A stretch of 40,894 nucleotides of DNA from Flavobacteriales bacterium (GTDB lineage Bacteria; Bacteroidota; Bacteroidia; Flavobacteriales_D; Crocinitomicaceae): NCBI GenBank assembly GCA_947470515.1, contig CANITF010000027.1, forward strand, positions 1 through 40,894, in the 5' to 3' direction. The first letter of the stretch is position 1; each line of letters starts with the position of its first letter. Below the pieces are notes generated by a model. That model saw only the letters and a list, made by a program, of their open reading frames with translations. It was not told the origin of the DNA and did not search any database. Position numbers and translations under genes: made by a program. Positions 1 through 40,894 of this stretch are shown in pieces.

Positions 1-175
1 CAATAAGAATTAAGCTAAACCAAAACCAGTGGAGATCTATAAGGAATTTATAAAAATCTTTTATCCCTGAAACACCACCTTTTCTAATAATGTTGTAGGA
101 ACCGTCTTCATTCACCATGCGCTTGACTGGTTTGATGAATTTACTTCTTAGACCAGGATCTTTCGTGTTTTTCAT
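1..175 (-). CDS. Inward-rectifier (KirBac-type) potassium channel, N-terminal part only
   Basis: The reading frame starts at ATG 175-173 and runs off the left edge, giving 58 codons. The visible peptide contains RMVNEDGSYNIIRKGG, then DFYKFLIDLHWFWFSLIL. This is the layout of the cytoplasmic N-terminus and slide helix of prokaryotic inward-rectifier K+ channels, where a 'xxNxDGSxNVxRxG' segment precedes 'DxYxxLxxxxWxxFxxL' and the first membrane helix. The pore with its selectivity filter and the C-terminal immunoglobulin-like cytoplasmic domain would lie outside the window, so the call rests on the N-terminus alone. A small gene ends 19 bp upstream on the same strand, so the two are probably co-transcribed. 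The family carries K+ through the inner membrane. Confidence 0.72.
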   Translation of the reverse strand, partial: MKNTKDPGLRSKFIKPVKRMVNEDGSYNIIRKGGVSGIKDFYKFLIDLHWFWFSLILI

Positions 176-194
176 TCAACGAAAGTAATACGTT

Positions 195-545
195 TTAATT
201 ATTTTCGACTATTCTCCAATTATTTTTTAAACGATTATATTCTGTTAAAAAATTGGTTAATGAAACTTGCTTATTGGTAATAAGATCTTCTTTAATAATA
301 TTGGAATAGCAATCTCTAATTAAATCTAAAATAGTTGATTCTATTAAAAGTTCTGACGTATTCGTTTCAAAATTATATGTTCGAAATACGGTTAAAATCT
401 TTTCTTTGTTATGAATGTCTTCTATTGAAGGTGTTATTTTTTGATCTAATTTGTACAAAAGCGGCAATAGTCGTGCACTTAAGTCTATGAAATGGCGAAG
501 AATGAAAACTGCCTCATTCATCTCTTGTATGTTTTTAACTTTCAT
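195..545 (-). CDS. Hypothetical protein, 116 aa, upstream of the K+ channel gene
   Basis: I do not recognise this protein. It starts at ATG 545 and is predicted mostly helical, with alternating hydrophobic and charged residues. It has no signal peptide, no membrane segment and no cysteine cluster; the only Cys is in the stretch LIRDCYSNIIKED. It ends 19 bp before the KirBac-type channel on the same strand, which suggests one transcript, and a cytosolic helical partner of the channel is possible but unsupported by any motif. It diverges from the T9SS protein at 710. A 43-bp inverted repeat (569-611) lies just upstream of its start. Confidence 0.55.
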   Translation of the reverse strand: MKVKNIQEMNEAVFILRHFIDLSARLLPLLYKLDQKITPSIEDIHNKEKILTVFRTYNFETNTSELLIESTILDLIRDCYSNIIKEDLITNKQVSLTNFLTEYNRLKNNWRIVENN

Positions 546-568
546 GGCAGTGAATTATTAAAGATTGT

Positions 569-611
569 TCTAAACCCAAGACGAATTAATTCTTGAATTA
601 GTTGGTTTAGA
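569..611. repeat. Inverted repeat in a divergent intergenic region
   Basis: The arms TCTAAACC (569-576) and GGTTTAGA (604-611) are perfect complements. The inner part holds the 10-bp palindrome GAATTAATTC (583-592). There is no T-tract, so it is not an obvious terminator. It sits between the divergent genes at 545 and 710 and could be an operator or a cruciform; this is inference only. Confidence 0.35.
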
Positions 612-655
612 GTATCATTAAAATTTTAGAGGCTAGTTTTCTGTGCATAAAATTA

Positions 656-688
656 TTTGTGCATTGAACAAATGGTTTTTTATATTTG
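656..688 (+). promoter_or_regulatory. Bacteroidota-type promoter of the T9SS protein gene
   Basis: TTTG (656-659) is followed after 21 bp by TATATTTG (681-688). This fits the Bacteroidota primary sigma pattern of TTTG then TAnnTTTG. The predicted transcript starts near 695, about 15 bases before ATG 710, leaving a short A-rich leader without a Shine-Dalgarno sequence, as is common in this phylum. Confidence 0.7.
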
Positions 689-709
689 CAAGAAACAAAT
701 TAACCAAAC

Positions 710-2263
710 ATGAAAAAATCATTACTTATTATCAACGGATTGCTATTTTCATTTGTATCATTTTCTCAACAGCAGATTGGGAATTCTAATTTTGAAACGT
801 GGGAAACTAGTTCACCTGAATTACATGAACCAACGAATTGGAACAGTTTTATGACTGCTTCTGGAACATGGAATTCTTTTGCTGGTCAACAATTGAATTG
901 GTCAACAAGCATCAGGCCTGGTTCTTCTGGCGCAAAATCTGCAGTGATATGGTCTAGAAATGCTGGTTTCGGTGTAGTGGCTAATGGAAATTTAACGATA
1001 GGGAAGATAGAAATGGGTGCGACATCTGCATCAAGTGCATTGAATTTTAATAAATCAGTGACAACAGATGTTAATTTTTCTGAGACTTTATCCAACTCTC
1101 CTGATTCACTTGTGTTTTGGGTGAAATACAAGCCTGTAACTGCAGGTGCTAATTTAGCACGAGTTAGCACGGTAATCCATAATAATACTAATGGATATAG
1201 GGATCCAAATGATGTTGGAAGTGTAAATACTTTTGCGTCTGCAATTTTGAATTTTTCATCGACGGCTAATCAATGGGTTAGAAAGTCTATTCCTTTTGCA
1301 TACACTGGAAATGGATCAACAGCGGTCTATGTTATATCAACGTTTACTACGAATAGTATTCCAGGTGGAGGTTCTGCAAATGATTCACTTTGGATTGATG
1401 ATATTGAATTAATTTACAACCCAGTAAATCAACCTGTTGTTGCAAATGATGATGCTGTTACAACTTTTCAAGATGTAGCCGTGGATGTTTCAGTATTGTT
1501 AAATGATACTGATCCTGAAAATGATTTAAACTTAAGTTCATTGGTTATTTTAACACCACCTGCAAATGGAACAGTAAGTGTGAATAATTTGACTGGAGTT
1601 ACAACTTATACGCCAAATGCAGGATGGTTTGGTGTTGATTCATATACGTATACGATTTGTGATAATGGTTTGCCAGTTTTGTGCGATAATGCTACTGTGA
1701 CGGTAACAGTAACGGAAGTTATTGTGGGGAACAACCAAATAATCGCAAATGATGATATTGAGTCTACATGGATAGATAATGCTGTCGTTACCAATGTTGT
1801 CGCAAATGATGTGGATGTTGAAAATCAAATTAATTTAACTTCTTTAACCGTAACGGTGGCTCCAATAAACGGTACAACATCGGTAAACAATACGACTGGA
1901 GAAATTACATATACACCAAATGCAAGTTATTTTGGATTAGATAGTTACACGTATTCCATTTGTGATGCAGGTACACCAGCAATTACATGTGATGAAGCTG
2001 TTGTTTCAATGACTGTAAATATAAATTTTGGAATAGAAGATGTTAGTTTAACTTCGTTTAAAGCTTTTGTTTCTGATCAACAATTGTATATTACATCGAA
2101 TTCAGAATTGGTTGGGAATTATAAAATATATGCTACTAATGGCCAATTAATTCAATCTGGTCAAATTCAAAATAAAGTTGCATTCAATAATCCAACTGGA
2201 ATTTATTTTATTCATGTTCAAACATCAAAAGGGAATTTGATTCAAAAGATTTCCAATTTATAA
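710..2263 (+). CDS. Secreted T9SS cargo with PCMD-like domain and two tandem Ig/cadherin-like repeats
   Basis: A signal peptide (about residues 1-20, ending SFVSFSQ) leads into a domain of about 215 residues. That domain opens with GNSNFETWE and continues with GxKSAVIWSR-type strands, resembling the PCMD (putative carbohydrate metabolism) domain of Bacteroidota surface proteins. Two repeats of about 95 residues follow (about 243-335 and 342-437). Both begin VANDD or IANDD, contain a YTPNAxxFGxDSYTY motif and end with a paired cysteine stretch (YTICDNG..LC and YSICDAG..TC). These are the bacterial Ig/cadherin-like modules of adhesins. The last 70 residues form a T9SS type A sorting domain: YKIYATNGQLIQSG and then GIYFIHVQTSKGNLIQKI. 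The protein should be exported across both membranes by T9SS. The ligand is unknown. Confidence 0.85.
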   Translation: MKKSLLIINGLLFSFVSFSQQQIGNSNFETWETSSPELHEPTNWNSFMTASGTWNSFAGQQLNWSTSIRPGSSGAKSAVIWSRNAGFGVVANGNLTIGKIEMGATSASSALNFNKSVTTDVNFSETLSNSPDSLVFWVKYKPVTAGANLARVSTVIHNNTNGYRDPNDVGSVNTFASAILNFSSTANQWVRKSIPFAYTGNGSTAVYVISTFTTNSIPGGGSANDSLWIDDIELIYNPVNQPVVANDDAVTTFQDVAVDVSVLLNDTDPENDLNLSSLVILTPPANGTVSVNNLTGVTTYTPNAGWFGVDSYTYTICDNGLPVLCDNATVTVTVTEVIVGNNQIIANDDIESTWIDNAVVTNVVANDVDVENQINLTSLTVTVAPINGTTSVNNTTGEITYTPNASYFGLDSYTYSICDAGTPAITCDEAVVSMTVNINFGIEDVSLTSFKAFVSDQQLYITSNSELVGNYKIYATNGQLIQSGQIQNKVAFNNPTGIYFIHVQTSKGNLIQKISNL

Positions 2264-2280
2264 TTAAATTTCATTCTAAG

Positions 2281-2315
2281 AAACCATCTCATTTGTGAGA
2301 TGGTTTTTATTTTTT
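2281..2315 (+). terminator. Rho-independent terminator
   Basis: The arms AAACCATCTCA (2281-2291) and TGAGATGGTTT (2296-2306) form an 11-bp perfect stem with a TTTG loop, followed by a T-rich tail. It ends the 710-2263 transcript and also shows that a GTG start at 2295 for the next gene, inside the hairpin, is unlikely. Confidence 0.88.
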
Positions 2316-2327
2316 AATAAAATTAAT

Positions 2328-4775
2328 ATGAGTTGTTTCAGATTCTTGTTACATTTTGTGCTATTATTTATTTCATTTTCGGCATTTACCCAAAACGGGA
2401 AGGTAGTTGGTAAGGTAAGAGATCATAAAGGTGATGTTATTATGGGCGCTTCAATTATCTTTAAAAAAGATGTTACAATTGGAGCCGTTTCAGATGAGTC
2501 AGGTAATTACATGTTGGAAATACCTGTTGGTGAAAATACGCTATTATGTAGATATTCTGGAATGACGCCTGATACGTTGGATGTTTTTGTGTTTGAAAAT
2601 CAAACAGTTAATTTAGATATTGTGCTTTCTCCAGTTTATCAAGAAATTCAGGTTGTAGAAGTGAAGGTTGGAAAATTTGATAAACCATTAGAAGATCAAA
2701 CTGTTTCATTACATGTTATTAAACCTGCTTTAATTGAAAATAAAAATACAAGAAGTATTGAAACAGCATTAGATCAAACACCTGGATTGAATATTTTGGA
2801 TGGTGAACCTCAAATTCGAGGAGGTAGTGGATTTACTTTTGGTGTGGGTTCAAAAGTTGCTGTTTTAGTAGATGATATGCCTATGTTGTCTGGCGATGCT
2901 GGAAGACCAGAATGGGGATTTATTCCAGTTGAGAACATACACCAAGTTGAAGTTGTTAAAGGAGCTGCTTCTGTCTTATCTGGAAGTTCCGCTTTATCTG
3001 GGTCGATTAATATTAGAACAGCCTATCCAACAAGTAAACCATTAACGAAAGTAAATGTCTATTCAGGTGCTTATTCTCAGCCTGGAATAGAAAATACTAC
3101 CTGGTGGGAAAATTATCCTGGAATACATGGTATGAATTTTCTGCATTCAAGGATCATAAAAAACAACCTTGATTTCGTAATCGGAGGAAACATAAATTAC
3201 GATCATGGATATATTGGCCCGCCAATTACAGATTCTATTGTTGCGACTATGTTTCCAGATACCCTTACAAATTTTACTGAAAAGGATCTGATTTCTAAAA
3301 GGGCACGATTGAATTTTAATATTCGTTATCGCTCCAAAAAAATCAAAGGTTTGAATTACGGAATGAATGGTAATTTCATGATAGCACATTCGAATATGGT
3401 TTTTGCTTGGTTGAATGATACTTCAGGTCTTTATAGAGCATATCCGGGAGCAGTTTTTTTACAAGATCAATTTATTTTTAATGTTGATCCATTTGTGAAT
3501 TTATATACCCAGACAAATGGTAAGCATAGTCTTCGAACAAGAATCTTGCATGTTGACAATGAAATGTCTGCAAATCAATCTAATAAGGCTACAACATTAT
3601 ATGGAGATTATATGTTCCAAAAAACATATCCTCAATTGAAAAATCTAGATTTTATAGGTGGTTTAACTACAACATTTACTGATTCGTATTCAAATATTTA
3701 CTCAGGTTCAGGTACTCCGAATAATCAAATGTTGAATGTTTCAGCATATACACAATTAGAAAATAAAATTAATAAAACAATAAATTTATCAATTGGTGGA
3801 AGATTAGAATATTTTCAATTGAACAATAATGTAACGGCTTTGAAACCAATATTTAGAGCTGGAACTAGTATTAAGCTGTATCAAGAAACCTATTTAAGAG
3901 CATCTTATGGACAGGGTTATCGTTTTCCAACAATTACAGAACGGTTCATTAAAACAGGCGTTGGAAATTTTGGTGTTTTCCCTAATCCTGAATTGAAACC
4001 AGAAAGTAGTTGGAATGCAGAAGTCGGAATTAAACAAGGATTGAAATTTGGTAAATTACAAGGTTATTTGGATTTAGCAGGTTTTTGGCAGGAATATCAA
4101 AATACGATTGAATACATGTTTGGTATTTGGCATCCCTTAACAACTCCTCAAGCGCTGGGTTCAAGTGCTGGGTTCAAGTTTTTAAATACTGGAAATTCTA
4201 GAGTATTAGGTTTAGATTTGTCCTTTACGGGATTAGCGAAAATTTCTAAGAAGTCTGAAGTTGTTTTTATGGCAGGATACAATTATATCGTCCCAAAAAC
4301 ACTAACACCTGATTATGTATATGCCATTGATTCTTTGAATCGTGTTTTTAGTTATAATACCACATCTTTAGATTCAACACAAGGGATACTAAAATACCGC
4401 TTTTTACACAACGTAAAAGCAGACATTGAATTTACTTTCTTCAAAAAACTTGGAATAGGTTTAAGTGCAAAATACTTCAGTAAAATAATCAACATGGATG
4501 CGATTATCAAAGATTTTGAGCAATTAACAAAAGATGTAGCTGTATTACAAGATTTACGCTACATGGATTATTACGATGCGCATCGTTTTGGTAACTGGAT
4601 TTTTGATGCTCGACTTTCCTTTAAAATAACTGATCAACATAAATTGGCAATTATTGGAACGAATATTTTGAATAGAAGTTATTCGTTGAGACCATTGAAA
4701 ATAGAACCTCCTAGAACGATTATGGTTCAATATACGTGGAGATTGGAAGGTAAGGATGAAAAAGTAAAAAGGTAA
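2328..4775 (+). CDS. TonB-dependent outer-membrane receptor with carboxypeptidase-regulatory N-terminal domain
   Basis: I place the start at ATG 2328, which gives a clean signal peptide ending ISFSAFTQ. The longer frame begins at GTG 2295 inside the upstream terminator. The order is signal peptide, a carboxypeptidase regulatory-like domain of about 80 residues (GKVVGKVRDHKGDVIMGAS), a plug domain (TPGLNILDGEPQIRGG, then VDDMPMLSGDAG and VEVVKGAASVLSGSSALSG), and a 22-strand-type barrel to the C-terminus. At 815 aa it has normal family length. Receptors usually end at an aromatic last strand; here YTWRL is followed by an extra charged tail, GKDEKVKR, encoded inside a low-complexity repeat element. 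The substrate is not shown by the sequence. The gene lies just upstream of a cobalamin riboswitch but is not under its control. Confidence 0.88.
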   Translation: MSCFRFLLHFVLLFISFSAFTQNGKVVGKVRDHKGDVIMGASIIFKKDVTIGAVSDESGNYMLEIPVGENTLLCRYSGMTPDTLDVFVFENQTVNLDIVLSPVYQEIQVVEVKVGKFDKPLEDQTVSLHVIKPALIENKNTRSIETALDQTPGLNILDGEPQIRGGSGFTFGVGSKVAVLVDDMPMLSGDAGRPEWGFIPVENIHQVEVVKGAASVLSGSSALSGSINIRTAYPTSKPLTKVNVYSGAYSQPGIENTTWWENYPGIHGMNFLHSRIIKNNLDFVIGGNINYDHGYIGPPITDSIVATMFPDTLTNFTEKDLISKRARLNFNIRYRSKKIKGLNYGMNGNFMIAHSNMVFAWLNDTSGLYRAYPGAVFLQDQFIFNVDPFVNLYTQTNGKHSLRTRILHVDNEMSANQSNKATTLYGDYMFQKTYPQLKNLDFIGGLTTTFTDSYSNIYSGSGTPNNQMLNVSAYTQLENKINKTINLSIGGRLEYFQLNNNVTALKPIFRAGTSIKLYQETYLRASYGQGYRFPTITERFIKTGVGNFGVFPNPELKPESSWNAEVGIKQGLKFGKLQGYLDLAGFWQEYQNTIEYMFGIWHPLTTPQALGSSAGFKFLNTGNSRVLGLDLSFTGLAKISKKSEVVFMAGYNYIVPKTLTPDYVYAIDSLNRVFSYNTTSLDSTQGILKYRFLHNVKADIEFTFFKKLGIGLSAKYFSKIINMDAIIKDFEQLTKDVAVLQDLRYMDYYDAHRFGNWIFDARLSFKITDQHKLAIIGTNILNRSYSLRPLKIEPPRTIMVQYTWRLEGKDEKVKR

Positions 4776-4882
4776 AAGTAAAAATGAAAAAGTAAAAAGC
4801 GATGTACTGAGCTTGCCGAAGGGTAAAAAGGTTGATTCCATTGAGTCACATTACTTTTACCTTCTTCCTTTTACCTTTTTTC
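4748..4882. repeat. Word-repeat hairpin element C at the 3' end of the TonB receptor gene
   Basis: The left arm is made of iterated AAAAGTAAAAAGGT-like words. The right arm (about 4851-4882) is their complement, with TTACTTTTACC and CCTTTTACCTTTTTT. Together they form a long imperfect hairpin. The left arm supplies the last codons and the stop of the receptor gene. A short ACTGAGCTTGCCGAAGG palindrome-like unit (4806-4822) lies between the arms. Confidence 0.6.
4806..4822. repeat. REP-like unit, copy 1
   Basis: ACTGAGCTTGCCGAAGG resembles the CACTGAGCTTGTCGAAGTG unit that I recall as common between genes in Bacteroidota. Related copies in this window are at 4918-4936 and 33840-33860. This copy lies in the loop of hairpin element C. 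Confidence 0.5.
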
Positions 4883-4917
4883 CGAATCTAAAATCCTATA
4901 TCCCAAAGTAATTTGGT

Positions 4918-4936
4918 CACTGAGTTTATCGAAGTG
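4918..4936. repeat. REP-like unit, copy 2
   Basis: CACTGAGTTTATCGAAGTG is an imperfect palindrome (CACT...AGTG ends) of the same family as 4806-4822. It lies about 20 bp upstream of the putative promoter of the cobalamin riboswitch transcript. Confidence 0.5.
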
Positions 4937-4956
4937 CCGAATTACAAATTTTTCAG

Positions 4957-4964
4957 TATCTTCG
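4957..4964 (+). promoter_or_regulatory. Possible -7 element of the riboswitch transcript
   Basis: TATCTTCG is one base from the TAnnTTTG consensus and sits just before the 5' side of the cobalamin riboswitch. No convincing -33 TTG was seen, so the call is weak and rests mainly on position. Confidence 0.35.
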
Positions 4965-4968
4965 CAAA

Positions 4969-5127
4969 GATTTTGGTACCACTTAGTGGAATAAAAAGGA
5001 ATCCGGTTTGAATCCGGAACTGTATCTGCAGCTGTAATCACTGTAAGATCCCCTCAAAATGTCACTGTTTGCAAAGCGAATGGGAAGACGAGAAGGATTG
5101 GTGAAAGTCAGAATACTTGCCCAAATC
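4969..5127 (+). ncRNA. Cobalamin riboswitch
   Basis: The conserved parts occur in order. AAAAAGGAATCCGG and AATCCGGAACTGT form the first hairpin core. CTGCAGCTGTAATCACTGTAAG corresponds to the cCCGCaACTGT region; the run is split here at CTGCAGCTGT and AATCACTGTAAG. GTCACTG follows, then GGGAAGACGAGAAGGATTGG, and the B12-box-like AAGTCAGAATACTTGCCC. The outer helix can form between GATTTTGG (4969) and CCCAAATC (5120-5127). The family binds adenosyl- or related cobalamins and represses its downstream genes. The expression platform must lie in 5128-5243. There I see two hairpins (GACTT..AAGTC near 5141-5157 and a CGCT..AGCG hairpin near 5168-5190) and a T-rich run near 5209-5224, but I cannot say whether control is at transcription or translation. 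Confidence 0.9.
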
Positions 5128-5243
5128 ATTTTTTAATGAAGACTTCAGATAAAAGTCCGATTTAGTGTTCGCTGTTTTAAACAAGCGAGTGTTATTTCTC
5201 TTACCTGATTTTTTCTTTTTTTATTAACTATTTTATATAAAAA

Positions 5244-6203
5244 ATGAAGAAGATTTATGTTTTTGTGGCTACAGCCCTTGTGTGTAGCAATTTGACCGCT
5301 CAAACAGTTATTGATTTTGAAAACGTAGTTCTAAATCCAGAAACCTACGACAATGGTTATGCGGGTTCAAGTAATTTTTCAATGGCGGGATTTACGTTCT
5401 CAAATGTTTATGATGCAGCTTGGGGCTCTTGGAATGGCTTTTCCATTTCAAACGTGACAGATAATACAACAGCTGGTTGGGGAAATCAATATAGTGCTTT
5501 TACGGGTTCAGGAAGAAATTCAGAAAATTATGGGGTTTATTATCCTGAAGGAACAATTCAAGGAAATTCTTCTTTAGCAATAGATTCTTTTTTTATCACT
5601 AATACTTCCTTTTCAGCCATTTCAATGAGAGATGGAGATGCATATGGCAAACAATTTGGTTCTATTTATGCAGCAGATGGAATAACCCTTGATGGCACAA
5701 ATGGTGAAGATTTTTATAGAGTTTGGGTGATAGCTGAAGGATACAGTGGAATTAAAGATTCTGTTGAAGTGTATTTAGCCGATTATAGGTTTACTGATAA
5801 TTCACAAGATTATATTATTGATAGTTGGATCAAAGTAGATTTATCAACTTTTGGGATTTTACCTTATTCAATAACTTTTAGAATTGAATCATCGGATATA
5901 GGAGCTTTTGGAATTAATACACCAACCTATTTTGCAATTGATGATGTGTATAAATCTTCCATTCAAGGAATTGAAGAAAACACGAATTTGTCCATTGATG
6001 TATATCCAAATCCAGTTCAAGATTTATTAACTGTTAAAGGAGAAAACGGTATCTTAACTTTAAAAGATATAAATGGTAAAACGATGCTTTCTGAAAATCA
6101 TTTCGGTATTTCTATCTTGAATTTAGAAGATTTAGCTGCTGGTATTTACTTTCTAGAATTGGTCAATTCAAAAGGTAAAGCAGTACAGAAAATAATTAAA
6201 TAA
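5244..6203 (+). CDS. T9SS-sorted DUF4465-type surface protein, first gene of the B12 operon
   Basis: The signal peptide (residues 1-20) ends SNLTAQ. The body (about 22-235) carries the DUF4465 signature: DFENVVLNPETYDNG, a GWGNQYSAFTGSG stretch, NYGVYY, and the closing FAIDDVY. The last 70 residues form a T9SS type A sorting domain (SIDVYPNPVQDLLTVKGENG, then AAGIYFLELVNSKGKAVQKI). The gene directly follows the cobalamin riboswitch and precedes a BtuB-like receptor. This strongly suggests a role in capturing cobalamin at the cell surface; direct B12 binding is inference. DUF4465 proteins near btuB-type genes are known to me from other Bacteroidota, where they are usually lipoproteins or secreted proteins of unproven function. 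Confidence 0.85.
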   Translation: MKKIYVFVATALVCSNLTAQTVIDFENVVLNPETYDNGYAGSSNFSMAGFTFSNVYDAAWGSWNGFSISNVTDNTTAGWGNQYSAFTGSGRNSENYGVYYPEGTIQGNSSLAIDSFFITNTSFSAISMRDGDAYGKQFGSIYAADGITLDGTNGEDFYRVWVIAEGYSGIKDSVEVYLADYRFTDNSQDYIIDSWIKVDLSTFGILPYSITFRIESSDIGAFGINTPTYFAIDDVYKSSIQGIEENTNLSIDVYPNPVQDLLTVKGENGILTLKDINGKTMLSENHFGISILNLEDLAAGIYFLELVNSKGKAVQKIIK

Positions 6204-6210
6204 GAAATAA

Positions 6211-6232
6211 TGGGCAATCTACGGATTGCCCA
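6211..6232 (+). promoter_or_regulatory. Intercistronic hairpin with UACG tetraloop before the BtuB-like gene
   Basis: TGGGCAATC (6211-6219), loop TACG (6220-6223) and GATTGCCCA (6224-6232) form a perfect 9-bp stem. A C-G pair closes a UNCG-class tetraloop, which is exceptionally stable. It ends 5 bp before ATG 6238 and covers the ribosome-loading region. Only CTTTC follows, so it is a poor terminator. It is more likely a 3'-end stabiliser of the first cistron and/or a translational brake on the second. Confidence 0.6.
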
Positions 6233-6237
6233 CTTTC

Positions 6238-8196
6238 ATGTTGAAAAAATTCTTTTATATATTAATTCTGCTGATTCCTCAACTGACATTTGCGCAGTTG
6301 ATTGAAAAAGATTTGCGAGAAATTAGCGTTTCCGATAGTCTAAGAAAGTCGGTTAATAGAATTCCTTCGCTGAAAAGAGCAACGATTTTAGAATTGAATT
6401 TTGAAGATGTTGGACAATTGTTGCAGAAATTTGCTGGAATTAATGTAAAATCTTATGGCGGTTTAGGTGGATTGAAGACGATTTCTGTTCGTGGTTTGGG
6501 AAGTCAGCACACCAGTATTGTTGTGGACGGTTTTACAAACAGCAATACTCAAACGGGTCAAGTTAATCTTGGTCAAATTCAAAGTGATAATATTGAATCA
6601 ATCAGTTTGGTGGCAGGTGGTCAAAAAAGCGTTTTGGTTCCAACCTCAGCGCAAGTTGCTGGAAGTGTTGTATACATCGAAACATTTGAAAACACCTTTT
6701 CCGCTGAAAAACACAAAGTTCGATTTGCCTCAAAACTAGGTTCTTTTGGGCAATATGATAATTATTTGTCATACAAATTTAGCCTCAAGAAAATATTTGT
6801 CAGTGCTTTTGGAAAATACCGATTTGCGGATGGAGTTTATCCTTATTCTTTTCAAAATGGACAAACAACATATTCTGGAACACGCTATAACAATCATTTT
6901 CAAGATGCTTATGGCGGTTTATCCTTTGGATGTAGAATAGCCGATAATGGACTTCTTTCATTCAGTTATCGTTCAGATTGGAGCAATCAAGAATTACCTG
7001 GAGCAGTTATTTTGTATAGTGATAACAGTTTTCAAACCTTACAAACAGCAAATAATCGTTTGCAAATAGGTTATTCTCACTTTCATGATAAATGGAGCTT
7101 AAGAATTTTCTCAAATGCTTCAATTGGAAAATTAAATTACACAGACTCTTCTTTTCTCAATTCTGCAGGAGGATTGTTCTCAAATTATGAAAATGATCAA
7201 ATCCAATTTGGAATAAATACGCAATATTCAATTTCAAAAAAGATCAGTTTGTTTTTTGGAACAGAAGAACAAATAAGTAAGTTGCGATCGAATAATTCTG
7301 TTTTTGGAGCGCCAATTAGATGGCATAATTTCTCACTTTTGGGAACGAAATTGAATTTAAAACCGTTAAGTATTACTGGTCAATTGTCATCTCAATTCGT
7401 TCAAGATATGAATGATACATTGAGTATTCCAAGTATGTTCAAAGTGAACCCTTTTATTCAAATTGAGTCGAAAGAATTGATTCAGAAATTGAACTTAAGC
7501 ACTTTTGCTTTTTATCGAAATTCATTTAGAATGCCCTCTTTTAATGAACTATATTACAATTCCGTTGGAAATAGTAAGTTGAAACCAGAAGAATCGAATC
7601 AATTAACTTTAGGCATAGTATTAAGTCCGAATTTAGGGAAATTATCACTTGTAAATAGAACGAATTTTTATTTCAATCAGATTAATAATAAAATAGTAGC
7701 TATTCCAACCAAGAATTTATTTGTTTGGTCGATGCAAAATGTTGGAAAAGTGAATATTTTAGGGGCAGAATCGACTTTTGAATTGAGTTATAAATTCACT
7801 GATAAATGGAACATCAATAGTTTATTTAACTACACCTTGCAATTAGCAACGGATATTACGGATAGAAATAACCCAACTTTTGGACATCAAATCGCTTATC
7901 TTCCAAAACATACATTCAATGCAGACATTTCTCTCAAATGGAAAAATACTGGTTTTAGGTGGAGTACTTTCGGAAATTCATTGCGCTATTCCTTGAATGA
8001 AAATAATAGTTCAAATGAAGTTGCAGGGTTTGTGGTTTCAGATTTTTCTATTTTTTCGACAATTAAAGTAAAAAAACATGATATAAGAATTCAGTTTTCT
8101 TGTAAAAACATTTTCAATTTTTCTTATGCAATTGTCCGTTACTATGTGATGCCGGGAAGAAATTTTTTAATCTCATTCAATTATGCGTTTAATTAG
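6238..8196 (+). CDS. btuB: BtuB-like TonB-dependent cobalamin receptor
   Basis: The start is ATG 6238, giving a signal peptide ending LIPQLTFAQ; a TTG twelve bases earlier lies in a hairpin. The plug (about 43-160) has VGQLLQKFAGINVKSYGG, TISVRGLGSQHTSIVVDGF and the IESISLVAGGQ strand. The rest is a beta-barrel that ends with the short strand FLISFNYAFN. At 652 aa it matches small BtuB-type receptors without an N-terminal carboxypeptidase-regulatory domain. It should move cobalamin through the outer membrane using TonB energy. Substrate assignment comes from the riboswitch upstream and the BtuG-like gene downstream, which overlaps it by 14 bp. No inner-membrane BtuCDF genes are in the window. 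Confidence 0.85.
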   Translation: MLKKFFYILILLIPQLTFAQLIEKDLREISVSDSLRKSVNRIPSLKRATILELNFEDVGQLLQKFAGINVKSYGGLGGLKTISVRGLGSQHTSIVVDGFTNSNTQTGQVNLGQIQSDNIESISLVAGGQKSVLVPTSAQVAGSVVYIETFENTFSAEKHKVRFASKLGSFGQYDNYLSYKFSLKKIFVSAFGKYRFADGVYPYSFQNGQTTYSGTRYNNHFQDAYGGLSFGCRIADNGLLSFSYRSDWSNQELPGAVILYSDNSFQTLQTANNRLQIGYSHFHDKWSLRIFSNASIGKLNYTDSSFLNSAGGLFSNYENDQIQFGINTQYSISKKISLFFGTEEQISKLRSNNSVFGAPIRWHNFSLLGTKLNLKPLSITGQLSSQFVQDMNDTLSIPSMFKVNPFIQIESKELIQKLNLSTFAFYRNSFRMPSFNELYYNSVGNSKLKPEESNQLTLGIVLSPNLGKLSLVNRTNFYFNQINNKIVAIPTKNLFVWSMQNVGKVNILGAESTFELSYKFTDKWNINSLFNYTLQLATDITDRNNPTFGHQIAYLPKHTFNADISLKWKNTGFRWSTFGNSLRYSLNENNSSNEVAGFVVSDFSIFSTIKVKKHDIRIQFSCKNIFNFSYAIVRYYVMPGRNFLISFNYAFN

Positions 8197-9235
8197 TCTT
8201 ATAGGAATTGTACTCTTGTTTTTCTCTTGTAAAAAGGAAAAACCAGATCCTGAAGTAGTTTCAACTTTGGATAACGGAATGCTTGTGCTTTGTGAAGGAC
8301 TTTTTCAGCAAAATAACGCCTCTTTATCATGGTTGAATTTTTCGACAGATGAGGTAGATATTGATTTTTTCAATTCAAAAAATGGACGATTATTGGGTGA
8401 TACTGGAAACGATATGCAAATTTATGGTGGTAAAATTTATATCGTTGTAAATAATTCAAATACCATTGAAATACTTTCAAAATCAACAGGAACAAGTATC
8501 AAACAAATTTCAATGATGAACGGAAGTGTTGGGAAACAACCACGATCAATTGCCTTTTCTGGTTCGAAGGCGTTTATCACATGTTATGATGGGTTTGTAG
8601 ATGTATTGGATACTACAAGTTTGACTATTACTCAGCGAATTCAAGTTGGTTCAAATCCAGAAGATGTTACTGTTTCTAATGGAAAATTATTTGTTTCCAA
8701 TTCTGGCGGTTTAAATTCACCCAATCTTGATTCCACCGTTTCAATTATCAATCTTACAACTTTTCAAGAAATTACACGGATTACAGTCGGCAAGAATCCC
8801 GGTTTTATAGAAGTTGATAGTCAAGGCGATGTGTATGTAATTGCTCGTGGAAATTATGGAACGATTCCTTCTCGAATGGTGAAAATTAATCCTGTTTCCA
8901 ATACGGTTGAAGAAACATTTTCCTTTGATGCTTCTGGAATGGAACGCATGAACGATTATTTCTTAGTATCGTTTTACAATTATTCGAATCAAACAAGCGA
9001 AATACGTTTATTCAATACGCTAACAGAAACAATTGAAAACAATTCATTCATTAACACAAGTTCAATTACAACTCTTTATGGTGTGAAATACAATCCGATT
9101 TCAGATAAAATCTATTGTTTGGATGCCATGAGTTTTACGAATACGGGATATGTTAAACAATTCAGTTCAACAGGAATTTTAGAAAAGAGCTTTCATGTTG
9201 GATTGAATCCAAGTAAAATCATTTTTTATGAATAA
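8183..9235 (+). CDS. BtuG-like surface lipoprotein, YncE/DUF5074-type beta-propeller
   Basis: A lipoprotein signal ends LLFFSC with the acylated Cys at residue 16, followed by KKEKPDPE; charged residues after the Cys fit surface export in Bacteroidota. The remaining 330 residues show repeated propeller blades: GGKIYIVVNNSNTIEILS, GSKAFITCYDGFVDVLD, VSNGKLFVSNSGG and SKIIFYE. This matches the seven-bladed YncE/DUF5074 group that contains Bacteroides BtuG, a protein that binds cobalamin very tightly and caps BtuB. The gene overlaps btuB by 14 bp and the next gene by 8 bp, so expression is coupled. Assignment as BtuG is by family plus context; sequence identity to characterised BtuG could not be measured. 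Confidence 0.83.
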   Translation: MRLISLIGIVLLFFSCKKEKPDPEVVSTLDNGMLVLCEGLFQQNNASLSWLNFSTDEVDIDFFNSKNGRLLGDTGNDMQIYGGKIYIVVNNSNTIEILSKSTGTSIKQISMMNGSVGKQPRSIAFSGSKAFITCYDGFVDVLDTTSLTITQRIQVGSNPEDVTVSNGKLFVSNSGGLNSPNLDSTVSIINLTTFQEITRITVGKNPGFIEVDSQGDVYVIARGNYGTIPSRMVKINPVSNTVEETFSFDASGMERMNDYFLVSFYNYSNQTSEIRLFNTLTETIENNSFINTSSITTLYGVKYNPISDKIYCLDAMSFTNTGYVKQFSSTGILEKSFHVGLNPSKIIFYE

Positions 9236-10199
9236 AGTGCTAAGTCTAATAACACTTATCTTTTCTTCAATTTTATTTGGACAAACTTTTGATGCACCTG
9301 CAGGTCAAAATGGATCATTAGCCATTCATAAAGATTCGTCTGTGATTGTTAATTGGGCAACTGGAATTCAAGTTTCAAGAGGTTATTTGAATGTTGCCAA
9401 TCCAAGCTTGGGAGTTGTAGGATTTGGATTAGAACAAGAAGCATTAGGAATTGCTGAAGGCGATGGAATCAGCGTCGTTTCTCTAGGAGATGGGGGAGAA
9501 GCTGTTTTAACATTTTCAAATGCGATAATGAATTTAGCGGGACCGGATTTTGCAGTTTTCGAAAATGGATTTGCAGATGATTATATGGAATTTGCACATG
9601 TTGAAGTAAGTTCTGATGGTGTCAATTATTTTCGATTTCCATCGATTAGTGAAATTCCATTAACTATTCAAACAGATAATTTCTCATTTGTCGATTGCCG
9701 TTATGTTTATAATCTCGCTGGAAAATATCGTCAAGGTTATGGTGTTCCGTTTGATTTGGAAGAGCTAGTTGGAATTCCAAATTTAGATATACATGCAATT
9801 ACGCATGTGAAATTAATTGATGTATTAGGAAGTATTGATGCGCAATTTGGTTCAATGGACGATTCAGGCGATTTAATCAATGATCCTTATCCTACAGAGT
9901 TTGAATCCGGCGGATTTGATTTGGATGCGTTAGCAGTGATCAATGAGGCACCAGCAGGAATTAATGAATCATTAATGCGTTTTTCTGTTTCGCCTAATCC
10001 AACTACTGGAATTATTCAAATTCATTCAATCGAACAAGGAGTAATTAGATTTTATAATGTGATAGGTGAATTATTGGGTGAACACGAAACCACTGGTTTT
10101 TTAGAAACAGATTTAAGAAGTTTGAATGAAAAAATCATTTTCGTGCAATTCACTTCAAAAAATAGTAGTTCAAGTCAACGGGTTATTCTTCTAGATTAA
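9228..10199 (+). CDS. T9SS-sorted cell-surface protein of the B12 operon
   Basis: The signal peptide ends SSILFGQ. The body (about 20-245) has the strand pattern of Bacteroidota 'cell surface protein' families: VVSLGDGGEAVLTFSNAI, then DFAVFENGFADDYMEFAHVE, VSSDGVNYFRFPSI and GGFDLDALAVIN. The C-terminus (about 250-323) is a T9SS sorting domain beginning MRFSVSPNPTTGIIQIHSI. It overlaps the BtuG-like gene by 8 bp, so translation is probably coupled, and it belongs to the riboswitch operon. Bacteroides B12 loci also carry variable extra cobalamin-binding surface proteins such as BtuH. Whether this one is a counterpart cannot be decided from sequence alone. Confidence 0.78.
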   Translation: MNKVLSLITLIFSSILFGQTFDAPAGQNGSLAIHKDSSVIVNWATGIQVSRGYLNVANPSLGVVGFGLEQEALGIAEGDGISVVSLGDGGEAVLTFSNAIMNLAGPDFAVFENGFADDYMEFAHVEVSSDGVNYFRFPSISEIPLTIQTDNFSFVDCRYVYNLAGKYRQGYGVPFDLEELVGIPNLDIHAITHVKLIDVLGSIDAQFGSMDDSGDLINDPYPTEFESGGFDLDALAVINEAPAGINESLMRFSVSPNPTTGIIQIHSIEQGVIRFYNVIGELLGEHETTGFLETDLRSLNEKIIFVQFTSKNSSSSQRVILLD

Positions 10200-10217
10200 T
10201 ATCATTAGCTTTAAACT

Positions 10218-10799
10218 ATGAACGATTTTTTATCACCTGAATTTTGGAGTAAACGCTACCAAGAAAACCAAACTGGTTGGGATTTGAAACAAGTTTCGCC
10301 TCCAATTAAAGAGTATGTTGATCAACTGACCGATAAAGAAATACAGCTTTTAATTCCTGGTTGCGGTTTAGGTTATGAAGGAGAATATTTGTTTAAAAAA
10401 GGCTTTACCAATGTGCATTTATTGGATTTTTCTGAAGAACCGATTTTGGATTTTCAACAGCGCAATCCAATTTTTCCTGCAAATCAATTACATACAGGTG
10501 ATTTTTTCGCGCACGAAGGAAGTTATGATTTAATTCTTGAGCAAACACTTTTTTGTGCAATTGATCCAATGCTCAGGGCAAAATATGCGCAACATGCTAG
10601 TTCACTTTTAAAACCAGGAGGTAAATTGGTCGGCGTATTGTTTAACCGTGATTTTGAAGGAGGCCCGCCATTCGGAGGAAACACGGCTGAATACTTTAAT
10701 TATTTCAAAAAATATTTTTCGGAAATAGCAATAGAACCCTGTCACAATTCAATTGAACCACGCAAAGGCACAGAGGTTTTTGTGAAGTTTGTTAAATAA
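10218..10799 (+). CDS. TPMT-family SAM-dependent methyltransferase
   Basis: It begins FWSKRYQENQTGWDLKQVSP, the typical N-terminus of thiopurine S-methyltransferase-like enzymes. The SAM-binding loop LIPGCGLGYEGEYL is at about residues 45-58, then HLLDFSEEP and a YDLILEQTLFCAI segment with the conserved E-Q. GGPPFGGN and an FxxYF pattern near the end are also family features. At 193 aa it is full length. The enzyme is cytosolic and its acceptor is unknown; family members methylate thiols, halides, selenium or tellurium compounds. It starts only 18 bp after the B12-operon surface protein on the same strand with no terminator between, so it may be the last gene under the riboswitch. Confidence 0.82.
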   Translation: MNDFLSPEFWSKRYQENQTGWDLKQVSPPIKEYVDQLTDKEIQLLIPGCGLGYEGEYLFKKGFTNVHLLDFSEEPILDFQQRNPIFPANQLHTGDFFAHEGSYDLILEQTLFCAIDPMLRAKYAQHASSLLKPGGKLVGVLFNRDFEGGPPFGGNTAEYFNYFKKYFSEIAIEPCHNSIEPRKGTEVFVKFVK

Positions 10800-10801
10800 T
10801 T

Positions 10802-11920
10802 TTATTTCTCCGAAATTCGTTTAAACTTGATATTCAGTGCTTGTTCAATTTGACGAATTCTTCTCGTTTCTTTTGCATCAATAATACTCAATGAAACTCC
10901 TTTTTTACCTGCACGAGCTGTTCTACCACTCCGGTGTGTGTAGTATTCTAGTTTTTCAGGTAAATTGTAATGCACAACAAAACACAAATCATCAACGTCA
11001 ATACCACGAGCAGATACATCCGTTGTAACCAACAATTGAATCTTATGTTTTTTGAAAGCTCTCATCGCTTTTTCACGCTCACGTTGCTGCAAATCACCGT
11101 GAATTGCATCAGCAACAAAGTTTTTGCTTAGTAATTTATTTACCAAATCTTGCGTGTCTGTTTTTGTGCGACAGAAAATAATTCCACTATCGCCACCTTG
11201 AACATTTAGAAATTGAACTAGACTTTCAAATTTGTGGCGTGGATCACACGTAAGAAATTGATGTTCAATTGAAGAATTTACGATATTGCGTTTGTTGATT
11301 TCAACTTTGTAAGCCTCGGTATCCATGTATTTTCCAATGATTGCTTTCAAATTTTCAGGAATTGTAGCTGAAAATAACCAGGTGTTTCGGCTTCCAGTTG
11401 TGTGTTTTAAGATGTTTTCCAATTCATCTTTAAATCCCATACTCAACATTTCGTCCGCTTCGTCAAGTACAATCGTTTCAACTTGACTTAAATCAATTGC
11501 TTTTCGATCTAGTAAATCAATCAAACGACCAGGTGTGGCAACAACAATATGTGTTGGTCGGCTCAAAGCGCGAATTTGATCTTCAATTTTCTCACCACCA
11601 TAAACTGATTCGATGAAAATTTTATTGGAGAATTTCGTCAATTTAAAAAGCTGTTTAGCAATTTGTTGACATAATTCTCTTGTAGGTGAAAGAATCAATG
11701 CTTGAATACGGCTGTCATTGTTATCAATAGCTTGTAAAAGTGGAATTCCAAAAGCTATTGTTTTACCAGTTCCCGTTTGAGCTTGGCCAATAAAATCTGT
11801 TCGATCTTCAATCAAAAATGGAATTGCTTTTTCTTGAATTTCTGTTGGTGTTTCAATATTTATTTCTTTAAGTGCTTTAATGAATTCATCTTTAACACCT
11901 AATTCTTTGTACGTTTTCAA
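10802..11920 (-). CDS. DEAD-box ATP-dependent RNA helicase
   Basis: All core motifs are present: a Q-motif region (INIETPTEIQEKAIP), Walker A AQTGTGKT (47-54), PTRELCQQ, TPGRLIDLL, DEAD (153-156), SAT (184-186), the IIFCRTK strand, TTDVSARGIDV and HRSGRTARAGK. At 372 aa it is close to the bare two-domain core and lacks the basic C-terminal tail or RNA-binding domain of DbpA/CsdA-type enzymes. It unwinds short RNA duplexes, probably in ribosome assembly or mRNA turnover. Its stop lies two bases from the stop of the convergent methyltransferase gene, with no terminator hairpin between them. Confidence 0.93.
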   Translation of the reverse strand: MKTYKELGVKDEFIKALKEINIETPTEIQEKAIPFLIEDRTDFIGQAQTGTGKTIAFGIPLLQAIDNNDSRIQALILSPTRELCQQIAKQLFKLTKFSNKIFIESVYGGEKIEDQIRALSRPTHIVVATPGRLIDLLDRKAIDLSQVETIVLDEADEMLSMGFKDELENILKHTTGSRNTWLFSATIPENLKAIIGKYMDTEAYKVEINKRNIVNSSIEHQFLTCDPRHKFESLVQFLNVQGGDSGIIFCRTKTDTQDLVNKLLSKNFVADAIHGDLQQREREKAMRAFKKHKIQLLVTTDVSARGIDVDDLCFVVHYNLPEKLEYYTHRSGRTARAGKKGVSLSIIDAKETRRIRQIEQALNIKFKRISEK

Positions 11921-11943
11921 AATTGGAAATTTTATTTAAAAAA

Positions 11944-11951
11944 CAAAGGTA
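11944..11951 (-). promoter_or_regulatory. -7 element of the DEAD-box helicase gene
   Basis: On the minus strand TACCTTTG matches TAnnTTTG exactly, 24 bp upstream of the start codon at 11920. No clear TTG was found at the usual -33 distance. The rest of the 270-bp intergenic region up to 12190 shows only a CGAATTC/GAATTCG inverted repeat near 12009-12034 and no gene. Confidence 0.55.
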
Positions 11952-12190
11952 CTTCATTAAATGTTAATTGGTTTTATATTTTTTCAAAGTGGTGTTCGAT
12001 ATATTGCGAATTCGAAAATTCTTGAATTCGGAAATTTGAAAAGATATAATATGGGAAACAAACAGATTTTTGTGAGACTGCATTTTTTCAAACCAAGAGC
12101 TAAACAATGTTTTTAATGAATAGAGGATTCATAACAATTAACAAATAAAAAGCGTTTAAGAAAAGGATATTCTCATCAAAGGCTTTACTT

Positions 12191-14884
12191 TTGACCGTGT
12201 TGAAAATCTATCTTTTTTTATATTGTTGTTTGATCTTACCAATCCAATTGGTTTTTCCATTATACGGGCAATTAAAGAAAGTTACACCGGTGAATTCCAA
12301 GAATCAGTCTGCTCACATTTTATTCAAAAAGAGTGAGATTCAACAATTTGGTTTTGACGAATATATGCATCCTGAATGGTCTAAATTTTATGAATCATTC
12401 GAAACAGATGAATTTAATGATTATAAAATTTGTTACAAGTCAGTAGGTTATAATATTCCAGATAACGTTGATGCGCTTCTTCAAAATATAACTGATTTCG
12501 ACATCAGACAGCTTGATTTTAAAATCAAAGGGAAACCTGAAAAAATTCGTTTTGCACAAAAGAATGACAGTACATTCACCTTGTTTCTTCCTAAAAAAAC
12601 CTATAAATATAGTGTCGTAGCTAAATATCAAGGAAAAAGTTTAGGACTATTAAACGTAGAGGTTTACGATTTAAAGTCAGAAGAAGTAATCATCATACCA
12701 CTGATGGATATTGATTTAAACAGAGATAGCCTCGAGCAATATCTAAACGCTATTTATTCGCAGGCCAATCTTAATTTTAACGTTCGAATTAATTCAGTTT
12801 TTAAATCAAATGATATTGATCTTAAAGCTCTATTTGATAATCCGAGTCCAACAAATGATCGATTTACAAATCAAATGCAAGAATTTCGTGATGCGTATTT
12901 TGAAAGTTTTCCAAATGCTGATAAAAACGCATACTATATCTTCATAATTCCAGGTTTTGTTAATCCGAAAATCAATGGATTCATGGTTCAAAATAAAGCT
13001 GTTGGTTTTGTTAAAGTGAATGAATTAGATAAAATGCATTTGTCCATTGCTCGTCAGCTGGGATATGGAGTTGGCGCATTGCAAAATAGTTGGCTAAATG
13101 AAGGTCCAAAACTCAATACTACGGCCAATTTAATGGATGAAAAAGGAGGAGTTGAACTTCAGTTCTTTCAATGGGAAAACATTCGTCATAGCTGTCACAG
13201 TTTTTCTTATTTTGATAATTATGAGGACGTAAAAACAAATAGTGGATTGGTGGCATATTACTTTTGGGAAGAAGATAAAGAAGGAAACATTATTCTACAG
13301 AATAACGATCTACTACTTTCATTAAAACGACCATATAAGAAGAATTTTGAGTCATACCATTTGAATATTAATGATTTCTTTTTTCAAGTTCGCTTCAAAT
13401 TGGCTGGATATTTTATCTGTTTCTGGCATATTGTTGCTTTTGTTTTTATTATGATCGGTACTTTTTTATTGCGTAAGCGTTTTAATAAATTTCTTATGCG
13501 AAAAATGAAATATCCTCGTTTTTGGAAGTTTTTAGCAAGGTTAGGATTTTTTGCTTCAGGCGTTTTAGTATATTTTCTAATTTTTCTATTGATCAATAAA
13601 GGTTACGAGCAATTTGAAGTAAAAGAGGGGATTCTTCAAGATTTGAAAGGTCAAAATTTCAAACAAGTAAAAAATACAATTCTAGCCAATCAAAATCTTA
13701 ACTATTCTAATAGAAATGCATTATCATCTGAAATGTTGATCAAAAGAAAAGATGAATGGTTTGTAAAAAGAAAAAAGAAAGTCTTGTATTTTGATTTGAG
13801 ACAAGATGAAGCCGGGAACTGGAGTAAATGTAAATATATTGAGGACAAAGATAGTTTGGTTTTGATAAATTTTGATTTTAGACAAATCGCTCAAAGTCAT
13901 TACTTTGTTTTCAATTATATTAAAAGTGATGGAACAATTGTTGATCAAAAGGTCTTCAATCATTTAGGAAATGATCTAACGAATAAAATCCAACTTTCGG
14001 ATCCAGCAGAACGAATATTACTTTTTGTGAATGGCTATAGACCAACATCGATTGGAAGTTCTTTTGAAGATAACTTTAAAGACATTTTAAACAAAGGATT
14101 AGAATTTCCAAATACGGGGAATATGATTTATAGTTTTGATCGTTATGATTATTGGAGGCCTTGGCAAGAAATGGACTTATTATTTCAGAAACGTATTAAC
14201 CCAAGTGATACATATTACGCCGACGGACATTTTTCGGTGAGCACCTCCAATTATGAAAGTTTGATTAATTTCTCAACTACCTCTTCAATTTATCCAAAAC
14301 GATGTGCCAATAAAAAGAAACATGTTTGTTATAATACCACGATTTCAAGCTCGGGTATTTTTGGATCCAAATCCATAAAAACAGTTGAATTACTGAAAAT
14401 GAAATCGAATAAAAGTGGTTTTCAAGAACGTATAGAAAACGGAAGAATAGCCGGGAAAAATTTATTGCTTTTGTTCAATGAATTACCGAATAAATCTGCC
14501 AATGATACTTTGTATGTTGTTGCACATAGCATGGGGTTTGCCTATTCGTTGGGAATAATAGAAGTGTTAAGAGGACGTATCAATTTTGGTGGCTTTTACA
14601 TTATGGCTCCAGAAAATGCAACTAGTGGAAAAGTAAAATTGAAAGAATGGAAAGAAATTTGGCAATATGGAAGTAAATTCGAATCGAAAGGTGGTGATGC
14701 TCCCTGTTTACTAGATGGTGTTGCCCCTCAAACAATAATTAAAGGTCTATCAGAAAAACATAGAGCATATATTCCTAAACAATTTTATAAAAAGAAAGGA
14801 TTTTTCGATTCCCATTTTGTGGGATATTATACGTGGGTATTTGATATTAAAAAAGGAAAAATTGGAAGTATTACACAACGTTGA
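12191..14884 (+). CDS. Membrane protein fusing an inactive zincin-like domain to an alpha/beta-hydrolase domain
   Basis: The protein has 897 aa and no family name that I know. No ATG occurs before a hydrophobic N-terminal segment (IYLFLYCCLILPIQLVFPLY), so the start must be TTG 12191, GTG 12197 or TTG 12200. Residues 285-301 read SIARQLGYGVGALQNSW, and NLMDEKGGVELQFFQWENI follows at about 313-331. These line up with the 'AHELGHGxxxLxHtF...NLMDYxxGxxLxxxQWxxI' pattern of a Bacteroidota metalloprotease family, but all zinc-binding and catalytic residues are changed (R288, Q289, Y292, N299). Two membrane helices follow (about 407-427 and 453-471). The C-terminal part has ERILLFVNGYRP, and VVAHSMGFAYSLG with Ser780 in a lipase-type G/A-x-S-x-G elbow. 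I infer a membrane-bound hydrolase with a sensor-like pseudoprotease domain; the substrate is unknown. Confidence 0.7.
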   Translation: MTVLKIYLFLYCCLILPIQLVFPLYGQLKKVTPVNSKNQSAHILFKKSEIQQFGFDEYMHPEWSKFYESFETDEFNDYKICYKSVGYNIPDNVDALLQNITDFDIRQLDFKIKGKPEKIRFAQKNDSTFTLFLPKKTYKYSVVAKYQGKSLGLLNVEVYDLKSEEVIIIPLMDIDLNRDSLEQYLNAIYSQANLNFNVRINSVFKSNDIDLKALFDNPSPTNDRFTNQMQEFRDAYFESFPNADKNAYYIFIIPGFVNPKINGFMVQNKAVGFVKVNELDKMHLSIARQLGYGVGALQNSWLNEGPKLNTTANLMDEKGGVELQFFQWENIRHSCHSFSYFDNYEDVKTNSGLVAYYFWEEDKEGNIILQNNDLLLSLKRPYKKNFESYHLNINDFFFQVRFKLAGYFICFWHIVAFVFIMIGTFLLRKRFNKFLMRKMKYPRFWKFLARLGFFASGVLVYFLIFLLINKGYEQFEVKEGILQDLKGQNFKQVKNTILANQNLNYSNRNALSSEMLIKRKDEWFVKRKKKVLYFDLRQDEAGNWSKCKYIEDKDSLVLINFDFRQIAQSHYFVFNYIKSDGTIVDQKVFNHLGNDLTNKIQLSDPAERILLFVNGYRPTSIGSSFEDNFKDILNKGLEFPNTGNMIYSFDRYDYWRPWQEMDLLFQKRINPSDTYYADGHFSVSTSNYESLINFSTTSSIYPKRCANKKKHVCYNTTISSSGIFGSKSIKTVELLKMKSNKSGFQERIENGRIAGKNLLLLFNELPNKSANDTLYVVAHSMGFAYSLGIIEVLRGRINFGGFYIMAPENATSGKVKLKEWKEIWQYGSKFESKGGDAPCLLDGVAPQTIIKGLSEKHRAYIPKQFYKKKGFFDSHFVGYYTWVFDIKKGKIGSITQR

Positions 14885-14892
14885 TCTTGTAC

Positions 14893-15291
14893 TTAATCAT
14901 TTTCTTCCTCAGAAATAAATTCTTCGTTGCAATCTCTACACTTATTAACCATTTTATAATGAAGTGGGTACGATACTGTGAAAAGCGAAGTAAAGGCTGA
15001 AAGAAATCCTTTTAATCCTTTCATTGATTTATAATTAAGAATGATGTTTTGAGAAGCACAATTCGGACAAATAACTGTTTTAATAGCAGACAACAAAATA
15101 CTTTTTGCTAGTTCTAAGTCCTTTTTCAGGATTTTTACTTTTATCCCACCAACAGCATTTGAATAAAGCGGAAATAAAGTTACCGTATGCTCATCATAGA
15201 TGTAACATTCAATTCCTTCATTTTCCAATTCAATCCTCAGAAGATGAGCATCAATGGAATTGTCAAATGTTTTAATTGTTATTAATTCCAT
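14893..15291 (-). CDS. DUF2007-domain protein with C-terminal zinc ribbon
   Basis: Residues 1-70 match DUF2007, a small alpha/beta domain (ITIKTFDNSIDAHLLRIELE, then GIECYIYDEHTV and GGIKVKILKKDLELA). The second half has two Cys pairs, CPNCASQN and CRDCNEEF, about 45 residues apart, which should bind one zinc ion. The acidic tail is SEEEND. DUF2007 proteins are described only as putative signal-transducing proteins. It lies 14 bp downstream of the MoxR gene and probably ends that operon. Its stop is 8 bp from the stop of the convergent hydrolase gene. Confidence 0.75.
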   Translation of the reverse strand: MELITIKTFDNSIDAHLLRIELENEGIECYIYDEHTVTLFPLYSNAVGGIKVKILKKDLELAKSILLSAIKTVICPNCASQNIILNYKSMKGLKGFLSAFTSLFTVSYPLHYKMVNKCRDCNEEFISEEEND

Positions 15292-15305
15292 CGATATTCA
15301 AGTGT

Positions 15306-16259
15306 TTAAAGTAAACTTTCGATTATTTTATCCATAGAATAACCTTCTGCTTCTGCACGATAATTACGCACTAAACGGTGACGTAAAATAGGCTTAGCGA
15401 CTGCTTTAACATCCTCAATATCTGGAGAAAAACGACCATTTAGCGCTGCATGACATTTTGCTCCAACAATTAGGTATTGAGAAGCACGAGGTCCAGCACC
15501 CCAAGTAATATAATCTTTGGTGATTTGTGGAGCGAATTCAGATCCAAAACGTGTTTTACCAACTAATTTCACTGCATACTCCATTACATTGTCTGCAACC
15601 GGAATACGACGAATCAACGCCTGATAATCCATTATTTGCTCGGCAGTAAGAATATGTTTTAATGTAACATTGATGTCATTTGTAGTTGCTTTAACTATTG
15701 CAAGTTCTTCAACATAACTTGGATAGTCAACCCAGATATTAAACATGAAACGGTCCAATTGTGCCTCAGGAAGGGGATATGTCCCTTCTTGTTCAATAGG
15801 ATTTTGCGTTGCTAACACGAAAAATGGTGCAGGTAATACATAATTTACACCACCTGTTGTGACCGAACGTTCTTGCATTGCTTCTAACAAGGCTGATTGC
15901 GTTTTAGGAGGAGTTCTGTTTATCTCATCCGCCAAAATTATATTCGAAAAAAGTGGTCCTTTGATGAATTTGAAATTTCTATTTTCATCTAAAATTTCAG
16001 AGCCAATGATGTCCGATGGCATTAAATCTGGGGTAAATTGAATTCTATTAAAACTTAATCCCAACGTTTGTGCAATGGTGTTAACCAACAAGGTTTTTGC
16101 TAATCCAGGAACACCAACTAAAAGGCAATGACCTCTGGAGAAAACTGAAATTAAAACTTGGTCAACAACGTCGTCTTGACCTACTATTACTTTGTGAATT
16201 TCGTTTTTTAATTCTTTATAATGTTCAACGAGCTGATTAATGGCTGCTGTATCTGACAT
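15306..16259 (-). CDS. MoxR-family AAA+ ATPase
   Basis: At 317 aa it is a complete MoxR ATPase. Walker A GVPGLAKT is at 49-56 and Walker B IILADEINR at 107-115. The family stretches RIQFTPDLMPSDIIGSEIL, LLEAMQERSVT, FFVLATQNPIEQEGTYPLPE and LDRFMFN follow, with a C-terminal lid RHRLVRNYRAEAEG. MoxR proteins act as chaperone-like ATPases, usually beside DUF58 and von Willebrand factor A genes. Those partners are not next to it here; it follows the SurA-like gene by 30 bp and precedes a DUF2007 gene. This points to a role coupled to envelope folding, which is inference from the neighbourhood. Confidence 0.93.
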   Translation of the reverse strand: MSDTAAINQLVEHYKELKNEIHKVIVGQDDVVDQVLISVFSRGHCLLVGVPGLAKTLLVNTIAQTLGLSFNRIQFTPDLMPSDIIGSEILDENRNFKFIKGPLFSNIILADEINRTPPKTQSALLEAMQERSVTTGGVNYVLPAPFFVLATQNPIEQEGTYPLPEAQLDRFMFNIWVDYPSYVEELAIVKATTNDINVTLKHILTAEQIMDYQALIRRIPVADNVMEYAVKLVGKTRFGSEFAPQITKDYITWGAGPRASQYLIVGAKCHAALNGRFSPDIEDVKAVAKPILRHRLVRNYRAEAEGYSMDKIIESLL

Positions 16260-16289
16260 GTTCTTAATTTTTCTTTGTTAAATATAAAT

Positions 16290-17642
16290 CTATTTCCCTA
16301 ACCAGTTATTTTTGAATGCACAATTTTGATAGGATAAATCAATTCGAATGTATGCATTACTAATTTTCGCTTTCACCCAATTGTTTATTAAGCGTTGTTT
16401 CTTGTCATTTTCGGCAGCACGTTTTATCAAAGCATAATCTTCTTTCAAATTTGCAATGTGAGGTTCTGTGCGATTCATCAAACGAACTATTCTGATTCCT
16501 TGTTTACGGTCATAAATATTTACATACATATTAGGCGAAGAATAATCACCTTTTTCCAATGCATCGGTCAATAGAAAGATTTGTTGATCTACTTGATTTA
16601 AATCCTCCATATCCCAAGTTTGTTCTCCTGTAATTGGATTAGTTATGATTCCTTTGTTTTGTTTTGTCATTTCATCATTTGAAAAGCGAACAACAGCTTC
16701 CTCCCAAGTGATTTTTTTTGCTATCAGCAATGCATAACATGAGTCCATCCCGATGATAGATTTTTCTAATTCATTACCATTAAATTCAGGAACAATAAGG
16801 ATATGCTGACAGATGTAATCATCACCTTTTCTGTCCAGAAGTTTAACAATGTGATAACCATAACTCGTTTCGAAAACATCAGAAATTTGACCAAGTGTTA
16901 AAGAGAAAACCGCTGCCTCAAAAGGTGGAACCATCATTCCTCTTGAACCTTCAATTTTACCTCCTTGAGGAGCACTTCCAGGGTCCATAGAGTGAATTCT
17001 GGCTTGCGTGTCAAAACTTTTACCACTCAAAATATTTTCTCTAATTCCCTCTAATTTCTCGAATGCTGCACTTTTGTCTGATTTTGTGATTTCAGGATAA
17101 TTTACAATCTGTTGGAAACTTAATTGCGCATTGATAAATGGAATTGAATCCTTTGGAATTGTAGCATAAAAATCTTGAACTTCTTTCGGAGTAACGGATA
17201 GATCACTAGAAATTGTTCTTTCCATCTCTTCTGCCATCAATCTTTCCTTAATAATTGGACGAAACTCTTCTTTTATTTGTCCAACAGTTTTGCCGTAAAA
17301 TGCTTCCATTTTTTCACGACTTCCAATTTGTTCTTCTAAAACACGTAAACGGTTTTCCATTTCTGAATCAACTTGTTCGTCAGTTATGACTAACGAATCC
17401 AATTTCGCTTGATTGATTAACAATTCCTGATACATTAATTCTTCTAGAACCTCACAATCCATGATTTTCCCCGAAGTAATTCCAGCTGCAATTGCCTGTT
17501 GTTTTTGAGCTTCAATATCAGATAAAAGAATAATATTGTCTCCAACCTGTGCAACTATTTTATCAACAATTTCGCCATTACTTTGACTAAACAATGAAGA
17601 ACTGATAAAGAGTGAAAGACTACAAATTAATTTTAATGTCAT
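16290..17642 (-). CDS. surA: SurA-like periplasmic peptidyl-prolyl isomerase/chaperone
   Basis: The signal peptide ends SSSLFSQ. Next come an N-terminal SurA-type helical domain (KIVAQVGDNIILLSDIEAQK onward, about 25-150), one clear parvulin domain (about 174-270, with GGKIEGSRGMMVPPFEAAVF and YGYHIVKLLD), and a second, more degenerate one (about 277-385, starting CQHILIVPE). At 450 aa it has SurA length. It should help outer-membrane proteins fold in the periplasm, which fits a genome rich in TonB receptors. Its start overlaps the preceding lipoprotein gene by 23 bp, so it is translated from the same message. Confidence 0.87.
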   Translation of the reverse strand: MTLKLICSLSLFISSSLFSQSNGEIVDKIVAQVGDNIILLSDIEAQKQQAIAAGITSGKIMDCEVLEELMYQELLINQAKLDSLVITDEQVDSEMENRLRVLEEQIGSREKMEAFYGKTVGQIKEEFRPIIKERLMAEEMERTISSDLSVTPKEVQDFYATIPKDSIPFINAQLSFQQIVNYPEITKSDKSAAFEKLEGIRENILSGKSFDTQARIHSMDPGSAPQGGKIEGSRGMMVPPFEAAVFSLTLGQISDVFETSYGYHIVKLLDRKGDDYICQHILIVPEFNGNELEKSIIGMDSCYALLIAKKITWEEAVVRFSNDEMTKQNKGIITNPITGEQTWDMEDLNQVDQQIFLLTDALEKGDYSSPNMYVNIYDRKQGIRIVRLMNRTEPHIANLKEDYALIKRAAENDKKQRLINNWVKAKISNAYIRIDLSYQNCAFKNNWLGK

Positions 17643-18483
17643 GTTTTTTCTTAGTGTTAAGTATCAATTTCGATTCAATTTCTTCTTTAATTTTATTTAT
17701 TCTTTTCGAAAGTATGATTTCCCTTATTTGAGGTTTTAAAAAATCAAATGGGGGAGCTGAATCTTTTAATTTATAATCTAAAATATTTATAAAATAAGTA
17801 AATTCTTCATCCGAAAAATAAGTTTTTGTTCTGTTTAAAACGATGTTGTCCCTGTTAAAGTTTTTCAAAGGAACATCTTTTGTTAAATCATTAAAATAAA
17901 TCCATTGCTCATCATCGAAATAAAAGTTTTCCGCATAAAGTTTAGCATAAGAATTCATTTTCGAAAGATCTTTATCATTTTTTAACAGGTAATGATTACT
18001 AATTTCTTTTTCTATTGGAACTCCAACTGGAACCTTTAAATAGAGTGCCTTTACAAGATAATCTTGTAATTCGAATTCGTTTTTATGCTCATTATAATAC
18101 TTCGTAAGCTCCTTTTCTGTAATAACAGTATCAACTTGTCTAGTGATAGCATCTTCTTCTAAATAGTATTTAGACAATTCTCCAGCAAATGCTTGTGCAC
18201 GCATTTCTACTAATTTTGCTTGTGATGCATTATTATTGAGTAATTCTAGTCGCAATGCCTCTTGTTCTACCCATTGCTCTACAAATTGCTCCTTTGCTTT
18301 CTCACTCTTGATATCATAGCCTAAATGATCCATCAGAATCAAAGCTTCGCTTTCTAAAAGTTCAACATCATCTACTTGGGCAATAACTTTATCACCATTA
18401 CTACAAGAAGAAAGTAGTGTAAAACAAAACAGGCTGACGACAAAGCCAGCCTGTTTCAAAAGATATGTGTTTTTATTTACCAA
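17620..18483 (-). CDS. Lipoprotein of the folding-factor operon, SurA_N-like without a clear PPIase domain
   Basis: The lipobox LLSSC places the acylated Cys at residue 27. The mature part begins KVIAQVDDVELLESEAL, similar to the first strand and helix of SurA/PpiD N-terminal domains. Helices rich in E, Q and K follow (EQFVEQWVEQEALRLELL). The stretch VITEKELTKYYNEHKNEFEL is the usual linker before a parvulin domain. However, the expected parvulin signatures (HIL, GGxLG, FGYHI) are missing from the C-terminal half. It overlaps both neighbours (11 bp and 23 bp), so the three products are made together. I read it as a membrane-anchored holdase that lost, or never had, isomerase activity. Confidence 0.7.
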   Translation of the reverse strand: MVNKNTYLLKQAGFVVSLFCFTLLSSCSNGDKVIAQVDDVELLESEALILMDHLGYDIKSEKAKEQFVEQWVEQEALRLELLNNNASQAKLVEMRAQAFAGELSKYYLEEDAITRQVDTVITEKELTKYYNEHKNEFELQDYLVKALYLKVPVGVPIEKEISNHYLLKNDKDLSKMNSYAKLYAENFYFDDEQWIYFNDLTKDVPLKNFNRDNIVLNRTKTYFSDEEFTYFINILDYKLKDSAPPFDFLKPQIREIILSKRINKIKEEIESKLILNTKKKHDIKINL

Positions 18484-20428
18484 CCGAGTATAATACTGCG
18501 TCGTAAATTTTCACTGCATGTTTTTTATTTAGTTCTTCCAACCACGTTTTTTCAAGATAATTCTGATAATCGGAAGTAGTAGCTCCTTTTGCTTCACTAA
18601 ACTCTTTGTTTTTTGGTGCTAGTTTTTCATTCACTTTCACAACATAAACTTTTCCATCAAACATATACGATTTATTTATTCCAATAGTTAAATTTTGGTC
18701 TTTCAAAAATGAAGTTTGTTCAGTATCGAATTTATTTGTTCTGACACGTAAGTTTAATTCACTTTCCTTGTTGATCAAGTCTAATACATGTTTTGAATTG
18801 ATTGTGTCGTTTTTAATCATTTTAGTCACTTGGTCAGCAATTTGTTGGTTAAGGCATTCATATACAATTGCATCTATACGATTTCCCCACATGTATTTAG
18901 AACGATTTTGTTCAAAATATTCTTTTAAACCAACAGTGTCTTTCATCGCTTTGTTCCAAACTTTATCTGACATCACTTCATAGAGTAATATACCATCATG
19001 ATATTCAGTTATTAAAGCTTTAAAATCTGGATATTTACCTTCTAATTTTGTTTCCTCATAACCCAAAATCGCTTCTTTTTCCCAATTTTTAAATTGTGAT
19101 TTAACCGTTGCACTATTTTCATCCTTTCTAACAGCACGGTAATTATTTTCTAGGAATGTAGCGAAGTCTTGTTGACCAAATTTTTGACCATCAAGCGTAA
19201 AAAGTGGTTTATCAGATTTTAATTCATCCGCATTCCATTTACCAACATAATAGTTTGTATCTAAATTTTGCACAAACCATTTTACATTTTTCTTTGATTT
19301 ATCTTGATATTTGTAATCCTTTTTCAATTTAAGCACGAATGAATCTTGTGTTTTCTTAGATCTTTCGTCACGATTAACTTTGTTTGTTAATTCCTTTTTC
19401 ATATCATCAAATGATTTCACATCATTCCATTCCAATTTTTTAATAATATGATAACCGTAGTCTGTTCTAACCGGCATGCTATATTCACCATTATTTTTTA
19501 AGCTAAACGCCGCATCTTCAAATGAAGGAACCATTCGTGTTGTTGAACCTGTACCAAATGGAGGAAGTTCACCACCTTTTTGATTTGAACTTGGATCATC
19601 AGAAAATTCTTTAGCCATTTCTTCAAACTTCGCTCCTGCGCTCAGTTTAGAATAGATTTCATTGATTTTTTTCTCAGCATTTTTAAATTCTTCTTCTGTA
19701 GCTGTTTTTGGAACTGCAACCATTATATGGGCAGCTTTTATTGTACCTCTTGCTGGACGTCTGTCCGTAACTTTGATGATATGATATCCAAATCGCGTTC
19801 TAAATGGCTCAGAAACCGTTCCTGTGCCTGTATTGTATGCTTTGTCTTCGAATGGATATACCATTTGAAAAGCGTTGAAGTAACCCAAGTCTCCACCATT
19901 ATTAACAGCAGATGGATCTTCAGAACCATTTTTACCTTTTGCAACAGCTGCGAAATCTTCACCTTTCTCAATTCGTTTTTTTAAACCAATTATTCTGTTG
20001 TATGCTGCTAAAGTATCAGCTGGAGCTGCATTTGACTCTATTCTAATAAGAATATGTGAAGCTCTAACTTCAGTTTTTGTACGGTCATATGCTTCTTTTA
20101 CCAATTCTTCATTTTTCGCAGCATCTACTAGATAAGGAAGAGCTAATTGCTTGCGATATCCTTCTAATTCTTTACTCAATTTTGGAATTGTATCGTATCC
20201 TAATGCCTCAGCTTCAGCAACCTTTAATTTGAATTTTACAAATAACTGCATATATTCATCTAAAGCGGCTTTATCGTATTTAGGTTCTGTATTGTTCTTT
20301 AAATAGATTTGTAAAAATTCAGATTTGGTAACAGGTTTACCATCTATTTCCATCAAGATAGGATCTTGTTGTGCTCTTACTCCTATGCTCAATAATATTC
20401 CAAATACAATTAATAAATTCTTTTTCAT
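18473..20428 (-). CDS. PpiD-like periplasmic peptidyl-prolyl isomerase with two parvulin domains
   Basis: The signal peptide ends LSIGVRAQ. The N-terminal chaperone helices (about 22-115) include FLQIYLKNN and YMQLFVKFKLKVAEAEALGY. Two parvulin domains follow. The first (about 121-222) starts RASHILIRIE and has GGDLGYF and FGYHIIKV. The second (about 230-340) starts KAAHIMVAVP and has GGELPPFGTG and YGYHIIKK. The last 300 residues are a helical extension without a known domain. It is exported to the periplasm. A well-formed promoter lies 27-55 bp upstream (20455-20483). It is the first gene of a five-gene transcript ending in the DUF2007 protein. Confidence 0.87.
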   Translation of the reverse strand: MKKNLLIVFGILLSIGVRAQQDPILMEIDGKPVTKSEFLQIYLKNNTEPKYDKAALDEYMQLFVKFKLKVAEAEALGYDTIPKLSKELEGYRKQLALPYLVDAAKNEELVKEAYDRTKTEVRASHILIRIESNAAPADTLAAYNRIIGLKKRIEKGEDFAAVAKGKNGSEDPSAVNNGGDLGYFNAFQMVYPFEDKAYNTGTGTVSEPFRTRFGYHIIKVTDRRPARGTIKAAHIMVAVPKTATEEEFKNAEKKINEIYSKLSAGAKFEEMAKEFSDDPSSNQKGGELPPFGTGSTTRMVPSFEDAAFSLKNNGEYSMPVRTDYGYHIIKKLEWNDVKSFDDMKKELTNKVNRDERSKKTQDSFVLKLKKDYKYQDKSKKNVKWFVQNLDTNYYVGKWNADELKSDKPLFTLDGQKFGQQDFATFLENNYRAVRKDENSATVKSQFKNWEKEAILGYEETKLEGKYPDFKALITEYHDGILLYEVMSDKVWNKAMKDTVGLKEYFEQNRSKYMWGNRIDAIVYECLNQQIADQVTKMIKNDTINSKHVLDLINKESELNLRVRTNKFDTEQTSFLKDQNLTIGINKSYMFDGKVYVVKVNEKLAPKNKEFSEAKGATTSDYQNYLEKTWLEELNKKHAVKIYDAVLYSVGK

Positions 20429-20454
20429 TTGAGTTTTTGATTTAATTAATAGGT

Positions 20455-20483
20455 CAAAAATAATTTTAACGGTTAATATACAA
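20455..20483 (-). promoter_or_regulatory. Promoter of the folding-factor operon
   Basis: On the minus strand TTG (20483-20481) is followed after 18 bp by TATTTTTG (20462-20455), an exact TAnnTTTG match. It lies in the 68-bp gap between guaB and the PpiD-like gene, so that operon can be transcribed independently of guaB. Confidence 0.65.
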
Positions 20484-20496
20484 TTTTATTTAACGT

Positions 20497-21969
20497 TTAT
20501 TTAATACTATAGTTTGGTGCTTCTCTTGTAATGGTCACATCATGTGGGTGAGACTCTCTTACACCAGCAGAGGTAATACGGACAAATTTAGCTCCTTTTA
20601 ATTTCTCAATCGTTGGAGCACCACAATATCCCATTCCGGCTCTTAATCCACCAATAATTTGATACATCACTTCCATCAAGTTTCCTTTATAAGGCACACG
20701 ACCAGAAATTCCTTCAGGAACTAATTTTTTGATGTCATCTTCTGCATCTTGAAAATAACGGTCTTTAGATCCTTTTTGCATTGCTTCTAAAGAGCCCATT
20801 CCACGATACGACTTGAATTTTCTTCCTTCGTAAATGATTGTTTCACCTGGAGATTCTTCAACTCCAGCAAACATAGAACCTACCATTATGGTGTCCGCCC
20901 CAGCAGCAATAGCCTTTACAATATCACCAGTATAACGAATTCCTCCATCTGCAATAACCGGTACACCAGTTCCTTCTAATGCTTTCGCTACCTCGTTAAC
21001 AGCAGACAATTGAGGAACACCGACTCCTGCAATGATACGTGTAGTGCAAATTGATCCAGGCCCAATTCCAACTTTAACACCATCAGCTCCAGCTTCAGCT
21101 AAATATTTTGCGGCTTCAGCTGTAGCAATATTCCCGACGATAACTTCTAATTTTGGATGAATTGATTTTACTTCTTTTAATTTTTCAACTACTCCTTTTG
21201 TATGTCCGTGAGCAGTGTCAATTACAATCGCATCAACCCCAGCTTCAACCAAAGCGTTAACACGTTCGATAGTATCTGGCGTAACACCAACTGCAGCTGC
21301 AACACGTAAACGACCGTATGAATCTTTACAAGAATTAGGGTACATTTTAACTTTTACAATATCTCTATATGTAATCAAACCAATCAATTTATTATTGGCA
21401 TCAATAACAGGTAATTTTTCAATCTTTTTTTGTTGAAGGATATCTTCCGCTTTTTTCAGATCTGTTCCGTCAATAGTAGTAATGATGTTTTCAACTGTCA
21501 TTACTTCACGAATTGGCCGATCAAAGTTTTTTTCAAAGCGCAAATCACGATTCGTTATAATTCCTTTTAATTGTCGATTCTCATCAATTACAGGTATTCC
21601 TCCAATGCCATTTTCTTTCATCAAATGCAAAGCGTCTTTAACAAATGCATTTTCTGAAAGTGTAACTGGATCTAAGATCATTCCACTTTCAGATCGCTTA
21701 ACTTTTCGAACTTCTAATGCTTGTTCAGCAATCGACATGTTTTTGTGAATAACTCCAATTCCTCCTTGTTGTGCAATCGCAATAGCCAATTTTGCTTCTG
21801 TAACGGTATCCATTGCAGCAGAAAGGATTGGCGTATTTAATTCTATGTTTCGAGTAAGTTTGCTTTTTAACTGAACATCTCTTGGAAGAACCTCTGAATA
21901 AGCAGGAACTAAAAGTACGTCATCGTACGTTAAGCCTTCTTTAATTTGATCGATGTTTGAAAGTGACAT
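20497..21969 (-). CDS. guaB: Inosine-5'-monophosphate dehydrogenase
   Basis: At 490 aa it has full bacterial IMPDH length. It converts IMP to XMP with NAD+, the committed step of GMP synthesis, in the cytosol. The N-terminus [20 protein letters not shown] is typical. A CBS-domain pair occupies about residues 97-205. The catalytic loop [12 protein letters not shown] carries the nucleophile Cys308. The phosphate-binding [11 protein letters not shown], the flap region [16 protein letters not shown] and the C-terminal [14 protein letters not shown] follow. A -7 element lies at 21999-22006. The gene is followed by the folding-factor operon, which has its own promoter. Confidence 0.97.
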
Positions 21970-21998
21970 GTGAACCTATTTTTTTAAATAAATTCTTG

Positions 21999-22006
21999 CA
22001 AATGTA
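21999..22006 (-). promoter_or_regulatory. -7 element of guaB
   Basis: On the minus strand TACATTTG matches TAnnTTTG, 30 bp upstream of the guaB start codon. The -33 region is A-rich without a clear TTG. Confidence 0.5.
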
Positions 22007-22106
22007 GTGTTTTTTTTGTGAATTATAAAGCTTTGAGTTTTCGTTTTTTAGAGAAAATTATTTTGTTTTTGTTTTGTTAATTTATTCAAAAAGTTTTTGA
22101 TGCTTC

Positions 22107-22793
22107 ATGAATAAACACTACTCTTGTTTAACAAAGAAAGTTATGTGTAAATTGATATTTATTCTTTTATTCTCATTGACTATTGCTTCGATGAATTCAT
22201 TTACTCAAAATTCAGAAGCTAAACAGGATGATTCTTTAAAATTAATTCAACTTTCAGGGGTAGTAATTTCGGAAGGAGATTTAACGCCATTATCCTATAC
22301 TACTGTTTATGATAAAACATCTCAAAGAGGCGTTATAGCAGATTATTACGGATTTTTCTCAATGGTTACTTTTCCTGGAGATACTTTGTTGTTTTCTGGT
22401 TACAGCTTTAAAACATCTACTTATATTGTTCCTGATACGTTAAAAGAAAATCGCTATTCAATAATCCACATGTTGGTAAAAGATACCGTGAATCTGCCTG
22501 AAGTTACTGTTTATCCATGGCCATCCCGTGAAGATTTTGCACGTTCTTTTGTTGAAATGCAACCATATGAAGATGCTTTACGCAGGGCTCAGCGAGAATT
22601 ATCTGGTGAAAGTTTGGCATTTGTTGCAGCTCGACTCGATAATGATGCTTCTTTAGCAATGGGGTATACAAATAATCAACGGTACACGAAATTGTATACG
22701 AATGGTCAGCTTCCTGCAAATAATTTATTGAATCCGTATTCTTGGGCAAAATTAATTCAAGATTGGAAAGCAGGGAAATTGTCGAAACAGTAA
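22107..22793 (+). CDS. Exported protein with carboxypeptidase-regulatory-like domain
   Basis: The domain at about 47-125 starts IQLSGVVISEGDLTPLSYTT and runs through GVIADYYGFFSMVTFPGDTL, the pattern of the carboxypeptidase D regulatory-like fold found at the N-terminus of TonB receptors. Here it stands alone, followed by VNLPEVTVYPWPSREDFARS and an uncharacterised helical C-terminus. The first ATG is 22107. ATG 22143 (MCKLIFILLFSLTIAS) gives a tighter signal peptide and has a purine-rich AAGAAAG upstream, so it may be the true start. Its function is unknown; such proteins are usually periplasmic or outer-membrane attached. It is monocistronic and converges on an HD-domain gene across a long hairpin element. 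Confidence 0.75.
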   Translation: MNKHYSCLTKKVMCKLIFILLFSLTIASMNSFTQNSEAKQDDSLKLIQLSGVVISEGDLTPLSYTTVYDKTSQRGVIADYYGFFSMVTFPGDTLLFSGYSFKTSTYIVPDTLKENRYSIIHMLVKDTVNLPEVTVYPWPSREDFARSFVEMQPYEDALRRAQRELSGESLAFVAARLDNDASLAMGYTNNQRYTKLYTNGQLPANNLLNPYSWAKLIQDWKAGKLSKQ

Positions 22794-22797
22794 ATTT

Positions 22798-22904
22798 AGT
22801 TGCGAGTTACTAATTGCAAGTTATTAGTTGCACAATTGGTTTCAGAATTCGATTAATTATATTGGTTCAAAAACTAGCAACTTGTAATTCGCAACTACTA
22901 ACTT
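22798..22904. repeat. Word-repeat hairpin element A between convergent genes
   Basis: The left arm (about 22798-22832) is made of AGTTGCGAGTTACTAATTGC-type words. The right arm (about 22872-22904) carries the complement (CTAGCAACTTGTAATTCGC and so on). A core of 25 bases at 22856-22880 is the reverse complement of 28403-28427 with two mismatches, so this is an inverted copy of element B. It fills the gap between the stops at 22793 and 22906 and may act as a two-way terminator. Confidence 0.7.
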
Positions 22905-22905
22905 T

Positions 22906-24147
22906 TTAATTAACTGGATAACACAAAAAGTACTTCTCAACTGGATTCGCTAAAGCAGAAATATTCAAATTGTCAGAAGCTTTACTTAAATCAATGATTT
23001 CTCCATTTTTCATGAGCATATTGATGTTTTGCTTTTTCTCATTGTAAGCATTATTGCTCAAAACATCAGAGTATACGAAGAAATCAACTTCATCTTGACC
23101 TAGTTCGAATTGCTTAGAAACTATATCTTTTTCATGATTAATTCGTTCAGCAGTAAATGGCTTTTTAGAGATTTCAATTTTAAATAAATCACGATTCACT
23201 AATCTTTTTGCAAGTGTTGAAAGAACTTTATCAGAGTGATTTTGCCATACTTTTATCGCTCCAAGTATGTCGTAATCATCCAAATTAGCAAATTTATCAA
23301 GTACACTAGGGTCTGATTGAAAATCTTTTTGGGTAACGTCATTTTTCAAGAAAAACAAAAGTGTAGGACTAGCGAATAATTCTTCACCATTCTTTACTAC
23401 TTGTTTAGCTCGTCTTAATGTGTGAATTAGCATGAATTCTGCAGCCACAACCGTTTTGTGTAAATACACCTGCCAATACATTAAACGGCGCGCAACAATG
23501 AATTTTTCTATTGAATAGATTCCTTTTTCTTCCAATACCAAATTTCCATTGTGAACATTAATCATTTCTATCAAACGATCACTACCAATAATTCCTTCAC
23601 TAACGCCAGTATAAAAACTATCACGGTTCAAGTAATCCAACCTGTCCATGTCTAATTGACTTGAAACTAATTGGTGTAAAAAAGGCTTAGGATGTTCATT
23701 TTTGAAAATCAATAACGCTTGATCCATGTCACTTCCAAATTCCTTACTCAATCTTTCAATAAAAAAACTGGATATTTCTTCGTGACTCACTCCACTAACA
23801 ATATCGTATTCTAAAGCATGACTAAATGGTCCATGACCAATATCGTGCAACAGGATTGCCGTTAAAACAGCTCTTTCTTCAATTTCTGTGATTTCATGAC
23901 CTTTCCTGCGAATTGTTGCAATTGCTAATGTCATCAAGTGCATTGCTCCAAGTACGTGATGAAAACGGGTGTGCAAAGCGCCTGGATAAACAAGGTGGCT
24001 CATGCCTAATTGCATGATGCGTCGAAGTCGTTGCATGTATGGATGCTCGATCAAATCAAAAATAAACTCGTCTGGAATTGAAATAAAACCATAGACTGGG
24101 TCGTTAAAAATTTTCTTTTTGTTATTTCGGTTGAGAATCGGTCGCAA
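22906..24147 (-). CDS. HD-domain phosphohydrolase (dGTPase/SAMHD1-like)
   Basis: The metal-binding HD motif is clear: HTRFHHVLGAMHLM, then AILLHDIGHGPFSHALE, and later the aspartate in SSQLDMDRLDYLNRD. The start IFNDPVYGFISIPDEFIFDL and HPYMQRLRRIMQLG match the family whose members hydrolyse dNTPs or related phosphoesters in the cytosol. The start is not obvious. I prefer TTG 24147 (413 aa), which fits the family's usual N-terminus and lies behind a TAGTTTTG promoter element (24178-24171). An ATG at 24195 would overlap the divergent porX start by two bases, and an even longer frame reaches 24249 inside porX. Confidence 0.85.
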   Translation of the reverse strand: MRPILNRNNKKKIFNDPVYGFISIPDEFIFDLIEHPYMQRLRRIMQLGMSHLVYPGALHTRFHHVLGAMHLMTLAIATIRRKGHEITEIEERAVLTAILLHDIGHGPFSHALEYDIVSGVSHEEISSFFIERLSKEFGSDMDQALLIFKNEHPKPFLHQLVSSQLDMDRLDYLNRDSFYTGVSEGIIGSDRLIEMINVHNGNLVLEEKGIYSIEKFIVARRLMYWQVYLHKTVVAAEFMLIHTLRRAKQVVKNGEELFASPTLLFFLKNDVTQKDFQSDPSVLDKFANLDDYDILGAIKVWQNHSDKVLSTLAKRLVNRDLFKIEISKKPFTAERINHEKDIVSKQFELGQDEVDFFVYSDVLSNNAYNEKKQNINMLMKNGEIIDLSKASDNLNISALANPVEKYFLCYPVN

Positions 24148-24170
24148 TTGAATAATTTTAAAATCAAATT

Positions 24171-24178
24171 CAAAACTA
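24171..24178 (-). promoter_or_regulatory. Possible -7 element of the HD-phosphohydrolase gene
   Basis: On the minus strand TAGTTTTG matches TAnnTTTG and lies in the 46-bp gap between the divergent porX start and the proposed TTG start at 24147. It supports the shorter HD protein. Confidence 0.4.
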
Positions 24179-24193
24179 TAAAATAAAGCGCAC

Positions 24194-25741
24194 ATGCAAG
24201 GCAAAATACTTTGGGCAGATGATGAAATCGATTTGTTGAAACCACACATTCTATTTTTAGAATCAAAAGGTTATACGGTTGATTCAGTGAATAATGGTTC
24301 TGATGCCGTTGATAAGAGCAATGAAAACACCTATGATATTATTTTTCTGGATGAGAATATGCCTGGAATTTCGGGTATTGAAGCGTTGACGAGAATTAAA
24401 GAAACAAAGCCGTATGTGCCGGTTGTAATGATCACAAAAAGTGAAGAGGAACATATCATGGAGGAAGCAATCGGGAGTAAAATAGCCGATTATTTGATCA
24501 AACCTGTAAATCCAAATCAGATCCTACTGAGTTTAAAAAAGAATTTAGACCATAGTAAATTGATTTCTCAAAAGACAAATTCGAATTATCAGCAAGAGTT
24601 TCGTCAGCTAGGAACTCTATTAAATGGTCGTTTGGATTCAAAAGAATGGACTGAAGTGTATTCAAAATTGGTTTTTTGGGAACTTGAATTGGAGAAAATT
24701 GAAGATTCAGGAATGCGTGAAATTCTGAGCATGCAAAAGAAAGAAGCAAATGATTTATTTTCCCGTTACGTGCAGCGAAACTATGAAGATTGGTTACATG
24801 GAGATGATGATGCTCCTCAGATGCTTCATTCCTTAATCAAGGATAAAATTGCTCCTTTTATTGGAAAAGAAAAAACGTTTGTTTTGGTAATTGATAACCT
24901 GCGTTTTGACCAATGGAAAGTATTACAACCAATCTTTTCAAAATATTTTTCTTTGGAAACGGAAGAAATTATTTATTCGATTCTACCGACAGCTACACAT
25001 TATGCTAGAAATGCATTTTTTGCTGGCTTGATGCCAAGTGAAATTGAGAAAAAATTTCCAACCCTTTGGAAAAATGAAGATGAAGAAGGCGGGAAAAATA
25101 TGCACGAAAAAGATTTTCTCGATGCGAATTTGAAGCGTTTGGGCAAAAATGTAAAATGGTCGTACAATAAAATCACCAATCTAGACGCTGGAAAACGATT
25201 ATTGGATAACATGAATCAATTGAAAGAAAATGATGTCAATTTTATCGTTTACAATTTTGTTGATATGCTTTCTCATGCGCGAACAGAAATGGAAGTTATC
25301 CGCGAATTAGCCGATGATGAAGCAGCTTATCGTTCGCTGACCTTGTCTTGGTTCGAACATTCAGCCTTGCACGATATCGTAAAGAAAATTGCTGAATTTG
25401 GAGCTAAATTGGTCATCACAACCGACCATGGAACAATTCGTGTGACAAATCCGGTGAAAATTGTCGGTGAACGAAATACGAATTCGAATTTGCGCTACAA
25501 AGTTGGTCGTGGATTATCGTACAATGAAAAAGAAGTGTTCAGAGTTGCAAATCCGGCAGATGCATTTCTACCAAAAGGGAAAATGTCAACAGAATTTGTT
25601 TTTGCGAAAGAGAGCGATTTCTTCGTTTATCCTAATAATTACAACCATTTCGTTAATTATTATGGTCAAACATTTCAGCATGGTGGAATTTCTTTAGAAG
25701 AAATGTTGATTCCTTTTGTTATTATGAATCCTAAAAAATAA
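24194..25741 (+). CDS. porX: PorX, T9SS response regulator with PglZ-type effector domain
   Basis: The receiver domain occupies about 1-125: acidic pocket ADDE at 8-11, phosphoacceptor Asp53 in IIFLDENMPG, conserved Thr in VVMITKSEE and Lys in DYLIKPVNP. A helical linker follows, then a PglZ/alkaline-phosphatase-type domain (about 205-515) with metal-ligand stretches TFVLVIDNLRFDQWKVL, SILPTATHYARN, NFVDMLSHAR, VITTDHGTIRV and FQHGGISLEEMLIPF. At 515 aa it has PorX length. PorX is the response regulator paired with the PorY kinase and is needed for T9SS function; its PglZ domain is reported to be a zinc-dependent phosphodiesterase. porY is not in this window. T9SS cargo genes elsewhere in the window fit the assignment. 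Confidence 0.95.
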   Translation: MQGKILWADDEIDLLKPHILFLESKGYTVDSVNNGSDAVDKSNENTYDIIFLDENMPGISGIEALTRIKETKPYVPVVMITKSEEEHIMEEAIGSKIADYLIKPVNPNQILLSLKKNLDHSKLISQKTNSNYQQEFRQLGTLLNGRLDSKEWTEVYSKLVFWELELEKIEDSGMREILSMQKKEANDLFSRYVQRNYEDWLHGDDDAPQMLHSLIKDKIAPFIGKEKTFVLVIDNLRFDQWKVLQPIFSKYFSLETEEIIYSILPTATHYARNAFFAGLMPSEIEKKFPTLWKNEDEEGGKNMHEKDFLDANLKRLGKNVKWSYNKITNLDAGKRLLDNMNQLKENDVNFIVYNFVDMLSHARTEMEVIRELADDEAAYRSLTLSWFEHSALHDIVKKIAEFGAKLVITTDHGTIRVTNPVKIVGERNTNSNLRYKVGRGLSYNEKEVFRVANPADAFLPKGKMSTEFVFAKESDFFVYPNNYNHFVNYYGQTFQHGGISLEEMLIPFVIMNPKK

Positions 25742-25743
25742 AA

Positions 25744-26190
25744 ATGAAATTATTCTTTCCTGCAGTTATTTGCGCTGTGTTTATAAGTATTTCAACTTCT
25801 TGTTCTACAAGTAAGGATTCAAATTCAATTACCTACATTAAACATGGTTCCAGTTTTGGAATGTGTCGCGGTTATTGTTACAGTGAATCAACTTATACTA
25901 AAACTGAAAAGATTGCCTTTAGCAAAGCATATGGCAGAACGAATCCTGAAGAATTTCCTGATAAATCGGATACAACAGATCTTGATGTTAAAATTTGGGA
26001 TGAATTAGTAAGTTCATTTGTGGTAGATTCTTTTTTTAAGTTAGACGAAACTATTGGTTGTCCTGATTGCGCGGATAGAGGTTCTGAGTGGTTAGAGATT
26101 AAAACTAAGAAAAAAGTTTATAAAGTGACTTTTGACTTTGGAAAAGAACTCAATGGAATGAATGATTTGTTAAAATTGGTGAGGCAATAA
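25744..26190 (+). CDS. Small lipoprotein with a DUF6438-like layout
   Basis: A lipoprotein signal ends SISTSC, with the acylated Cys at residue 20. The mature 129 residues begin ITYIKHGSSFGMCRGYCYSE, with the spaced cysteines and early strands seen in DUF6438-like proteins. A second Cys pair follows in GCPDCADRGSEWLEIKTKKK. The four Cys could form two disulfides or a metal site in the periplasm. It starts 2 bp after the porX stop, so it is likely co-transcribed with porX. A new promoter element (26215-26222) separates it from tsaE. The function is unknown. Confidence 0.7.
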   Translation: MKLFFPAVICAVFISISTSCSTSKDSNSITYIKHGSSFGMCRGYCYSESTYTKTEKIAFSKAYGRTNPEEFPDKSDTTDLDVKIWDELVSSFVVDSFFKLDETIGCPDCADRGSEWLEIKTKKKVYKVTFDFGKELNGMNDLLKLVRQ

Positions 26191-26214
26191 AAACAGTGAT
26201 TTGTTGAGAATTAT

Positions 26215-26222
26215 TATTTTTG
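26215..26222 (+). promoter_or_regulatory. -7 element upstream of tsaE
   Basis: TATTTTTG matches TAnnTTTG exactly, 32 bp before ATG 26255. No clear -33 TTG was found at the usual distance. Confidence 0.45.
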
Positions 26223-26254
26223 CGTTATAATAATTTGCTAGATAAAGCACTGAC

Positions 26255-26671
26255 ATGACTTATACAATTGACAATCTAGAAGATCTTCCGCGAACAGCAC
26301 AACTCTTTTTAGAAGATTTTGGTCACACTAAAATTTTTGCGTTTGACGGAGAAATGGGAGTTGGAAAAACGACTTTTATTTCAGCCTTATTGACAGCAAT
26401 GGGAATCAAAGAATTAGAAGGTTCACCAACTTATTCAATCGTAAATGTATATGAAAGTGCAATGTTTGGAAAAATCAATCATTTCGACATGTATCGTATA
26501 AAAAATGATGCCGAGGCATTCGATGCTGGAATTGAGGAGATGTTGTACAGTGGGGGAGTATGTTTGATTGAATGGCCAGAAAAAGTTATTAATTTGTTGC
26601 CAAATAACACGATTTGGGTGTATATTCGTAAATTAGACAACGATTCACGAATGATAACAGTCGAACAATGA
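26255..26671 (+). CDS. tsaE: tRNA threonylcarbamoyladenosine biosynthesis ATPase TsaE
   Basis: At 138 aa it has the family's length. The P-loop GEMGVGKTTF is at about residues 32-41, GSPTYSIVNVYE (the switch region) follows, then HFDMYRIKNDAEAFDAGIEE and VCLIEWPEKV with the conserved E-W. TsaE works with TsaB and TsaD to place the t6A modification on tRNAs that read ANN codons. Its last four bases, ATGA, overlap the start of the next gene, so the two are translationally coupled. Confidence 0.95.
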   Translation: MTYTIDNLEDLPRTAQLFLEDFGHTKIFAFDGEMGVGKTTFISALLTAMGIKELEGSPTYSIVNVYESAMFGKINHFDMYRIKNDAEAFDAGIEEMLYSGGVCLIEWPEKVINLLPNNTIWVYIRKLDNDSRMITVEQ

Positions 26672-27888
26672 TTACAGATCCAGATATCCTTAAGAAATTG
26701 ATCCAGCAAGGAAGCCTGCTTCCGAAAGAAGAAATGTTGGAAATTGCCCGTAAAAAAGGAAGTTTGTTTATCGGGATTCCAAAAGAAATTTCTTTCCAAG
26801 AAAGAAGAGTAGCGTTGGTTCCAGATGCTGTTTCTTTGCTCGTAGCAAATGGACATCGTGTGAAAATTGAGTCAAAAAGTGGTGAAGGATCTAATTTTAC
26901 TGACAATGAATACAGCGAAGCTGGTGCAGAAATTTGTGCCAATCCAAAAGAAGTATTTGAATGTGATATCATCTTTAAAGTAGCTCCACCATCAGAAGAA
27001 GAAGTTGAAATGATGCCTGGAAATCAAACCTTGATATCGGCATTACAACTTTCCAATCAGCCAAAAGTTATTCTTCAAAAATTGATGAGTAAGAAAATCA
27101 CTGCAATTGCATGGGATTATATCCGTGATGATGAAGGTGTTTTTCCGGTCGTTCGAACAATGGGCGAAATTGCAGGTACAACTTCTATTTTGGTTGCGGC
27201 CGAATTATTGTCCTCATTTTCGGATGGAAAAGGTATTATGCTTGGCGGTATTGCTGGTGTTACTCCAACTGAAGTTGTTGTAATTGGAGCTGGAACGGTT
27301 GGAGAATTTGCTATTCGTGCGGCGCTTGGATTAGGAGCTTCGGTAAAAGTTTTTGACAGCTCCTTGTCACGTTTACGTCGTTTACAAAATGATATTGGAA
27401 CTAGAATATATACATCGATTTTAAATCCTAAAGTACTTTCAAAATCGCTCAAACGTGCCGATGTTGTGATTGGTGCATTGCGCGCTCCACTTGGAAGAAC
27501 TCCTTGTGTTGTATCTGAGGAAATGATTCAAAGCATGAAAAGTGGTTCTGTTGTCATAGATGTGAGTATTGATCAAGGAGGTTGTTTTGAAACATCTCAT
27601 GTTACGAATCACAAAGAGCCAACGTTTGTGAAGCACGGCGTAATTCATTACTGTGTTCCAAACATTGCTTCGCGTGTTGCAAGAACGGCTTCTTTTGCGC
27701 TTTCAAATATCTTTACACCGATATTGTTAGACATGGGAGATCAAGGTGGATGTCGAGATTTGATTCGTAACGATCAAGGTTTCCGTGGCGGAGTTTACAT
27801 CTACAAAGGCACACTCACAAGCGAAGTTTTAGGCAAGGTCTTCAACCTGAAATACAAGGAAATCGAATTGTTGATTTTAGGAATCTAA
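26668..27888 (+). CDS. Alanine dehydrogenase family protein, catalytic His replaced
   Basis: Both AlaDH/PNT domains are present. The N-terminal one has FIGIPKEISFQERRVALVPD (about 34-53), FKVAPPSEEEVEMM (Lys104) and ISALQLSNQ. The NAD-binding one has VVVIGAGTVGEFAIRAALGLG and VIDVSIDQGGCFE. The substrate-contacting Arg47 and Lys104 are kept. The position of the catalytic histidine of characterised alanine dehydrogenases (in L-H-L-A) is Gln127 here. From memory, related Flavobacteriia proteins share this L-Q-L stretch. It has an N-terminal extension of about 30 residues before the first strand. The enzyme would reversibly convert alanine to pyruvate, but the missing His makes the true reaction uncertain. 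It is cytosolic and overlaps tsaE by 4 bp. Confidence 0.82.
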   Translation: MITDPDILKKLIQQGSLLPKEEMLEIARKKGSLFIGIPKEISFQERRVALVPDAVSLLVANGHRVKIESKSGEGSNFTDNEYSEAGAEICANPKEVFECDIIFKVAPPSEEEVEMMPGNQTLISALQLSNQPKVILQKLMSKKITAIAWDYIRDDEGVFPVVRTMGEIAGTTSILVAAELLSSFSDGKGIMLGGIAGVTPTEVVVIGAGTVGEFAIRAALGLGASVKVFDSSLSRLRRLQNDIGTRIYTSILNPKVLSKSLKRADVVIGALRAPLGRTPCVVSEEMIQSMKSGSVVIDVSIDQGGCFETSHVTNHKEPTFVKHGVIHYCVPNIASRVARTASFALSNIFTPILLDMGDQGGCRDLIRNDQGFRGGVYIYKGTLTSEVLGKVFNLKYKEIELLILGI

Positions 27889-27903
27889 TTCCCAAACGGT
27901 TTT

Positions 27904-28356
27904 ATGTTCAAAGCACTTTCGTTTCCGCAGGCTGAATTGAAACTTACCAGGAAAGAAGGTCAAGTGTTTGTTTGGTGTATCATTCGTAAAAAATCGTTGG
28001 TTTTAACACCTGAAGAGTGGGTGCGACAGCATTTGATTCATTTTTTAATTCAAGAAAAACAAATTCCAATAGGACTTATCGCTGCAGAAATGGCTATTGA
28101 AATCAATCAACTTTCAAGACGTTGCGATGTTGTTGTTTTTGGCAAAGATGGTAAACCAAGACTTATTGTAGAATGCAAAGCGCCAGAAATTAATCTAACC
28201 GAAAAAACATTTAATCAAATTGCACAATACAATGCTGCATTAAATGTCGATTTATTAATGGTCACAAATGGCTTGCAACACATTGTTTGTCAAATAGACC
28301 GAGAGAATACGCTATTGAATTATTTGGAGGAATTACCGGACTTAATTACAAGTTAA
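27904..28356 (+). CDS. Orphan HsdR N-terminal-domain (PD-(D/E)XK) protein
   Basis: At 150 aa it matches the type I restriction enzyme R-subunit N-terminal domain (HSDR_N_2 type). The nuclease core is RRCDVVVFGKDGKPRLIVEC, giving catalytic Asp75, Glu90 and Lys92 in the order D-(14)-E-x-K, followed by a helix with FNQIAQYNAALNVDLLMVTN and the closing strand. No helicase, HsdM or HsdS genes are nearby, so it is not part of a restriction system here. It follows the alanine-dehydrogenase-like gene by 15 bp. Its last codons and stop lie in hairpin element B. It could be a nucleic-acid repair or binding protein; nothing in the window decides this. Confidence 0.83.
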   Translation: MFKALSFPQAELKLTRKEGQVFVWCIIRKKSLVLTPEEWVRQHLIHFLIQEKQIPIGLIAAEMAIEINQLSRRCDVVVFGKDGKPRLIVECKAPEINLTEKTFNQIAQYNAALNVDLLMVTNGLQHIVCQIDRENTLLNYLEELPDLITS

Positions 28357-28488
28357 TAGTTGCGAATTGTTGAATTACAAGTTATTAGTTACTAATTGCT
28401 AGTTGCTAGTTTTTGAACCAAGATGATTTGTAGTTTTTTTGATTAACCAGTAACTAATAACTCGCAATTGGCAACTTGCAACTCCAAC
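28345..28488. repeat. Word-repeat hairpin element B between convergent genes
   Basis: It is built from the words AATTACAAGTTA, AGTTGCGAATT and TAGTTGCTAGTT on the left and their complements (TAACTCGCAATTGGCAACTTG) on the right. The core at 28403-28427 matches element A in reverse orientation with two mismatches. It overlaps the last codons of the HsdR_N gene and reaches the stop of prfC, so it lies exactly between two convergent genes. Confidence 0.7.
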
Positions 28489-30081
28489 TCAATTATCAAG
28501 CTTAAACTCCGATGTCTTATGAAATATCAAATCTGGATAATCTTTTTCAGCCATTGCTAATAAGAACGTTGTTTCAGCTAAGAAAACTAAGTTGTCGTCT
28601 TTGTCTTTTGCCAAATAGCTTGCTTTAGCGCGCATGAAATCTGCTAATTGTTCTTTGTTATCTGTTGTAATCCAGCAAGCTTTGTAATAGTTTTTAGGAA
28701 CGAAACGGCAATTTGCTCCATATTCATTCAATAAACGGTGTGCTATCACTTCAAATTGTAATTGTCCAACTGTACCAACAATCTTACGTTTACCCGGTTG
28801 CATGATAAACATTTGCGCAACTCCTTCGTCGGTTAACTGGTGAATTCCTTTTTCTAATTGTTTTGATTTCATTGGATCCAAATTCTCTAATTCCATAAAG
28901 ATTTCAGGAGAGAAAGAAGGAATTCCTTTGAACATCAATTTTTCTCCTTCTGTCAAGGTATCACCAATTTTGAAATTGCCGGTATCGTATAAACCGATTA
29001 CATCACCTGGAAACGCTTCATCAATAACACTTTTGTCTTGTGCCATGAAAGAAGTTGGATTGGAGAATTTGAAATTTTTATTCAAGCGAACGTGGTTGTA
29101 AAAATGGTTGCGTTCAAATTTCCCTGAAACGATGCGCAAGAATGCAATTCTATCCCGGTGTTTTGGATCAAGGTTCGCATGAATTTTAAAGACAAAACCT
29201 GTGAATTTTGATTCACTTGGTTCTATAAAACGAGCATCTGTTTCACGTCCAATTGGTGAAGGAGAAATTTCAATAAATGAATCCAACAATTCTTGAACAC
29301 CAAAATTGTTTACTGCTGAGCCGAAATAAACGGGTGCGATTTCTCCAGATAAATATTTTTCTCTGTCAAAAGTATCGTAAACACCATCTATGATTTCAAT
29401 TTCTTCTCTTAATTCATTGGCAAAAGCTTCACCAACAAGCGTGTCTAATTGAGGGTCGTTCAAGTCTTTAATAGAAACAATTTCTTCTTCCCGTTTGGTT
29501 TTGTTGGCTTGAAATAGATTCAAATTATGATCATAAATGTTGTATACACCTTTAAAACGGTCACCCATTCCGATTGGCCATGTCAACGGTCGTACTTTAA
29601 TGTCCAGTTTTTCTTCCAATTCATCCAAAAGTGTGAAAGCGTCTTTTCCCTCACGGTCCATTTTATTCACAAAGATGATAACTGGCGTTTTCCGCATGCG
29701 ACAAACTTCCATTAACTTTTCAGTTTGCGATTCAACGCCATTTGCACAGTCAATAACAAGTATTACACTATCAACAGCTGTTAATGTTCTGTATGTGTCT
29801 TCAGCAAAATCCTTGTGTCCAGGCGTATCAAGAATGTTTATCTGTTTTCCTCCATATTCAAATGCCATAACAGAAGTTGCAACGGAGATTCCACGTTGTT
29901 TCTCAATTTCCATGAAGTCGGAAGTGGCAGTTTTCTTGATTTTATTATTTTTTACAGCACCAGCAGTTTGAATTGCACCACCAAACAGCAGTAATTTCTC
30001 TGTCAAGGTAGTTTTTCCAGCATCCGGGTGAGCGATGATGCCGAACGTTCTTCTTTTTTCTATTGCTGCTTGATTCTTCAT
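28489..30081 (-). CDS. prfC: Peptide chain release factor 3
   Basis: The start is ATG 30081 ([11 protein letters not shown]), giving 530 aa, the usual RF3 length. A longer frame reaches 30180 but would begin inside the tRNA-His gene and a terminator. GTPase motifs: G1 AHPDAGKTT (17-25), a G2 region with [13 protein letters not shown]3 [13 protein letters not shown]4 NKMD. RF3-specific domains II and III follow ([19 protein letters not shown], then [19 protein letters not shown]). RF3 is a cytosolic GTPase that recycles RF1/RF2 from the ribosome after peptide release. A tRNA gene and its terminator lie directly upstream on the same strand. Confidence 0.96.
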
Positions 30082-30105
30082 GTTGCGTAATGGTGTAAAT
30101 AAAAA

Positions 30106-30135
30106 AAAAAGGAATCCATTTCTGAACTCCTTTTT
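30106..30135 (-). terminator. Terminator downstream of tRNA-His
   Basis: On the minus strand AAAAAGGAGTTCA, loop GAAA, TGGATTCCTTTTT forms a 13-bp stem with two G-T pairs. A GNRA tetraloop and a run of T follow. It separates tRNA-His from prfC. Confidence 0.85.
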
Positions 30136-30140
30136 AGTTG

Positions 30141-30215
30141 GGAGGAAGATGGGGCTCGAACCCACGACCCTCGGTACCACAAACCGATGCTCTAACCAAC
30201 TGAGCTACAACCTCC
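30141..30215 (-). tRNA. tRNA-His (anticodon GTG)
   Basis: The full cloverleaf is visible on the minus strand: D-arm GCTCAGTTGGTTAGAGC, anticodon arm TCGGT-TTGTGGT-ACCGA with anticodon GTG at 30180-30178, variable loop GGGTC, and T-arm GTGGG-TTCGAGC-CCCAT. The base before the normal first acceptor pair is G and faces C73, the G-1:C73 identity pair of histidine tRNAs. The acceptor strands GGAGGTTG and CTTCCTCC have two adjacent T-T mismatches (pairs 5:68 and 6:67). CCA is not fully encoded (CAA follows). Confidence 0.93.
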
Positions 30216-30228
30216 ATTTTTGTAGGTG

Positions 30229-30258
30229 CAAATATAGTCAAATTCTGTTTTTAACAAA
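30229..30258 (-). promoter_or_regulatory. Promoter of tRNA-His
   Basis: On the minus strand TTTG (30258-30255), 18 bp, then TATATTTG (30236-30229) give a full-consensus Bacteroidota promoter. The predicted start is near 30222, about 7 bases before the tRNA. From 30259 to 30524 I see no convincing gene or RNA. Confidence 0.75.
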
Positions 30259-30524
30259 CAAGGAAATGAGATTTTTTTTAATTCTTGATAATAGCATTAC
30301 TGGTTAAGATGAACTATTTTCCGAAGAAACACGTTAGAGACCATATTTGATTGATAACATGATTCCAAATTATAAGGTTTTATTTGAAGTTAAGGAACAA
30401 ATAAACAATGAGTTATATGGATTAATCCTTCAACCAACTATATCATCGCCCAAAACGTTCAGTAAATAAGTTGGAATTGTTGATAATTCTATATTATTAA
30501 AGGGAATAAGTAAATTGCTAGAAT

Positions 30525-30532
30525 TACCTTTG
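30525..30532 (+). promoter_or_regulatory. -7 element of the Gfo/Idh-sugar transferase operon
   Basis: TACCTTTG matches TAnnTTTG, 15 bp before ATG 30548, so the leader would be under ten bases. The -33 region lacks a clear TTG. Confidence 0.5.
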
Positions 30533-30547
30533 TGAAAAATCGCGAAT

Positions 30548-31546
30548 ATGTTAAAAATTGGAGTTTTAGGCGCAGGACATTTAGGGAAAATCCACATTCG
30601 ATTAATTTTAGAATTGAAAGAAGAATTTGAATTAGTTGGATTTTTTGATTCAAGTGATGCAACCGCTGAAGAAGTAAAAAATCAATTTAACATTAAACGA
30701 TTTACAACTATTCAAGAGCTTTTGGACGAGGTAGATTGCGTAGATATTGTTACCCCTACTATTTCTCATTGTGAATTGGCTTCTCAGGTTTTGCGTAAGA
30801 GTAAGCATGTATTTATTGAGAAACCTGTAACTGAAACGGTTGAAGAAGCACGGATTTTGATGGAATTAGCGAGAGAAGCAAATGTGAAAGTACAAGTTGG
30901 ACATGTTGAACGTTTTAATCCCGCTTTTCAAGCTGCATTGCCTTATTTCAATAAACCAATGTTCATCGAGACGCATCGTTTGGCGCAATTTAATCCAAGA
31001 GGAACAGATGTTCCAGTTGTTTTAGATTTGATGATCCATGATTTGGATATTATTCTTAGTGTTGTGAAGTCAGACATAAAGCGCGTTTCTGCATCTGGTG
31101 TTGCCGTTGTAAGTGATACGCCTGATATCACAAATGCGCGAATTGAATTTGATAATGGTTGTGTTGCCAATTTAACTGCTTCTCGGATTTCAATGAAAAA
31201 CATGCGTAAGTCCCGTTTTTTCCAAAAGGATGCCTATATCAGTGTTGATTTCTTAACGAAGGAATTGGAAGTTGTAAGAATGGAAACAGTAGATGGAGAG
31301 CCAAATCCATTGGATATCATTTTTGACTTGGGAGAAGGTAAACCTGTGAAGAAAATCTATTTCGATAAACCGGATATTTCAGAAATCAATGCAATTAAAG
31401 AGGAGTTGAGAACTTTTGCTGTAGCAATAAATGAAGATTCTGTGCCTTTAGTTTCCCTGGAAGATGGATTCAGAGCTTTGGATGTAGCACATAAAATATT
31501 GGATAAATTAAAAATGTCCTCAACGATTTTAATGGACAATATCTAA
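30548..31546 (+). CDS. Gfo/Idh/MocA-family NAD(P)-dependent oxidoreductase
   Basis: The Rossmann N-terminus has GVLGAGHLGKIHIRLILELK (residues 5-24). CVDIVTPTISHCELASQVLR and VFIEKPVTETVEEAR (EKP at 91-93, where the Lys is catalytic) follow, then VQVGHVERFNPAFQA and HDLDIILSVV in the C-terminal alpha/beta domain. At 332 aa it has normal length. Members oxidise or reduce sugars, nucleotide sugars or related compounds in the cytosol. The nearby polyprenyl-phosphate sugar transferase suggests a nucleotide-sugar substrate for cell-surface glycan synthesis, which is inference. It is the first gene of a three-gene transcript. Confidence 0.9.
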   Translation: MLKIGVLGAGHLGKIHIRLILELKEEFELVGFFDSSDATAEEVKNQFNIKRFTTIQELLDEVDCVDIVTPTISHCELASQVLRKSKHVFIEKPVTETVEEARILMELAREANVKVQVGHVERFNPAFQAALPYFNKPMFIETHRLAQFNPRGTDVPVVLDLMIHDLDIILSVVKSDIKRVSASGVAVVSDTPDITNARIEFDNGCVANLTASRISMKNMRKSRFFQKDAYISVDFLTKELEVVRMETVDGEPNPLDIIFDLGEGKPVKKIYFDKPDISEINAIKEELRTFAVAINEDSVPLVSLEDGFRALDVAHKILDKLKMSSTILMDNI

Positions 31547-31580
31547 AGAAATTCAACGTTTGATATTACGAAAACTAACT

Positions 31581-32441
31581 ATGAGATATTTATTATTTTG
31601 TGCTTTTGGCTTATTTGTTCTTTCTTCTTGTGTAAAGAATAATCCCGATCCTGCTTGGTTGGAAGTTAGTCAATGGACTTTAGAAACAAATCCAAATTCC
31701 CAATATCCAACGGGAGAGTTAACACACAATTTTACGGATGCTTGGGTTTTTATCAATGGTAAAGTAATCGGTGTTTTTGAGGTTCCTTTTAAGATTCCTG
31801 TTCTAATGAGTGGAAACGTTAACATTAAAATTTATCCAACTGTTAGAAATAATGGTATATCTGCTACAAAAAATATATATCCTTTTGTAGAAGTATATGA
31901 AATAAATGCAGATTTAGTTGCAAATCAAACATTAACATTAAACCCAACTACGCGTTATTTTGATGCTGCTCAATTCTGGGTTGAAGATTTTGAGGACGCA
32001 GCTATTAAAATTGAAAATGACCCAAATTCTTTGTCTTCATTAGTTGCAGGCAATGATCCTGCAATTTTACAATGGGGCAATTTTTATGGCCAAGTAAATT
32101 TGAATTCAATTGATTCAACATGGGTTGGCTATACTGCAGGAGAAATGTATCTTCCAACCTTTGCCGATGTATATTTAGAAATAGATTATTACAATACAAA
32201 TGCAGTTACAACAGGTTTACTTGCAATTTCTTCATCGTCAATTAAAAACAACGATAACATTCAATTAAATGCCCAAGACCCATCAACTGTTAAGTGGAAA
32301 AAAATGTATATCTATTTAAAAGAATTGGTTTCCGCCTCAACAACTGCTGAATATTTCAAACAATCATTTAAGGCTGGATTAGATAGTGGGGATAGTGATG
32401 GGTTAATAATTATGGATAATATCAAAGTTGTTTATTTCTAA
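31581..32441 (+). CDS. Lipoprotein between oxidoreductase and sugar transferase genes
   Basis: The start is ATG 31581, giving a lipoprotein signal with lipobox FVLSSC and Cys at residue 17. A TTG at 31560 would add only seven residues. The mature part (about 270 aa) is beta-rich: LTHNFTDAWVFINGKVIGVF, then VNIKIYPTVRNNG, FWVEDFEDAAIKIEN, and a final SDGLIIMDNIKVVYF strand like the end of carbohydrate-binding jelly-roll domains. I do not know a name for it. It starts 34 bp after the Gfo/Idh gene and ends 2 bp before the sugar transferase. It is likely on the periplasmic face or the cell surface. Confidence 0.78.
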   Translation: MRYLLFCAFGLFVLSSCVKNNPDPAWLEVSQWTLETNPNSQYPTGELTHNFTDAWVFINGKVIGVFEVPFKIPVLMSGNVNIKIYPTVRNNGISATKNIYPFVEVYEINADLVANQTLTLNPTTRYFDAAQFWVEDFEDAAIKIENDPNSLSSLVAGNDPAILQWGNFYGQVNLNSIDSTWVGYTAGEMYLPTFADVYLEIDYYNTNAVTTGLLAISSSSIKNNDNIQLNAQDPSTVKWKKMYIYLKELVSASTTAEYFKQSFKAGLDSGDSDGLIIMDNIKVVYF

Positions 32442-32443
32442 TT

Positions 32444-33835
32444 ATGCAACAACGACTACTCGTCTTATTATTTGTGCTAATGGATTGGATAACTGCTGTT
32501 TTTGCTTGGGTTATCTTTTATTATTTTAGAAAAACATCAATAGAACAAGTTGAATTTACTGTAAATGATTCTTTTTATTTAGGAATATTTTTAATTCCAA
32601 TTTTATGGTTGGTCTTATATTATTTGCAAGGAACCTATCATGACGTAAAACGATTATATAGGTTTAAGCTATTTAATCTTAGTTTTATTGGAACGCTTCT
32701 AGGTTCAGTTTTCATTTTTTTCACTTTGTTATTGGATGATGAAATATCAGGTTATCAGCAGTATTATAAATCTATGTTTTTGTTGTTTGGGATTCATTTT
32801 TCACTGGTATTTATTCCTAGATTAATTTTCATAAGTGTTATCGTTAGTCGAATTCACTCAGGTAAAAATGGTTTTAAAACACTTTTGATTGGTGGAAGTG
32901 ATAAAGCAGTTGAAATTTATAATGAGATTGTTAATTTACCTCGCGGTATTAATCAATTTATTGGATTTGTAAATATAAATGGGGTTGATAGACAATTAGA
33001 AAATCAATTGAATTATTTGGGGCATGCGAAAGATTTGGAGAAAATCCTACGAGAACATGAAGTTGAAGAGGTGATAATTGCACTCGAAAGTGTTGAACAT
33101 GACAAGTTAAAAGCAATAATTGGTCAAATTGAAGGTGGGAGCGTGACGATAAAAATACTTCCTGATATGTACGACATTCTCTCAGGATCAGTTAAAATGA
33201 CCAATATTTTTGGTGCTTTGTTAATTGAAGTAAATGCGGAAACGATGCCAATTTTACAACAAGCAATTAAGCGATTCATGGATGTAGTTTTTTCTTTTTT
33301 TGCAATAATTTTTCTAATTCCAGTGTATATATTTTTAGCAATTGGAGTAAAAATGTCATCACCTGGACCTATATTCTTTCTGCAAGAACGAATTGGTTTA
33401 AAGGGAATTCCGTTTAAGATTATTAAGTTTAGAACGATGTATATTGACGCAGAAAAACATGGACCGCAATTATCATCTTCAAATGATCCGCGTATTACCA
33501 AGATTGGGAAGTTTATGCGTAAGTTAAGATTGGATGAATTTCCTCAGTTTTTTAATGTTTTGAAAGGCGAAATGTCTTTGGTTGGACCAAGACCAGAACG
33601 ACAGTTTTTTATTGATCAAATAGTTCAAATTGAACCCCAATTTCTTCATTTAACCAAAGTGAGACCAGGAATAACATCATGGGGACAAGTGAAATATGGA
33701 TATGCAGAAAATGTTGATCAAATGCTACAACGCATGAAGTTTGACTTGCTTTATCTAAAAAACAGAACCTTAGCACTGGACATCAAAATTATGCTTTATA
33801 CGGTATTGATTATTGTTAAAGCGAAAGGTAAGTAA
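32444..33835 (+). CDS. Polyprenyl-phosphate sugar-1-phosphate transferase (exopolysaccharide initiating enzyme)
   Basis: At 463 aa it has the WcaJ/WbaP-like layout. Four N-terminal membrane helices come first (about 1-135, beginning LLVLLFVLMDWITAVFAWVI). A Rossmann-like domain follows (KTLLIGGSDKAVEIYNEIV, about 143-240). The catalytic bacterial sugar transferase domain (about 275-463) has a membrane hairpin DVVFSFFAIIFLIPVYIFLA, GPIFFLQERIGLKGIPF, KFRTMYIDAE, LRLDEFPQFFNVLKGEMSLV and VGPRPE. The enzyme moves a sugar phosphate from a nucleotide sugar to undecaprenyl phosphate at the inner membrane, starting a surface polysaccharide. No other glycosyltransferases are in the window. Its stop codon lies in one arm of a hairpin shared with the convergent gene. 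Confidence 0.93.
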   Translation: MQQRLLVLLFVLMDWITAVFAWVIFYYFRKTSIEQVEFTVNDSFYLGIFLIPILWLVLYYLQGTYHDVKRLYRFKLFNLSFIGTLLGSVFIFFTLLLDDEISGYQQYYKSMFLLFGIHFSLVFIPRLIFISVIVSRIHSGKNGFKTLLIGGSDKAVEIYNEIVNLPRGINQFIGFVNINGVDRQLENQLNYLGHAKDLEKILREHEVEEVIIALESVEHDKLKAIIGQIEGGSVTIKILPDMYDILSGSVKMTNIFGALLIEVNAETMPILQQAIKRFMDVVFSFFAIIFLIPVYIFLAIGVKMSSPGPIFFLQERIGLKGIPFKIIKFRTMYIDAEKHGPQLSSSNDPRITKIGKFMRKLRLDEFPQFFNVLKGEMSLVGPRPERQFFIDQIVQIEPQFLHLTKVRPGITSWGQVKYGYAENVDQMLQRMKFDLLYLKNRTLALDIKIMLYTVLIIVKAKGK

Positions 33836-33870
33836 CGGACGCCGAGCCTTAGTCGAGGTGGGAGTTACTT
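33829..33870. terminator. Shared hairpin at a convergent junction, containing REP-like copy 3
   Basis: The arms AAGTAAC (about 33830-33836) and GTTACTT (about 33864-33870) are perfect complements, each holding the stop codon of one convergent gene. Between them lies CGCCGAGCCTTAGTCGAGGTG (33840-33860; longer than the copies at 4806 and 4918 but related). There is no long T-tract, so function as a terminator is inferred from position and symmetry. Confidence 0.5.
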
Positions 33871-34476
33871 CACCTTGAATTCAAACATTTTTTGTTGATT
33901 CAGATATCCTTCCAAGGAATCTCCAATTTGAACTGGTCCAACCCCGGCAGGTGTTCCAGTAAAGATTAAATCCCCCGTTTTTAACGTCATGAATTTTGAC
34001 AGGTACACGATGATTTGATTAATAGTGAAAATCATTTCTTGGGTATTTCCAACTTGAACAATTTCTCCATTTTTCTTCAATTCAAAACCTAGATTGTTTA
34101 AATCCACGGAATTCACATCAATTGTTTTATTGGAAAGGGGAGCAGAGTGTTGGAATGATTTTGCTATTTCCCAAGGCAAACCCTTTTCTTTGCAAATTTG
34201 TTGTAAATCACGCGCTGTGAAATCTATCCCAAGCGTTAATTCCTTGTAATAGTTAGGCGCAAATTTCTCTGTAATATTTTTACCCACTTTGCAGATCTTC
34301 ACGACCAATTCACATTCATAATGCAAATCTTTCGTAAAGTCAGGATAATAAAAATGATTACCATCTTTTAAAATAGCAATATCTGGTTTCATGAAAAAAA
34401 TCGGTACCGTTGGCACTTCAGCTTTCATTTCTTTTGCATGATCTGAATAATTCCTTCCTATACAAATGATTTTCAT
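33865..34476 (-). CDS. Fumarylacetoacetate-hydrolase family protein
   Basis: At 203 aa it matches the short FAH domain: IICIGRNYSDHAKEM at the start, FFMKPDIAIL, then the metal site HYECELVVKI with Glu54 and Glu56 and an Asp in LGIDFTARDLQ. KSFQHSAPLSN and GDLIFTGTPAGVGPVQIGD near the end complete the fold. Such enzymes cleave C-C bonds of acylpyruvates or decarboxylate oxaloacetate in the cytosol, using Mg2+. The substrate here is undetermined. It lies 1 bp downstream of an exonuclease gene on the same strand. Confidence 0.92.
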   Translation of the reverse strand: MKIICIGRNYSDHAKEMKAEVPTVPIFFMKPDIAILKDGNHFYYPDFTKDLHYECELVVKICKVGKNITEKFAPNYYKELTLGIDFTARDLQQICKEKGLPWEIAKSFQHSAPLSNKTIDVNSVDLNNLGFELKKNGEIVQVGNTQEMIFTINQIIVYLSKFMTLKTGDLIFTGTPAGVGPVQIGDSLEGYLNQQKMFEFKVK

Positions 34477-34477
34477 C

Positions 34478-35329
34478 TTATTTAAATTTGTTTTTTAAAG
34501 CATCTAATTTGCTAGCAATATCTTCAGAAGTATTTTCTTCTTTTTTATTGCTTTCTCGCTCCTTCTTAATTTTATCCATTTCGATGCGCAGACATTTTTT
34601 AGTATATAATGGAAAATCGGCATCTAACATCCATCCATAATATCCAGGTTCTATGCGAGCAACTTCTTTTATCGTTTTTCCTTTATGTTTCCCGAAATTA
34701 TAAATTGCTTCATCCTTCTCGTTAATAGCTAATCGACCAGCAAAATCTAATAAATTATAATTTCCAGCTTTAGAAAATTCGGATAGGGAAGGGATATCAT
34801 TTGATAAATCGGCATAATGAGCCATTTGTGCTTTCAAAACATCCCAAGTAGCTTGAGCGTCGTGTAATGCATTATGCGCGTTCTCAATTGGTTTTTTACA
34901 GTAAAATTGATGTGCCGCAGCTAAAGTTCGTTGTTCCATTTTATGGAAAATATTCTGAACGTCTACAAATTTTCTTTGTGAAATATCAAAATCAGAACCT
35001 GCACGCATTAATTCTTCTGCCAAAACAGGAATATCAAATTTATTGGAGTTGAAACCTGCAAGGTCTGCATCACCAATAAATTCAACTACTGAAGCTGCAA
35101 TTAAATCAAAAATCGGTTCGTTTATTACGTCTTTGTCATAAATGCCATGAATTTCACTTGTTTCCTTCGGAATCGGCATTTGTGGATTTACACGTTTGCA
35201 AAAATGTTCTTCTTTTCCATCTGGATAAACTTTGATAATAGCAATTTCAACAATACGGTCGCTTGTGATATTTAGGCCTGTTGTCTCAAGGTCAAATATA
35301 GCTAACGGTCTTTCAAGATGTAAATTCAT
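34478..35329 (-). CDS. DnaQ-like 3'-5' exonuclease with exonuclease X-type C-terminus
   Basis: I choose ATG 35329 (283 aa). The longer frame from TTG 35368 starts inside a terminator. The DEDDh exonuclease domain (about 8-175) shows AIFDLETTGL with Asp13 and Glu15, LAGFNSNKFDIPVLAEEL, and ENAHNALHDAQATWDVLKA with the catalytic His and Asp. The C-terminal part has YNFGKHKGKTIKEVARIEPG and YGWML, which resembles the exodeoxyribonuclease X C-terminal domain. The last 30 residues are charged (KKERESNKKEENTSED) and probably flexible. It is likely a repair or proofreading-type nuclease in the cytosol, and not clearly the polymerase III epsilon subunit. Confidence 0.88.
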   Translation of the reverse strand: MNLHLERPLAIFDLETTGLNITSDRIVEIAIIKVYPDGKEEHFCKRVNPQMPIPKETSEIHGIYDKDVINEPIFDLIAASVVEFIGDADLAGFNSNKFDIPVLAEELMRAGSDFDISQRKFVDVQNIFHKMEQRTLAAAHQFYCKKPIENAHNALHDAQATWDVLKAQMAHYADLSNDIPSLSEFSKAGNYNLLDFAGRLAINEKDEAIYNFGKHKGKTIKEVARIEPGYYGWMLDADFPLYTKKCLRIEMDKIKKERESNKKEENTSEDIASKLDALKNKFK

Positions 35330-35366
35330 TCGAATAATTTCTTCAAAGATAATGCAATGATTAGAC

Positions 35367-35402
35367 AAAAAAAAAGTCTGGAGTGAACCAGACTTTTTTT
35401 TA
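35367..35402 (-). terminator. Symmetric terminator downstream of the short PorE-like gene
   Basis: AAAAAAAAAGTCTGG, loop AGTGAA, CCAGACTTTTTTTTT forms a 15-bp stem with T-tracts on both strands. It ends the 37499-35406 transcript and, being symmetric, could also stop transcripts from the other side. Confidence 0.9.
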
Positions 35403-35405
35403 GTA

Positions 35406-37499
35406 TTATTCGGTTTTCAGACCGACAAACTGATAAGGTTTGTATTTCTTTTGTTTTGCTGAGTCATTAACATATTCAGGCCCATCTACTATTGCTGAAA
35501 CAATTACAACATTTACTTTTCCTTTAAATTCAGCTTTTGATTCAAAATGAGTAAAAATGTCATATTTCATATTCTCTGCACGAATTGTTGTTAGTTTTTC
35601 GTTTGTTTCATACGTTTTAGTTGGAACATGTGAAGCAGAAGAATACACATTGATTGTAATTGAAGTTCTACCTTCTTTCAATTGGGCTTCAACGTCTTTT
35701 ACGAAATCTTTTAATTTCCCTTTATTGGCATACAATTTATTTTTATTGTAATCAAAATAATGTAAGAACTCAATATTTTTATAAGATACAACATCGATTG
35801 GGTCAATTTCTTTAATAGTGTCCTTCGGTACTGTAATGGTTCGATTTGGAACATCCAGAATTAATTCTCTTGATATTTCTTGATATTCAAGATTACATTC
35901 TGTTGTAAATGTCTCTTCGTACATTACTTTACTGTCAGAAGCGTTAAAATATGAAATAGTATACGTTTTACAAGCTTTTAATCCAGACATAAATAAACCA
36001 TCTCTCAGACGAGGGAAAATAACTCTGTTTTTCTCGAATTCGTCACAATCATCACAAGTTAATTTAATATTTACGGCAAAGTCTTCAGGTAATGGTGCAT
36101 TGTCAAGTGTATTTATTACTCCTTTAAACACGGCTATATTTTTGACTCCTAAATAATTATTAAAAATCTCGTAAATATCTTTTTCACCGTATCCGCCTTT
36201 TCTAAAAGATGTCATATAACCTCTCAATCCATCACTTGTAGTAGTGTAATAAATATCATCACTTGTTGAGTTGAATGGATAGCCTAGATTTCTAGAATCT
36301 GACCAATTATCTTCTTCCAATAAATCACAGACCATTATGTCAAACCCTCCAATACTTTTTACTCCATTGGAAGAAAAATAAAGCATTCTATTATCTATAG
36401 ATACAAAGGGTGCATCTTCATCATTTGGTGTGTTTACCTTAGGTCCTAAATTGATAGGACTAGACCAAGTGCTATCAGCCTTTCTTTTTGACATATAAAT
36501 ATCTCTTCCTCCCAATCCGCCGGGTCTATCAGAAGTAAAAAACATTCTCGATCTATCATGCGAAACCATACAGTGTGTTTCCCAGTAATTTGTATTGATA
36601 TCTTTATCTTTTAGTCTTTTTATATCACTGAATTTACTTGCATAGAAATCAGTATAATAAATGTCTCCATTGCCTGTTGAATCTTCGTACAAGTATATTT
36701 TACGTTCATCCATACTAACAGCTAACGTTGCTTCGTTTCTTTTAGGAAGACAAAATTCTAATCGTTTCGGTTCCATCCAAACTGAATCATTACTCAAATA
36801 ACTCACATAAACATCTTCTGGATATTGATTATTTTCTGGATTTCGGAATGCTTCAGCTTCACCATTTTTCCAAGGTCTTTTAGAAGTGTAAAACAAAGCA
36901 GATCCATCTAAAGAAACAACCGGAGCATAGTCAGGGAATTTACTATTGATTTTATTACCTGTATTTTTTAATTTTACATCAACAGGATTTGCCATTGCAG
37001 CAATTGCGTTTTCACATTGCACCAAACGAAGTTTTGTTACTCCATATAATTCTGATTTGTCTTTTGAGGCAGATAGAAAACTATTATAGTACATTTTAGC
37101 TTTTTCAATGTCTTCGTTGAAGTGATAACATGTTGCTAAATGAAATAAAGCATCAGGCGGAGCACTTTTTTCCGATACACCATAAGCATCAAAATTTGCA
37201 TCAATTTTCAAAATTGCTTTTTCTAAAAAAGGAATAGCACTCATATAATCTTTTCTGCTTTCTAAAACTACAAACCCCTTGCGGTAATTATAGTTAGAAC
37301 TTTCAGGCTTAAGAGTTAACAGTTTATCTGCAACCATTTCGGCATGATACAGAAGGAATTCTTGCATCATTCTTGAATTCTCAGAAACTAACTGTTGCTC
37401 AGACCCTTCTTGAATCAATTTTAGAACATCATCATCATTAAGTTGGGCAAATGAAAACGTTGAAAATAATAGCAAACAAAAAAAAGTAATATTCTTCAT
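35406..37499 (-). CDS. PorE-like TPR/PD40 protein with degenerate OmpA-like C-terminus
   Basis: The signal peptide ends TFSFAQ. TPR-like helices (about 25-165) include SNYNYRKGFVVLESRKDY and DALFHLATCYHFNEDIEKAK. A PD40/WD40-like propeller follows (about 185-440: FPDYAPVVSLDGSALFYTSK, MFFTSDRPGGLGGRDIYMSK, MLYFSSNGVKSIGGFDIMVC). Then comes a Cys-containing beta domain (LTCDDCDEFEKN). The end (about 575-665) resembles an OmpA domain (FLHYFDYNKNKLYANKGKLK), but the peptidoglycan-binding Asp region is INVYSSASHV, not the usual G-x-H-T-D. It is a paralogue of the 781-aa protein just upstream and lacks about 100 residues of a regulatory-like domain before the OmpA part. PorE-type proteins belong to the T9SS/outer-membrane apparatus. 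Confidence 0.8.
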   Translation of the reverse strand: MKNITFFCLLLFSTFSFAQLNDDDVLKLIQEGSEQQLVSENSRMMQEFLLYHAEMVADKLLTLKPESSNYNYRKGFVVLESRKDYMSAIPFLEKAILKIDANFDAYGVSEKSAPPDALFHLATCYHFNEDIEKAKMYYNSFLSASKDKSELYGVTKLRLVQCENAIAAMANPVDVKLKNTGNKINSKFPDYAPVVSLDGSALFYTSKRPWKNGEAEAFRNPENNQYPEDVYVSYLSNDSVWMEPKRLEFCLPKRNEATLAVSMDERKIYLYEDSTGNGDIYYTDFYASKFSDIKRLKDKDINTNYWETHCMVSHDRSRMFFTSDRPGGLGGRDIYMSKRKADSTWSSPINLGPKVNTPNDEDAPFVSIDNRMLYFSSNGVKSIGGFDIMVCDLLEEDNWSDSRNLGYPFNSTSDDIYYTTTSDGLRGYMTSFRKGGYGEKDIYEIFNNYLGVKNIAVFKGVINTLDNAPLPEDFAVNIKLTCDDCDEFEKNRVIFPRLRDGLFMSGLKACKTYTISYFNASDSKVMYEETFTTECNLEYQEISRELILDVPNRTITVPKDTIKEIDPIDVVSYKNIEFLHYFDYNKNKLYANKGKLKDFVKDVEAQLKEGRTSITINVYSSASHVPTKTYETNEKLTTIRAENMKYDIFTHFESKAEFKGKVNVVIVSAIVDGPEYVNDSAKQKKYKPYQFVGLKTE

Positions 37500-37524
37500 A
37501 GCATTGGGTTTTTGTCTTTTTTAA

Positions 37525-37575
37525 TAAAAAAACCTTTTAATCTAAATCCGTTACGATTTCTAGATTAAAAGGTTT
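37525..37575 (-). terminator. Long-stem terminator between the PorE-like paralogues
   Basis: On the minus strand AAACCTTTTAATCTA, an extra G, AAATC, loop, GATTT, AGATTAAAAGGTTT and a T-run make a stem of about 20 bp with one bulge. It separates the two tandem paralogues, so they are probably separate transcripts. Confidence 0.88.
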
Positions 37576-37621
37576 CAGACGTGAATTTAAATAAAAAGAA
37601 TTAATTAGCAATAAATCCTTT

Positions 37622-39967
37622 TTATTTTTTTATAATTCTAAATTCAGTTCTACGATTTGCTTGATGTTCGTCTTCGGAGCATTTGGATTTAACAATACCC
37701 TCGCATTCACACGCATTTACCAATTTTGATTCACCATAACCTTTTCCATAAATACGTTTTGGATTGGTTATTCTGGCTTTAATATAATCTGCAGATGACT
37801 TAGCTCTTCTCCCTGAGAGTGCTATGTTATATGCGTATGAACTTCTGCAGTCGGTATGTGAACCCAATTCAATTTGTATTGTTGGATTGTCATTCATAAT
37901 TTTAACAATCTTATCTAACTCAATTTTTGCATCAGGACGGATAGTTGATTTGTCTAGATCAAAATAAATTGGATTTAAATCAAGAGTTACAGCTAAGTCG
38001 ATACCTATTTCTGGCTTTTCGATCAAGTATATTAAATGAATATCACTTTTATCCCCTAAGATTTCTTTAAAATCAAATGTTTGTGTTAAATATTCGTCTT
38101 TAATTACTTTTACATGATAATATAGAGTATCGCCATACATGCTATCATTCAAGATTGTTGAAGTAAAGGCACCAACTGTATTCGTTTTTATACTTTCAAT
38201 TATAGAATTTGTGTTTACTATATTGAATTCAACAATAGAATTTTCTAACTTAATTCCAGTATTTTTATCCGCAACAGTGCCATCCAAAGTGTATTTTATA
38301 GTTGGTATAATTCGTTTTCGCTTAACATCTAGGATTAACTCTTTATAAATTTCTTCAAATTCTGTTTTACAATCAGTTTTGAAGGTTTCCTTATAAATAA
38401 AGGTTGATAAAGAATCATAATGGTATGATATTTCGTATTCTTTACATGGCATTAAACTGTTAAAAAAAGAACCATCACGAAGTCTGGGGTTTATTTTATA
38501 CGCCTTTTGATCATCGCAATTAGTACATTTCAGGGTGACATAAACTGATTCAGGAATAGGACTTCCGTCAGAGGTTTTTATTAATCCCTTTAAAATAGCC
38601 GTTTTAGTCATACCCATAAAATCATTTTCAATTTTATAAATATCTTTTTCTCCAAATCCATTTTTTCGGAATGACGACAAATAACCTGTTAAACCATCAG
38701 CTGTAGTGGTATAAAAGATATCATCACCAGTAGAATTGATAGGATAGCCTAAGTTAATAGGCTCTGACCAAAAATTATTTTCGTCACGAACTGAAACAAA
38801 AATGTCAAAATCACCCATACTTTTAATACCGTTGCTTGAATAATACAAGGTTTTATTGTCAACTGCTATAAATGGTGAATCTTCATCATTAGCTGTATTT
38901 ACTGACGGACCAACATTAATTACATCGCTCCAGTTACCATTTGGTAGCTTAACTATTCTATAGATGTCTCTTCCTCCAAAACCCCCTGGTCGCTCAGATA
39001 CAAAATACATTTGTTGACCATCAGGAGTCACTGAACAATGCGTTTCCCAATATTTTGTATTTAAATCTTGATATTCTAGTTTTGTTAAAGTCTGGAATGA
39101 ATTATTTTGAAAATCTGAGAAATATAAATCGCCATTTCCAGTTCTATCCTCATAAGTATATACTCTTCTTTCATCTGAACTAATAGTAACGGTTGCCTCG
39201 TTTGTTTTTCCATCACAAAAACTTAATTTTTCTGGGTTACTTAATTTTTGATTCAAGCCGAGGTAACTTACATATATGTCTTCTGGATATTGATTTAATT
39301 GAGCGTCTTTATAATCATCCGTAGATTGATCGGCCCATTGTCTTCTTGATGTAAAATATAAAGATGTGCCGTCCAATGAAATAACAGGTGAATATTCTGG
39401 ATAAACTGTGTTGATTGTAGCTCCTAAATTAGTTACTCTCGCTTTTTTTGGTTTAGTTATTAATTCCTTCGCTACGTCACATTGTTGCAATCGAATTTGA
39501 GCTTTTGTAATAAGTTCAGATTTACTTCCTGATTCATTAATGAATTTGGAATAATATTCCTTAGCTTTTTCAAGCTGTTCATCTAAATGATAGCAACGAG
39601 CCAAATGATAATATGCATCAGTCGGGGCACTTTTCTCTTTTGATGAATACATATCATAATTCTTATCAATATCAGTAATCGCAATTAAAAAATAGGGTAT
39701 TGCGGCAATCCAATCTTGACGTGAGTCCAATATAATATATCCTTTCCTATAGTTATAATTCGGACTAGTAGAATTCAATTGTAACAAACGATCTACAACA
39801 ATTTCAGAAAAATAAAAATAACCTTCCTGCAGCATTCTCGAACTTTCAATTATCAGTTGATCTTCAGTTGCTGATTGAGTCATTTGACGAACCTCATATT
39901 CGTTTAATTGGGTAGAGCCAATAAATGGCAGAAATAACACCAAAATTAGTTGAATTACTTTTTTCAT
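37622..39967 (-). CDS. PorE-like TPR/PD40/CRD/OmpA outer-membrane protein
   Basis: The signal peptide ends LPFIGSTQ and has no lipobox Cys. The order is TPR-like helices (about 20-165: SPNYNYRKGYIILDSRQDW, DAYYHLARCYHLDEQLEKAK), a PD40 propeller (about 185-445: YPEYSPVISLDGTSLYFTSR, QMYFVSERPGGFGGRDIYRI), beta domains of the carboxypeptidase-regulatory type (about 450-640), and a canonical OmpA peptidoglycan-binding domain (about 660-781: IYFDLDKSTIRPDAKIELDK, IELGSHTDCRSS, NIALSGRRAKSSADYIKARI, ANRRTEFRI). This is the architecture of PorE, the T9SS component that links the machine to peptidoglycan. Whether it is the true PorE or one of several paralogues cannot be told from this window. Confidence 0.85.
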   Translation of the reverse strand: MKKVIQLILVLFLPFIGSTQLNEYEVRQMTQSATEDQLIIESSRMLQEGYFYFSEIVVDRLLQLNSTSPNYNYRKGYIILDSRQDWIAAIPYFLIAITDIDKNYDMYSSKEKSAPTDAYYHLARCYHLDEQLEKAKEYYSKFINESGSKSELITKAQIRLQQCDVAKELITKPKKARVTNLGATINTVYPEYSPVISLDGTSLYFTSRRQWADQSTDDYKDAQLNQYPEDIYVSYLGLNQKLSNPEKLSFCDGKTNEATVTISSDERRVYTYEDRTGNGDLYFSDFQNNSFQTLTKLEYQDLNTKYWETHCSVTPDGQQMYFVSERPGGFGGRDIYRIVKLPNGNWSDVINVGPSVNTANDEDSPFIAVDNKTLYYSSNGIKSMGDFDIFVSVRDENNFWSEPINLGYPINSTGDDIFYTTTADGLTGYLSSFRKNGFGEKDIYKIENDFMGMTKTAILKGLIKTSDGSPIPESVYVTLKCTNCDDQKAYKINPRLRDGSFFNSLMPCKEYEISYHYDSLSTFIYKETFKTDCKTEFEEIYKELILDVKRKRIIPTIKYTLDGTVADKNTGIKLENSIVEFNIVNTNSIIESIKTNTVGAFTSTILNDSMYGDTLYYHVKVIKDEYLTQTFDFKEILGDKSDIHLIYLIEKPEIGIDLAVTLDLNPIYFDLDKSTIRPDAKIELDKIVKIMNDNPTIQIELGSHTDCRSSYAYNIALSGRRAKSSADYIKARITNPKRIYGKGYGESKLVNACECEGIVKSKCSEDEHQANRRTEFRIIKK

Positions 39968-40001
39968 GATTAGAGTGGTTAAATGTGCTTAAAATATATA
40001 T

Positions 40002-40894
40002 TTATAATTCTCTATTAGGATCAAATTGTTCTAAATAATCAGCCACTCGTCTCACAAATTGCCCTCCTAATGAACCATCTACAACTCGGTGATCATAAGA
40101 ATGAGATAAATACATTTTTGAACGAATTCCAATAAAATCACCATTAGGAGTTTCAATTACTGCAGGAATTTTTCGAATTGCACCCAAAGCCATAATTGCA
40201 ACTTGAGGTTGATTAATAATTGGCGTTCCCATTACATTTCCAAATGAACCAACATTTGTAACGGTGAATGTTCCTCCTTGAATATCTTCCGGTTTCAATT
40301 TGTTGTTTCGCGCATTGTTAGCTAGTTGATTAACTGATTTAGTTAATCCAACAAGATTCATACGGTCCGCATTTTTTATCACTGGAACAATTAAATTACC
40401 AGAAGGAAGTGCTGTTGCCATTCCAATATTAATGTCTTTTCTTTTAATGATTGTTGTACCACTAACTGAAACATTAATCATAGGGAAATCTTTAATTGCC
40501 TTCACAATAGCTTCAATGATAATAGGCGTAAATGTGATGTTTTCACCTTCACGTTTAGCAAATTCGCCTTTCACCTTATTTCTCCAATTTACAATATTTG
40601 TTACATCCGCTTCAACATATGAAGTAACATGCGGTGCAACGTGAACAGACATAACCATGTGATCAGCAATAAGCTTTCTCATACGGTCCATTTCTATTAT
40701 TTCATCACCTGGATTAGCTATAACCACTGGTCCTTTTATGTGCGACATGAAACCATTTCCTTGAGAAGCATCCGATGGAATAGCAACCGGGACTGAAGTT
40801 AATGTTTCTTTTGCTTCAGCTTTGATAGTTGATTCGGCAGAACCTGATGGTTTATTTTGAATGAATTCAAGAATATCTTTTTTTGTTACACGGC
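40002..40894 (-). CDS. 2-oxo acid dehydrogenase E2 (dihydrolipoamide acyltransferase), C-terminal part
   Basis: The frame is open to the right edge, so the gene is cut and the internal ATG at 40748 is not the start. The first visible residues, RVTKKDILEFI, are the end of a peripheral-subunit-binding domain. A Ser/Ala/Pro-rich linker and the acyltransferase domain follow: MDRMRKLIADHMVMS, HVAPHVTSYVEADVT, then GTFTVTNVGSFG and SHSYDHRVVDGSLGG with the catalytic H-x-x-x-D-G. The lipoyl domains lie outside the window. The enzyme transfers acyl groups from lipoyl-lysine to CoA. Which complex (pyruvate, 2-oxoglutarate or branched-chain) is not decided; the general sequence looks closest to the branched-chain type. 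Confidence 0.93.
   Translation of the reverse strand, partial: RVTKKDILEFIQNKPSGSAESTIKAEAKETLTSVPVAIPSDASQGNGFMSHIKGPVVIANPGDEIIEMDRMRKLIADHMVMSVHVAPHVTSYVEADVTNIVNWRNKVKGEFAKREGENITFTPIIIEAIVKAIKDFPMINVSVSGTTIIKRKDINIGMATALPSGNLIVPVIKNADRMNLVGLTKSVNQLANNARNNKLKPEDIQGGTFTVTNVGSFGNVMGTPIINQPQVAIMALGAIRKIPAVIETPNGDFIGIRSKMYLSHSYDHRVVDGSLGGQFVRRVADYLEQFDPNREL

Follow-up and report, generated by a model that had tools for sequence, protein, structure and literature searches.

The window, a stretch of 40,894 nucleotides from a Flavobacteriales bacterium of the family Crocinitomicaceae (GCA_947470515.1, contig CANITF010000027.1), encodes an intact open frame of 897 amino acids on the plus strand at positions 12191-14884. 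Its product is best read, at a probability of about 0.6, as a serine hydrolase anchored in the membrane and facing the periplasm, with a catalytically dead zincin as its binding or regulatory accessory module. In this reading, the protein would be exported by a signal peptide and anchored by a hairpin of two helices joined by a basic loop on the cytoplasmic side, which would leave both domains together in the periplasm. The pseudo-zincin, probable kin of the protease module of TANFOR-like toxins, would have lost its zinc site once and may have been retained as a scaffold for binding proteins or peptides, through which the hydrolase is regulated, recruited or positioned. We infer such partner binding and such an action on the hydrolase, which would in turn cut a lipid or ester of the envelope. 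The gene was divided into the following features.

12191-14884, plus strand: whole gene, 897 aa; TTG start, with the TTG at 12200 as an equally possible alternative
12191-12274, plus strand: signal-peptide-like hydrophobic start, residues 1-28 (hydropathy 2.2)
12311-12700, plus strand: beta-rich first part of the N-domain, residues 41-170; the best-modelled portion (Ig-like), common to the intact long relatives
12701-13237, plus strand: pseudo-zincin core, residues 171-349 (alignment, profile searches, profile-profile comparison, column counts)
13043-13093, plus strand: dead site, residues 285-301, in which R288, Q289, Y292 and N299 replace H, E, H and H
13127-13183, plus strand: NLMD...QW segment, residues 313-331
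13238-13390, plus strand: YYFWEED segment, residues 350-400, which also begins the stand-alone hydrolases of about 480 aa
13394-13477, plus strand: predicted membrane helix 1, residues 402-429 (hydropathy peak)
13478-13525, plus strand: basic loop, residues 430-445, predicted to be cytoplasmic
13526-13606, plus strand: predicted membrane helix 2, residues 446-472 (hydropathy peak)
13607-13990, plus strand: linker, residues 473-600
13991-14881, plus strand: alpha/beta-hydrolase-like domain, residues 601-897
14303-14329, plus strand: cysteine pair C705...C713, the two occurring together in 79 of 80 fused copies
14528-14530, plus strand: predicted nucleophile Ser780 (AHSMG)
14714-14716, plus strand: predicted catalytic Asp842
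14813-14815, plus strand: predicted catalytic His875

Homologues were collected from overlapping samples. A match was obtained in 27 of 60 relatives, and an N-domain match in 90 of 150 genomes of the same family. Of 199 genomes of the order, 40 matched the intact-zincin profile and 44 the hydrolase profile; in the phylum, 18 of 395 genomes matched the former profile and four of 390 the latter. The 209 frames matching the N- or C-domain profile were reduced to 132 when contained frames were dropped and to 122 when identical sequences were merged, and these comprise 80 frames with both domains, 21 with the N-domain only and 21 with the C-domain only. Nineteen of the N-only frames are long, measuring 1034-2031 aa between stops, with some truncated where a contig or locus ends, and the remaining two are fragments of fused proteins. 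No second match to the 897-aa protein was found in the window genome in a search at E<=10.

By profile comparison, the N-domain, which spans residues 36-349 of the window protein, is a zincin homologue along its whole length, and chance likeness is excluded. The profile of 19 intact domains aligned with that of 20 fused N-domains over 302 columns at an E-value of 3.7e-68, and a profile from three intact domains matched the window protein at 1.3e-54. Pfam Reprolysin models are matched weakly by at most 11 of the 19 intact domains, with a best E-value of 1.4e-5. It was verified that R288, Q289, Y292 and N299 fall in the columns of the H, E, H and third H of the AHELGHG..LxHTF pattern, so that the four replacements noted in a preliminary description of this DNA were borne out. 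The gap-free alignment reported there holds for residues 285-301; for residues 313-331 it holds against part of the intact relatives, the others aligning once small insertions are allowed. In Pfam and NCBIfam, the window protein matched no model at E<=10, and the best phmmer match in the PDB reached an E-value of only 0.061. Structure models, built from seven sequences each, were of low confidence (mean pLDDT 45.6 for the full protein and 56.0 for residues 36-365), and a fold search with the low-confidence model of residues 36-365 retrieved chiefly Ig-like repeats of S-layer proteins and filamins, in alignments of about 80-120 columns over the beta-rich part.

In 81 fused copies (the 80 two-domain frames plus one cut copy), no more than one of the three zinc histidines survives: five copies keep one and 76 keep none. 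HExxHG and the third histidine are intact in 19/19 long frames, and HExxH also occurs in 11 further long frames from the phylum search. Taking HExxH with a third zinc ligand as the mark of an active zincin metallopeptidase, the fused N-domain would not be one. The loss is thus family-wide; as to whether the substitutions are fixed, a question that the preliminary description had raised, they are not, with R in 34, Q in 13, K in 11, N in 4 and H in 3 copies at position 288, besides others, and Q in 23, E in 18 and T in 14 at position 289, again besides others. Since the replacing residues are not fixed, the old active site itself is not a conserved new pocket. In contrast to this variability, R233, D342 and E345 are present in all covered fused copies and belong, with F273, to the conserved but scattered scaffold positions of the pseudo-zincin, and N313 and D316 of the NLMD segment are retained in 59/81 and 60/81 copies.

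When 67 fused and 27 intact domains, 94 in all, were placed in one tree, a single branch with support of 100 separated the dead from the intact state. This tree included 67 of the 81 fused copies, 16 of the 19 long rows from family and order and 11 phylum rows. A 344-aa piece and rows whose N-domain match did not exceed 120 bits were omitted, and all trees came from quick searches with SH-aLRT as their sole support measure. The tree is not rooted from outside, and the dead form is probably derived from the intact one because HExxH is the working state and because strong matches of the intact form occur in further families of the order and class. Additionally, N-domain dN/dS ranged from 0.05 to 0.23 in 13 measurable pairs of relatives, out of 14 of which one was saturated; across the last 100 residues of the N-domain it was 0.03-0.28 and in the hydrolase 0.03-0.12 for the same 14 pairs, several of which have dS above 1 and give rough values only. 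The loss of the zinc site thus maps to one branch and is not decay, and the N-domain is under purifying selection. Lone decay of the site, which the preliminary description had considered as an alternative to its reading, was rejected for the pairs tested, as the site is dead in all fused copies and dN/dS is well below 1. Along the same lines, it is highly improbable that the N-domain as a whole is a decaying, functionless remnant: such a remnant would fit the faster divergence of this domain than of the hydrolase and its shortening in some relatives, but not values far below 1 over both the whole N-domain and its last 100 residues (0.03-0.28). Decay is possible in the shortened lineage, which is absent from the dN/dS pairs.

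The two membrane helices proposed earlier between the domains were recovered as hydropathy peaks at residues 402-429 and 446-472. In 76/80 fused copies the loop is flanked by two hydrophobic windows that reach 1.3 or more on the Kyte-Doolittle scale, and in 68/80 by windows of at least 1.5. The net charge of the loop (K+R minus D+E) has a median of +9 and a range of 3 to 11 among fused copies, and the outer flanks of the helix pair have median K+R of 2 and 1.5. According to the positive-inside rule, basic loops face the cytoplasm, so that the loop between the helices would be cytoplasmic and both domains would lie outside. The pair C705 and C713, found together in 79/80 fused hydrolases, fits an exported domain. 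Thus, the pseudo-zincin and the hydrolase are both predicted to be periplasmic on the basis of hydropathy, loop charge, signal-peptide-like start and cysteines. On this point the preliminary description, which had placed the domains on opposite sides of the membrane, is not supported. A transmembrane receptor with the dead protease outside and the hydrolase in the cytoplasm is suggested by the presence of membrane helices between two separate domains, and it becomes barely credible given a signal peptide, helices that are even in number and enclose a basic loop, the cysteine pair in the hydrolase, and stand-alone hydrolases of the same family that have signal-peptide-like starts.

The C-terminal domain is probably a serine hydrolase of the alpha/beta-hydrolase type, and likely an active one; this assignment comes from motif order, invariance and concordant weak matches. 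Ser780, correctly placed in a lipase-type elbow (AHSMG) by the first description, is invariant where covered (78/78 fused and 21/21 stand-alone copies), as are D842 (77/77 and 21/21) and H875 (68/68 and 21/21), and the three were called a triad by motif order. When 32 hydrolase domains were scanned singly, DUF900 was matched in 16 (best E 4.8e-4), Ser_hydrolase in eight, Hydrolase_4 in four and Abhydrolase_6 in two, and the window's own domain gave no match to any of these four models. A profile of 28 domains searched against the PDB had a lipase as its best match, at an E-value of 0.19. The likeness to the DUF900 and Ser_hydrolase families of Pfam thus consists of weak matches in 16/32 and 8/32 domains, a GHSMG-like elbow and the order Ser-Asp-His; unlike them, the window domain is without a match, and the domain opens on an NGYR motif and has insertions that the stand-alone relatives lack. 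Those stand-alone relatives, of about 480 and 300 aa, occur in the same family and have signal-peptide-like starts, and the kind of about 300 aa was found in family f9 too. In five hydrolases of the latter size (L192, L197, L201, L202, L203), a conserved stretch translated as VYG..LP.EFFISM precedes the likely start, pointing to either a conserved 5' region or a wrongly assigned start.

The slowly evolving core of the fused protein is the hydrolase, and the dead protease diverges faster: in 3079/3081 pairs the hydrolase was more conserved than the N-domain, with a median identity of 52% versus 28%. In genus g41, 12 copies of 734-818 aa have a weak N-domain match, and in genome G069 the protein is 563 aa long, with the hydrolase and two hydrophobic stretches but no N-domain that could be recognised. 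In a tree rooted with the stand-alone hydrolases, these 13 sequences form one clade (support 99) that joins five full-length copies (94) within the fused group, and one more short copy (L114, from G092 of genus g11) is placed elsewhere, which puts shortened forms at two positions of the tree. The N-domain was therefore probably reduced secondarily in some lineages, where it is dispensable, and it is probably an accessory module. These results bear on a rather unlikely alternative that deserves weight, in which the pseudo-zincin would be a passive spacer or folding partner that serves the stability or reach of the hydrolase and has no regulatory ligand. It would explain why the old active site has no conserved replacement, why the conserved residues (R233, F273, D342, E345) are scattered scaffold positions and why the domain is shortened or missing in some lineages; however, a domain of about 310 residues kept under purifying selection across 10 sampled genera exceeds the needs of a spacer. 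The accessory binding or regulatory role preferred here has its own difficulties, and the weak Pfam matches of the hydrolase, the poor structure models, the variability of the old site, the shortening or loss of the N-domain in some lineages and the lack of a conserved operon partner argue against it.

The intact relatives lie mid-chain in proteins of roughly 1000-2200 aa, which resemble polymorphic toxins and are best termed 'TANFOR-like'. Sixteen of the 19 long proteins were compared pairwise, omitting the shortest and two cut frames; similarity was found in 120/120 pairs for the zincin and in 2/120 pairs for the last 200 residues, and a constant zincin with variable tails is a mark of polymorphic toxins. 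Fn3 matches occur among the long zincin proteins, and one of them, of a divergent subtype, has a pretoxin HINT domain with a sub-threshold EndoU match. The TANFOR model matched the N-termini of 4/10 scanned long proteins at E<=0.05, under the model cut-off; at E<=1 it matched 11/20 genomes, several times within long zincin frames and in no case above the cut-off, and it matched 1/14 control genomes. The window protein had no match to the TANFOR N-terminus in NCBIfam at E<=10, nor did the window genome at E<=1. Compared with the TANFOR toxins, as far as the available part of their description goes (PMC7073777), the intact relatives are alike in their sub-cut-off TANFOR-like starts, Fn3 matches, variable tails and exported-looking nature, whereas the window protein has a dead site and a constant hydrolase (median identity of 52% over 3081 pairs of fused proteins) in place of a variable toxin tail. 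The dead copy thus probably derives from a TANFOR-like toxin protease lineage. The words metallo, HExxH, zinc and protease are absent from the main text of the TANFOR paper (PMC7073777).

At the loci L147-L166, the intact HExxH module lies in the middle of long toxin-like proteins. In 11/20 of these loci (L148, L151, L153, L155-L160, L163, L164), two co-directional genes stand upstream of the long zincin gene in the order A-B-toxin, and in L151 and L153 one additional gene precedes the toxin. Protein A is about 1000-1245 aa where uncut and protein B about 541-599 aa; in the single A protein scanned, a T9SS sorting tail scored below threshold, and the single B protein scanned gave no match. This arrangement is a candidate delivery cassette. 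The window genome (G000) also encodes, at contig C2:91239-91358 (L227), a 725-aa protein that looks secreted, keeps its HEMGH site intact and is only weakly like the zincin profile (E 7.2e-4).

The fused form was found in 76/90 family genomes with an N-domain match, counted by frame length, with the hydrolase in the same frame verified for the 132-frame set, and it spans 10 of the 24 sampled genera of the family. Outside the family, hydrolase matches in the order sample were confined to four f9 genomes, as frames of 296-297 aa, and the phylum sample gave two weak partial ones. Thus, across the family, order and phylum samples, the fusion was met in one Flavobacteriales family only, which consists mostly of aquatic bacteria. 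Two metagenome-assembled records labelled Chitinophaga pinensis (L031, L035) carry close relatives of the window gene; their genome family also includes L036, labelled Crocinitomicaceae, which makes the labels doubtful. The gene surroundings were compared in 41 contexts, one of which was the window, in search of a conserved neighbour; beside the gene itself (41/41), the next commonest gene family was present in 10/41. Gene neighbours are common to members of a genus and differ between genera. In the window, positions 8183-10199 of the plus strand hold a DUF5074 beta-propeller gene and a gene whose 323-aa product has a T9SS sorting tail scoring below threshold, and both families recur next to the fusion gene in some relatives of the same genus.

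Whole-length homology to a module of toxin-like proteins from the same bacterial family, together with an N-domain that diverges faster than the hydrolase, could also mean that the pseudo-zincin acts as a decoy or in an immunity-like way, by binding incoming toxins that carry the intact domain, or their substrates. This is improbable, because a frame of at least 1000 aa accompanies the fused form in just 9/76 family genomes (a count of long zincin proteins by frame length), the neighbour genes of the fusion vary among genera, and dN/dS over the whole domain carries no sign of an arms race. A further speculation, held to be similarly doubtful, is that a toxin protease domesticated in this one family lost catalysis once and, coupled to a membrane-anchored hydrolase, now acts as a periplasmic sensor, which would turn incoming or kin toxins, or their substrates, into an envelope response.

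Catalytically inactive LytM regulators, which include EnvC and NlpD besides DipM, offer a parallel for the preferred reading of a dead zincin serving an anchored hydrolase. In the portions of the sources available, inactive LytM domains such as that of DipM stimulate cell-wall hydrolases, so that a dead envelope metallopeptidase domain would act on a hydrolase in both cases; they differ in fold and family and are separate proteins, whereas here both domains share one chain. HExxH is likewise lost in the dead zincins of the CLCA family and in pseudo-ADAMs (PMC3650047, PMC11266112, in the parts available), and the substitution bias of dead zincins from His to Arg/Lys and from Glu to Gln (PMC3650047, likewise in part) is also seen here at positions 288 and 289. 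These proteins are unlike the fusion in that no hydrolase partner within the chain was seen in those parts. The LytM and pseudo-ADAM parallels may serve as working analogies and not as kinship. A dead transglutaminase in polymorphic toxins, suggested to be kept for peptide binding in the available part of its description (PMC3482391), is a precedent of another fold that lies within toxins, unlike the present dead domain, which stands outside a toxin-like architecture. An inactive zincin-like domain is also mentioned for another bacterial conflict system in the part available (PMC8195603). No description of a fusion of a pseudo-zincin with a hydrolase was recognised in searches of open-access PMC full text, a scope outside which most subscription literature lies.

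These findings bring to light a family-wide protein that has no Pfam or NCBIfam match and point to a protease module in TANFOR-like proteins on which the TANFOR paper is silent in its main text (PMC7073777). Within one family, a natural series is present in which the zincin is intact in toxin-like proteins, dead in the fused form, shortened or absent, while the hydrolase and its predicted anchor are kept. This series makes the role of dead bacterial proteases testable within a single chain.
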